Under the pieces are notes generated by a model that worked only from the letters and a program-made list of their open reading frames with translations, was not told where the DNA came from and did no database searches. A stretch of 64,000 nt of DNA from Malachius bipustulatus (taxonomy: Eukaryota; Arthropoda; Insecta; Coleoptera; Melyridae): NCBI GenBank assembly GCA_910589415.1, contig OU342631.1, forward strand, positions 5,146,001 through 5,210,000. The letters are read 5' to 3'. Made by a program: the position numbers and the translations under genes. Of the stretch, positions 1 through 64,000 are shown one piece after another (the stretch's first letter is position 1; every line of letters starts with the position of its first letter).

Positions 1-189
1 TATGCAAACATAAGCAAAATATTTCCTGTAGAAATCAGTCGTTGGACCTTTAGTTTTAGAGATACAGGATGTTAAAATTATTTGAAAAATTTAATATTTT
101 TTGAATATCTAAAAATTTACTGATCAGACAAACTCGTAATTTTGGACAGTTGTAATAATTGAAGCACATGATTTGAAAGCCCGATGAAA

Positions 190-661
190 AACTCTTCAAT
201 CCAGTGGTGGAGATCTGGGTGTGTTCTTATCTTTTTTATTGGTAATTTCTACGCCACTGACTTTAATGCAAATTTGTCATCTTAAGTTTGTGTTGTAACG
301 CACTGTTTCCGGGATATCTCACAATCACAATGTAAGAACCCGTACAAGGTAAAATAGGTATCATAAAAATCGATGCTAATGAGTTTTTCCAGAAACTACA
401 TTTTTGTGTTCATAACCATTTTTGTGTTCGATATTGAAGCGTGTTGCATTACAAAAAAAAATTGCATTGGTTACTACATTATTGAATATCTTGTATTTTC
501 TTGAATATATACAACAAAAACATAAGATGACTTTTCTCCTCTAAACAAAACGAGGTATCTGCAAAAAATAACAAATTTGCATTAAAGTCAGTGGCGTAGC
601 AATAATTATACAATAAAAAAGGTAACAACACACCCAGATTCTGCCACTGGATTGAAGAATT
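190..661. repeat. Inverted-repeat (MITE-like) element
   Basis: The left arm starts near CTTCAATCCAGTGG and the right arm ends CCACTGGATTGAAG; both contain GGGTGTGTT or its complement and GCAAATTTG beside GTCAGTGGCGTAG. Arms are about 100 bp with about 260 bp between them. No coding frame is present. It lies inside AT-rich repeat sequence, so it looks like a small non-autonomous DNA transposon inserted into older repeat DNA. The CAGTGGCG motif recurs elsewhere in the window (5.2, 7.3, 19.2, 50.0 and 55.5 kb). Confidence 0.7.
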
Positions 662-699
662 TTTTATCGAATAAAGAATTTTTTATCGAATAAAGAATA

Positions 700-1117
700 A
701 CATTTTTAAGAATTTTTTTTAATTTGACAGATTGTTTCCTTGATTCTTTTAATAGCGAATGACACGAAAAAACAATATGGCGGCCATAAGAAAAACAAAA
801 GTTGACTATGAAAACTCTTGGATCTAGTAGTCCTTGAAAATTTTGGAAATGACAGATGATACCTTTTGATGACTTATGTAAACCTACAAAAACATTTTAA
901 TTTCTTTTCAATAATAAAAAAGATATGATTGAAATAAGAAATCTCCATTTTTAATTTTTTTCAGGATATTTCAGCAGCGCCTGAAGTTTCCATAAATTTT
1001 CTTTCAGATTCTTAATAAGCATAAAATTGTGCAACTTTTCTCTAATTTAACCCACCCTGTATCTTTTACCGTTTCCGAGATCCCAATGGTGAGCATCGAA
1101 TTGTTAACCACCCTGTA
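700..1117. repeat. Solo arm of a TACAGGGTG-type foldback family
   Basis: This stretch matches, by eye, the right arms at 45943-46365 and 20200-20475: a block with GACTTATGTAA, AATAATAAAAAAGATATG, TCAGGATATTTC and TTTAACC, ending in ACCCTGTA. It ends with the same terminal motif that closes other elements in the window. No protein is encoded. Confidence 0.6.
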
Positions 1118-1122
1118 TACCT

Positions 1123-1648
1123 GTAAGCCCATACAAAAATTATTTATTGATTTTCAAAATAAAAAAAATATTGCAAAAATAAGAAATCTCGTATTTCTCA
1201 GGTTATTTCAGTAATGACTGAACTTATTTTTAATTTTCTTTCAGATTCTGATAAGATAAAGTAGGTACTTACCTATGGTTTGTCCAGTGAGTGTTGTCCG
1301 ATGAGATTTTACACTGATCCTGACTACAAACGATTCGATTTTCTATGTTTTAATTCGTACAATTATAATAATTGATTTATATTATAATTATTCGTACAAT
1401 TAATTATAATAATTAGAATTAGTACGAATTAAAACATACAAAATCAAATCGTTTATACTCAGGATCAATGTGGCATCTCACCGGACAACACTCACTGGAC
1501 AAGCCATATCTACCTAATGTAAGTAATAATAGGTACCTATCTAAATGCAACACTTTTCTCCAATTTAACCAACCTTTGTATCTCTTTCCGTTTTAGAGAT
1601 CCCTAGTGGTGACGGCGAGCAGCTAATTATTGTAACAACCTGTATAAG
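1123..1648. repeat. Second foldback-arm copy, split by a palindromic MITE
   Basis: The sequence repeats the order seen in the arm just upstream (ATTTTCAAAATAA, AATAAGAAATCTC, CTTTCAGATTCT). It is then interrupted and resumes after about 1545 with CTCCAATTTAACC, GAGATCCC and a terminal ACCTGTATA. The interruption is the palindromic element at 1274-1508, so the order of events is readable: arm first, MITE later. Confidence 0.6.
1274..1508. mobile_element. Palindromic MITE
   Basis: Two arms of about 87 bp are near-perfect reverse complements. The left arm runs from TATGGTTTGTCCAGTGAG to TTTTAATTCGTAC and the right from GTACGAATTAAAAC to CTCACTGGACAAGCCATA. A 60-bp AT-only centre separates them. 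There is no coding capacity. It splits an older repeat arm, which supports mobility. Confidence 0.75.
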
Positions 1649-1767
1649 AAAATTTTTGAATTTTTACAGTAATAATAATAATTGTCTGTAATACTCTTTC
1701 TTACTGAGCGAATGTTCAAACAGTTTCTCGTCCGATGAAAACTAACTGACGCGCTTAATACTATCAA

Positions 1768-1840
1768 GCCCGGGTAGCTCAGTCGGTAGAGCATTGGACT
1801 TTTAATCCAAGGGTCCAGGGTTCAAGTCCCTGCTCGGGCG
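1768..1840 (+). tRNA. tRNA-Lys (anticodon TTT)
   Basis: A 73-nt cloverleaf. The acceptor stem GCCCGGG pairs with CTCGGGC (one G-T), followed by discriminator G. The D arm contains TAGCTCAGTCGGTAGAGC, a good A box. The anticodon stem TTGGA/TCCAA encloses loop CTTTTAA, placing TTT at positions 34-36. The T arm contains GGTTCAAGTCC, a canonical B box. There is no intron, and CCA is not encoded, as usual for eukaryotes. A run of T follows directly. The intact structure argues for a functional gene decoding AAA/AAG lysine codons. Confidence 0.96.
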
Positions 1841-1846
1841 GTACAC

Positions 1847-1855
1847 TTTTTTTTT
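1847..1855 (+). terminator. RNA polymerase III terminator
   Basis: Nine consecutive T residues begin six bases after the tRNA-Lys discriminator base, the expected pol III stop signal. Confidence 0.85.
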
Positions 1856-2554
1856 ATTTTGCCGTTTTTATTCGACGGTTGGTTCTGGTAACGAAATGAA
1901 ATAAATGTTCATTTAAAAATGGAATCAAAGATTTCTTTCTGAAGTGCCTTTTATCCTTTTATCGAGGAAAAAAATAAATAAAACAGTAAATTAGCAAATT
2001 AGCAGGGAAAAAAAATTGTACTTTTTTCCCAATATACCCGCACGAAAGATCCGCTCAGTATAGACACGGACACGAAAGTTACACATTGTTATCAATATTA
2101 ATAAATTCACTCATCGAAAATTACACAAGCAAGCACATCTCTTTCTTTCTTCAATTTTAATTAAATTATGACATTTACGTATCGAATTAGGTAAATCGTT
2201 TTTTTTTTTACACAAGATGTTTGTACTCTCCGCTAAAAATAAATAACCTATTATTGATATAAAAATAATAAATTTATTATTTAATCAATAAATAATTTAA
2301 TAATAATCTCCACAGACAAGAAAGAATATTTATTAGCAACGATGCCGCAATTATCGTCTGAGATTGTTAGCTATTTAATTCATCCGTGATGGTTTTAAGG
2401 TAAACTATTTTATTTAAAAATTTTAAACTATACAGGCTGGGCCACGGTATACGAAACGGAAGATTATGGCCGTGTCTCTGGATTTTAGGATCTTTTTATT
2501 TTTGGAGTGGATAGAGACCCGGCAGAGGTATGTTTTAAAATTATATTCATAATG
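1856..2554. other. No gene seen; AT-rich spacer
   Basis: AT-rich sequence with only short frames. A TACAGGCTGGGCCA motif near 2434 resembles repeat-unit starts seen at 3229 and 28040 and may be an edge of that family. Confidence 0.5.
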
Positions 2555-4045
2555 TACAGGGTGTCCCAAAAGCATAAAACATATCAAAGTCATGTTTTTT
2601 TAAATGGAATGCTCCTATGTTATTGCATTTTTAGATTGTCTGAAAAAAGAAAATAAGATTTGGCTTTTACAGTTGGTGTTTAAATTCAGAAGTTTTTGAG
2701 TTATAAACAAGTATAAAATTAATTTATTAATTAAATAAACGGGATGAAGATGTTTAGCATTAGAATGAGACGGAGATAATTGATTACGTAATTATATAGG
2801 AAATTATCGTTTGTGAATACAGGTGTATGTGTTCTTTTATATCTTGTGACTGACACAAATATTCAGACCTTCTTATTAAAGGTCGGTTTGGCAACTATGG
2901 AAGGTAAGCAGTTCATAATTTCAAGAAATTCTCCAATTTGGTGTTTTATGACCGGAACGAATGTTAATCCTTGAGTTCGAAGTTAAGGGATTAAAATTGA
3001 GTATCTTGGAGCTCGCATACGCCCATTTTATCGAATTATGGAATTATGCATCTTCAATGAAGTTGAATTTTTATATATGCTGCGAAAGGACCCCGCCGCG
3101 GAACCATCACCAACTATGGAAATTGGCTCCTGGTCAAATTAGCCCATAAAAAGTAGTGTTCTTGAGATTTTCGTTTCTGAAAATCAATTTTTTCTCTCAT
3201 AACTGTCCCTTGCATTCACGCATTAGTATACAGGGTGGGCCATCGAAAAGGTAACAAGCCTAATAGTTTGGAAAGTGAAGATGTATGCCAAAAACTCCGA
3301 AACAGGTTTTAAAAACAGAAAAACTCGATTTTGTTATCGAGTGGGACATATTTTCATGACAAATATTAACTACCCAAGTTCACCCTCTTGGCAGGGGTGT
3401 AGCTACCCCTTTGCTTATCATCATAGGGAACAGCTATCGAGTGATACATCATTTGAAAGCTACTTGTATTCTCTTTACAACGATATCCAACATTTTGGGT
3501 TTTGCTTACATACGGGATGGCCCAACGAAAACGTAACTCGCCCTAATAACTTGGAAACTGAAGATGTACGCGAAAAACGCCGAAACAGGTCGATTTTGTT
3601 ATCAAAGTAGGCATATTTTCATGACAAATTTAACTACCCTAGTTCACCCCCTTGGCAGGGGTAGCTACCCCTTTGCTTATCATCATAGGGAACAGCTATC
3701 GAGTGATACATCATTTGAAAACTACTTGAATTCTCTTTACAGCGATATCCAACACTTTGGATTTCGCTTACATACAGGGTCATACCCCTTCCCGGGTTTC
3801 CATCAAATTATCATGTACATCAGAAATTAGTACTTTTAAAAAGAAATTTACCTACCAAATTTCATCGAATTGGAATCAGCCGACTTTGAGCTATTTCAAA
3901 AAAACTAAAATTTTCAAAAGACTTTGAAGCGATCTCACGGACAAACGAAGCATTTTGGTATAGAGATAAGTTTGGTCCGAGCGACTTTTTTTACCTCAGT
4001 AATCTGTGGTTGCTCCATGTCCATGGAATATTGGGACACCCTGTA
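2555..4045. mobile_element. DNA element bounded by TACAGGGTGTCCCAA termini
   Basis: The left end reads TACAGGGTGTCCCAA and the right end TTGGGACACCCTGTA, an exact 15-bp terminal inverted repeat with TA at each edge. The left interior (about 2560-2700) is also found in reverse at about 28790-28925 and in direct orientation near 60650-60790. Inside lies the tandem array at 3229-3772. The ends may belong to different insertions, so the boundary pairing is an inference. Confidence 0.5.
3229..3772 (+). repeat. Head-to-tail pair of about 270-bp repeat units
   Basis: Unit one starts TACAGGGTGGGCCATCG, unit two starts TACGGGATGGCCCAACG near 3511, and a third start (TACAGGGTCATACC) follows at 3773. 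The units share long blocks such as ACATATTTTCATGACAAAT, GGGAACAGCTATCGAGTG and CGATATCCAACA. The first unit reads GAAAAGGTAACAAGCC where the second reads GAAAACGTAACTCGCC. The same two subtypes recur in the same order near 28.6 kb on the other strand. No protein is encoded; open frames here are by-products of the repeat. Confidence 0.85.
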
Positions 4046-4365
4046 GATAATAAATGTTCATGAAATTATATCCCATGCCAGATGTTTTTATATTCAAGTT
4101 CGCTGTGATATTTTTTCTTAAAGTTGTAAGCCCTGGTTAGCCGATTTGTGCTAAAAAAGTTCAACTGACGTATTATGCTCATATGCCACTTAGGAATAAT
4201 TTTTCTATATTACAAAATATAAAACATTTTGAAGTATGAAAACAATAAATTTAGTAATATGTGGCTTTGGTTGCCATGGTGTAGTAAAAAGTATCTAATT
4301 ATTGGTAGTCAAGTTTTAACTTCAGTCAAAAAGTTCCATCACATTTAGGTATACAGCGTGATCCC

Positions 4366-4500
4366 CAAATAGCAGACACGGTATACAGAGTGTTGTAGAG
4401 GATGTTCAGAAAGACTGTAAATTTAAAACAAAAAATAATGGTCTCCTCGGTTTCGTTACCGAGATATAGGTTGTCCTTTTTTTTAAATTTAAATCTAAAT
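4366..4500 (+). repeat. Dispersed repeat fragment shared with 32.9 kb
   Basis: GTGTTGTAGAGGATGTTCAG, AAAGACTGTAA and CCTCGGTTTCGTTA recur in order at about 32925-32995 (TTGTAGAGGATGTCCAG, AAAGACTCTAA, CCTCGGCTTCGTTA). This is a dispersed, non-coding transposon fragment. Confidence 0.6.
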
Positions 4501-4819
4501 GGCAGTCAAATTTAAACAACCTCCACTGGCAAAGCACATGATTTGACGATTTTGACATAACTATTACGATAGTGTTTGTTTTTTATTATTTTTATTATCG
4601 GGAACGGAATTACAGGCATTCAAAGTTTACCTATTCCCGGTATTCAAAAAAATTTTTCAATGTGGCATCGTTATTCGAATTCGAGATTTTGAATAATATT
4701 ATCGAATATGTATCCGCGCAACGATTGTTTTAAGCTTTAATGGATTAGACAAAAGATGAATGACATGTTGTCAGACAACATGCCATCCATTTATGTTGTG
4801 CTGTGAGCAGAGGCGGAAA

Positions 4820-4862
4820 TTGTAGACACGTGTTTCGTCCTGTTTGGGACTCTTCAGTACAA
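4820..4862 (-). ncRNA. Hammerhead ribozyme, copy 1
   Basis: Read on the minus strand in order: stem I TTGTA, core CTGAAGA (matches CUGANGA), stem II GTCC with loop CAAACA and GGAC, core GAA, stem III ACACGTGT, cleavage base C, stem I return TACAA. All invariant core bases are present and stems I and II pair perfectly. Stem III is a perfect palindrome with no loop, so the monomer would be strained while two copies could pair through it, as known for Penelope-associated hammerheads. Cleavage is predicted directly after the C at plus position 4825. Confidence 0.9.
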
Positions 4863-5139
4863 TGTATCTACCAACACACAGCACAGTTTAGATCACGGAT
4901 CCCGTGAGCAGAATGCAATGAAATAAAAATAAAAATAAAATAAAAAGGCACGGTGGGTTAGGCTTGCGCCATAGGATACACCCCAGACAGCCATAATGCA
5001 TGCCAAAAATGAGTGCAGTGCCCCCCGGTGTGCATGAAGTAGGTTAAGCCCCTACTAGGCGTTGCTAGACAAAAGATGAATGACATGTTGTCAGACAACA
5101 TGCCATCCATTTATGTTGTGCTGTGAGCAGAGGCGGAAA

Positions 5140-5182
5140 TTGTAGACACGTGTTTCGTCCTGTTTGGGACTCTTCAGTACAA
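5140..5182 (-). ncRNA. Hammerhead ribozyme, copy 2
   Basis: Identical to the copy 320 bp away across all 43 positions, including core CTGAAGA...GAA and the palindromic stem III. Just beyond it AGTCCCAAACAGGA on the plus strand is the inverse of the stem II region, so an alternative hairpin could compete with folding. Predicted cleavage follows the C at plus position 5145. Confidence 0.9.
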
Positions 5183-5641
5183 CTAGTCCCAAACAGGATT
5201 TCTATTTGAACAGAAATCAGTGGCGTACGATCAATGTCTGCTAAAATATGCCGGTAAAATTCTGCACGATCGTGCACCATCGTCACTAATGGAAATAAGA
5301 CGAAATGTGGTACATGAAAAAATGCCCCTTTGATGCGTAATACCTGTATACAAAATTTCATTGAAATATCCAGAGCGGTATTACAGATATTACGAAAAAA
5401 TAATTTATTTTTAATAAAATTTTACCATCCTGTATCTCAAAAGTTAAGACTCTTAGGACATACGTTCTTATGAAAAAACATACTTTTTGGATTTTAATAG
5501 ACACTATAAAAATGTCATAACATATGGAGTGTCCCATTTAAAATAACAAAGTTGGTATCTATATCCGATATAACCTGAAAGGTTGTTATTTTTGGAAATT
5601 TTTCGTTCGATGGATCCTAAGCCCACATGCCTTAAACTATA

Positions 5642-5931
5642 ATACAGGAAACTGAGTTCAAAAAGCGGCGACAAAATTCAGTGCCATCTAGCGTTTCGGG
5701 GCGGACCTAACAACGATTTAAACAATTACTTTCCTGCACTTTACTCTAAATAATAAAATAAAATTACTGTCAAAATTACTTCAGTGGGGTTGTGTAAATT
5801 GATAATTATCAAAGAAATCAACCCAATTCACATACTAATTTTGGTGCTATAGGTCCGCCCCGAACGAATAGATGTCGCCAGTCTGAGTGTCGTCGACCAA
5901 ATACATGTATTTCTGTGAGAGTTTCCTGTAT
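5642..5931. mobile_element. MITE with ATACAGGAAACT inverted termini
   Basis: The left end carries ATACAGGAAACT, CGGCGACA and TCGGGGCGGACCTA. The right end carries the reverse complements TAGGTCCGCCCCGA, TGTCGCC and GTTTCCTGTAT. Arms are about 80 bp and imperfect, around an AT-rich centre that itself folds (GGGTTGTGT against its near-complement). No coding frame. Confidence 0.7.
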
Positions 5932-6390
5932 TTTGCTAAGCCTTAACGGCTATTACCAAAATATGGAATATCTAACTTTGTTTCTCTGCATATACTTCTA
6001 ATAGACCACTTAAAAAATCATCCTGTATACTGTCTGACAAAACCTAGAGACGAAATAATGTTTTGGTCCAATTTGTCTGGGTACTCGTGATTATTCCAGA
6101 GACAGACAAATTGGCTTAGACGACACAAACTTTATACGTGTAGGTACCTACCATAAAATGAAAACCCTCCCATCTTACCGCAGACGTGCCGCTCCCCCAA
6201 ACATAAATTTTTTTGGGATTTTTGGAAGGAGACTTGGAAGGCTGAAGAGACCAAAGTATAGGCGACGTTAGATTTTGACTATAAGATCCAGGAAAGTTAT
6301 GTTGAGGTCGTCAGATTCCTAAAGAGTTATGAAGTTCTGAAACAAATTTCCACTCGTGGAGCAGCACGCATCGATCATTATACTTTTATA

Positions 6391-7566
6391 TGTCGCTAAA
6401 AGGTACCACCAACGTTCTACCACAAACTTCTGAGTAAAAAATATTCCGATTTAACCAAAATCATCTATGTCCAAAAATGCACCATTTTCAAGATACAGCC
6501 CTTAAAATGGGGTCAACCCAATATACGTTTTCCTGAATAAGTCAAAAATTAATTAACTGAGAAACTTCAAAATTGCACCACCTACTACTATTGTTAAGAG
6601 CAATAGACTGGCGTAGTTTTACACACATTGACATACAGGGTGTTCCTCTTTTTGATGTCACGTCTCATTTTCCACCCTAGAGCTTTTTTATTCGTACGCC
6701 ACTGGTTGATTCTATATTTTTTATCCAAAGGCGTAAGTATTACCAAACTTTTTGCCCTCTTACTAAAGTTTTGTGTCTTGTTTTCCCATAATTAAATTTA
6801 ATGATGGGCACCAGGAAAACGTATTTGTGAAAATCTCATTTTAATTAAAAAATTAATTTTTATTTCACAGAAATGACTTTATTCACATTTATTGACCTTG
6901 AGAATAATCGTAGTAGGCCGTGAAACTAAATTTTCTCATTGAATTGAATTATGTTTTTACTTATTTTGAAAAATGTATATTTTCCAAATTTATTTTAACA
7001 GCTGTATCTTGAAAAAGGGGCCATTTTAGACATAAATAATTTCGGTTGAATCGGAACAGTTTGACTCCAAGAATCTTTGGTGAAACGTTGTTGTTGAAAT
7101 TATTATTTAAATTAACAAAAAATTTCCAGAAATACATTTTCAGTAGTGTAGGTCCATAATAAAAAATTAATTACGGAAAAACGATGCAAGATACGAATTT
7201 TTTATAGAAGAGAAAAAAGTTTAGTAATACTTTAGCCTTTGAATAAAAAATACAGAATCAATCAGTGGCGTGCGGATACAAAAGTTCCGTAGTAAAAAGT
7301 GAGACATGACATCGAAAAACAGGAACACACTGTATGTCAATGTTTGTAAAACTATGTTAGTTTTAACAATAGTAGTAAGCGTTGAAATTTTAAAATTTCT
7401 CAGGTAATCCATTTTTGACTTATTCTGGAAAACGTGTTTTTTGTTGACCCCCCCCCCCCCCCTTTATGAAAAGGGCGCCTTTTTGGACATGTATAATTTC
7501 AGTTAAATCGTCATATTTTTTACTCAGGAATCTGTGGTAGAACGTTGGTGGTACTTTTTAGCGACA
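6391..7566. mobile_element. Long foldback element with about 380-bp arms
   Basis: The left arm opens TGTCGCTAAAAGGTACCACC and the right arm ends GGTGGTACTTTTTAGCGACA. Matching inner blocks include CAACGTTCTACCAC, GTACGCCACTG/CAGTGGCGTGCG and ACATTGACATACAGGGTGTTCC with its inverse. The right side continues into ACCCTGTATA. Spacer is about 400 bp. No transposase is visible, so it is non-autonomous. Confidence 0.75.
7448..7462 (+). repeat. Poly-C tract of 15
   Basis: Fifteen consecutive C inside the right arm of a foldback element. The matching place in the left arm has only GGGTCAACCC, so the run expanded in one arm after the arms formed. A read or assembly error in homopolymer length is possible. 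Confidence 0.8.
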
Positions 7567-8479
7567 CCCTGTATAATTAAATGCTCCTAAATAATCTACC
7601 ACTTAGGTATTCTAAGAGGAAATAGTTTCAATGTAAAATTATTTTATTTTTAATTTTTTAACAAAACTTGATATGTAGCATGTTATGATGACTTACAAGA
7701 CATAAAACATGACAAAAGCTCAAGGAATTAATTCTTGTCTACTACCTATAATAATGGTTCTAGACATCAATTTTTGTATCAACATGGTCTCGCTGTTCTT
7801 TACAGTGAGAGCGAACTACATTTTCATCGGCTAGGTCTGCTAATTGACTTCTTAGCGCTCACTCTGAGGTTTCTAATAAGGGGCAAGCAAGTATAGAGCA
7901 AATGATCGCAGATGACTGAGAGAAGAGTAAAAAGTCTCGGGCGATTGGCCGGCCATTGATGCAATGCGTTATCGTGACTGTTTCGCACACACATCTCGTT
8001 GTTATGGCAGAGGCCGAGGTCAGCTGAGTGCATCGGCACACTTACCCGCGCAGATGGCCCACTATCGCTTCTGCAAAAGCCTGGCATTGAACTCACCTCA
8101 CTCACCTCACACATTCCCTTCCTGTATACGTCACTAATTGCTTACCATTGTACTATAATAATTCATATTACGATATTATGTAGACGTGCTTTTATCTCCG
8201 CCCTTGCATGAGAATGATATAATTATTATTATTAATGATAGATAGTATAAGTGAATAATTAAGTATGTTTTTCTTCTTATGTAGATATTAATTTGATGAA
8301 GAAAATTACGGAAAAAGGAAACCATAAAATTTAGAACATATCCATTTTGATATAAGGAGGCATTAGCCCCGAACTTTTAAATTTCAGTGCCACCCCCTAC
8401 CTCGTGATATATCATTTTAAAGGGAATGTCAGTAGAAATGCAACGATGCTTTATGTTTTGAAATCGATTCATTTTTAAG
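7567..8479. other. No gene recognised; contains a GC-richer patch
   Basis: About 7800-8120 is richer in G+C than its surroundings and has open frames on both strands, none resembling a known domain. I see no splice-supported exon. It could be an untranslated exon, an enhancer or an old transposon fragment. The rest is AT-rich spacer. Confidence 0.4.
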
Positions 8480-8672
8480 GTGTTCGCAGACCAACTCCCG
8501 GAACCGACGCGGAGCGATCCGAATGCGGGATGTAATTATAGTGCAGCGGGAAATGCATGAACACCAACTCAGGCGTTTTTATTTTTGGATTTCCCGCTGG
8601 CACAATTACGTCTCGCTCTCGGATCCTTCCGCTCCCACTCCCGCAGTCCCGCAGACCGATGCGGAAGGACCT
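8480..8672. repeat. GC-rich inverted repeat
   Basis: The arms are imperfect reverse complements. The left has GATCCGAATGCGGGATGTAA and GCAGCGGGAAAT; the right has ATTTCCCGCTGGCAC, ACGTCTCGCTCTCGGATCC and TTCCGC. Arms are roughly 80 bp and the base composition differs from the AT-rich surroundings. Probably a short MITE. Confidence 0.6.
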
Positions 8673-9064
8673 TTAATGAAGTTGTAGAGAAAACGAAAAT
8701 CGCAATATTTAATTTTCAGAGCAGTTTATACTGAAACCCATACAAAATATTGGAAACGGCCTCTATCTTAAACTTTTCATGTAGCTAATAGCACAGAAAT
8801 ATTTTCAAAATTATATTTTTTTGATTATAGGACATGTAAGCTGTTTTCCGATATTTTTACCTGTTTTCAATGTAAACTTTGATTAGTTATTTAGCGTTCC
8901 AAGATGGGTAAGTGAACTTTTTTATCCGAGGTGGTCATTTGAGGACCGCAGAGAAACTGGAGGTCCTTAAAGCCACCGAAGATAAAAAAGAGACTTACCA
9001 ACGCGGAACGCATTACGCTTTTCTCACTATCACAATTATTACAATCCACAAAATAAAGTAATAG

Positions 9065-9407
9065 CACAGAATAGATGCAATCAGAAGCTAAACTCGCCGG
9101 CGGTGCCTTTGATCTTTTAGAGACAAGCCACAGAATAGAACACCTCTAGCGGCCATTGCTTCAGAGTAGAAACGCAGGCCCGCCACCAGCCCGTCACAGA
9201 ATAGGTACAGTTCTATTCTGTGGGCCCGCATTCAAAACTAATGAAAGCTCATCTCAAATCATGGCGGATCGCTATGCGCCGAGTATCTACTCGGCGCATA
9301 GCCGCGCATAGCGAACTCGGTATTTTTATTGAAGTTTATATTCTGATTGTACCTATTCTGTGGTAATAGGTAATGACACAGAATAGGTACAATCAGAATA
9401 TAAACTT
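9065..9407. repeat. CACAGAATAG cluster with two perfect palindromes
   Basis: CACAGAATAG or its inverse CTATTCTGTG occurs six times here, and once more near 43971. Two hairpins are perfect: CTATGCGCCGAGTA (9272-9285) against 9288-9301 with a 2-base loop, and a 31-bp arm at 9332-9362 against 9377-9407 with a 14-base loop. The second hairpin has CTATTCTGTG at its base of loop. This looks like the ends of several small elements of one family. Confidence 0.65.
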
Positions 9408-12285
9408 TCATTTATATGCTCGTGCAACAAACTGTTCGTCACAATACTTAACATTTTATATACATAATTATAACAGTGGTGACTGAACATATAGCGCCAG
9501 TGATTACAAAATTGGCCGAAACTTTGTTCAGTACAAGGTGGCAAATCAAAAATAAGGCTATTGCCGCTTTTTTTAGGATGAAGTATAATTATTATATCCT
9601 GCATGGACCTGACCTTAAACCACTCTTTAATTCTACCGAAAACTCCTAAACTAGTAGAGGTGTAACGAGGCTAGGTTGCTATATTTGGTCACACTCACAC
9701 TCAATCGATAGACTTTTGCAATAGTAACTTTGAACTTTGAATAATATCATTAAGCTTGCAGACAGTCGCCCTAAATCAATAACGATGCTCTAGACATCTC
9801 TTGGAAATAAGTTAACTGCTATATCTTTTGATAATGCCTGGGAAAACTGGATTGCAAGTTGCCATTTTGACATAATTTTAAAGGTTTGAAAAACTGAAAA
9901 AAAGTTCTTCTAGATACAAAACTAAATGACAAATCTATATTGGAACCATCATAATAAGTTTAATTATTTAAAATCAGAACTCAGCTATACTATATTCCAA
10001 CTGTTTCGAATTAAGTTGGCTATCGATTATGAGAATGATCGACCTCTTTCATATACATTTTACAGCATATTGAAGTGTAAAGGTTCTAGATTGTAGAATG
10101 TTTGTGGTAATGTCATTCTCAGATTAAAGCCATATTGCCAAACGTACTTGAAAATCATGAAACTAATAAATTTATATCTCTACATAATCATATTTTTTTC
10201 TGTAGGTAAGTCTTCCTTGATCAGTCCCAATGCTGTTTCAAATTTGAGCCTTTTTCTGTCACATGTGTTGCTAGCGCATCTTTTCTCGTTCTAGTTTGTA
10301 GTATTTGTTTGGAACACGGTACTTCTAATTTGTAGACCTACCATTAGGTTATAATAAAAAATAAAAATCCATCTGAACGTTCTCGCAATCCAATTATAAT
10401 TATTTTATTTCTGTGAACAAAGTAAGTACAAGTACTTACTTTATCCAAAGTGTTTTTTTTATTAACGCCATATTTCGAATTGCACATATTCATTTATACT
10501 TAATCAAAGAATTTCCACACAATAATAATTTATTTTCTTATGGATACCTACTTATCCCAATAAAAATGTCTCCAAAAGCTGTGAAATTATTGCTACAAGC
10601 AGATAATTTACGACGTAACTGTATTCAAGCAGCAAAGTAATTTTCTAAACCAATTTCAGTTTATTTGGTGAATGTTTCTGACATTTTCGTGTATAAGTTA
10701 TTTATGACATTTTGAATAAAGTATATTTTCGTGTATCGTAAATAATGCCTCAAATTATTAAACATGGTTTCATAAATATTTTACTAAAATCAGAAAAGTG
10801 ATTTATGAAAATGCGAATATTGAAAATTACATATTATATTGATGGTTCGGTTTCAAAGCATTTTCTGCTTTTTGAGGTGCAATAATCTTCGGATTTGGTT
10901 ACCTTCTATACGTAGACGTCTCAGATTTTCTGTTCATTAACTCGAATAGATAATGAAACTGCTAGTCTCTTTTCTGAATATAAAGTTCATGCAAGCATTA
11001 GGGTAGACAGACAGATGTTTTCATACAATTGTTTACCTTCTTGTCTAAAAAATACTATTAAATGATTTAAGACTGTGCCAATATTTCTAGAATCTTAAAA
11101 CTCAGGTAGTGGTTTTACCGTTAATCCCCCAATATAGCTGTCGGTGTGGAATTGTAGAATATGTCAAAACTAAAATGAAACGTTATAGTACCTACTTGAT
11201 TCCACCATCTGCTACCCAGAGACCTTTCCCTTTTCCAATTCTATAACCAGGTAAGGGCCATACGAGTCGGCATTTTTATTTCATTTCATTAGCAATATTA
11301 ATTATTAGTAGATTTAAAAAATTAAAAGCTTCAAAACAAAATGAGCTAAATGAGGGAATAAGCTGTATGTAATAGTATAAAAAATAAACATTTTTATTTT
11401 GGCATTCTAAACGCTAGTATATCCCATTCCAGATGTAATTAAATTAGGGGTGGTTAGGGAAAATTTGAATTATCTCTTCGAATAGGTACACTGAGTTTTG
11501 AACTACTTTTGACAAGCTAAATTTTGAATGGTTATGGATGATTCTAATCAAGTTTGACGCCGATTGTATATTTTAACAAGGCTACGCTGCCAAAATAGCA
11601 AAATAATATTTGGTGTAGGTATACGTAATACGTATAAAACTTACACTAAAAATAGGTTTCATTTGGAATTTTTGGATCTCGTTCATTGTTTTGAATGCTT
11701 TTATAATAAATAGGCCCTTTTGTGTTTTTAAACTACCTTGTCATTTTAAATAATTGAATAAGTTAATATTATTTAAGCCCCAAGATTGACAGGTAATTAA
11801 ATGTGAACTTTTTGACTGCATGAAGTTAATTGAATAATTTAATATCAATTTAATTATTAATGGAATGCCAATAATTTATTTACTTTTTACTGTACTTTTT
11901 ACTAAACCATAGCAACCAAAAGCACATGTTATTGAATTTATTGTTTTCATACTTAAAAATTATTTTATTTTTTGTAATATCCAAAAATTAATCCTAATGG
12001 CATACAAGCAACGTGAAAGTCATTTGAACTTTTTTTAGCTCAAATCAAATGTCCAGGGTATTCAACTTAAGTAAAAAATATCACAGCCAGCTTGAATTTA
12101 AAAACATCCGGAATGGGATATAGAAAAATCTCATACAATCTCGTGTCCATGGCACAAGATGTTCAAGGCAAATACGCTAAACTATACTTGTATATTCATA
12201 TACCCCAGCCCATAATTTCAACACCCATATATCTTATAACAACCTTGCTCCTTTGCTTCTAAAACCATGCCCAATGCATTCAGGT
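9408..12285. other. No gene seen; AT-rich intergenic DNA
   Basis: Open frames up to about 80 codons are unlike any family I know and have no supporting splice or start context. The sequence is AT-rich with scattered transposon scraps. Confidence 0.5.
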
Positions 12286-12910
12286 GTGTTTATAAAGAAA
12301 ATTAACGGGGATCTCAGTTATCTGAAGAGATACGAATTCGGTTGCATGGTGTCAAGTTGCGTATTTCTGCGCTGATTAGTACTGAAAAAAAATCTAAGCT
12401 GTCATTATGATTTGTCAGAACGTTGGAAAAATACGAAATTTGCAATTTTTGTGTTTATTTTTTTATTTAATGACCAATCAAGCTAGCCGAATTAACCGAA
12501 ACATTATTAGGACACTTTTCAACAAAGGATCCAAAAATAATTTTACAATCACTCTGGTACTTTCAAGATGGCGAAAAATCGATAGTTATCTTTTTTCCTA
12601 TGAACGAAGTTGCTAGCGATGCTTCCCCATTCTTATAGAGAGCTGGAGTGATTGCAAAATTATTTTTTGAATTCCTTGTTGAAAAGTCTCCTAATAATGT
12701 TTTGGTTAAGAACGGCTAGCTTGATTGGTCATTAAATTAAAAAAAATGCAAATTTCGTATTTTTTCCAATATTTTGTCAACTAATAATGACAGCTCAGAT
12801 TTTTTTCAGATTACTAATAAACACAAAGATACGCAACTTTGCCACTATTTAACAGACTTCGATCCCTCAAGATAACTGAGATCCCCATGCATTTTTCTAT
12901 AAAAACGCGC
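12286..12910. mobile_element. Foldback MITE with about 280-bp arms
   Basis: The left arm has GGGGATCTCAGTTATCT, GACCAATCAAGCTAGCCG and ACATTATTAGGACACTTTTC. The right arm has GAAAAGTCTCCTAATAATGT, CGGCTAGCTTGATTGGTC and AGATAACTGAGATCCCC. Only about 80 bases separate the arms. Divergence between arms is moderate, so it is an old insertion. No protein. Confidence 0.75.
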
Positions 12911-14179
12911 AGCTTGTGTAGATGGAATTAGTTTCAGTATACATATATGGATATCAAAACACAACAGAAGAACATAATATCCTAAATGACGTAAGTTTAA
13001 CCATTTATTAGTTGTTTTTTTACACAAATCATAAAGGAGCCGAGACCGAATGGAGTGACTAACACGAAAGTGGAACTATTGACATTGAGACTATTCTTTT
13101 CAAGGTGCCTATCCGTTTGATGTTGGCCACGCTGTAAGATCAATAAGGTTCTGGGACGAGAGCTCTCAGCGCGAGCAGATATAATCACGTTACCCAGGTG
13201 TCTGGTCGCAGCTCGTTGCAATGTTTTGTTTTGCCGAGCCCTTCACTCGGGCAAGCGGTAGCAAGAATTATTCACGCATAACAACTGACAAACGCCTGTT
13301 CTTATGTTCTAATTTTATTAATATTTAAGTGTTGGTATGCTAATCAATGAAATAACCGTGGTAGTTTTATCGCACTAACTTCTAAAATTATAGGCACAAC
13401 ACACTTTTTACCCATTTTTGCTTATCACTTATTCAGAAAAAAATCCTGATAGTGGCAATTTGTACGTGTTAGAGCAAGAGGTTAGAGACCAGCTGGCGTG
13501 ACTCTCTCATACACTGACTATGACGGTTTCATCCTTTCGCTTACTGTTGAAATACATATTTCGTTCACTCACCTTTTACGTATATCTTACGTTATGTGGG
13601 CGATCAAGCCCTGACTTTGACTTTGCTGACCATCGCTCGGAACAGTTTCGTGGTGTTCAAGAGTTTCTCCTCCGTTCTGGGCCTCTCCTGCGCAGCACCT
13701 TCCCTTAAAGGATAAGTTACAGTAGGCCGTAACGTTGATTTATTCCTTATTACATACGAAAACTAACTACGCACCCTTCAAAGGACCACCACATTAAACT
13801 GGACAGGGATGGCCTGCCAAATATGTATATGTACAGTCCAAACCACCATACGAGTTTGCGTGGCTTATACCTAATAGCTTTGGGAAAGATTGTTGAAAGA
13901 TTAGCTTAAAACCAGAGACCTAAAGCGACAGTTGCTAGACATCTTGTATTTTCCTGTCATGACTCGCACTCTTAAATCATTTATGTTATCTACTGACCTA
14001 TATCTTCTCATTAAAAAAAATCAAGATTTAGGCCGTATCGTAAAATTATTCGGCAAAAAATTCTTTTTTCTGACAAAAGATGTGCAATGTTGTCAGATTT
14101 GACCCCTGAAATTATCAGAGCGATATGTTCTGGCCGTTCTGCCAACAGAGCCTTCCATACTTTTAACAGCTACTCCGTA
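12911..14179. other. No gene seen
   Basis: Mixed-composition intergenic DNA with a slightly GC-richer part at 13030-13720. Open frames of 60-74 codons show no domain and overlap on opposite strands. Confidence 0.4.
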
Positions 14180-15034
14180 TACAGTGTGTGTCACAGGCAT
14201 GGTACACCCCCTTTTTTTTTCTTTTTTTTTTTTGGAGACAATTTTTTGAAATTTGGTACGTCGCATATTCTCGATAGAGCGCACTTTTTGGCAGAAAATT
14301 GAATTTTTTCCCACATCCGGTTTTTTCGGAAATGTAACCAACTTGTTATTTTTAAATGGGACACCCTATATATTATTATATTTTTGGATTCTATACATTT
14401 GTACGAATCCAACAATACCACATAAGTACCATTTTAAATGACAAATTTGTTTTTATTTCATTTTTTATTTCTCAATTATAGTGTGCCATGACTATTTCGT
14501 TTTACTCCAATTGGATCATCTAATGCTAGAAAAATCGAATTTTTGTTCAAAGTACTAAATTAAGTGATTTATGGATAAATAATGCGCACCGGAATGATTT
14601 TTTGAGCTGAATTCATTTTTTTCAAATGGTACCGTATTGGTACCGAGGTACCATCTACTACTACTTCCAATAAGGGACATTTTGGTGTACCCATTTTGCA
14701 TCTGTGACGAACCCAACTGAAGTCATGGCACACTATAATTGAAAAATAAAAAATTAAATAAAAACAAATTTGACTTTTAAAATGATACTTATGTGGTATT
14801 GTTGGATTCGTACAAATGTATAGAATCCAAAAATATAATAATATAATATAGGGTGTCCCATTTAAAAATAAAAAGTTGGTTACATTTCCGGAAAAACCGG
14901 ATGTGGGAAAACATTCAATTTTCTGCTAAAAAGTGCGCTCTATCGAGAATATGCGACGTACCAAATTTCAAAAAATTATCTCCAAAAATAAAGAAAAAAA
15001 AAGGGGGTGTACCATGCCTGTGACACACACTGTA
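14180..15034. mobile_element. Foldback element, TACAGTGTGTGTCACAGG termini
   Basis: The left end reads TACAGTGTGTGTCACAGG and the right end CCTGTGACACACACTGTA. The arms of about 315 bp match closely (for example CGTCGCATATTCTCGATAGA with its inverse, CCACATCCGG, TATTGTTGGATTCGTACAAA). About 225 bases lie between them. Each arm also holds an internal GGGTGTCCCATTTAAA block, so the arms themselves are composite. No transposase frame. Confidence 0.85.
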
Positions 15035-16742
15035 TTTCATAAAAACTAATGAATTTACGATAAAAACTCAACAAATACTTACAAAAGCTTTATTTTAATT
15101 ATTGCTTAATCTGACAAAAAATAATAAAAATTAATTCAAGGAAAAGCAATTTGGCGTGCCTTCTTTAAGTTATTTCTTCAAAAAAATATTTATTGAGGTG
15201 CTCCCCGGGACGTCATTGGACTTGATAATTTTATTCCAGTTGGGACTAAATTACTCCCTTGCCAGAACAAATAAAGCTGCCAAATTTCAACAATATTGGG
15301 TAAAGTATAGGTAGGTACCTATTTAAGATATTTTTGAAAAAGAGGATTTGTTAATAAAAGTGTAACACGCTGTATCTGGGAAAATATGCATTTCTGGAAC
15401 TGTGTTTATATGAACTTTTTGTCTTATAATCACTCAAAGAATCAACTCCTGAAGTTTGGCCAAGCTTACAGTAAACACCCAGTATTATTAATCTTGACCG
15501 AAAAGTTGTGTTTTATGATATTTACATCATTTTTGATGCAAGGTCTTTTAGGGCGTAATGGTATTTTAAAACAACCTATATAGACTGTTAATTAATTATT
15601 CTAACACAAATTCTCGAAATGCTATTTTGCGGTCATCTTTATAATTAGCACATCCATAGCTAAATCATATTCGGTCTACTTATGTCAAGAACGTGTAAAC
15701 TGATGAACGGAACATGCCATAATTAAATTGACTTTAAAATAGTATTAAAGAGGATTTGTCTCCAAATAATTAATTATAAGTGGCTATGTATTTACTAAAA
15801 AAACTAGTGCATTAAAAAAAAACAGTTCTCCCTAAATTATTTTATTTTTTTTTATATTTTTATTACATTTATAAATTTTTCGAAAAAATATGACTTTGCC
15901 GACATGATAAAAAAAAAACATCTTCTGAGGTGAATATCTCGAGAACAGGAGTTCTTGGGGAGTTATATGCCCATAGAGACTTCTGATCCACTCTACGCGG
16001 ACACTAACGATCGCCAAAATTCCAACAAATTTGACCGGGAGGCAATTCCCATAAGGATTCTGCTGGGTCATTTATACTGCCCAATTTTATTGCTATACCT
16101 GTTCGCTGGCCGGACTTTAGATCCACACATGAAACTGAAGGTCGTCGAATTGTCTGTTCTGTCAATTTTTTAAACATCCCTAACTTACCTATGTTAAAAA
16201 AATCATACTTGAAACGCTATACCAATAATTAATTAATAGTGGGTCGCAAATATAAAAATAAGTAATTATTGACAAGTAAACAATATAAGTAAAAGCTTTT
16301 ACTGTCAAGTAAGCCTCGCAGTTTAAATAAATAATTTATCTCATTAAGGATTTACTTTTACTATTACTAATAGTAGTTACTAGAATATTTGCGGTGCATG
16401 GGAACGCAACTAAATATGTTACGGCCACTTCGGTTTTCTTCCCCCTGTCCTCGTATATTTTCATTTTCATCGTCAAGTAGAAACAAATTAAATTTTTATA
16501 TTAATAAGTTATTAGATCCATTACAGCAATCCGATTATTGAAAAACAATAACGCTTTGTGAACGACACATTTGCCTTAATGGTATGGTGAAGATAGAGAC
16601 ATCGATGTTTCAATGGTTATTTCCATCTCACCAGTCTAACACATCATCACCACCAGAGTAGTGTGCCAAACACAGTCAAATTTTCTTTTTCAAAATAAAC
16701 AATTTTTAATAAACAGGGTGTTTATAACAGGGTTAGGTACTG
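15035..16742. other. No gene seen; AT-rich with repeat scraps
   Basis: A copy of the arm sequence of the next element (GTTTGGCCAAGCTTACAGTAAAC) lies near 15460-15485. Other open frames are short and unsupported. Confidence 0.45.
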
Positions 16743-17393
16743 TGTACTGTAAGCTTGGCCAAACTTTATAGGCTGATTCTTCAGATTGAAATAATTAAAA
16801 TATATATACAGGGATGTCCGGAAACAGATCCCAAGAAAGATATAGGTACCCCTGCGAATTTTAAAGAATTTTTTTATTTATTTTTTTATTTTTATAAGAA
16901 AACGTTATTTAGAACAACAACGGGTCACAAAAAAAAACCATTGAAAAGATGAATATGATATGAAGTAATTTTGTTCAAGTTTAGCAATTTTTTAAAACCC
17001 AAAATGCTCAGTTGAACAAATTAAAAACAAAAAAAAATAAAAAATTGCTAGAGGGTTCAAAATTGCTACATGGGTGAAAAATGAAATATAAAACAAGTTT
17101 TTCCTGTGACATTCCCAAAAAAATAATGCCATATTTTGTAATTTTTTGCCGAAAAATGTCAAATTTGACATTTGTAAAAAACACGTGAAAACACAGGTGG
17201 TGTGCGTGTCATTTGTCATCATTTTTAAAACACAAACTATTAGCGAAGTCAAAATTTTCCTAAATCGAAAAGGAAAACTTTTTCCCATAATATGATGCGT
17301 ACTTTATGTTTGACACTCATTTTTTTTTTCATTATTCTTATCTAAAGAATCAGCTTGTAAAGTTTAGTCAAGCTTACAGTAAACATGCTCTAT
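16743..17393. mobile_element. Inverted-repeat element with AAGCTT-containing arms
   Basis: The left arm reads ACTGTAAGCTTGGCCAAACT then GGCTGATTCTT. The right arm reads AAAGAATCAGCTTGTAAAGT then CAAGCTTACAGT. Arms are about 50 bp and around 80% matched. A single arm copy also occurs near 15460. The interior is AT-rich and non-coding. Confidence 0.6.
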
Positions 17394-17633
17394 ATCTTCT
17401 ACGGTTAACGAATTTTATTTGCGGAAACTGAATTCAGCTTTGGGATTATTGGAGCATTTTTTGGAAAACAAGAATCGGCTGTTCTGGAGATTTTAGACCA
17501 ACGAACTTGGAGGTCGCTCATAAGTATATCAATAATAAGAGATCAGTCTCTATAAGAGACACTTAAAGACCAGCTAAGGTAAATATAACTTCCAACTTTC
17601 GTACAGTATGTGAAACAAATTACTGACTTATAT

Positions 17634-17681
17634 GATATGCTGATGAGTTCATTGCAAGGACGAAACGGTGCCGTCCGTGTC
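17634..17681 (+). ncRNA. Hammerhead ribozyme, second type
   Basis: In order: stem I GATATG, core CTGATGA, stem II GTTC with loop ATTGCAA and GGAC (one G-U), core GAA, stem III ACGG-TG-CCGT, cleavage base C (17675), stem I return CGTGTC (four Watson-Crick pairs and two G-U). The whole catalytic core is canonical. The stem III strand ACGGTGCCGT is self-complementary in RNA if U-G pairs are allowed, so dimer cleavage is again possible. Stem and loop sequences differ from the 4.8-kb ribozymes, so it is a separate family. No second copy is seen in this window. Confidence 0.82.
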
Positions 17682-18046
17682 TTCAGTCTTCACCTCACAT
17701 GCTTGGCGAAAGTTTTCTAATTTGTTCTGCAAAGAACCTATAGTGGGAAGTTAATCAATTGGAGACTAAAGCCCAATGAATCTCAAATCTAGCTTATCTA
17801 TACAGGACAGGGTGTTTCTTAATAACATGCCAGTACTTCAAGATGTAATTCCTCGAGTCATTTTATGAAGAAAAGTTGATATGAACGTAAAATGTCCACA
17901 ACGGCTGAAATTTTTTGATACTGGGAGTTTGATTTTTAGTTTTTAAGAGTTAAGTACTTTTTATTATCTCCGACTATAGTTTAGATATTTTTTTCAGTGT
18001 TAGGATGTGTTAACGGGACATAAAACCACACACTATATACAGTGTG

Positions 18047-18590
18047 GACGTTTATAGTCCACCCCTGACCTTAAATTTTTTATCAAATGAGTTAGAACTT
18101 TGATACAAAAACCAAATCAAATGTCATGAATTTTACTACTTTCTGACGTAAAACTAATCTGTCAAATGTCAAAGATGACGTTGCAGTCACTGTCAACTTC
18201 ACTTTTTTAAATGGCATGGGGGGAGGTCATGTGAGACCTCATTCTAAAGATACTTAAATTATCCGCACAAAAATTATGTTAGTTGTCAATTTTGATAGTC
18301 TTTGTGTCAGTGAGGACGTTTATAGTGCCCACCCTCTTAATTTTTGATCCGAATGAGATAGAACTTTGGTAAAAAAACTAAATCAACTTTTATGGATTTT
18401 ACTACTTTTTGACATAAAACTGATCTGTCAAATGTCAAACATGACGTTGTAGTCGCTGCCAACTTACACATTTTGAGGGACAAGGGGTATCATGGTGAGA
18501 CCTCATTTTAAAGGTACATATTTCAATTATCTAAACAAAAATTATATTAGTTTTAAATTTTGATAATTTTTTGTTGACGACGTTTATAGT
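18047..18590 (+). repeat. Diverged tandem duplication, period about 266 bp
   Basis: GACGTTTATAGT begins units at 18047, 18314 and 18579. Shared blocks follow in the same order in the first two: TTTTACTACTTT, GATCTGTCAAATGTCAAA or its near match, ATGACGTTG and GTGAGACCTCATT. The third copy is only a start. No protein reading frame is conserved between units. Confidence 0.85.
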
Positions 18591-18749
18591 CCTCCCCACC
18601 CTCTTTAAAAACTATAAACAGACCGTCTGCCAGCTCGGCTTGGTTGTTTGAATTCGTTTATAAAACTACAAATGTCTGTGCTGTGGCTGTATAAGTTCGT
18701 TCTCGACGCGAAATTACCACAGTGGAGCGACTATGTCTTACGTACAAAG

Positions 18750-18832
18750 TTAGATTAGATTGGATTAGATTAGATTAGATTAGATTAGATTAGATTAGAT
18801 TAAATTAGATTAGATTAGATTAGATTAGATTT
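18750..18832 (+). repeat. (GATTA)n pentanucleotide microsatellite
   Basis: About 16 units of a 5-bp repeat, with one GGATTA variant near the start and one AAATTA variant in the middle. The unit written as TTAGA differs by one base from the insect telomere unit TTAGG, but the location inside transposon-rich DNA fits an ordinary microsatellite. Confidence 0.95.
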
Positions 18833-19363
18833 AGCGTGATTGGACCATTGTGACACCTCCACTGCCACCGAAGCTCTATCGTGGCTCACATCTACATTAA
18901 TCGCTACATTATGTCGAGCTACATTAATTCCATCAGGTCAGCCTTTTTGAGGAAGCTGACCATTTTGACTGTTGTTAATGTCTCCAAGTCCTCCGGTATC
19001 ATAAAGTCTCTCCCGAAGGTTAAGACCTACATTTTGGTGCTATTTTAGAGTTTATTTATGTTATTTAGTGTTATTTTATGTAGTTACACTTACATAACCG
19101 AAGGTTACCTACACAGTCAAGACCGGTACTTCCTCTTTTTTATAAAAAAAATATATTTTAAGTAGAAAATCTGTATAGCAAAATATCAGTGGCGTACCAG
19201 TTTTTTTTTATTATTATTATTTTTTTAATGTCAAAGGACATGTTTGCAGGGACGCTACTCCACTAGTAGCAATAGAAAAACTTTTCTTACAAAATCAATC
19301 TTACAATTCAATCTTCTCACTATGGTTCAGTGATCAAATTGTGCGATGTAATAATAAGATACA

Positions 19364-19407
19364 TGGTACTGGATGAGTCCCAATTAGGACGAAACACGTG
19401 TCTGCAA
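19364..19407 (+). pseudogene. Decayed hammerhead of the 4.8-kb type
   Basis: The stem II region (GTCC, loop CAATTA, GGAC), GAA, palindromic ACACGTGT and cleavage base C are kept. The first core segment reads CTGGATGA, with an inserted G compared with CTGATGA, and stem I is mispaired (TGGTA against TGCAA). Downstream sequence to about 19485 (TCACAGCACAATAAGAATGA, ATGTCATTCATCTCTT) matches the rest of the 117-bp repeat at 4.8 kb. Catalysis is probably lost. Confidence 0.75.
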
Positions 19408-19658
19408 TTTCCACTTCTACTCACAGCACAATAAGAATGAATGGCATACTAGTTTACAATATTAATATGTCATTCATCTCTTATTGCCTTTATATTGTAC
19501 AGTATAATACCATATGCACATAAAAAGTTAAGACAGGGACATAATGTAAAACGTCGGAGCCGTTTCCGATATACACTGCTTTCAAAATGAAAAATTTTGA
19601 TTTTCACTTGTTTATAATTCTGGAAATGAATCGATTTCGAAACAAGAAGCAGCATATG

Positions 19659-20475
19659 TACACAGGGTGATTAACAATTTGATGCTCACCATTGGGATCT
19701 CCGAAATCATAAAAGATACAGAGATACAGAGTCAGTTAAATTAGAGAAATGTTGCTCAGTTTATTAAGAATCTGAAACAAAATTAATTGAAACTTCAGGA
19801 GTTGCTGAAATATCCTGAAAACTGAAAAATCGAGATTATTTTTTTAGTCATATCTTTTTAATTGTTAAAATTAAATAAATTATTTTTTGTAGGTTTACAT
19901 ATAAGTCATCAACAGCTATGCAGCTGACATTTAAAAAAATTTGAAAGCCCAGGTCAGGTCCCTATAGATCCCAAGGTTTTCATAGTCGACTTATGTTTTT
20001 CCTGTGGCCGACATACTGCTTTTTCGTGTAATTTGGTTACCTATTAAAAAAATCAAGGAAACCAAAAATCTTTCTCATTCAAAAAGATTCTTAAAAATTT
20101 TCTTCTTTATTCGAAAAAAAATGAGAAACTTATTTCACCGAATGACGTCGATATGACGTCGCGACGTGATATTTCTTGCCTTATGGTTTTTTATGACATT
20201 CGGTTTAGGAAAGGTTATTTTTCTCGAAAAAAAAAGAAAATTTTGAAGAATTTTTTTAACGTGATAAATTTTTGGTTTCCTTGAATTTTTTAATACCGTA
20301 TGACATGAGAAAACAGTATGGCGGCCATAAGAAAACCAAAAGTCAACTATATGAATACCTATAGGATCTACTTTGAAAATTCTTGAAATGTCAAATGTCA
20401 AATGTCAAATGTAAACGACTCATGTGAACTTACAAAAAATTATGTCTTAATTTTAACAATAAAAAAGATTTAATA
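19659..20475. mobile_element. Foldback element of the 43-46 kb outer family
   Basis: The left arm begins TACACAGGGTGATTAACA and includes GCTCACCATTGGGATCTCC, the inverse of GGAGATCCCAATGGTGAGC-like sequence at 1080. The right arm (20200-20475) has TTTTGGTTTCCTTGA, ATGGCGGCCATAAGAAAA and AACAATAAAAAAGAT. The right terminus is missing or rearranged. A small triplication of AAATGTCAAATGTC occurs near 20391-20411. Confidence 0.65.
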
Positions 20476-20597
20476 CTGATAATAATAGATATACATAATA
20501 GAAACTGGATGAAAAAAACTGAAAAATCAAGATCGCCAATTCTTGCTTTATATTTTTTATAATGAAAAATAAATTGAGTATTTTTTGTAGATTTAAT

Positions 20598-20761
20598 ACC
20601 AGCAGTTATCGTTTTAAACGTTGCCAAATTTATTGCTCAATATTTTGTTTATTTTTTTTAAATGTAGCTCAGGATTTTTTAAAATTATTTTTCCCGTACT
20701 CTACTGAGTGTCCCCTATAATGTACTAAAAAGTTTATCCGTCATTTTCTTAACACCCTGTA
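20598..20761. repeat. Solo arm of the 44206-44733 element family
   Basis: TTATCGTTTTAAACGTTGCC, GTACTCTACTGAGTGTCCCC and CATTTTCTTAACACCCTGTA match the right part of the element at 44206-44733. The left arm is absent, so this is a truncated copy. Confidence 0.7.
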
Positions 20762-22015
20762 TATCATAAAAATTACGCAGGGAAGTTTTAATTTAGTTCC
20801 AAGTTGATTGTTGTTTTGTTGCTAAGGAAACAAATGCAAGATTTCTATTATACTGTGCACGAAATATTTGTCGCTCTATAGGTCGCCAAATGCTCAGCGC
20901 ACGCTAACGAGTATACATAAATAATGTGCCATTTTTCATTCGAATATTGATTTAAAAAATGTCAATATTATTTGACGGCTGTCTAGGAAATCATATTTTT
21001 TTATTTTCAATAATGAAAAAGATATTGTTAAACTATGAGATTTCCATTTTTCCAGTTTTTTCAGTATATTTCAGGAAAGACTGAAGTTTTTTAATAAAAA
21101 TAATAAGAAAATACAATAATATGCGCTACAAGAACGGTAAAAGCAGCATACTACAAATATCCCGTTCTTGCGCCATATGAAAACAGCATAAATCTTGAAA
21201 CCTTTATCAGCAATTATCTCGTTTTTGTAAAATTTTGCATACGTCACCTTCGTACATCAATGTCCCTAATTATTGTAAAATGATGTTTCTAATTATTATA
21301 ATAATTATTGTAAAATGCAATGTCATACATGAAGATGAAAAAACTAAGACGCCTGTAACTTGGTAGGGTGATAAAGGAAAACAACAAACTACCTGGGTTA
21401 CTTTAGACGATTTTTTAAAAATTATGATTATGTAAAAAATGTTTAAAGAGAACGTAACCGATTTTTCTTACAAGGGTTTAAAATTGGCAATGCAAGATTT
21501 TTTTCATATATTTTATATATTTACGACGCAGTAGTGCAGTACTATTAAAACAAGCGAGAATGACATTTATTACCTGAAGACTACGAACTTAAGATAATTA
21601 AAATATAGTGAATGTTAATTTTTGTTACGAGGTTACTTCAAAAAAAATCTGATAACAATTTTTGAATAAAAAAACATCCACCTGTAGAACACATCGCTAC
21701 AATTTGGTGCGTTTCTTCCTATTCACCTTTATACAAAAACGAGCCTTAATGCAGATAAGACATTGCGTGATCGTAATAATTAGTAACGCAAGAACTATTG
21801 AATAATTCCCGCTAAATTTGTGTTAATGTTAAAAAAATTCAATGAAATGAAAAATAATAAAAGTTTGAGGAAGTCATGGTACCTACTGCATGAGCAAAAC
21901 ATAAATCATGAAAGTACTCCATAAACGTCGAAAAATGATGGTGCCCATTTTAGTGTCACTGACAGAATATTTTAAATTTCTTTCCGATAACATAATTTTT
22001 TTTAGATTAGGTATG
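20762..22015. other. No gene seen; AT-rich
   Basis: AT-rich spacer with no frame or structure I can support beyond short A/T palindromes such as AATTATTATAATAATT near 21292. Confidence 0.5.
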
Positions 22016-22620
22016 TTAATTACAACAATAATGATCAAACTTAAAGCGATTTCTAAGCCAGCCACAACAAAAATTATATAGAATCCTGTTACATGTTAGT
22101 CGATAATAGTCTTCTATAGAAATATCTTCACCCAGTAGATAGGTAGACACATTATTTGATGTATCCAGTTGTTGATAAAATTTCTTTGCCCTTGACTGGC
22201 CAACGTAGACTCGAAGAGGTTGGTCACCTAAAAGCAATTAGTGAAGGTTCCAGCTTATTGAAATGGAATCCATTTTCTTTTCAACGTGAAAGAACCGTTG
22301 TATGCGGTGCAGTGACTCTGTTCGGGCCATGATAAAGGTGAATTTCGGCATTCTCATCTTTTTCGCCGTTGCCATGTATTGAATCTTGGTCCACGGTCGC
22401 CAGTGGATTGGTACAGGTGATGGCAACATGGTGAACCGGTCGCGTGATAACGGGACTCGGGGAATGTTACTTTACTACTCTACATTTTGGCCGTCGACCC
22501 GCGGCCCTGTAACATTACACAAGTGGAAGAACCGTACGACGGTGTGCCGTAATAAGCCACCATCATATCAACGGTACCTCCATTTCTCTCCATTATACCG
22601 CGGATAAGGCCCGTACGTAC
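22016..22620. other. GC-richer unassigned segment with open frames
   Basis: Minus-strand frames of 63 and 73 codons sit end to end, and the second could begin as an exon after a TTTTAG acceptor-like signal near 22230 on the minus strand. Composition is closer to coding DNA than its neighbours. I recognise no domain, and none of the possible reading frames continues convincingly. It may be an isolated exon of an unseen gene or a transposon remnant. Confidence 0.25.
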
Positions 22621-24569
22621 CAACCAACACGACAAGACAACTGTCCCAGACATGCACCCATGCCTATAAAGATCTTATTACTCCTTATTAGGATATAAGG
22701 TTTCCTACAAAAAATATTCCTGCTTTACCTGACACCGGTAGGTATAGGAAATCACATAAAAAAACCCAGAGGTATTCAGTGTTTCGATGATCATTATGTA
22801 GGCATATTATTATTAGAGAAGGGACGGGATCAGCAGGTGAGTGGATGGTCCGTTAGATGACCTAGATATGCCATCTGCGGGGCGATCCTGATAATAGGCG
22901 AGGGCAGATGTCCTAATCGGGGAATCACTGATTTGTACCCTCTGCATAATGATATGAGGGCCAGTACCGCTAACTCTCCGCGAGGACTATAGGATAATTA
23001 GGAAGAGCATCTCGCACCTGACGCCTGTCAAAAAAGCATCTTGTATATGAAGTAGGTATACATATTACAGTTATAGGCAGAGATTCAAAGCATCCTGTAC
23101 CTTTGTTAATAATCAACAGGTAGATATGCAAGGCTTCTATTATATACACATTAGAGGCAACTGAGGCGTGATTCAAGAGGGGTGGATATGCTATATAGAC
23201 ATACATAATTATGTCCTTTTACAGTTTCTTATCATTATATTGGGGATTATTGAATGACAAAACAAAAAAACTAGCAGGGAAGCCCTTCCTGTATCTTTGT
23301 AAAGCCCTATGGTGAAAAATTCAATTTCATTTATTCTTCGACGAATCTAGGTAGATGATTTTATTTATTTACGTACAGGTAAAAAATGTAAGTAAAATTC
23401 ATGAAGCAGGGTGAGAGGTAAAACATAATGCATCCTTTAGGATGAGATATTATAAAAAATGCTATAGTGATTGGAGGACTTATGGATGTAGCTAGCGGTG
23501 TTGCGGGGAAGAGTTAGCAATAAGCCGCTAGTTCTACTTTCTGTTATAACGGTTTTGATTTCGTTGTATCGCTGTTTATTGCCGTTTCTTTGCCACTCAC
23601 TCTTATACTCAATCAAGGTATTAGGTATTATTATATTTTAGGCAGTGTCTATGAATCCGGAATCGTTATGCAGATACAAGACAATGCAAAAATAATATTA
23701 CCACCTTACAAAATACGATGATTTAATAAGGAATATCATTTGAGATGATTCCTTAATTCATATTACAGTGAAATCCTAATTGATTCCGGGCAGTTGTGCC
23801 GTGGTCTTCCACACGAGGAGTGGAAGCATCGCTAGCGCACACGTAACTGCTGATGATGTCTCCGCAGCCGTAGTCAAAATGTTCGGAGCAAATCTTTATT
23901 AAAATTTGACAAATTATGAAACACAATGGACAAAAGACGAAAAACAAAACAGAAACATTCATTGTATTCTTCTCATATCGAAAAAATGCATTACAAGCAG
24001 AACCAGTTGTCGCTATAAGTAGTTGCTAAAAGAAGCCATCAAGTATCTAAATAATTTATCACAAACGCTGGCTTTAAACTTTTGTGAGTTTGACAAACTG
24101 TGACAAAAAATACAGAGAGTTTGCAGCAACAGTTGACAATAATTATTATTATAAGTGAGAAGAGCGGAGTCGGTAGAATAAAAAATTGATATCTCTTGGA
24201 CAATAATTAACGGCTCGGTTAAAGTTGATTAAATACCATAATTAAAAACTCTCGGCGTCATATTATGTTGTTTTAAGGATGATTGTTACTTTAGTTCAAA
24301 CTTAAGTGAGCAGAATATAACTGTATGCTAAAAAGTTGCTTAAACAACAATAATCGCAATCCCATTTGCATAATATTAAATGGCTAATTAAATACTCGTC
24401 AAGGGTCCGAAAATTCATCAATCGCAAATTAGAACAAATTAAGGGCTCTATTTCTTTTTTTTTGTTGAAATCATAAAAAGTCTCTAAAAGTTGGTAGACA
24501 ATGGCCAAAAGTGTTTCAAGCAATGAAAATCTCTGTTTCTGTTGTAATAGTACATAATACGTATCCAAA
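22621..24569. other. No gene seen
   Basis: AT-rich DNA. At 23768-23810 a piece reading TGATTCCGGGCAGTTGTGCC then GTGGTC matches 40767-40803, so it is a dispersed repeat fragment. Nothing else is supported. Confidence 0.45.
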
Positions 24570-25849
24570 TACACCAGTGCCCGCCAAAAAGTTCGCACCG
24601 TATGGTTTTTTTTTGTTTTTCATCTTTTTTGAAAACTTTTTATGTCATAAGTTTATGCTTTACAAAAGATTAAATTTGAACACACTAGATCCACGATGTG
24701 AATTTTACTTCCTGAGAAAATGGCGTTTATCTAAACTTAAAAATTACAAAAAAACAAGACATTTCGAAAATTAAACGTGTTTTACGGGAAATTTGGACAA
24801 CGCTCGTTAGGAATTCAGCAAACTCATTGCCAGTTATGAAAGAAATGAATTTTTTATACAGGTAGCCAAAAAGTGTTAACTTTTGAAATTTAAATTTTTC
24901 CACATTTTTTTCAGTGTAATTTTGAATTCTTGAATATTTTGACTGATATATGTTAGTAAATATTGTTTATAATAATAATTGGAATAATCATGAAAAAAAA
25001 AACAAGAGAAATAGAAACTAATGCCAGGAGCGAAATTTCGAATTTAATAAAATTTTCATCTCATTTTTCTACGCTTTTCGTTAGAAAGCCTATTCAACAC
25101 GAAAAAAAGCATCTTACAAGTTCAAATTTATTTTTAATTTCATAAGAAATTAATATAAAATATTTTTCAACTCAACTGAGCTACAAAAATATTTATTTTG
25201 GAATTATTACAATGAGTAATATTTTTCGGTTGTCTTCGGCAATGTCTTAGCTTATTATTTTATTTGCGAAACCGAGTTTATCAAATTAAGGTGGCCTTTT
25301 ATCCAAAAAAATTAAAAAAAAATTTATCAAATTTTTTGTGACCTAATCATACTTGAATTTGAATGTTAATTTATGTTCATTTTCTATTAAAGAGAAAATA
25401 TGTTTGCACTACTTGTAAAATGGTTCGATTCTGGTATTATGTAGTTTCTTTTACCTTCGCGTGCTAATATTTCTAATTATTATAAACAAAACAATATTAA
25501 CTAATATCGCAGTTAAAATATTACAAATTCAAAATTAAACTAAAAAAAAAGACCTCAAAATTCATTTCCTTCACAGCTGACATTACATTTGGGAAATATC
25601 GAACAAGTTTTGCCCAAATTTCCCCCAAAACCCTCATTGGTTTTCGAAATATCTTGTTTTTTGCAATTTTGAAGTTTAGAACAACGCCATTTTTTATGTA
25701 AAATTTCTAACTAAAATTCACAACATGGATCCAGTGTGATCATATTTAATCTATTGAAAAGCGCAACCTTACGGCAAAAAATTAAAAAAAAAAGATGAAA
25801 AACAAAAAAATTTTCCAAATTGCATGAACTTTTTCGCGAACACGGTATA
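24570..25849. mobile_element. Long foldback element with about 280-bp arms
   Basis: The left arm contains AAAAAGTTCGC, TTTTTTGTTTTTCATCTTTT, ACACTAGATCCACGATGTGA and AAATGGCGTT. The right arm contains AACGCCATTTT, TCACAACATGGATCCAGTGT, AAAAGATGAAAAACAAAAAA and GCGAACACGGTATA. About 700 bases lie between the arms. No transposase is visible. Arm similarity is moderate, so it is not recent. Confidence 0.65.
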
Positions 25850-28039
25850 AGAATCATGAAAAACCACTTATTAAATTCCTTTAATCATCATTATTATTGA
25901 ATGCTTATAAAATGCTTTAGAAATAATCTCCAATCGGGAATTCCAAGCTATATTCGTTTCTCAAGAAAACAAGAGATTTCCGACTCATCGGGCAAAAGTC
26001 GAAAAAATGTGGCCGAAAGGTGATGCCACTAATAAAGGTCATGTTTTGGGTCATCTACTAATTGATTAAATAGTTTATTTAATTTGAAATTTAATTCTGA
26101 AATGAAGATCAGATGGTCATTTTCCCCTATTGCGAATCACGAATCATTTTCATCGTTTTCAACATTCGATTTTTTCGCTCATAAGTTTAAAAGCTATAAC
26201 CGAACAGTGATTTTTGAAAAAATGCCCTAAGCAGAATTGTACGGTCATGTTCTCTCGATTTTTCGATATTTTAGACTTGAGTCATTTGACTTTTACTACT
26301 TTATGAGAAAAATGGATGAATGGAGCGTTACTAAGCCTCTCATTAGGAGCAAATAGATTTATCTTGTTGATTTTGAAACAACTTTTTACGTGTTCTTTGC
26401 ATGGCACGTTTTGCTCCCTTAAGTTTAAAATAGCAAGCAGAACGATAATTTTTGAAAAAATGTACCCAGTGGTAAGTTCCTAATTATTAGAACAATTAAT
26501 TAACCGTTAATGAACCGTTCATTTCCCATCTGTACGTATGTCCCCATTTAAGGGATGTCAATCTCCAAGGGTTCTGAAGACAGTACTGCGTGTACTGAGA
26601 AGAATGAAAATCTTCATAGTAAAGGCCGATTTCTACTAGCGAAGATCCGTTCAATCCGAAATACACGTTCATCCGAAAATTCAAACTACAAAAAAAAAAT
26701 TTTCTATTATTGACAAGAGTATTTTTGGGAATATCAAACTAATATTATTACGTAGGACATTAAAAAAAAACAAAAATTCCTCATATATGGTGCATGCGAA
26801 TTCTTAATGAATTTAGGTGGACTCCTTTCACAATAGGACACATTTCAACATCGTGTGTTTATGTTGGGTATTTTACCTATAAGATGAATTTGAACACCGG
26901 GAGGCTATGTACCTACCCGACAAAAGGAAGATGTGACATTGTAAAGACATTATTCGCAAGCAATAAAGCTATAAGACCTTTTTCTGCAGGGGAGTATTTG
27001 CAATAAAATTTATTTTATCTTGTTCTCGATACCTCGAAACAGCAAATAATACAAATCTTAAATATCTCAAATATTTGATGATTCCGGCCTGCTCGGCTAC
27101 CAGGTTCTGCCAATTGTCGCTTCGCGTTTGAAGCTCTAGTGGAAATGCAACGGCAGTACTTTACGTTTATCGCTTATTGGGGCGACGCGTCCTGAAGCGA
27201 ATTAAAGCGCTACTGGAAACCGGCCCTCAAGAAGGAAGGAAGATATGTATATATAAAGATTTGAGTCACGTGATCGAATCTGACCTGATACTTCGGAAAT
27301 CGTCTTGACTATCATTACTTGGAAGCATATTGTAACATGAGAACGTCCCGAAACTTTTTCAATATCGACAGCAGCTCTTTGGAGGTCATCGCTAGAAATT
27401 GCCGCAATTACAAAATTAAAAAATAAATAAATAAGTGAATGTTCCAGGGAAACTGTTAGACTCTAACCACAGTATATCTATAACTTCAAGAAGAGTGTAT
27501 TTAAAGGGAAGATTTTTCATAGTCGTAAATAAGAGGCAATCATGCATAGTTAAACACCGTGTTGCATAGAAAAGGTAACATACGGAACACGTATAAAGAA
27601 TATTTCAACAATACTCTGACTATAAATGACATCCCTTCATAGATACAGTTTCCTTGGAAATTACCAAGTTTCCTCTTAGGAAACTATCAGCTTTTGAACC
27701 AGAGTCGCTTGGAATCCTTGTTAATATTCAATGTTATTTTAACTTTCCTATGAAACACAGTGTATATTCACAGTAGAAGGCAGGTAGGAGGATTTCTGAA
27801 GGTAAGAATATGATGGGTAAGGAATTATCGTAATTTATAGACGTAAATATCTGTCAGCAGGGATGATTTTTGGTAACAATGGGCCATGCTCATCTATGCA
27901 AAAGGGTGCAAATATTCAGGTAGTTAAGGGATGATCTGTGATGGTCTAGTGGAGAAAGTCGCTAAAATTTATGAGTTTCTTTATACATTCTACAGAACAA
28001 TACAGTCAGGGGCGGATTTACCTCCCTGGAGGTTATACA
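25850..28039. other. No gene seen
   Basis: AT-rich in the first half and more balanced in 26.5-27.9 kb. Short frames (about 60-70 codons) have no recognisable product. CAGGGGCGGATTTACCTCC at 28009 resembles a hAT-type terminal repeat, but I see no partner end. Confidence 0.4.
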
Positions 28040-28630
28040 TACAGGATGGGCCATCGAAAAGGTAACAAGCTTAATAATTTGAAAAGTGAAGATGTATGCG
28101 AAGAACGCCGAAACAGGTCGATTTTGTTATCTGGGGGGACATATTTTCGTGACAAATTTAACTACCCAAGTTCACCACCTTGGCAGGGGTAGCTACCCCT
28201 TTGCTTATCATCATAGGGAACAGCTATCGAGTGATACATCATTTGAAAGCTACTTGAATTCTTTTTACAACGATATCCAACATTTTGGGATTCGCTTACA
28301 TACAGGCTGGCCTACATACAAGTGATTAAGGCGAGTTACGTTTTCGTTGGGCCACCCTGCATGTAAACGGAACCCAAAATGTTGGATATCGTTGTAAAGA
28401 GAATTCAAGTAGCTTTCAAATGATGTTTTTTTTGAACTCGATAGCTGTTCCCTATGATGATAAGCAAAGAGTTAGCTACCCCTGCCAAGGGGGTGAACTT
28501 GGGTAGGTAAATTTGTCACGAAAATAAATGTCCCCCTCGATAACAAAATCGACCTGTTTCGGCGTTTTTCGCATACATCTTCACTTTCCAATCTATTAGG
28601 CTTGTTACCTTTTCGATGGCCCACCCTGTA
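28040..28630. repeat. Head-to-head pair of the 270-bp repeat (large palindrome)
   Basis: A plus-strand unit (28040-28310, starting TACAGGATGGGCCATCG) faces a minus-strand array ending at 28630 (CGATGGCCCACCCTGTA). The minus-strand array contains one full unit and then the start of the alternative subtype (GGCGAGTTACGTTTTCG, read in plus sense, at 28331). The two arms match over about 270 bp and would form a long hairpin. No protein. Confidence 0.85.
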
Positions 28631-28741
28631 TAGTAATTACCAGCGTTTATATCTACAATACATAAAGACTTGTCACCCTAATCAAATTAAAAAAAAATGG
28701 TATTGGGTTTCTACCATTACGTATAATATGTATAAAAAATA

Positions 28742-29049
28742 TACAGGTGTCCCAGCTCATTCAGAGACAAGCGGTCTCTGTATTGACTTCTGAATTTAAA
28801 CACCAACTGTAAAAGCCAATCTTATTTTTTCTTCTCGGACAATCTAAAAATGCAATAACATAGGAGCATTCAATTTAAAAAAACATAACTATGATATGTC
28901 ACTGCCATATGGGACACTCTGTATACTCCAAAATAATTTTAAATTATGGCCATTGTGATCCTGTACTTGAATTTTCAAAAAGTTTTTTGAAAAATCCATC
29001 GTTTGGCCTACAGAGACCGCTTCGAATGAGCTGGGACATACACCCTGTA
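28742..29049. mobile_element. MITE, TACAGGTGTCCCAGCTCATTC termini
   Basis: The left end carries GTCCCAGCTCATTC and AAGCGGTCTCTGTA. The right end carries TACAGAGACCGCTT and GAATGAGCTGGGAC before ACACCCTGTA. The terminal inverted repeat is about 40 bp. Inside, 28790-28925 is the inverse of sequence at 2560-2700, so this element contains, or is built from, part of another family. Confidence 0.75.
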
Positions 29050-29985
29050 TAAGTACGTAGTTTTTGAAACAGTCCCCCAAACTTACCACTAGCAAGCACT
29101 CCATTTTCTAGTGTTGTAGTGCCGCTGCAGTTTTAAACGTCATTTGCAAGGTGTCTTCATTGTCTATACAAAAATGCTATTGTATTCGAATTTATTGCAA
29201 AAAGTTATTGTAAAAAATTACTGCAAAAAAAATTATGTTGGAAATTTTTTTATTAGGATATTGCCAAGGTGTTCAATGCGATCAATTTGAATATCTACTA
29301 CACTAGATACATGATTTTTTGTTCTTCACAACATCAACAATTAAACAGCAATAAGAATTCAAGAAAAATGTGTTGCCTTTTCTTTATAAAAAGTTTTTTC
29401 AAAATAATATTCGTTGAGGTGCTCCCTGAGAATTAAAAAATTTAACACTCACTACGCAAATTAACCATTAATTAATTTTCTTTCTGTAATCCGTAGCAGG
29501 CTTCTGACATCAATGTTACAGGTCTTATTACACTTTATTAATACCGAATTAAAAGTCTTTCAAAATTCTTTATCCTCTAGCACAACTGTAACTTATTACA
29601 ATTAACTGCTAGAGTGCCGACAGCTCTTATTATATTTCCGTTGGCTGTGGAGTCTAGAAATTCTGATAGTTTCATGCAATTTCGAACATGCGTGGAACGC
29701 AGAACCATTCTGGGATTTAGTAGAAATGGTTATTCTGGTCTGGCAATAAGTAATTCTTGTCATATCACTAGAAATCTCGTTACGTTGCTGTCATAAGAAT
29801 TATTGTCGAAGGTAAACATAAACAAGAAAACAAGTACTAATTAAGAATCCAGAATAATTCTAGTGTTCCTTCGCTATAATATCTTTAACGGTGTGTGTAT
29901 AATCGAGCTCTCCCTTTTGGACGACTCACCGTGTACTCAGAAAAATTTTTTTTGAATTTTTTGAATTTACTAGATTATCTATAAT
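29050..29985. other. No gene seen
   Basis: AT-rich spacer. Open frames of 60 codons lack any recognisable domain. Confidence 0.45.
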
Positions 29986-29993
29986 GGTTTTTG

Positions 29994-30591
29994 GGTCATT
30001 ATTTATTTACATCCGCGGCTCCTACAATTTCACTATGGCACCTATATAAGGGTGGAGGACATACCTATAGTAACACCAGGAAGGTATTAATTTGCTTTGC
30101 AAATGAAAGATAAGCGAACAAAAGGGCATCAAAAGAAGGTCTTCCTGAGTGCGGGCCTGTTTAGAACAGCGAAAATCACAATAAACACGCAAGGTCAGAG
30201 TGTCGAGTGGACGGAATAAACATTAAAGCGGCCGGAAACTCGTAATATCAACACCAGGGCCGGTCTGGTAACATACGCAACATACGAACCGCATTCAAAC
30301 GTAGTCGGACCATAATAGCAAGCGGTGTCACGTATTTTGGAATATAAATGCAAAATAAATGCAAAATTCAAAATAAAAACTGCGCTACTGTTAATCTCGA
30401 AGATTTTCCTTGCCCTGAAAGTGAAGAAAAAAATAGATTTTCGACCGTAGTGCCAAAGAGGCCTTAGTTGTGACCTTAATATTAGTTTGCAATGGCTGTT
30501 TTTAGCTTCTTACCCACCCAGCACCCCTATTTCGCTCCTCGGTCCCGAAAAAATTGATGAAACTTAGGAGCCGCGGATGTAAACAATTACC
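29994..30591. mobile_element. DNA transposon with 8-bp target duplication, copy 1
   Basis: Flanked by GGTTTTTG at 29986-29993 and 30592-30599, an exact 8-bp target site duplication. The element begins GGTCATTATTTATTTACATC and ends GATGTAAACAATTACC; CCGCGG lies inside both terminal repeats. It carries a decayed coding stretch (AATCTCGAAGATTTTCC and CTGAAAGTGAAGAAAAAAAT) with a matching open frame in the copy at 33.1 kb. An 8-bp duplication fits hAT, P or Merlin superfamilies; I cannot choose among them. Confidence 0.85.
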
Positions 30592-30599
30592 GGTTTTTG

Positions 30600-32614
30600 T
30601 TGCAATATAATAATTCCCAGTAAGTTTTACAAAAAAAAATTAGGTTACTGGAAATCTGTTAAATCTGAAAAAGACCCCCGATATACAGTTTTTATTTTAT
30701 ATCTGCCGAACTCTTGAAGCTACAGCAATGAAATTTTTTATGCGAAACATTTCTGTTACAGTGACCCTCTGGTTATAAACATGCTGTGTTAATCAGGGAT
30801 GTCGCAACTGAGGGAGGGGGGAGGTAGCTAGTTCCCTTAGGAAGCATTTTAGGCCAATGTTCATATGAATTTTTTCTTTTATATTTGAACGATAAATATT
30901 ATGTCGGTGGAGTCCGAAACACGCTGTAGAGACGATTGAGATGAATGGTATTGTTGACGCGTGTATTTTGCTAATATATTATTATAAAGTCTGTATCATA
31001 ATAGCCGTTGTACGAAACAAACGAATGCCAGTTTGTTGGCTCCTGCTGGGGGCTTGGGAGTCCAGTTATTCCATATCGCGTCGGTACCGTTACCGTTAAC
31101 TCAGTTACTTGGATGAAAGTAAACGCCTGTAACGGTGTCTCAACGCTCCAACGTAAGTGTGTACCTACACGCGTGTGGGAGACCTGTTGGGAACCGTTTA
31201 CCTCGTAACAGTTACCCTCGGTCTTATATTAGTCAAGACTTACAACATGCCGATTAATAATAACGTTACTTTCGATTCAGATCATTTGGGAGCTTGCTTG
31301 GCCCCGGTAACTTTTCACCTATAACGGAGTATTTTGCAACAAAAGTACTCATCTCGTCCCATCCAACGGTCATTGAGCTTATAGAAAATCGTTGGTTTGA
31401 ATTATTGTTGTTTATATTTTATTTTTGTGTAGCTTGTTTTTGTTGTTCCTATAATTATTCTGATTTAACAGTTTAGGATTTACGTTGTACATATAATAAT
31501 AATTTACTTAATTTGTTATAATTAAGTTACTGCTACATTAAGTATATTTTTTAATAAGTCTTTATGGTTCTATCAAAGGCTAGTCCACTTAAGTTGGAAT
31601 TACATATATGGAAAACTTTTTATCATTATTTTAGGAAAAAAAATACATAAAAAGTACTGTATGGTCTACATCAAATATTTTCAGTAGTGTTACGAGATTT
31701 GTCAAATAAGATTGTTGTCCAAAGATTAAAATAAGTACCTACATTTTAATATGGAAAACTTTTATAAAAAAAATGATCAGAACTGAACTGCACAATTAAA
31801 TCCATCTTCCATAAAAAATCTGGTTTTATTATTTTTAAAATGTTTTTCTAGATTTAAAGTAGATTCTTTCAATTTTTATTATTTCATTAGTGACCATTAC
31901 TTTAATTTCAAAAAGTAATCAAAGCATGACTAGTCCGCCTGGGCGGGTGTGGAACGATCGAGACCCAAAAAAACCTCGCCGAAAGATGATAATCGGGGGT
32001 TTGTAATACACAGGAGGGTGTATCTAAATAACACCGAAAAAAATCAAGGGCTTCAAAACAAAAGAACAAAAGAAAAACAAAAAATTTCTATTACCGTGTT
32101 TCCGGAAAAGCACCGTTTTTGAGATACAGGTTTTCAAGAAAATTAATTATTTTCAGTTTTTTTTACGATTTCTCGGGAACGCTTTCAGATAAAAAACAGA
32201 ATTTTTGTACAGATCTTATCATTAATATTATTCACTTTTTGAGCTCCGATTAAATTTATTTTATACGGCAATGGCGGAGATTTTGGGGTTGCATGAATTT
32301 GTTTGCCTCTAATTTTATACGACACAGCAAAAATTGGAATTGTGGAAGCACGTTTTAAATTGTCAATGTTTTCTACATAAAAAAGGTGTTCCTGGTCAAA
32401 TACTCTAATGTGAACTGTTTTCGAAAAAAGAACAGCATTTTATAATGAAAAATATAAAAGTGGCAAAATGTTTTGTTGTGGGCAATTATTTGTTTCACTG
32501 TCCCATATTCTTTTTTTAATTAGCCATCGTAACATATATAATATTAATGCCAATAAGACAAGGAAATAAAATTTACTGTTTTGCACCAAAACTATGAGAA
32601 ATAGACGTTTTTTA
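30600..32614. other. No gene seen
   Basis: Intergenic DNA. The part at 31000-31470 is less AT-rich and has open frames of 60-66 codons without recognisable domains. Confidence 0.4.
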
Positions 32615-32783
32615 TACAGGGTGGGCCATCGAAAAGGTAACAAGCCTAATAATTTGGAAAATGAAGATGTATGCGAAAAACGCCGGAACAGGTCGATTTT
32701 GTTATCGAGGGGGACATATTTTCGTGACAAATTTAACTACCTACTCAAGTTCACCCCCTTGGCAGGGGTAGCTACCCCTTTGC
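32615..32783 (+). repeat. Truncated copy of the 270-bp repeat unit
   Basis: Starts TACAGGGTGGGCCATCG and follows the unit order (GGTAACAAGCCTAATAA, CGCCGGAACAGGTCG, GTGACAAATTTAACTACC) before breaking off after GCTACCCCTTTGC. It is the first half of the unit found at 3229 and 28040. Confidence 0.85.
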
Positions 32784-32888
32784 GAAGAAATAAAATAATT
32801 TATGAATAAATTTCCCTTAAAATTAGCAATAAAAAAAATTTCCACATAATTCCAACTTAAGTAGACTATGCTGTGCTGTAGTATGTAG

Positions 32889-33000
32889 TATACAGGGTGA
32901 TACCGAATTGGCGAACACGGTGTTGTAGAGGATGTCCAGAAAGACTCTAAGATTAAAACAAAAATGGTTCCTCGGCTTCGTTAAAATGTTGTTATTTTTC
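32889..33000 (+). repeat. Dispersed repeat fragment shared with 4.37 kb
   Basis: Starts TACAGGGTGATACCGAA and shares TTGTAGAGGATG, CAGAAAGACT and CCTCGG..TTCGTTA with 4380-4470. It abuts the transposon copy at 33064. Confidence 0.6.
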
Positions 33001-33063
33001 AAAATTTAACGACTTGCACAGATGCTACCGATGCAATAAAATAAGTTTTTCATCAGAAAAATT

Positions 33064-33603
33064 GGTCATTATTTACATCCGCGTATCCTAGACTTTCACT
33101 ATGGCACCTATATAGGGCTGGAGAACATACCTATAGTAACACCAGGAAGGTATTCATTTGCTTTGAAAATGCATGGTTAGCAAAAAAAAACTGCACTAAA
33201 AATAGGTTTTGGGAGTCCGGTCCTGGGTCTCGGAATACGCCGGGTCTCGGAAATAACAACTTGACGACAATGCCAACCGCTTTGAAGCGTACAAAGCAGG
33301 ACCTGCACTATATTCGCTTTCTCATATCGTATCCAGACTACTGCTTTTTGGAATATAAATGCAAAATAAATGAAAAAATTCAAAATAATAATCCTGCTAA
33401 TGTTAATCTCGAAGATATTCCTTGCTCTGAAAGTGAAGAAAAAAATAGCAATGCGACCATAGTGTCAAAGAGGCCTTCGTTGTGACCTTAATATTAATTT
33501 GCAATGGCTGTTTTTAGCTTCTTATCCACCCAGCACCCCTATTTCGCTCCTCGGTCCCGAAAAAATTGATGAAACTTAGGATATGTGGATGTAAATATTT
33601 ACC
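33064..33603. mobile_element. DNA transposon with 8-bp target duplication, copy 2
   Basis: Termini GGTCATTATTTACATCC and GGATGTAAATATTTACC match copy 1. The flanks GAAAAATT and GAAAATTT are an 8-bp duplication with one difference. It holds an open plus-strand frame at 33261-33485 (74 codons, with residues LISYPDYCFLEYKCKIN and SESEEKN) that aligns with decayed sequence in copies 1 and 3. The frame ends TGA and looks like the remnant of a protein carried by the parent element. I do not recognise a catalytic motif. Confidence 0.82.
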
Positions 33604-35538
33604 GAAAATTTATCTGGATGCACAGAAGGCGTATACCAATTTTCACAAAAATATCTTCATTCTTATCAAAATTATTATTAAAAAACTAATTTGTTCTTAA
33701 AACTTCAATACCCTGTAGTTCAAAACTTAAGCCATTTAGAACATAAGTTTATACGAATAATTTTTTTAACGACCTCATCAATTACTCTCTCTGACTTTTT
33801 CCGCTTCATTGTAGTTACACATCCTGTATATTTGTAATGACGTAACTGAAATCTTGTATTTACCGTAATGACATATATTTTTTGTATCGTGACTTTCCAC
33901 GCTTTATGGGGAAAACCGCACCAGAACGAGTGAGTACCTACTGGCTGATTGAGAGAAACAGATAAAACGGCAAAAATATCAAATCAATAAGACTCGTCTC
34001 TTAATAAGACCATTTCAATTTTATTCGGGAACATTAGAGTGGAAAGCAAAATTAGAAAAAATTAGAAAATTATTTTTCGTATTATTATTACCTACGTAAA
34101 ATTTTTAATACTCATCGGTTAGTATTTTGCGAAATAATAACAGAATTTATTTCCAATAGATACAAAAGAACCCAATAACAGGAACAGAAAATATTCACCA
34201 CACTTACTATATAGTTAACACAAAAATGATTATCAGAAAGCTGTTTAGCATACTACACATTGCTTACAATTCTCCCATTTCCTTATCTATGTCGCCCAGG
34301 ATCTAGCACTTCCTTATTTCATGTCTCTGCAAAAACGCATCCACCCTTTTTTAAGATTCGCGGTTTAATTTGTTGAGCAGTAATTCCCATTAAACACAGT
34401 CATAAAGAAAACAAACGATAATTCATGTGAAAATAACTAATTGTCGGCCTGCAATTAAAAAGAGTAATAAAATACTCAATTTACAATAAGTAAAACTAAT
34501 TTGATCATAAAATATAGAAATCGTAGTCGACCATTCTAAAATTAGTGTATCATATTATCAATCAACTGCTGAACGTTATTTTATCTGGCCTTTACATACC
34601 TACGTACACTCTTTGCCTGTCAGTGATGATGTAGGTATTTTACAAAACAAATGCACACTTTTATTAAGTAATAAATAATTATTGTTACATTAATTTAATT
34701 AATTAACAAAAACAAGCACATTTTGTTGTTCCTGATTGGCAGTTATGCTCACATAGTTCCCCATACAAGTTTAGGTATATTACCTACATCACTTCCTGTT
34801 TGTTCCTGCATAAACAGACTGAATTATTGAGCTACTGTTACAAAGAATGACTTAAACTTAACAGTTCTAAAATAATTTTATTGCGCATTTATAGGCGAGT
34901 TATACAAGCTCCAGCATTATCTGCATAACAACTCTCGACATTTAATTTGTCTTGTCTTCATATCGTCTCTATTCGCCAATCGAATACCTATCCGTGTTTC
35001 TGTGTGGGAGGCTCGGTCAAAAAACTGCTTCTCAATAAAATTCAATTTGTCAATAACCACTTGTTTGAAAACTATTCCGTCAGCTGTTTCGATTATATTT
35101 GGCGCTGCTTATCAATTTGAGTAAAAATGGACATAATGACTAACGGAGGACCAAATAATGTTCAGGGCCAGGGCCGTACCGTAAGATCCGAAGGTGTCTT
35201 TGCGTTTTGACAATTTTGCGTTGAAAATTTAGTTTTAAACCTAAAATACCTAAAATGTTCATGATTTTGGTTTTAAATAGTGAACTGTATTTTTATTTTT
35301 GTATTCTTAACTGGTTAACGTGAAGGATTCTGATGTTGATATATTTCTTAACGAAAAAATAATTCTAAAGCCCGGTTCAGACTTAGTAGCATTGCTATAT
35401 AGCTTTGCTATACATGTAAATCTGGTATGAAACTTTTGTTTAAAACATACTCGCGTCCACACAAGTTATATAATATATAGCAAGGGAAACCTGCTACAAG
35501 TAGCCTAAATTTTAGTAACATGTTATATTACTTGGCTA
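33604..35538. other. No gene seen; AT-rich
   Basis: AT-rich spacer with short frames only. No repeat structure that I can support. Confidence 0.5.
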
Positions 35539-35547
35539 TATAACAGT

Positions 35548-35662
35548 CTTTCTTCTTCTTCTTCTTCTTCTTTCTCAGCCATTTTCTGCTGTCCACTCCT
35601 GGACGTAGGCCTCTTTCATGTTTCTCCATACTGTCCTGTCTTGTGCCAATTGAAACCACCTG
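35548..35662 (-). mobile_element. 5'-truncated RTE-type LINE insertion
   Basis: A 115-bp insertion flanked by TATAACAGT at 35539-35547 and 35663-35671, a 9-bp target duplication. On the minus strand it encodes the last residues of an RTE-like polyprotein, WFQLAQDRTVWRNMKEAYVQ then EWTAENG and a stop (TGA, complement of 35575-35577). A (GAA)n tail follows, seen as CTTCTT on the plus strand. RTE-clade LINEs are known to end in short microsatellite tails, and strong 5' truncation is usual. It is the last few dozen codons of a reverse transcriptase protein only. Confidence 0.82.
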
Positions 35663-35869
35663 TATAACAGTGTTATATGTATAGCAAGTCTGGATCGGCC
35701 TGATGAGTTTGTTTATATTTCCAAAACAATCTCTCTTACAATAATTATCAATAGTGATCAACTGCCTACTATTTCAATTTAAAAATATTATAAGAAACTA
35801 CAATAATAACAACACTAACATTCAAAATAACTGGACTAAACATGCTACCGGTACAAGAGAACTAAGCTA

Positions 35870-36930
35870 GCAACAGCAAGGAAAAAACTTGAGAAGATCC
35901 AGAGACATGCGTGTCTCTGCATCACAGGAGCAAGGAGAACCTGCTCAACCGCTGCGTTGGAAGTAATCCAGGATCTGACACTACTACATTTGGTGAAAGA
36001 GAGAAAAGCTGGAGAAGCTCTAGGTACTTAGGATGTCAAGAGTAGGAATCAGGAGAGTCCGGCGAGCCACTGAGGATCGACCCTTGGGTGGCTGTGAGGG
36101 GCTCCTGACACTGCCAAAAGACAAAACTATTAAGAAATTCAGTTTCGAGAGGAACTTCATCACGAAACTGTCCACGAAAGAGAAATGGAACAACACCTCC
36201 AACTGTACTCTCAAAGAAGGTACGATCAAATGGTACACAGACGGCGAGGGAACCGGGGCAGGAATCTAAGAGCCACGCACCATGTACTCCTAACCAATGG
36301 GAAAATCCCCAACCATACCACAAGCGGAATTACACGCAATAGAAGTATGCGCCCAAATAAACCTCGACAGAAACTACAAAAGCAAAGAAATATAAATATT
36401 GACGGATAGTCAAGCAGCCATAAAGAACGTGCCCGCTCATTGGCAAGAAAATGAGCATCAACACCCTTCATAGGACCAGAACCATTCTGTCGTGGCTTCG
36501 AAGATACTTTCTTCAAGGCAGTAGAACTCCAAAAGGAAGAGGAAAAACTGAGAGAAACTCATTGGAGGAACCTTTCAGGGTTGAGACAAGCCAAAGAACT
36601 TCTCGGGAACTTCAACCGAGAGAGGTCGAAGATACTCTTCAACCTCAGCAAGGAACGTCTCAGAACGCTGACGGGATTCCCAACGGGACATTGCAAGCTT
36701 AAGGAACATCTGAGGAAGTTAGGCATAGAAGAGAACGGCGTGTGTAGATTCTGCGGGAAAGGAGACGAGCACCACGTCACCTGCTGCTTAACTGCGATGC
36801 GATAGAACTCAAAAGAAGTAATGTTCTGGGCTACCACCAGCTAGAGGCAGGGAACTTACCCGACCTTGATCCTCTCAAAATCCTGAAGTTTCTCAAGGAA
36901 ACGGACTTGAAGAAGGTGCTTCACTAAAGG
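35870..36930 (+). pseudogene. Degenerate LINE ORF2, end of RT plus RNase H
   Basis: Conceptual pieces occur in order but in shifting frames: an RT-linker region (KLEKIQRHACLCITGARRTC, LHLVKERKAGEALG), then FERNFITKLSTKEKWNN and the RNase H start KWYTDGEGTGAGI near 36217-36266, then ELHAIEVCAQINLD and ILTDSQAAIKNVP. A C-terminal region follows with a zinc-knuckle-like CRFCGKGDEHHVTCC near 36745-36790 and a final KILKFLKETDLKKVLH. Stops and frameshifts separate the pieces. RNase H after RT fits the R1/I-type LINE groups of insects. Non-functional. Confidence 0.82.
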
Positions 36931-39260
36931 GATTCCACACCAAGCGAAGCACAGTAGAAGGGATACAGTAGATCTCTTAGGTCGCAGTGACTTGATCACC
37001 CTCAAAATGCAAATACAAAAAACAAGGGGAGCACTCCGGGATCTTTCAGCTTCGTTAATTTCACAACAAGAAACACCTGTATTTGATTTTTAAAAGGAGA
37101 GGTAAAAGAAAAAGCTGCATTATGCACAGGAAGTAGCGATTTTGTCGTTCCACCACTTTCAGTTAAAGCTAACCATAATTTGTAGCAGCTGAAACAGACA
37201 AGAACAAATTTTTCAAGCTACTTAAACCAGCCTGTATGGAACGGTTTCTTACCAATTTACTCATTTTTTTTTATGTTAGATTCACCAATAGGGAATTAAT
37301 GGAGTCTGCCTCTTGTACTTTATTAAGATTTATGAATGAATTAATGATAATAACTCCCTCACCACTACAGTTCTATGAGAACCTTTTCTTATCCACTGAC
37401 TGAACATTTCTTGTCAAAGTGATGACCAATGATGAAATAAGACTCCAGTAGTGTTGTGAAAACCGTCTAGTCTACGAAAAGGTGTAGAAGATAGGAGAAA
37501 TAAAGTTTGTCCTAAGTTTAAACAGATGGTGAGGACCGAGATGAACGATGATGACTCCTTGAATAAAGGAGTCATCCAATAAAAGTCGTAGGTTCTTCGT
37601 CAGTTTTTATTTTTATCAAAAAACTATAGTCTATTGTCACTCCAAATGTCATTCATATATCCAAGTAGGTATGCTATAAAGATAGATAGTGCAAGTAGTA
37701 TCCGATTATCAACACAAGTCGTAAGATCTGCAATCGGGAACCTTCAGAGAACACAAATTCAAACAAAGATAGTTCTAGCTAGTGTAAGTACAGATACAGA
37801 GAAGATATAATTTGCAGTAGGCTGGTCTCGGTTATGAGCTAAATGTGTGACATTGACCGCCGGTGAACCCGCGGCCGTAGAGTATTATCGCATTCGCGTA
37901 GAATAACCGATGTTGATGGTGCTGCTCGATTCCAGGTTACCAAGGCCTCCTCCGTGTGTCACGACAAGCAATTGTTATGCTATACGATGTGGGCACGAGG
38001 CACCGTTCATCGCTCCACCTGATTACAAAACCTACGACAGAATAATATTGCCGCAATCGTCTCACGCCCGTCTTACATGTCACTCCACCTCTTTCATTAG
38101 TTCCTTACTGTCTAACGTCTTTATAGCCATTCTGACAGCCTAATCTTCCCATTCATCACGATCTTTCCAATGCTAAGTACCCTGTGCAACATGACGGTCT
38201 ACTGGTAATTCTATTGAACAATTAACCTCCCGCGCTTGTGCGCAATGAGTTGCCAAAAAAACCATGCAATACTGCATGACCAAAATCTGATTAGGTAGAT
38301 ACTGAAAACGAACGTACCAAGATTGGACAATCTGAAACTTCAACATGAAACGTCTAAGTAGTTAGCAAGGATGTGTGATTAGCAAAATATAATATTTCAA
38401 ATGGGAACAAGACAAGTAAGAACTATCGAACAAAAAAATGCATTGTAAGAACTCGAAGTAGGTAAGTATTAGAAAAATGTTTACTCTGCAAGATTTACAA
38501 AGCCAATTTCAGTCGATTTTAGTTGCGTTACTGACACTGAGACACCTCATCCCGATCATCTTCGTGTGCGAGCAGAAGTGTTATTGTAGCTCTAAGTTGT
38601 AACTAATTACAACATGACGGAATGACACAATGTCCTGAATCTATACTTCTCACTTCACGCTTGCATATTATGACTAATCATTGTTTGACAAGCTGAGGAC
38701 ACTTCTACAAACATGACAGCTACGTAATGGTGCTAGGTCAGAGAAGAAGCTATGCATGCTCCAATCATCTCTCTAGGAGTACCGAAACGGACTGATGACA
38801 GAAAAAGTAAAATGAGAATGCTCCTCAATGCACTTTATAAATGGTCAGTCGGTGCCCAAACGTTCCACAATGCCGAGGCCTTACTGATCACTTCATAAAA
38901 TATTCTATGCGAGCCGGGAAAATAAGGTGGGAAAATATGTATAAACAAAATAAAACCACGCAGGCTGACATGCGGCAAAAGTTTTTCCCTCTGTAGACGA
39001 TGTAAATAATAGACAACTGACATGAATATTGATTAGAAAGGCTCCCGGCTGCTAAGTGCGCAGCCGTGTTCATTGAGCCAATGGAACGCTTTCATTTTTT
39101 GGAATTTTGGTTTTTTATTTGCAATTTTAGACACATTTCTAAGATGGACGTACTTTTATAGCGATTTTTGTTAGACTCATGTTAAAATTTCTACAATAGT
39201 AAATACTAAATAAAAGACAAATTTTATTCAATATATCTTGGAATGCCAAAAAAGCACAGT
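36931..39260. other. No gene seen
   Basis: Intergenic DNA of moderate composition. The first about 100 bases may be the LINE 3' untranslated tail. Frames of 60-77 codons are unrecognised. Confidence 0.45.
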
Positions 39261-40222
39261 CTAGACTGATAAATGAGAGAATAACCGTTAACCACAAGTA
39301 AAGCAAAGATGAAGCGAATCAAGAAATTTCTTACATCTCGTCGTAGATCGACTGGCCAGCGTCTTTTTAATTCTTCTGTTGATGTGTTTTTGCAAACGTA
39401 TAGACACGACCCTCAGCCAGGAGTGGTCCGGGAACATTATGCCAAAATCGTCTCCCCAGGAGACCATTGAACACCACCGCCTGAGTATTACCTGACCTGA
39501 TGATCGTGGCCTTCTTTTCGGGAGTACAGAGATGGTTTGGACCGCCCCTCGAAACTTGGAACCAAAAGTGGGGTCAATTTTCACAGGTCCTCGCTTGAGT
39601 GGGTCTGAAGCACCACAGTGATGGTTTTCGAAGAGCGCTTCGATGGACCTCGGTCGCCTCTGGTGCAAGTTGGTTGGTCTTCTTATTTCTTCGGTTTTTT
39701 TTTTTGGCTTTGCTCTGTCCCTTCAAATCGGGCGCACCAAACCGACCATGTTTCAGATCCACTCTCTCGCAAGAAGTGAAAGGTGCACAGGGCGGAAAGA
39801 CCCGCTTCCTCGCCAAGCCCGACAGGCCTCTGCACGGACCGTCACGGACAATTGTGTTGTTGCCATGGGAAAGGAACGGTCCCGATTCACCTCTGTGGTG
39901 GTATGGAAAAGAGCACAAGATGGCACATGAGTTTCGGTATTGGGACTATGGGGACGGAAATGCACCCTTCACTCTTTGATAAGGAATAGGGGAGCAGGAT
40001 TTTTTCGGAGGCATCCCAAAATTTCCTAATTTCCCAACGAATGAGATTTCACCCCCAAGCGAGGGTCCGACTTCCGAGTGCTTGGTCGCATCTTTGAAAA
40101 AAAGCAGCAGGTTGCTGCAGAGATGTACTCGACCAGCTTCTGAAAATAAGGCCATACCTTATCTATCTGCGCCTGATTCCAAAGTTACACGTTGTAACCA
40201 TTATAAGCGTGGCCTGGATGTT
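39261..40222. other. GC-richer block with open frames on both strands; origin unknown
   Basis: Frames of 126 codons are open on the plus strand (39599-39979) and of 114 and 126 codons on the minus strand (39574-39918, 39288-39668). They overlap antiparallel, so at most one set could be real, and none shows a domain that I recognise. Composition differs sharply from the AT-rich DNA around it. It directly adjoins the RT remnant at 40.2 kb. Possible origins are a transposon internal region, a pseudogene or a transferred segment. Confidence 0.3.
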
Positions 40223-40753
40223 CTAACGGGGACGGGGCGAACGGATGTCAAATTGATGAACCCGTATAGAGTGCCGATTAGTGTATTCTGTTATGTGAAG
40301 CACTAAGTAATATTTTTCTAGGGTCTTCGAGATGGTTGAAAGGAAGCTTATGGGTCTGTACGAAAATACGTCGTTTGAGTTTTTACCTGGCTTGGGTATT
40401 AAAATACATACTTCAGTCATTTTAATTGTTTGGGTCAGTGCTGAAGTCTCAGAATGGAATTGAATAGGTACTCGAGCATCTTAATACATTTTTTTAGGCT
40501 CCTATACCTACCTTTTAGGAATGGTATTTCTGTCTTGATCTCTTCGTAAGTACTCTAATAATAAACCGATCGTCTCAGCAGTTATTATACTGTTATTATT
40601 GAGATCAATTATTTTCTGGTTTGTTGGAGTGTCGTCAGGAAGATTTTCAACGAATATATCACCCTTTTCTTTATTACTTCGCGCCCAAGGCCCGGGAGTA
40701 GAAGATAGTTTGCGGATTAGCGAGTTTGCTTGTTGATATGTGTAGGATTTCAT
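40223..40753 (-). pseudogene. Degenerate Jockey-like LINE reverse transcriptase
   Basis: On the minus strand the pieces run in the expected order. First is a linker with GPWARSNKEKGDIFVENLPD (near 40700-40640). Next comes LFNSILRLQH then an in-frame stop where tryptophan is usual, then PKQLK. Last is the RT start ILIPKPGKNSNDVFSYRPIS followed by FLSTISKTLEKYY and HQFDIR. IPKPGK..SYRPISLL is the hallmark of Jockey-type RTs before motif A. Frameshifts and the stop show decay, and the polymerase motifs further on are missing because unrelated DNA follows. Confidence 0.82.
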
Positions 40754-40766
40754 GGCTGGTTTAAAC

Positions 40767-40870
40767 TGAAATCATAATTGATTCCGGGCTGTTTTGCCGT
40801 GGTCCCTGGAGATTTTCTCCGAATGGTTCGTCTGCAACTGCGGTAGACGTGTGCGTCGAAAAGGCAACTA
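40767..40870 (+). repeat. Dispersed repeat fragment shared with 23.8 kb
   Basis: TGAAATC, TAATTGATTCCGGGC and TTGCCGTGGTC occur in the same order at 23768-23810, suggesting terminal sequence of a common element. No coding content is assigned. Confidence 0.55.
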
Positions 40871-43094
40871 CTTTGAATTTGCTTGGGTTGATTTTTGTTT
40901 TTGTCTTATAGGTTGCCTTTTGTCTTTCCAGTGATCTTAAAACCACTCCCGTCTAATCATATCCCATTTCTAGTTTTTATTTCTCTTTGTTCAGTAAGTC
41001 TCCCTTCCTCTTATGTAATTCCTATTCTTTATTCTTTTCCGAGTCCAGACTATATCATAGACGACGGTTATTGCAATAATAATTACTTCATCGTAACGTT
41101 CACCTCCTAGTCCGTAGATCTTTGTCATCTGTTCATGAAAGAATTTTATCTCACGTGACATTTAACATGTTCCCTTTTCGTTGAACATGACCATTATATC
41201 TACTTGCAAATAATCTTTTAAAACACTTTGGGCATGATCAGATAGTTACTTCTTATTTGGGAAAGCCACGACATCTGCACAACTCGTACCTGACTAAGCA
41301 GGTCATCTGCATTAATCTGATGATTTGATGAGCATCTAAGTCGTGACCATTCTATGTAGTAAATTCTAGGTGCCAAAAACTTGCATTATCACTGCAAAGT
41401 TGAAGAATTGTTGTCTCGTTCGTTACGAATTATGTGTGGCGTCACAGTCTCTCCTGCTAACGAACTCACAGGACAGGTAAGTAACATAATATACCTACCA
41501 ATTATAGATTAAAGACATTTTGATTTAACCAGCAGGTAGGTGTCTCTGCGTAGTATTTATTCCACTTTACTATGGTAGAATCAGAATATCTTTAGTATGG
41601 TCGGTGTGACAATTCAAGAAGGGATTAACGATTGACATATTAGATACGGAGCTGCCGGTAGCCGGTTGCCGGTCCGATATTATTCGCACCAGATATATGC
41701 GTCTCGCGAGAAGCTGCAATGTGTGATGTAAGAGCAACAGTAGAGAGAATGTGAATGTGGAATTATGAAAGTAAGGCATTGAACTCGGGTGGCCTACCTT
41801 TGCCAAGTTCACTGCTACACCGCTATCTACTTACTTAGTTACGGTGCGGTGTTGTACGAATATTATCTCTTGTAATCTCTTCCTGCTTCCTACTTTGGCA
41901 CGGTTGATCATGATAGCTCGCAAGCGAATCGGTTTCATTTCGTTTAGACGATGCACCAAAAATTTCGGAAATTTCCTTATACATATAAACTTGTATTATT
42001 TCTCTAAGATACCCCTCAATTTTTTTTTTGATGGAGTAGGCATCATCGAAGAAGAGCTTCCTTGCAAGAAGCTGCTTGTCGAGAAGCTGGCATCGTCGGA
42101 GCGCGAATAATAAGGCTAAATACCTGTAAGTTGGACTAGCGGGTTATTTGCAAACGTTGTGCCACTTTTTTACCTGGCGATGTTGCCGAAGTCACAGAAT
42201 TGCAGAAATGAAGAGTGACCAATCAAGTCGAAGAAAAGAAATTAAGTAGTTCTATGCAATTAAAATCTTATGTCTTATGTTATTGTACTACTTGCATAGG
42301 TACTGCAACTGAAAAATGAAGGTTAATTTATTAAATTCTTGAAAATTTTGTATTAGGGTTCATATGTATTTAGAAATGCCTAAATAAAATAGTCTTACAT
42401 ACCTACCTAAATAATAATGAGGTAGAAGCTGTCTATGAACTCAATAATTATATTTAATTCTCCTTGCAGCACCTCGCAGTTATACCATACCTACCTTAAT
42501 TTAATAACTCTGGCAAAACTTCTACATTATAACTATCTATCTTCACTTCAAGATCAAGATAATTTAGGTTTGATTGTTGGCTGAAGATAAAGTAGGTAGG
42601 TATTCAAGTTACCCATCCTCGACAAATTACAAGAAAATTTCTGATATAAATATTGAAATTTTTGTGTTTGGTCTATTTATATTGTCTCGACAATTAATTT
42701 CTTCGTCAAGTTTGTACAACCCAGAATGGATTGCCCCATCACTTTTTGAAACTTCTGGACAGTCGTAGTCGTCTTATTAGTGACAAGGGGAAAGAGACCT
42801 GTTTGCTGAAAGGCTTCAATAATTATTATTATCTCCACCGATCAGAAGAAATATTCCGTTCATTTCGTTCGCTTATCGTGATGAACTGTTATTTGAGTCA
42901 AATCTCGTGGACCTTTCAAGTAAATGGGGGCTGCTGTGTAGATGTCGAATATCAAATGGGATAATTAGAATGCTTTACTTGATCATACGAGTAATTATTA
43001 TTCACGATCAAATGTTGGTTATTATATCAGTTAAGTGGTTATTATTTATAGTCCAAGAGCCCAGAGCCGCCAGGCCACCAGACCTTTGAACGTA
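40871..43094. other. No gene seen
   Basis: AT-rich to moderate DNA with frames up to 88 codons and no recognisable domain. Confidence 0.45.
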
Positions 43095-43684
43095 TACAGG
43101 GTGCACCGTATATCCTTCTCTATATTGCTATCTCCTAAACGTTAAGAGATACAGGGTCGGTTAAATTAGAGAAAAGATGAAAATTTTGTGGCCATCTCGA
43201 ATCCGTCAAGACATATACAAGATATCTGTGACTGTTCCTGAAATTTCCTGAAAAACTGTAAAATCGAGATACCTTAATTTATTTTTGACATATCTTTCTT
43301 ATTATTGGGAATGAATAAATAATTTTTGTAGGCTTACATAAGTCGACCAGAGCGACCCATCTGGCATTACAAAAATTTTCAAAGCCGACTAGATCCAAGA
43401 GTTTTCGCAGCCAACTTTCGTTTTTCTTATGTCCCGCCATATTATTATTTTATGTCATTCGGTATGAAAAAAAAATAACGGAAACCAAAAATTAACAAAC
43501 TTCCGAAAAAAAATTCCAAAATTTTGATTCTTCTTTTCTCAAAAAAAAAAAAATCGAAATACGTCAACATTGTTAAAATACGCCTAAATACTGCTTGTCT
43601 TATGTTTTTTTAATTTCTCTATGAAATTCTGTCTAAAACTTGTGTTCTTTTTAAGAAAAAAGAGATAAAAAAAAGTTAATTGGA

Positions 43685-44205
43685 CCGAGGAGCGAAATAG
43701 GGGTGCTGGGTGGGTAAGAAAGTAAAAACAGCCATTGCAAACTAATATTAAGGTCACAACTAAGGCCTCTTTGGCACTACGGTCGAATTTCTATTTTTTT
43801 TCACTTTCAGGGCAAGGAAAATCTTCGAAAATAACAGTACCACGATTTTTATTTTGAATTTTGCATTTATTTTGAATTTATAATCCGAAAATCGTTGCAT
43901 CAATCCCTGTGCGGACTGAACACGTAATGAAAGCGGATATATCGCTCAGTCCGGCTCTGTGAGCCTCTAACACAGAATAGAATACTTGGCAATTATGGTG
44001 AAGTGGTTTTATCCGGGATCGCGGCATCTAATCGGTGCCTCTTGTCAGGACCGCACTCCCTCCGCACTCTCAAAACCGTTTTTTTACACCGTTTTGTGGC
44101 TTTCCCTTTCATTTGCAAAGCAAATGAATACCTTCCTGGTGTTACTATAGGTATGTTCTCCACCCCTATATAGGTTCCATAGTGAAACTGTAGGAGCCGC
44201 GGATG
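43685..44205. mobile_element. 8-bp-duplication transposon, truncated copy 3 (reverse)
   Basis: Compared with the copies at 30.0 and 33.1 kb it is reversed. It starts inside the family (GACCGAGGAGCGAAATAGGG) and ends TGTAGGAGCCGCGGATG, exactly where the next element's TACAGGG begins, so the terminal bases were displaced by that insertion. It has an extra middle segment with ACACAGAATAGAATA, a motif clustered near 9.1 kb. Confidence 0.8.
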
Positions 44206-44733
44206 TACAGGGTGTTAAGAAAATGGCGGATAAACTCCTTCAGTACATTGTAGGGGACACTCAGTAGAGTACGGGAAAAATAATTTAAAAAAATCCTGAG
44301 CTACATTTTAAAAGATATAAGCAAAATATTGAACAATTAATTTGGCAACGTTTAACACGATAACAGTTGGTATTTGGTAATCTCGTCTAATATCTAGCAA
44401 TGCAGGTAGTCAAGGTATCAAAACCGTTGTTGCCAAATGCTTTTTTTTTCAGCATCTCAGAAAAGAAAAAAAATTCTTATTAAATTTTCCAAGCCAGTAA
44501 TACATTTTAAGCAATTTTTTTAATTGATAACGATTAAAGTACCCTTTTTATATCTGTAAAATCATTTAATTTTTGCAAATACTGAAAAACAAAGATAGTA
44601 AAATGTTAACTTTGGCATTTTTTATCTCACCAAATTGAAGACCAGAATTTTTTTAATTATTTTTCCCGTACTTTACCGAGTGTCCCCTACAATGTACTGA
44701 AGAGTTTATCCGTAATTTTCTTAACACCCTGTA
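44206..44733. mobile_element. TACAGGGTGTTAAG-ended element
   Basis: Left TACAGGGTGTTAAGAAAATG and right CATTTTCTTAACACCCTGTA-like ends (one difference), with about 90-bp arms including GTACATTGTAGGGGACACTC and its inverse. The interior is AT-rich and non-coding. Its right TA is adjacent to the left TA of the next element, giving CCCTGTATACAGGG. A single arm of this family occurs at 20598-20761. Confidence 0.85.
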
Positions 44734-45940
44734 TACAGGGTGTCCCATAATATGTGGGCAATCTCCCGGATTTGGGTAAATTTCGTAAAAATAAATTAAA
44801 ACATAGCTGTAAAATTATTTCCTCAGAGACACCCCTACAAAGATATTAGCTGTTGAAGTTGAGGGTTGAAAATCAATTTTTTGCAATAACTTTTTTATTT
44901 ATTGACCGATTTTGATAATTTTTGGTTTTATTTTGTATTATTTTGGATTGTTTAGAATAGTGTTTCATAATCTTTGGTAGCACATACATAGACCTCGGGA
45001 TGGCATAACCCCCTCATTCACTTGAAAGAAAACAATGAAAATAATAATTTTACAGTTTTTTAAGGTTAATTTTATTTTTATTTGATATTTTTTGCATAAA
45101 AAATGTATCCTTATTTATTTCGATAGAGCGAACCGTTATCGAGATAAACGTCCTTCTAATAGGTGATGCGTCGCAGGAACTTTCTAAATTTCAAGTAAAT
45201 TTTAACAAGATGGCTGACCTTTGACAGTAAATTGAGCAGGAAACAAAACAAAAACTTAATTACATACACGTCAAATAGTGTCAAAGATTTCATTTCATGC
45301 AGATTCAATTCTAACTGATTTTAAAATGAGTTACGCACCAACGCTGAATACGCAGAAAATCAGTTAGAATTAAATCTGCATGAAATGAAATATTTGACAC
45401 TGACGTGTATTTTATTAAGTTATTGTTTTGTTTCCTGCTCAATTTACTGTCAAAAGTCAGCCATCTTGTTAAAATTTACTTGAAATTTAGAAAGTTCCTG
45501 CGACGCATCACCTATTAGAATGGCGTTTATTTCGATAACGGTTCGCTCTATCGAAATAAATAAGGATACATTTTTTATGTAAAAAATATCAAATAAAAAG
45601 AAAATTAACCTTTAAAAACTGTAAAATTATTATTTTTATTGTTTTCTTTCAAGTGAATGAGGGGGTTATGCCATCCCGAGGTCTATGTATGTGCTACCAA
45701 AGATTATGAAACACTATTCTAAACAGTCCAAAATAATACAAAATAAAACCAAAAATTATCAAAATCGTTCAAGAAATAAAAAAGTTATTGCAAAAAATTG
45801 ATTTTCAACCCTCAACTTCAATAGCTAATATCTTTGTAGGGGTGTCTCTGAGGAAATAATTTGACAGCTATTTTTTAATTTATTTTTACGAAATTTACCC
45901 AAATCCGGGAGATTGCCCACATATTATGGGACACCCTGTA
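44734..45940. mobile_element. 1.2-kb near-perfect foldback element
   Basis: Begins TACAGGGTGTCCCATAATAT and ends with its exact inverse. Arms of about 590 bp are close to identical throughout (for example GGGCAATCTCCCGGATTTGG, AGACCTCGGGATGGCATAAC, CTGCGACGCATCACCTATTA), with a spacer of only about 30-45 bases around 45320-45360. No open frame of useful length. High arm identity implies recent formation or ongoing arm conversion. If transcribed it would give a long double-stranded RNA. Confidence 0.92.
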
Positions 45941-46496
45941 TAATGACCAAAAAAATTTTGAAATGTATTTTTTGAAGTTTAACAATTTTTGGTTTCTATT
46001 ATTTTTTTATACCGAACAACATACAAAAACCACCACAAGAAAAACGAAAATTGACTATGAAAATTTTGAGATCTAGTCAGCCTTGAAAATTTTTGAAATG
46101 TCTAATGGGTTAGCTCTTGTCGACTTATGTAAGCCCACAAAAAATATTTATTAATCTCCAATAATAAAAATGATATGGCAAAAATAAGATTTCTTGATTT
46201 TTCCGTTTTCAGGATATTTCGGGAACGGTACAGATATCTTGTATATCTTGATGGATTCGAGATTGCCACAAAACTGCACATTTTTTGTCAAATTTAACCG
46301 ATCCATATTTCTTAGCGTTTAGGAGATAGCAATACAGAGAAGGATATAATATGGTGCACCCTGTATACGCATATCTGCTATCTTGTGCCGCGGCCCAATT
46401 TTCAGGTACAGGGTGCTAAAGGTACGTAAAAACATTACTCTCTTTTCTTAAATTGTAAGTGCTGATTTTTATACAGGGTGTCAAATACATGCCAAA

Positions 46497-47311
46497 TACA
46501 GTGTGACCCATTTGTTCTTGAAACACCCTGTAAAATCTTAATTTATGGTGCGATTTTAGAAGTATTTCTTTTAAGTCATAGAGCTTGATAAACTATATTT
46601 TGGGAGCAAAAAGCGCCCCATTCCTACAAAATCCAAGGCCTACTAGATCAGTGTTTACTTGTAAAATATCAAAAATTCATATTAGCGATTTTTTTAGAAA
46701 AAAACTGGGCACGCCACAGGATTCACCTGACCTCAAAACGGTACTGTACTAAATTTTATTGGAAATGTCAAAGTAATAAGGATCATGCAGTTATTTTAGA
46801 AATTCATAATAATACTCCGAATTTTCATACATTTATTCGAAAAGGTCAAAAGCTATCATAAGAAAATAAAAATAACAAAAATAAAAAAAAGTAAGATAAA
46901 AAATTAAAAAAAAAAAAAAAATTTAAAAATTAAAAAATTAAAGTACATGTTATACATGATTATCACTACTAGACACGTTGTAGGTACTGTATCATTGAAT
47001 TATCCTACAAATTTATTTGTCACTTTTGTCAGTTAGATACTTCAAGTTTTTTCGTGGATTATAACTGCAAGATTCTTATTACTCTGACATTTCCAATAAA
47101 ATTTGGTACAGTACCGTTTTAGGGCTGGTGAATCCTGTGGCATGCCCAGTTTTTTCCTAAAACAATCGCTAATATGAATTTTTGAGATTTTACAAGTAAA
47201 CACTGATCTAGTAGGCGTTGGATTTTTAGGATTTAGGAATGAGACGCTTTTTGCTCTCAAAATAAATTAAGATTCTACAGGGTGTTTCAAGAACATGTGG
47301 GTCACACTGTA
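46497..47311. mobile_element. Foldback element, TACAGTGTGACCCA termini
   Basis: The left end reads TACAGTGTGACCCATTTGTT then CTTGAAACACCCTGTA. The right end reads TACAGGGTGTTTCAAG then AACATGTGGGTCACACTGTA. Arms of about 260-300 bp share AATCTTAATTTAT, CACTGATCTAGTAGG and TACAGTACCGTTTT in inverse order. The centre is very A/T-rich, including a run of 15 A near 46907. A TACAGGG motif sits inside each arm, so the element may be one foldback inside another. Confidence 0.8.
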
Positions 47312-48920
47312 TATTTCACCTTCAGAATGACTTAAATGTTTGCTCAAGTTTGGACTTTCTGGATCTTAATGATTGAAATGCTTTCTTAATGCGGATAAAG
47401 ATATTATTTTCGTCATTTTGCTCTTTCGAAATTTAAAACGTCAAAAATTCAATAATTTATTTGCCAGTTTGTAAAAATTTGATCAGAGTAAAAAATTATC
47501 CTAGATCCCCTACTAAAACTTCAATTACACAACAAGTCTGTTAATCAGCTGAGATAATTTGAGTGATTTGACAAATGTCAGTGTTTACTTAACATTTAAT
47601 ATCTCGATCAGCTGATTTTGTCAATCGAGATCCAGGGAGTTTTCATTTTTGTAAACCTAAAAACAAAAGTTCATGGCCTACCGGTGCTGGTGCATTATGT
47701 GAACGAACGCCACGAACGGTGTATTATGTATAATTTATGGAACTCGTCTATCTATTATTAGAGCTGTGAACACTAGTTAGTTACCGACCGATGGTTGCTG
47801 CCGTGAATAGTGACAATTGACAATATGTCAATAGACGCCGTACCTCTTAGATTAAAAAACATACGGAAGAACTACAGCGTCTAAAAATTAGCAGAACGTC
47901 AGAAAAGGGGTTTGAAATGGCGGACTCAAAATATCCCGGTACTCAAACCTCAAACTAATAAGTTGGCGTACTAATAAAGGTATTTAGAATAGGTACTTAC
48001 TACTTACTGATGGTAAGTAGCTTACACTAGAACTAGACGCCTGTCCCGATCACCAGAACGGCCAATTAGTAATAAAGTCCTTCGAGATGGTTTATATTCT
48101 AGGATGTACAATTGTAAAATTGTCTGACAATTGTCATTTATGTTATCATCAGTTGTCAGATTCACAACTTGGACTTCACAAGTGTCTAGCGGCACACTAT
48201 GGGACGTCCCACGATTCTTCGCTTGCGCATGACAGGTATATTACTGCTAAGACCCGGGGGATCGTCGCCGATAGAGAATTAGACCTAGAACGCTTGACTC
48301 TTGTCTTCACTCTTCAGTCTTTATTTCGACCTTGACCTCCATACTTTTTACACAAACACTTTTCTGCTTTTGTTTGGTTTTGGTCATGATGCACTTTGGT
48401 AATATTTTGACTTTGTAACAGTATTGGTAATTAATAATTATTGGTAATTTAACAATTTGGAATATCTGGTAAGTATGGTGCTCTGGTGAATATAATAGCA
48501 GGTATTTACTGGCTGGTGATTACGATGATTCTACAAAAAAAAATATTTAATGAAAGTCTGTAATTACCAAAATAATTTTATTATCAATGAATAATACTTG
48601 GTAAGCAGGTTACTTGAACTGCGTTCATGCAACTTCACCATCAAAGCTTCTTTACCGACCATCTTTCAGTAAAAGTAATTTTCAGTATCATAATTTCAAT
48701 GAATACCTATCCACAATAAACAAACCACAATAACTTTCATCCGCTAAGACTTGGTCTGTCTTTTTTTAACAGGGAGCATCGGTCTTAACTGTGTAGATAA
48801 GATTAAGACATATGTACAATCACTTCACTCTGGTAATTTGGCTTCGAGAACTAGCTCATTAGTCAGAATAAATTTTTTTATTTATAAATAGTAAAATTTA
48901 ACGAACACAAACAACTATAA
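47312..48920. other. No gene seen
   Basis: AT-rich DNA; a frame of 82 codons at 48087 has no recognisable domain. Confidence 0.45.
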
Positions 48921-48998
48921 CGAACTGGGATTCGAACCCAAACAGTGACGCCGTCAACCGCTTAACAATCAGCGATTAAGCCACCGCGCTACCGTACG
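48921..48998 (-). mobile_element. tRNA-derived SINE head or tRNA pseudogene
   Basis: On the minus strand TAGCGCGGTGGC (an A box) is followed 41 bases later by GGTTCGAATCC (a perfect B box). A hairpin CGCT...AGCG lies where the anticodon arm should be, but its loop has eight bases, and the acceptor ends do not pair. So it is not a working tRNA. Downstream on the minus strand an A/T-rich tail follows, as in insect tRNA-derived SINEs. Confidence 0.65.
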
Positions 48999-51539
48999 CT
49001 CTTTGGGCGTTGTCCGTTGTCGAACCCGTTGGGCGTTAGTGGTCAAGAAGCCAACGAGTAAGGCCAATAAACTACTGGATGACACCTTTGTTCTTCCTTG
49101 AGGCTTCAAATAAAGTTTGTTCGATCGATCTTTGCCTGTATCCGAACTTCGAATTCGCTACGATAAACGAAAATATGCAGCTCTGAATTTCTAGTTCATA
49201 ATAATTGTCAAAGCAGCAACGCACAACAATGTGAAAAATGGTGTACATTTGAATCACTGGTAAGTGGTACCCAGTAATGTCGTTTCGTATAATTTACCGG
49301 TATATGTATATACGCGATTATTTACCGGTAAAGAATTCATTTTTTACAAGGACCTTTTTTAAGTTAAAGATTGTAAATAATTTAAATAATTTAAACAATG
49401 CAAAGTTTTGACTTCTGCCAACCATAATCTATCGTGTGGGGTAGTGGGATTCCAATTACCATAAACATTAAATAACATATGAACAATAATTATTGTTCAA
49501 GTAACAAAACATTAAAACAAAACCAAAACAACATACAGTATAACCCTATATAATATATTTGATGAAATATAAATATATGTATATTGTATAACCCTATTTT
49601 CTATTACTTACATTCTTTACGTCTTCTTTACATTCTTTATACCTTTGCGTATTATTTAAGTTAAGCACTCAAGCCCAAGCGTAGGTAAAAAATAATTCTT
49701 TACACGTAAAGGCATCACTGGTACTGATGGTACCTGTATACAGGGTATTAGTAAATAAGTGCGACAAACTCCATGGGGTGATTCTACATGAAAAAATAAA
49801 AGTGATGTCGTCCTCAATAGTGTATTTTTTTATTAAAAAATACACTAATAACAGTTTGTTATATAAACGTATGTGTGCAAATGCTTCGTTTTCCAGATAC
49901 AGGGTGTTATATAGGTTTACTTAAAAACTGACGATTTATTTACTTGCTCTGAAACCGGTCGAGATGCAAATGAAGTTTGGTGGGTTTTAAGAGGAAGTGA
50001 TTGCGCATTTTTTGACATGCAATTAAGAATTCTATGTTCATCAGTGGCGCGCATACGGGTAATGATCTCAACTTTTTTAAAGAAAAAAATGGTACGCCAC
50101 GGAGATTTTTTAAATTAAACATCATTTTTTAATTTCTCGTTCAATTTGTGATAAAAAATCCCTCTTGTCTTTTTTCCGTATGGGGCGCCATTTCTATACA
50201 AAAAAATAAAACATAAAACATAACCTTCCATACTCTTATATCGTGTGATCCACAAAATTTTTCATCAACAAACTATTGCCTTGAATAAAATGAAGCATGT
50301 CTGCCAGATAAAACACAAACAATTGGTAAGTGTGTAAGTGAACTACTTCAATATCAATGAACTACAAATTATAGAACAATAAACAAAAATATGACTACTT
50401 GCATAGTGAACTTTGTTAGAGTTAGAGTAAAGAAACTAACCTGGAACAGTAACGATATCTGCTGAGTACGTGTGGTACTGAGTCTCTTACTAATTGCAGT
50501 TTGCATTGTTTGTATTTCAAGGAGGATGAACTACTCGAGCCGTTGTAGGGTATCTGTATTACCGACACTGAGCCTTACTAGCCTTAGTGTCGGTAATACA
50601 GGTACCCTAAATCGTTGTTATGTCAGAAACTCAGAATATTCCTTCTGAATGAGGATAAAACAATATTGCAATTTGACGTTTCCGTTCGAGTTTAGGTTTT
50701 TGAATGTTCCAATAATTATCATTAACCATTTTTTAAATTTCACTTCCAAAGTCCAAAGCACAAAAAATAACAAAATTTATGAAGAATGGTGGTCAAAATG
50801 TCATGAATCATAAAAAAGTGATAATTAAGGTAGGTGTTTAGTAACATACCAGTAATTTCATCACGTTCTTAAATTATAGTCATAAATTATTGATTTTCGC
50901 AATATCTTTAATATTTTAATGAAACTGACAGGAATTGAAATTAAATATGACACATGAGAATTTGAACTACAAAAGATATTTGAGAATTATTTTAGTAAAA
51001 TGAGCTCAGACATGACTGCAATAGCCATCTCTCTCTTCCAAGGCACTAGTTGATGAAAAATTTTGTGGATCACCCGATCAATGAAAATGTCAAGGATTCT
51101 AATCCAGTCAAAGTATTACAAAGAAGTAAAAGAGTCAGGAAAGAGTATAATGTCACTTGGCCTATCTGATCAGTGCGACGGAAGTCAGCCATGTTAGCCG
51201 GCCACATTTTAAATTTTTTTGACATTGACTTGACAGTTGATTAACGCACGCCATGCCATAAAGCTCGGCTGAGCCTGGCATTATCTGCCATATTAGAGCT
51301 CCAGGTTTTTTAGAGGTGGTCACCAGAGATTTCGCATAATACTATTTCCCGACCTTTTTACTTTGCAGTATAAAATATCTCTGATTTGAAAATATTTCCA
51401 CTGAGTCTCACCCAATGACATCGACATCACAGTAAACTAGGTATATAGTCTATTCTAATAGTCGCTTTCTGATGTTTCATATTCAAAGGCAAACAGTACA
51501 TACATGCCATTGGTGGAAGTCAAAAGTCAAGTGTAGTAT
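48999..51539. other. No gene seen; two hairpins
   Basis: Two clear palindromes: AGTGTATTTTTT at 49819-49830 against 49835-49846, and a 24-bp arm at 50546-50569 (TAGGGTATCTGTATTACCG...) against 50586-50609 with one mismatch. A TACAGGG motif at 49737 and another at 49898 may bound a small element around the first. Otherwise AT-rich spacer. Confidence 0.5.
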
Positions 51540-51899
51540 GTCTGTGTAGTGCTTGTCATGTAGTGTAAAGTGTAACGTGTACGTGACCTGACCACGATAT
51601 AAATAATAAACAAGGTATGTCAGCGCGCAGCCTGTGACAGCTACATGCGAATAAACATCAGTAACTTTAATTAGTTTGACTTAAGTACCTGACTGGCGGA
51701 AAAAATGGTTTGTTGTGCGATAATAAAATAAGTGAGTGTGAGAATCACACAAGAAAAACGAAAGGCAGAGATATCTTTTTTATTAGTTTGCTAGCATAAG
51801 CAATTATGTATATTATGATATTACAAAATATCCTATAATATTTACTGGTACGCATTTTTCATTACAACCCAAAAATATTTACTTCCACCTTCAAATATT

Positions 51900-52269
51900 T
51901 TCAATGCTTCCGCTAGCCATACGATTACAATCATCACAGTGACGTCATGCGCAGCGCAGACGAGTTTTCAATCTCATGCTGACCTGTTGTATAATCATGC
52001 GCATGACCTGACGTGTGACGTGACATGACATGATTGTGTAATAAAAGTCTTACTCTAAAAGTCTAAACTGTAAAAATGTAAAAGTCTTATTATTGTCTTA
52101 TTTCTTCCTTCTCCTTCATTACAAAAAAATTACAATACAATACAAAATAAATACAAATAATCAGGAACCACTGAAATTTGAAATTATTATTAGTAGGTAA
52201 AACTAATAATAAAGTCTGGTGTGTATTATTTGTGAAGTTTATAAGTATTAATAACAAATTGGTGTTGTC
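51900..52269 (+). promoter_or_regulatory. Likely promoter and 5' UTR of the NKRF-like gene
   Basis: A perfect CRE palindrome TGACGTCA lies at 51940-51947. It overlaps CATGCGCAGCGCA, and ATCATGCGCATGACC follows near 51996; both resemble the GCGCATGCGC site of NRF1/erect wing. No TATA box is obvious. The spacing of 270-330 bp to the start codon is plausible for a housekeeping promoter. Inferred from motifs only. Confidence 0.5.
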
Positions 52270-53573
52270 ATGGATAGACCTTCCTTCAGTAATAATCCCT
52301 ACCATAACAATTGGAAGGAATATCCAAATCCAAGAAGCCCAGATTACAACAATCGGTTCCAAGGAGGATCGCAACGTTTTGCCAGAGGCCGTCGTACACA
52401 GCCGTATGTTCCTCCATATTCTCATAGAAGCCAAAAAGAACCTAATTCATTCCCCACGAACAGAGCATACCAGAATGACGGACAAAGATATAGACAGAAA
52501 CCAATGGGCCGTGGAATGGAAGGTAATACCCCATTGGAAGCCCCCACTAATACAAAATACCCAAACAACAAATTTAAAAACCCTAGGAAAAGTGAACCCA
52601 TAACACCCAGACCCAAAGATGTTTACGATGAGTTTGTAGAGACAGTACATTCAGGAGCACAATGGGGTAACATTACAGTTGTCTTGACAGAGGGTCAACA
52701 CCCTCTAGCCACCTTACAAAATTCCCTAAAGGATTTAAAACATAAAATTAAAATTGGACAAGATAAGGACGACTATGTTCTATGTATACAACTCGGTGAA
52801 GACCAGCCGATTGAACTAGCCCGAGGAGGGTACAAAAATATAAAAGAGGCCAAGGTTGCGCTTGGTTGGGGGGCCGTGGATCTTCTTCACAAAGATTGTT
52901 TCACCATTATTAATAAGAAAAATTTACTAAAAGTAACAGGTGAGGATGTAAATCGTGGCAGTGTATCTCTCACCGACCAAGAAATACAAGAAGTGAAAGC
53001 AGCTGAACCTCCTGCGGGGAACTCGATTGCTGCAAAGATGATGGCCAAGATGGGATGGGGTGGTGGAGGACTTGGAGCTCGTGAACAGGGTATTCAGGAG
53101 CCAGTACAGGTAAGTGCTATAATATAACTTGTTATTATTTTATTAAGGACATTTTATATAAGGAACATTTATACTTACAGGTAGAGGAGAATGTAGATCG
53201 CTGTGGCCTAGGTCATGGCCAGGGAGGTGTGATGGCAGGTATTCGAAAGCTGTTGGAAGAAGTAAGCAGAACACTTCGGCTAGCAACTCTTGCATTTAGC
53301 AGTGATTTCACCAAAGAAGAGCGTGAGCTTATCCACAAGGAGTGCCAGCGGTTACGTAATTTGCGCTCTAAAAGTTACGGTCACGGTGATAAACGCTATA
53401 TCACAGTGGCTCGTAAATGGACTTCTTGTGAAATAGTTCGAGAGTTGCTGCGTACCCCTGGAAATGAGAATCAATATTTTAAGCTAGTTATTCCTGATAG
53501 ACATTTGGAGCTCCATCGCCAGATGTTCCCTTCTTTGACTAATGTAGAATCTCTTGAGAATTCCGATTCCTAA
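52270..53573 (+). CDS. NKRF: NKRF-like nuclear protein (G-patch + R3H)
   Basis: Two exons, 52270-53109 and 53181-53573, joined in phase 0 across a 71-bp intron (CAG|GTAAGT ... TTACAG|G); 410 residues. An in-frame TAA lies six codons before the chosen ATG. Residues 1-115 are low-complexity (N, P, R, Y rich). Residues 117-225 form a folded region, perhaps double-stranded-RNA-binding-like as in NKRF. Residues 251-295 are a G-patch (KMMAKMGWGGGGLG, then GLGHGQGG) split by the intron. Residues 316-380 are an R3H domain with the defining R-x3-H (RELIH, 328-332) and SKSYGHGDKRYITV. The order G-patch then R3H is that of vertebrate NF-kappa-B-repressing factor, a nuclear/nucleolar RNA-associated protein that works with XRN2 and DHX15. 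A role in RNA processing is inferred. It is shorter than vertebrate NKRF. Next gene downstream is membrin on the same strand. Confidence 0.88.
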
Positions 53574-56500
53574 AGACATTTAAGGTGATTAATTTAATGG
53601 GCCTGACTGTGCCGGAGATCGATGACAGAATTGATGACAGAAAAAGAAGTGTTTACCAACGAGGCAATCAAATTTAAGAAATAATATGGTTTAAGTTTAA
53701 ATTGAAAACTAGGTTAAAAGAGAAACTTAGAACATCGTTGCTATTACCCCATACGGCATGGAGGCAATATACCTTTTCATGGACTTTGATAAAATTTTAA
53801 TTTTTTCACATGGAGATGACCAGAAACTGATTAAAACCCGATAGACAGTTTATTTGGTCATTGACAGATTCTCTTCCCTTTTAAATTAAAAAATAATAAT
53901 AAAATGGCTCCACGCCATAATATGAGGTAATAGCAAACTAAGAAATTGCAATGTGCTAAATATGAAGTTATTTTTTTTATTACTTCTGAAATTCTCAATT
54001 TTATTTTTACTTTTTTCTATCATATCTGGGACACTTCTATCGTATTGACTATTGATCCTTACATACTATTTGTTATATTAATTCTGATTGGTATCTATGT
54101 TTTATGTGGAGGCAATAAAAAGAAACTGAGTGTGGATGTGGAATTTTTACCTTTTTTAAGAGAAATATCATGATAGATAATTTTAAAAAATGTAGGAAAC
54201 ATTTTTTCAGGTGCTTTTTTTAAATAATTTATTCGGTTTTAGATATTTTTTAGTATATTAAAGAGTGGATATTAAGGTCTTTTAGCCGGAAATAGAAATG
54301 CTAGAAATAGAGCGAGTATTTTTAAGACCGGATACCCACGAATGCTTTAAGATAGTTGTTATTATTGGTACATTTTGAGATCATAAATTGTAGCATTGGT
54401 CGGAGTAACGTTGTAACTTACATTTTTACAGGAGGCGCAAAAATGAACCTTGCAATGTTATTGAAGGTATAATTTTCAAATAGTCTTCATTTGGCGATTC
54501 TTAAAATATTATTTAAATATGGTTCAAGGGAAATCATGGAACACTTGACGTTTTGGTGGAAGTATTCTGCCTATTTAAACCTACATAAGTGAAAAATAGA
54601 CTCCTAAAAATTAAATTAGAAAATTGTAAATTAAATTTAAAAAATTAAATTTTAATTTGTACGTTCTTATTAATTAAATGTGATCAAGGGACTAAGAAGG
54701 ACCAAAACGTCAACTTTCAATTAATAACTACAAAAATAGTAAGCCTACAAACCTAAAACTCAACATCAAAATACATAATAATCTAATTCATCTAAAAATT
54801 AAAGTTACAATGTTACTCCGGCCGGGGCTCCAATTGTTGAATATTTGACTTTCAAATATCGGTCAGTTACTGACAGATATTTGAATGTCAGATAATAACT
54901 GTAATTATTTAATTAAAAAATTAAAAGTTGACATGAGGCATTGTTGACCGATCCGTTGCCCATGGTAACTTTAAAACATGCGTATTTTAATATTGATTTA
55001 AACACGCTGAAGCGTTTTTTTTTTTAACTGAGCGTTATAGGTATAGGTTACCAATAATAAAAACATATTAAAAATCTGATAAAGGTTGGTATCCATTTAA
55101 GAAAATACCTACTAAATGTTTCATTGGCTCAGAAGTGCATTTATTTAATTTTCTTTTAAATGCAGTTATTGACCGGCTTTATTTTTGCGATGTCAGTTTT
55201 TTTTATCTGACGAATCATATTTGCAGAGCCGGACTGAACGTAGATTTCTAAACATGACCCTGGATTTTTTTATTGCAAAAATTGAAATATATTTTAATTC
55301 TAATTTATAGGTTAAGTAGATATTATTGACTTTTCTCATATGATTCAGAGCCTTGTTGTCTAATAAAACTTTATAGCTTTGTAATGTTAGGATTTTTAAT
55401 TACACAAGCAAATAAGAGAAATGGCGAAGTTTTTCTAATTTTTTTACATGATGTTTATTTCTCTAAAATTTCAAATGTTCGGTTTTCAGAACTCGCCTGT
55501 AACTTTTTAATGTTAGTCAGTGGCGGGTATAGGAAAAGAGACGAAATTGTTAAATTTTGTCAATTTTTTTTTTTTTTGGTTTATTATAATTATGTAAAAA
55601 TCTATTTTATGGCACGCTTTCAAACGAAATGAAATGAAATTTTCACAGTAAACCACTACGCAAATTCGACCTGACTATTGAAAAATTCAGAAAGCCAATT
55701 TAAAAGGCGGCAAAAATTTTCATAATTGAATCGCATAAAAATACACTATTTATGCGATTGATGCGCAAGAAGGTTTTTTACTGATGCAGCTGGTGCAAAT
55801 CACTGGTTTGAAGCGTCTTAAAGGGTGGCGAATTGTTTGATATGTACAGGAATGTATGTACAGTGGCGAGGAACGTATGATATGATGAAGGTATTATCTT
55901 ATCAAATACACTAGATAATACAATATACTGCGCTTCCACTGAAGATTGGCACCGGAAGATACTATCGCCCAAGCGGCTGGATGTTTAACTAGCATTGATT
56001 TAAAATGTCAATTTAATTAAACGAAACGTCAATATGTCGTTGGCTTGTCATCTACAAAATAAATCACAATTTAATATGCAGTTTTATTTTACGTGAAGTA
56101 TATTAAATATACTTATAAATTTTATAATGCTTAAATCTGAATTTATGTAATCAGAATGCAGAAGTAATGAATTTATTGACGTGTGTGTTCATTAATAAAT
56201 ACTTAGAAACACTTAAATAAAGTGATTATTATTATTACCCGAAACCAAGAACTCTGGCTCTAGATAATAAATTATTATGTCTGTGATATTTTGACATTTG
56301 CATTATAATAATTATACCTATCCGTGAAATTTAAAATTAATTTCCGGTTCTGTGTGTAGTTAACCATCGAGATAGCAGATGACGCTACTTTTTCATACCC
56401 ACTTTTTATTACATGTAAATAGCGGAAGCTGCACGTATTATTATCTAATGTAATGTATTTGCTTCTACACAAACATGTTAACCCTCGACTCGACCAATTA

Positions 56501-57190
56501 AAAAGTACACGGGTGAGTATAAAACTTACAAGCAGTCAATAGGAGAGCTAGTTGGCGGGGCTTGGCAAAACCTAGTTGGGATATAAATAAAGACGACAGA
56601 ACTTCCATTTATAGGGAGCGATTTCTGCCACCCTAGCATGGCCTCCTACTTCGTCAATATTAAGCGAATGGCTTTTAATAGATGCATTTTAAGTGTGTAA
56701 AAAGGGTATTTAAAACAGAATATGTTTTTTAATTGTATAGATCGAATCAAATTATTATATAGTGTGATTCGATCAATTTTAACTGACAGTTTTGAAATTG
56801 TAACTGACATGACTGCTGACGCTGACATGACATGTTGAAGTGGAGGTTGTTGTATGTTGTGTATGTCTTTATTCTGTGGTGATGTGTTGTGTTGGAGGTT
56901 ATCTGTCTCTAGCCTCTCTTCGTCTCTTTGAATTTTTTATTTTTATTTCATTTTCAATTTTCATTTCATTGTAGGTATCTAGTCAAAAACTGTTAAAAAG
57001 CCAAATCAAAGTGGTTTCAAATTATAAATCAATTCTCTAAGTTTAGAAAAGCGTACGTAGTAATTGGTTCCACCTATGAAATTTTCCCATGTAAACGTAA
57101 TCATAATATTATTAGTGCAAAAATAAAAAAAATGATTGGTTGATTATGTCTGGACGTTGAATTAAGTGATGATTAATTTTCAAAACAAGA
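53574..57190. other. 3' UTR and intergenic DNA; no gene recognised
   Basis: Candidate polyadenylation signal AATAAA at 54114-54119, and an earlier AATAAA near 53896, could end the NKRF-like transcript. An imperfect inverted pair CGGAGTAACGTTGTAACTT (54401) and AAGTTACAATGTTACTCCG (54802) brackets 400 bp and may be a small element. 56780-56840 is rich in TGACA steps and may belong to the membrin promoter. Confidence 0.5.
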
Positions 57191-58983
57191 ATGGAAACTC
57201 TTTACCATCAGACAAACAAACTTATACAACAAACTCAGGACAGTTTTCGAGTTTTGGAAACTTCACCAGGAAATGCCATACAAGTAGAATATGATATTCA
57301 AGAAAAAATTGATGTGATTGATAAGTAAGTTGGTCATTTCTTTACAGGTCACTGATGTGGTACATATTGACAATAGAATAGAGTGGTAGTTCTTACAGAA
57401 ATCTTAATCCTTGAAATATTGATAATTTCCTTCAGCAAGTTTTTATTTCCCCCGTAAATTTGACCGTAGTTTGATTACTTTGAAGCATAGCTGAAGAAAA
57501 CCTTCAATGTTGACATCCATGGCCAGTCGCACTCAGGCATACCATATAAGTCGTAGTATGAGTCTCTCGTACCTCTTGGTAGTATGAGTCTCCAGGAGTA
57601 TCATGGCGCTAGTGAAAGTGTGCAAATTGGTAACAAGGGAGATATTGTCTTCGGTATAACTGTAATTACCATTGAGATTCTTTGAGACCATTGAGATGCC
57701 ATTCTCAAATGGCCTATTAGTTTGAGATGGGCCTCAATAAGGATCAGTGATACAAATAAATCGTTCGCTGGTGAATGTTTTATCCTCCCAGCACCCCTAT
57801 TCGCTCCATGGTACCCTTAGATTCTAAGGTCATTTGCACAAAAAACGAACTACAATAAATTATGAAGCTACAAGGAAAATGAAATGTAACAATACAAAAA
57901 TTGTAGTGAAATATGACTGGCCAGGGATGTAAATAATTTCCCAAACTACTTCACCTGTTTTTTTTTTTTTTAGTGGGACTGATTTATGGTAGGGATGGAC
58001 ACTAACAAACCAGTTATTTGACCTGTTATAAACCGGTTTTTATTTTAGGTCGACTAACTGGTTAAACTGACAATTTTTACAAAAATAAGGGGTTAAATTA
58101 CCTGGTTATTTACCTACTACAGTATTGCAAAAGAACAGTAGTACCTAGCCTAGCACATTATTAAATAACACAAAAATATAACCATAATTTAGTGTTTTTC
58201 TAATAAACATCATCAGTGTTAGTTTGAGGGGAAACTGAAACCATAAATAAAAAAAAACTCATTGAGATAATTGGTTATCTGACAAAAAGTAACCAATTAC
58301 TTTTCCACCTCGGTTATAACCTGACCACACTGATCAATTTAGTACATAACTGGTAAACCTGTTTTTATTAAATAACCGCCCATGCCAAATTTATGGGGTC
58401 AATGTTGTTAATTTTATGAAATAACTTTATTTACTATTTTACGATTGTTTCATGGAGACTCTAAAACTTTCAATTTAACAGAAATTGCGAACGACTGGAA
58501 ATTCAAGTCAACAAATCTCCTGCAAATCAGCGAGCGCAGGCTCGCCTACTTCTAGAGCAGCTACGATATGACGCTCGACACTTGCGAGCCGGCTTAGCAG
58601 CAGCTCGTGGACGCAGGGAGCGACAAGCCAGAGCACGTGAAGAACGAGAGCAGCTGCTTCTCGGGGGGCGACAGAATGGTGCACATTCAGACAGTACCTC
58701 CATTGACATGGGATTACAGCATCGCGAGCAGTTGTCAGGTGCTGGCCGTGGCGTGGACGAGCTGATAACAACAGGCGCTGCCACTTTAGAGTCGCTACGC
58801 TCGCAGAGACTCGTATTAAAGGGGGCTCAACGACGTCTGGTTGACATGGCTAATACGCTGGGATTGAGTGGACATACTGTGAGGCTTATTGAACGTCGTG
58901 TGTCCCAAGATTGGTATGTTTTGGTAGGCGGTATGGCAGTTACGGTCCTCGTTATTGTACTGGTTGTTATATACCTGCTGTGA
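57191..58983 (+). CDS. membrin: Membrin (Golgi Qb-SNARE, GOSR2/Bos1 family)
   Basis: Two exons, 57191-57324 and 58482-58983, with donor AA|GTAAGT and acceptor TTTAACAG|A; codon 45 (Lys) is split. The product has 211 residues, almost the same as vertebrate GOSR2. An in-frame TGA lies seven codons before the ATG. Residues 1-75 begin METLYHQTNKLIQQTQ and include ERLEIQVNKSPANQRAQARL, typical of the family's N-terminal helices. The SNARE motif lies at about 125-185 (VDELITTGAATLESLRSQRL, then LKGAQRRLVDMANTLGLS), with the zero-layer glutamine at about 161. Residues 189-211 are a C-terminal membrane anchor (WYVLVGGMAVTVLVIVLVVI). The family acts in ER-to-Golgi vesicle fusion with syntaxin 5, Bet1 and Sec22b. 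Exon 2 is notably GC-rich in third positions compared with the AT-rich intron. Confidence 0.95.
57786..57946. repeat. Diverged 8-bp-duplication transposon fragment in membrin intron
   Basis: CCCAGCACCCCTATTCGCTC and then, about 120 bp later, GGGATGTAAATAATTTCCC resemble the right end of the elements at 30.0 and 33.1 kb (CCAGCACCCCTATTTCGCTC and GGATGTAAACAATTACC). The interior is different or decayed. It lies inside the 1.16-kb intron. Confidence 0.5.
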
Positions 58984-59552
58984 TGACAATTATTATTATT
59001 GTAAATTGTATATCCAATCTACTCTCATGTTTATGTGACATGACAATGTCTTTTTATTGACAAGCACTAAGCACTTCTGTATGCAGCCAGCCAGGTCAGG
59101 TCATTACGTGTCTTGAGAAATTTCAATATTATAAATTTGAATTAGAAGATTTTGTTGGGTCAAGTGATGTGGTTGGTTACAGATAGATTTAGAAAAATAG
59201 AAGAATAATGGCTAAATATTCCTGTTTCCAGTAAATTTTTTTTCATGTTGTGGACAAAGTTATGATTTTCATTCAACTCCCTAATAAAGTACTACTTCTC
59301 TCAAGTATTCCTCTTTTTCTATTGTAAAGTTTTTTTAAACCTAAAATGTGTGTATTGAAGTTTAGAATATTAGTAAAATGAGAGTAAAACATTCTGAAAC
59401 ACTTTTTTCTTTCCAGCGTTAGTGTTAATGCATAATTTATTGTAGTCGTGACATATTCTAAGCTTAGACTGTGCTGTAATTAAAAATGTATTATAAATTA
59501 TAGATTTGTTACTATCAAATTTTATATGTATAGTTTTATATTATAATGTTTA

Positions 59553-59558
59553 AATAAA
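59553..59558 (+). promoter_or_regulatory. Polyadenylation signal, membrin
   Basis: AATAAA about 570 bp after the membrin stop codon, the clearest signal in the downstream stretch. An earlier, weaker choice exists in AT-rich sequence. Confidence 0.5.
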
Positions 59559-62437
59559 ACAAGTAATCTGGAATGCATTATTTTATTAAATTGCCCCTAA
59601 CAAATTGCTGCCTAAATTACTTCTTTGCATAATCGGGAGTTGCCTATTTATTAAGGCAGAAATTTATTACAGCCCTTCAGTGAGTGAAACGATTTATATC
59701 AGAATGATTCATGAACTCAAGAGAGAATAAAAAATGTTGAAATTCTTAATAAGAAAGTTCCTCTATAGTGCAGGCCTAGTATAAGTAGCTGTCATGGAAT
59801 TTCAGACTTGTCACTGTTTAAAATTGGTATAATTTACAAAATACACCCGATCATGCAAAAAAACATTGTAAGTTATAACGGTGGTAAGTTAATTTACAGG
59901 TTGAGGTATGTAAAAATTTAAAGCTGTAAACTTCACTTACCACCCTTATCTTGATGCTACTAAATTAAATTAAAAAATAAAGTAATCAAATATGTAAACA
60001 CAACAAAAATACATTTTTATATTAATAATTCATAAATAAATAAACATTCAAAATAATATTAAAAATTTCAAAAAAATAACATATCTAATACATCTGGTAA
60101 CATGAACACAGCAATAACTTCACAAAAAGACTAGATTTATTGCAAAACAATACTGAGTTTAATTAAGTCAACATAATCTTGTATGAAAATAAGAATGACA
60201 GGAATGATATCATCTCTAAAAGGAGACTAAAAATATTCCCAGTTAAAATAATATTAGCAAAGTTGTCGGAAGTATAGTTTCAAATGTTTGTAGAATGAGA
60301 AATGTTCAGACTTGAAAAACTATTTTATGTTGGTAAATTGACGATGTATATAAACCATAATTTATAAAATAAATACAACTCCTGGAGCCTGTTTCATAAT
60401 AGTGGCAAGTGAATAGTAATAGTAGTATAATATTAATATTCACTGATTGGTTTACCAAATATAAACTGTATGAATTCGAATCACAGTCTTGCGTTGACAT
60501 GGATAGTTGTGTTCCTCTACCAAAGCTACTTAAATGTTAAAAATGTATCTGTGTGGGGGCAAAATGCTGCCATGTTAATTCAAAAGGGTGTATCTACAAA
60601 TTTATCCTAAATTAAGAGACCCGTTGACGGGACATTTTAAAATTATATTAATAATGTACAGAACAGATGTCCCAAAAATATGAAACATATCAAAGATATG
60701 TTTTTTTTTACTTACTTACTTTTACTTGCATTTTTAGATTAACTAAGAAAAAAAAAATAAAATTGGTTTTACAGTTGGAGTTTAAAACTAGGTACTGAAA
60801 CAGTCACGTCGAAGCAAAACCATGACTTACTCTTTGAGAGATGACAATGGTTGTAGAACTGAGGTGGTAAAGATTTTTTCTCACTACTCTTTGATTTAAA
60901 AAAATGCCAAAGTAATTCGAAATGTTTATGATAAATTAGAAAAAAAATGCTACTGCACCGAAAATGCTCTCGGTAAGCCAAATAATAAGAAATTTGATCG
61001 ATAGATTATTGTGAAACATATTAACACGTTTCAACTCTACATTGCACATTACTGGCGCGAGCAGGCTTTGAGAAAATATTTGCCAAATGACATACCTACC
61101 AATAAAAGGTGACTAAGGAAAAATACTGAGATATTAGCTTTTCTTATTACCTCTACAGGGCAGTTGTTACTAGCATCAACATTTTATTCTCAAAATTAGG
61201 ACAAGAAGAGTGTTTTACCTGTGAAGTTTTCTTAAAACATTCCTGGCGAAACCTTCAAACAAGTAATTTTTGTTTTTAGCATAATAACGAAAGTTTTATT
61301 CCTGGAGGCAAAAAATCAAAAGTAGCACCTTTCGCAGCAGTATGGCATGAGGCCACTGCTGAAAGAAGCAAGAAAGAAATAAGAAATAATTATAAGTACC
61401 TTTTCCAAATATTTTTTGCAATTTCACGATGTGGAACATGTGATTCTGTTTTAAATTTTTTTTTACTATTTCAGATAAATACATAGTCATATTCACAAAG
61501 AAATAACGATACATTTTACTTGTTACATTTTGAAATCTAATTGGATTAAAATTCAACGAAGAACTTCCACTGAACTTTTAATTTCAACCAATCAGATTCA
61601 GAGCATAAATCTTAATTAGTAAATGCAGCCAAAAGTATCCATAAAACTGTTGGTGTAAATATGAAACAGGCTTGGCAGTACAAATGGGACCAGGACATAA
61701 GCAAGATTAAGAAGAATGCACTCTTTTGCTAATAATCAGTTCATGGAAAAATAAAAATGTCAAACCTTGCACAACAACATAAAATAGTTTTTCAGCGGTT
61801 GTTAAAAATAATACTGACCCACCCAAAAATTTCATGTTAAGTATCTAGAATTTGTTTATAAAACCTAATGAAACTCTTCAAGGGTTGGTTTTCTGAAGTA
61901 CAATAATTACATAATTATTATCTAATGATATTAATTGGCTACTCAATTAAGCAAAATACTCGTAATTAAAAAGAAAAAACTGAAAATTAGATGCAAAACT
62001 GTTCAGTTATTTCTCATTTCTTGAAACCTAATACAATCTCTCGCTTCCATTAAATTGAACTAGAAATACTGATTTTTTTACCGAAATATGGGGCCATTTA
62101 CTCAAAGCTCAAAGCATAGAGGTCTTTGCCACATAAGCCAATTTAATTTCCATTTTCATGTCAACTATTGCATCGAACTGTCATAATTGAACTCCTGCCA
62201 GCTATTATAGTAGCGCCATCAACAGTAGTGAATGGCCCCCTTGTTTTCAAAAAATATAAACAAAATCACCCATTTCTGTCATTAGAGCTTGGCTGTCGTG
62301 CCATTGGAAGTTAGTTATTATAGTAAGAAGTAAGTCTAAATATAACATTATCACATAAGCACAAGAAATAGATTCTAGAGTAAAGAATTTTATGTCTTCT
62401 GTCTGAATGAACAGGAATTACATTACCAAATCGTACT
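59559..62437. other. Intergenic DNA between convergent genes
   Basis: AT-rich, no recognisable gene. 60640-60790 (ATTAATAATGTACAGAACAG, GTCCCAAAAATATGAAACAT, TTACAGTTGGAGTTTAAA) is a diverged copy of the transposon sequence at 2540-2700. The kinesin 3' UTR must lie in the upper part, but I cannot place its poly(A) site. Confidence 0.5.
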
Positions 62438-64000
62438 TTAACGGGTCCTGGCACGGAGTCCCGCCACCTCGACGGTATTCTTGGTAGCTTGTCGATAACG
62501 ACCCTCTTGCTCGAGTCGAGAAGCAAGCGGCAAGCGCTGGTGAGTCCCGCCTTTCACTATCAGGGTGCTACGTTCGCTCTCCCGTCGCAAAACCTCCGCC
62601 ACCGTGGCCCTGATCTGTGGGCATATTGCAGGAGCGTGATACTCTTGAGTGGTGCGCAGCGGCATGTCCAGTCGCAGTTCCAGCACCGACTCGCGTCGGT
62701 ATCGCGGATCAGCGCTGCCCAGTGCACGCTCCGAATGAGGGCGACGGTAAGCACGTGCTAGTGGACGCTCTTCGCAAGGCAACAAGATCGGCTCGTGTCG
62801 CAGAACCCAACAGTCGCGATCATCGTCGAATGTGGCTAGTCGGAGAAGTCGGGCACGCTCTTCCGGCGGCACGAATCCGTCGATAATCATGAAATGACGC
62901 CGCAACTGGCGGCCTAGCTCGTCATTGGCCTCTTCCAGCTCTCCCCGGTTCGCCAAGTAATCTTCTCGGTTGTCTCGTATCTCCTGCCTGACCGATTGCA
63001 GCTTACTGAGCAGACGCCGTAGTCTCTCCCGCTTGTACTCGACCTGCTGTTGGAGGCTGGCGAACACTTGACGTAGCTCGGTGCACGTTTCCTCCTCAAG
63101 CTCGATCCGCTGCTGCATCTCCACTTCACGTTTCCTGCGCTCTGCTATTTCTTGCCGCTGTCGCTCCAGCCTCAACTCGTTCTCGTTCACACTGTCGACA
63201 ATACTCTTTCCGTTGCCCGCTCCACCGCCTCCGTGTACCATTTGTTTTTCCAAGGTCCGCAGTTTCCTTGCTAATTCATCTATCTCCATCTTGCTTGCTT
63301 CTATTTTCTTTTCTTTCTCACCTCGCTCTTCTTCTACATCTTCATCCTGTAGATCGTCATCGTCATCATCGCTCTCATCTGCCTCGTCGACACCGTTCTG
63401 GGGTTGAGAGAACGACTGACGGCCAGCAGATCGTTCAGAGATGAGCTGTCTCAGACGCACGATTTCGGCCTGTAGTTCCAGCAAACGGGCATCTTTGATG
63501 TCTTCATTACGTATCGGCTGATTCTTGATACTCTTGGCACGGTAGGCATAGCGAAGAGTAATTGCAGTTTCTTCATAGTTAGTGCATGCAGGCCCTACGT
63601 TTGCGATCATGATCGTCTTACTGTTGCCCCCCAGGGAGTCTTGCAGCAAGCGAGTCAGTTTAGAATCTCGATACGGTACGTGAGCACTACGCTCGGCTAG
63701 GGCATAAATTACGTTTCCTAACGATGAAAGTGCTTTATTGATTTTAGTGGCCTCGCGGAGACGGTCACCAGTTGCTCCCGTCTTCGACTGACGCTCGCTG
63801 CCCGCCAGGTCTACCAAGTTCAATTTCCCGACTTTAACCGCGCCTCCACCAGTTTCTGCCATCTCCACGGCAATCTGAAAGATGGCGTGCGAGCGGCTGC
63901 TGTGCTCGTTCATGTCGGTGGCTCCAGTGGTGCGATTTCGGTGTCCCAGACGCATCGCTCGTATCATGTCTCCGGAACTGCGACAGGTCTGACTGTGTAG
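62438..64000 (-). CDS. Klp68D: Kinesin-II motor subunit, KIF3B/Klp68D type (5' part missing)
   Basis: The frame is open from the window edge to TAA at 62440-62438: 520 residues, with no intron in 1.56 kb. Visible motor parts, counted from the fragment start: switch [12 protein letters not shown] (31-41), switch [10 protein letters not shown] (62-69), [19 protein letters not shown], and neck linker [16 protein letters not shown] (155-170). An acidic stretch follows ([20 protein letters not shown], about 204-224), then a coiled coil to about 360. The tail has [31 protein letters not shown] and YHAPAICPQ, which match KIF3B rather than KIF3A tails. The P-loop and the start of the motor lie beyond the edge. 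KIF3B pairs with KIF3A and KAP in kinesin-II, the plus-end motor of cilia assembly (anterograde intraflagellar transport) and axonal transport. The GC-rich coding DNA contrasts with the AT-rich flank. The last 50 residues are not conserved that I can tell. Confidence 0.93.

Follow-up and report, generated by a model that had tools for sequence, protein, structure and literature searches.

Hammerhead retrozymes with paired fixed ends and head-to-head arms in the genome of the beetle Malachius bipustulatus

The window, that is, the whole stretch of 64,000 nt analysed here, carried an insertion of a hammerhead-containing repeat designated family A, a decayed relative of it, and a copy of a second, unrelated hammerhead repeat designated family B. 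The features, with unit positions (u) counted on the 320-bp family A unit from u1 at 4746, were as follows.

4746 to 5182, strand unassigned: family A insertion, one-armed, 1.37 units of 320 bp, defined by a 117-bp repeat 320 bp apart and by comparison of its ends with 39 other loci.
4819 to 4863, minus strand: type I hammerhead HHR1, cut between 4825 and 4824 (Rfam RF00163, 58.7 bits).
4877 to 4885, minus strand: 5' strand of the outer stem I helix of HHR1, pairing with 4797-4805 in the predicted fold.
4916 to 4948, plus strand: site b and the subsequent AAATA tract, where outer ends of other loci lie at about u171-u182 (35 of 67 outer ends, 40 loci).
5139 to 5183, minus strand: type I hammerhead HHR2, cut between 5145 and 5144, predicted to be blocked in its native flank (RF00163, 55.5 bits).
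5185 to 5198, plus strand: inverted stub, a 14-nt exact inverted copy of 5158-5171 (stem-loop II of HHR2; unit positions u106 to u93) with a 13-nt loop, found by repeat search.
17565 to 17791 (approximate), plus strand: family B copy, delimited by blastn against 20 loci; it contains a type I hammerhead with a full core (17634-17681, cut after 17675).
19301 to 19490, plus strand: decayed family A relative found by blastn, its hammerhead core with an extra G (RF00163, 32.2 bits, below the cut-off of 34).

The copies of the 117-bp direct repeat, 4746-4862 and 5066-5182, were 100% identical and spaced 320 bp apart, as described in an earlier, sequence-only reading of this DNA, and the minus-strand hammerhead which that reading placed in each copy was recovered in both by RF00163 (type I hammerhead), whose gathering score is 34. 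A descriptor of the full core and three stems matched 3 sites in the window versus 1 in 150 simulated 64-kb windows at the loosest setting. Stem III (ACACGUGU) has space for two pairs and a tetraloop within one molecule, a form described as similar to invertebrate hammerheads in the excerpted text of PMC7229834. The monomer predicted from the two cuts is 5144 to 4825, 320 nt, so that a junction joining 4826 to 5145, as formerly proposed, was off by one.

The two hammerheads had been called identical, which holds over the 117 bp, but their contexts differ, HHR1 having an extended stem I and HHR2 lying beside the inverted stub. In the predicted fold, stem I of HHR1 is extended by pairing with the unit interior and has an internal loop; 7 of the 9 pairs of the outer helix were retained in the decayed relative. 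Pairing probabilities of HHR1 in a 301-nt context were 0.97-0.98 for stem II, 0.21-0.50 for stem I and 0.01 for stem III, the last value applying to both family A hammerheads, and in a 96-nt context its hammerhead fold lay 2.2 kcal/mol above the minimum-energy fold. For HHR2 the difference was 9.5 kcal/mol, and stems I and II had a probability of 0.0 at four transcript lengths. On the minus strand, 5185-5198 precedes HHR2, which lies at the edge of the element, and is exactly complementary to stem-loop II of this hammerhead; in a transcript starting at 5183, which lacks the stub, stem II reached 0.85-0.86 and stem I only 0.01-0.02. HHR2 is thus predicted to be sequestered in a hairpin with the stub instead of forming a hammerhead. 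Because of this block, and because stem I is weak even without the stub, the window locus is unlikely to yield a clean monomer, and the 320-nt RNA once expected from cutting at both of its ribozymes is not supported by the folding model.

The sequence-only reading had overlooked both the decayed relative and the family B hammerhead. Over 175 aligned bases, 143 of the relative were identical to the family A copy; its stems II and III were unchanged and 4 of 21 stem I pairs were broken. The family B hammerhead scored 20.7 bits, below the RF00163 cut-off, was also matched by the core and stem descriptor, and had a fold 6.4 kcal/mol above the minimum. A weaker hammerhead-like site at about 16598 on the minus strand, with one core mismatch (CTGGTGA) and stems of 4, 5 and 5 pairs, may be due to chance. 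Comparison of the family A and family B sequences gave p 0.11, and that of the A1 middle segment with the A2 flank yielded a T-rich match only (p 0.007).

Elsewhere in the window, the reading frame at 62441-64000 (minus strand) encoded a kinesin matching Klp68D-like proteins with 59-66% identity; of its 31 best matches, 26 had an organism name, and all 26 belonged to what we take to be beetle genera (Coleoptera). No reverse transcriptase domain was detected in the 16 reading frames run against Pfam, out of 123 stop-to-stop frames of at least 70 aa, and a protein search with the G-patch ORF gave no matches. The frame at 36455-36802 (plus strand) presumably resembles the C terminus of a protein from a non-LTR retrotransposon, and had no Pfam match. 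Sub-threshold matches to Rfam microRNA families were observed on both strands of 9266-9443 (best mir-576, 54.4 bits, gathering score 99), which is probably a palindromic mobile element. Long palindromes with arms of 100-165 nt, 91-96% complementary, were located at 14215-15002 and 28039-28631, and a repeat family was common to about 3.2-3.8 kb and 28.0-28.6 kb.

Genome searches covered the 544-Mb assembly containing the window. The search for further repeat copies and tandem units, suggested in the sequence-only reading, returned at least 215 matches to the 437-bp query (40 of 1127 candidates scored), and a first set of 40 loci (the window and 39 others) among the matches listed was mapped on the 320-bp unit and held about 202 units. 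Pieces below 25 bp were left out of the family A counts, as were arms below 100 bp in the analyses of variants, conservation and ends. The copies were head-to-tail arrays of the unit, the longest arm having about 11 units. The common form, which the earlier reading had missed, was a head-to-head pair: in 27 of the 40 loci a plus array was followed by a minus array, with the ribozyme sense outward from the centre, and the opposite order, with the sense inward, was found in none of the 40. The unit has a G+C content of 0.45 and is non-coding, the longest stop-to-stop frame in the circular unit being 52 aa.

The outer ends of these arrays fell almost entirely at two sites 148 nt apart. Among 67 outer ends, 31 were at site a (about u1), 35 at site b (about u173, the start of the AAATA tract) and 1 elsewhere, whereas only 3 of 48 inner ends fell within the windows of these sites. 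One end of each kind was present in 25 of the 27 two-armed loci (12 a/b and 13 b/a; binomial 2.8e-6), the exceptions being L037 (other/a) and L047 (b/b, complex); the b label of L030 is weak, its left end being plain poly-A. Each of the 13 one-armed loci had one fixed end. They include L044, which has 20 nt of the b tract past its inner end and on a second look would be two-armed a/b, and the window copy, with its outer end at site a (4746) and a variable inner end at 5182; its stub at 5185-5198 was read as an aborted second arm.

A search of the same genome with RF00163 gave 74 sites above the cut-off among the 74 scored (of 73,468 candidates), versus none in 14 control genomes. Of these, 52 were 58.7-bit sites on contig C1, where the neighbouring opposite pairs among the sites listed were head-to-head in five of five cases, one of them (L041) already in the first set. 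A second set of 16 more loci, 4 picked as opposite pairs and 12 by list order, had 24 of 25 outer ends at a or b, and 8 of 9 two-armed loci were hetero-ended, including all five among the 12 list-order loci. The exception, L072, starts with an apparent remnant of the b tract. Two inner ends were also at fixed sites, u1 in L074 and u181 in L084.

Target-site duplications (TSDs) of at least 6 bp flanked 24 of the 27 two-armed loci, compared with 61 of 702 mismatched flank pairs; their median length was 12 bp, counting bases that also belong to the element. This mismatched control covered the two-armed loci of the first set. When wider gaps were allowed, TSDs of this kind were found at 7 of the 13 one-armed loci. 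Within the first set, the automatic test found none in L018, L027, L035, L044 and the window, and TSDs of only 4-5 bp in L023, L024, L037 and L047; that of L044 was seen by eye once its 20-nt second arm was counted, and the window copy has none that is defensible, its flanks sharing GGAT at best. In the second set, 12 of 16 loci had a TSD of at least 8 bp, the mismatched-flank control coming from the first set only; L075 had none by the automatic test, and L072 and L078 had 4-5 bp, the flanks of L072 sharing TTACGATAGT by eye. The A+T content was 76% within 15 bp of the element ends versus 66% in distal flanks (p 5e-7). With its multicopy 320-bp arrays, intact hammerheads, TSDs and lack of an ORF, the element is indeed retrozyme-like, as first proposed.

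Divergence between units was 0.28% within arms and 0.18% from one arm of a locus to the other, compared with 1.2% from locus to locus. In loci with at least two units in both arms, and with u171-204 omitted, 17 variants (11 loci) were fixed in both arms, several of them subfamily markers common to many loci, none was fixed in one arm only, and 35 occurred in a subset of units; among one-unit arms, some variants were present in one arm only (e.g. L029 and L032). The shared variants would fit one circle copied repeatedly from both sides, but arrays could be equally uniform after gene conversion between inverted arms or when copied from a linear multimer, and a single circle is therefore not proved by them.

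Family B, searched with 17580-17740 as the query, had at least 42 matches in the genome (40 of 1301 candidates scored). In a sample of 20 loci, 18 had a full-core hammerhead, 24 in total. The unit, with a period of 573 nt taken from the tandem locus L056 (224 nt identical), has a G+C content of 0.31 and is likewise non-coding (longest stop-to-stop frame 71 aa in the circular unit). Its arms ended about 116-138 or 161-171 nt past the cut, except for a truncated arm in L059 (70-75), placing the two end sites about 37 nt apart. Opposite pairs were head-to-head in five of five loci, and each of the four clean two-armed loci had one long and one short arm and a TSD of 8-12 bp; as 12 mismatched controls gave 0-9 bp, this small test is a weak one. 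In L052 (2664-4355) and L057 (2482-4173), a near-perfect palindrome of about 1.7 kb adjoined two family B copies.

Family A is a multicopy beetle member of the metazoan non-LTR retrozymes. As described in the excerpted PMC7229834, these have a type I hammerhead, a non-coding unit of 170-400 nt in tandem copies, low G+C content, no ORF and, when present, TSDs of more than 4 bp, to which those of family A are similar; the 320-nt unit of family A falls inside this range and the 573-nt unit of family B outside it. The beetle elements differ from them by the two fixed end sites and head-to-head arms, and the words "inverted" and "head-to-head" are absent from the text of PMC7229834. Another insect repeat, the pDo500 satellite of Dolichopoda cave crickets, also has a hammerhead more conserved than the rest, but is a satellite of about 500 bp, and the part of PMC2837043 compared here mentions neither fixed ends nor inverted arms. 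Searches of the open-licence literature, which leaves outside two papers of 2014 and 2017 on hammerheads of Penelope-like elements (PLEs), found no paper combining retrozymes with Coleoptera and, among the papers listed and the passages compared, no description of a paired-end, head-to-head footprint. The beetle element is a new retrozyme, distinguished by its paired-end, head-to-head insertion structure. Scans with the hammerhead core pattern gave no matches in viral contigs and one in GTDB genomes, an exact stem II core pattern at 3766-3786 (minus strand) of L001, from a CPR2 bacterium MAG, where no Rfam hammerhead was found at the gathering score. A search of the phage collection gave no match.

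Closer parallels in end structure were observed in PLEs. In the passages available from PMC3846280, inverted pLTRs are mostly head-to-head, TSDs measure 8-10 bp and the tail 31 bp; together with the portions of PMC11167929 compared, these shared features extend to AT-rich targets, two internal start sites of reverse transcription, a tail of 30-40 bp and a type I hammerhead. This end layout (inverted copies, 8-10 bp TSD, 30-40 bp tail) was found in family B, whose end-site gap (about 37 nt) is comparable to the PLE tail, equated in PMC11167929 with the stretch between the two start sites; family A has the same layout with sites 148 nt apart. Both beetle families differ from PLEs in having no ORF for a reverse transcriptase or GIY-YIG nuclease, and in having stem III.

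From the paired fixed ends, head-to-head arms, TSDs and shared variants, which can be read directly, we infer a likely course of cleavage, circularisation and double priming, in which a single, probably circular RNA would be reverse transcribed from two internal sites, with both cut target strands as primers and, probably, the enzyme of a PLE. A staggered cut at an AT-rich target would expose two 3' ends, each of which would prime on the same RNA, one near position 79 and the other near position 227 (numbered from the hammerhead cut). Both cDNAs would then proceed round the template for variable distances, and the two would be joined at a variable junction; if one side was not extended or was aborted, a one-armed copy such as that of the window would result. 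That the enzyme of insertion is that of a PLE, the helper already suggested by the sequence-only reading, is fairly likely, and is favoured by the two fixed end sites, head-to-head arms, short duplications and AT-rich targets, as published for PLEs in the parts of PMC3846280 and PMC11167929 compared. Both strands are cleaved and extended by the PLE protein PAc, which favours AT-rich DNA and begins synthesis inside its RNA, at positions spaced by the length of the PLE tail (PMC11167929). For PAc, no difference in start site between the strands was observed and the hammerhead was dispensable in vitro (PMC11167929), which was counted against the reading of double priming. The helper question is testable, because the helper's own copies should share the paired fixed ends.

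L1 twin priming uses a linear, polyadenylated mRNA as template. Double priming of that kind, by a LINE and not a PLE, is unlikely to account for the beetle elements, although both target strands prime in L1 and inverted copies with TSDs result (PMC2837659, in part), and the TSDs reported for hammerhead repeats of Nematostella, 15 bp long, have been compared with LINEs (PMC4918200, in excerpt). The beetle elements differ from L1 insertions by two fixed internal sites and multi-unit arms; the fixed internal starts (one of each kind) and the tail of 37 nt in family B correspond to what the portions of PMC11167929 and PMC3846280 compared describe for PLEs. Furthermore, no poly(A) tail was copied, and site b sits in a U-rich stretch of the RNA.

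An inverted arm would also arise from a single priming event if the target-primed cDNA snapped back at its 3' end and copied itself, and self-priming has been proposed for PLEs (PMC3846280, in part). The inner junctions, tabulated for 24 of the 27 two-armed loci (three with more than two pieces were left out), were variable, with overlaps of -15 to +6 bases and one of 60 (L030, A-rich end). Loops shorter than 50 nt were present in 10 of the 24, above chance (p 0.002; 9 of 23 without L030, p 0.006), and inverted stubs of at least 11 nt in 2 of 13 one-armed loci versus 7 of 1600 random flank pieces; both the short loops and the window's 14-nt stub with its 13-nt loop suit fold-back, and the excess of short loops was counted against double priming. 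However, loops exceeded 100 nt at 14 of the 24 junctions, and fold-back predicts a second end at the same site or at random, whereas two different fixed sites were found in 25 of 27 and 8 of 9 two-armed loci of the two sets. Two priming events are therefore favoured over self-priming, which appears distinctly improbable as a general origin of the arms, and a pure fold-back reading of the window stub was given up for double priming in view of the two different fixed ends elsewhere. Fold-back may still resolve some insertions, and the window stub may be such a case.

The arrays of up to about 11 units would also be compatible with satellite DNA in which unequal crossing-over and transposition at the DNA level account for growth and spread and the hammerhead is a passenger. 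This is very unlikely, since the copies are small dispersed insertions with TSDs and fixed ends and the hammerhead is less variable than other parts of the unit. Locus-majority differences from the window unit numbered 3/1800 site-by-locus cells in the hammerhead, 3/2080 in u119-170, 13/2920 in u1-73, 29/1320 in the A tract and 67/4680 in u204-320; the p-value for the hammerhead against u204-320 (6e-7) is generous, because loci share subfamily variants and are not independent. The hammerhead core columns differed in 4/2428 unit cells. Fold-back chimeric reads, which are known from long-read data and could produce inverted arms as an assembly artefact, can be dismissed almost completely because they would invert the flanks too, and the sequences on the two sides of these loci are different, with only a short TSD in common, and the end rule repeats across loci.

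Double priming on one, probably circular, RNA at two internal sites is accordingly the reading retained. Counted against it were the loci breaking the end rule (L037, L047 and L072), together with the fold-back stub of the window and its lack of a defensible TSD, and the stem III probability of 0.01 in the energy model.

A wider form of this reading, with about even chances of being right, is a symmetrical double target-primed reverse transcription for animal retrozymes, in which a single RNA circle would offer two dedicated internal start sites, one per cut strand, both cDNAs would roll round the same circle, a PLE would supply the enzyme, and the distance between the sites would be the general origin of the PLE tail. 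Retrozyme repeats were described in the consulted portion of a 2020 review as lacking any conserved motif that would allow the helper to be deduced (PMC7761336); the paired fixed ends are such a mark, and point to a concrete way in which PLEs could acquire their inverted copies and tails. Were every insertion the product of a single template molecule, each array would record one RNA, and if the wider reading is true, the question of the retrozyme helper and that of the PLE tail would share one answer.
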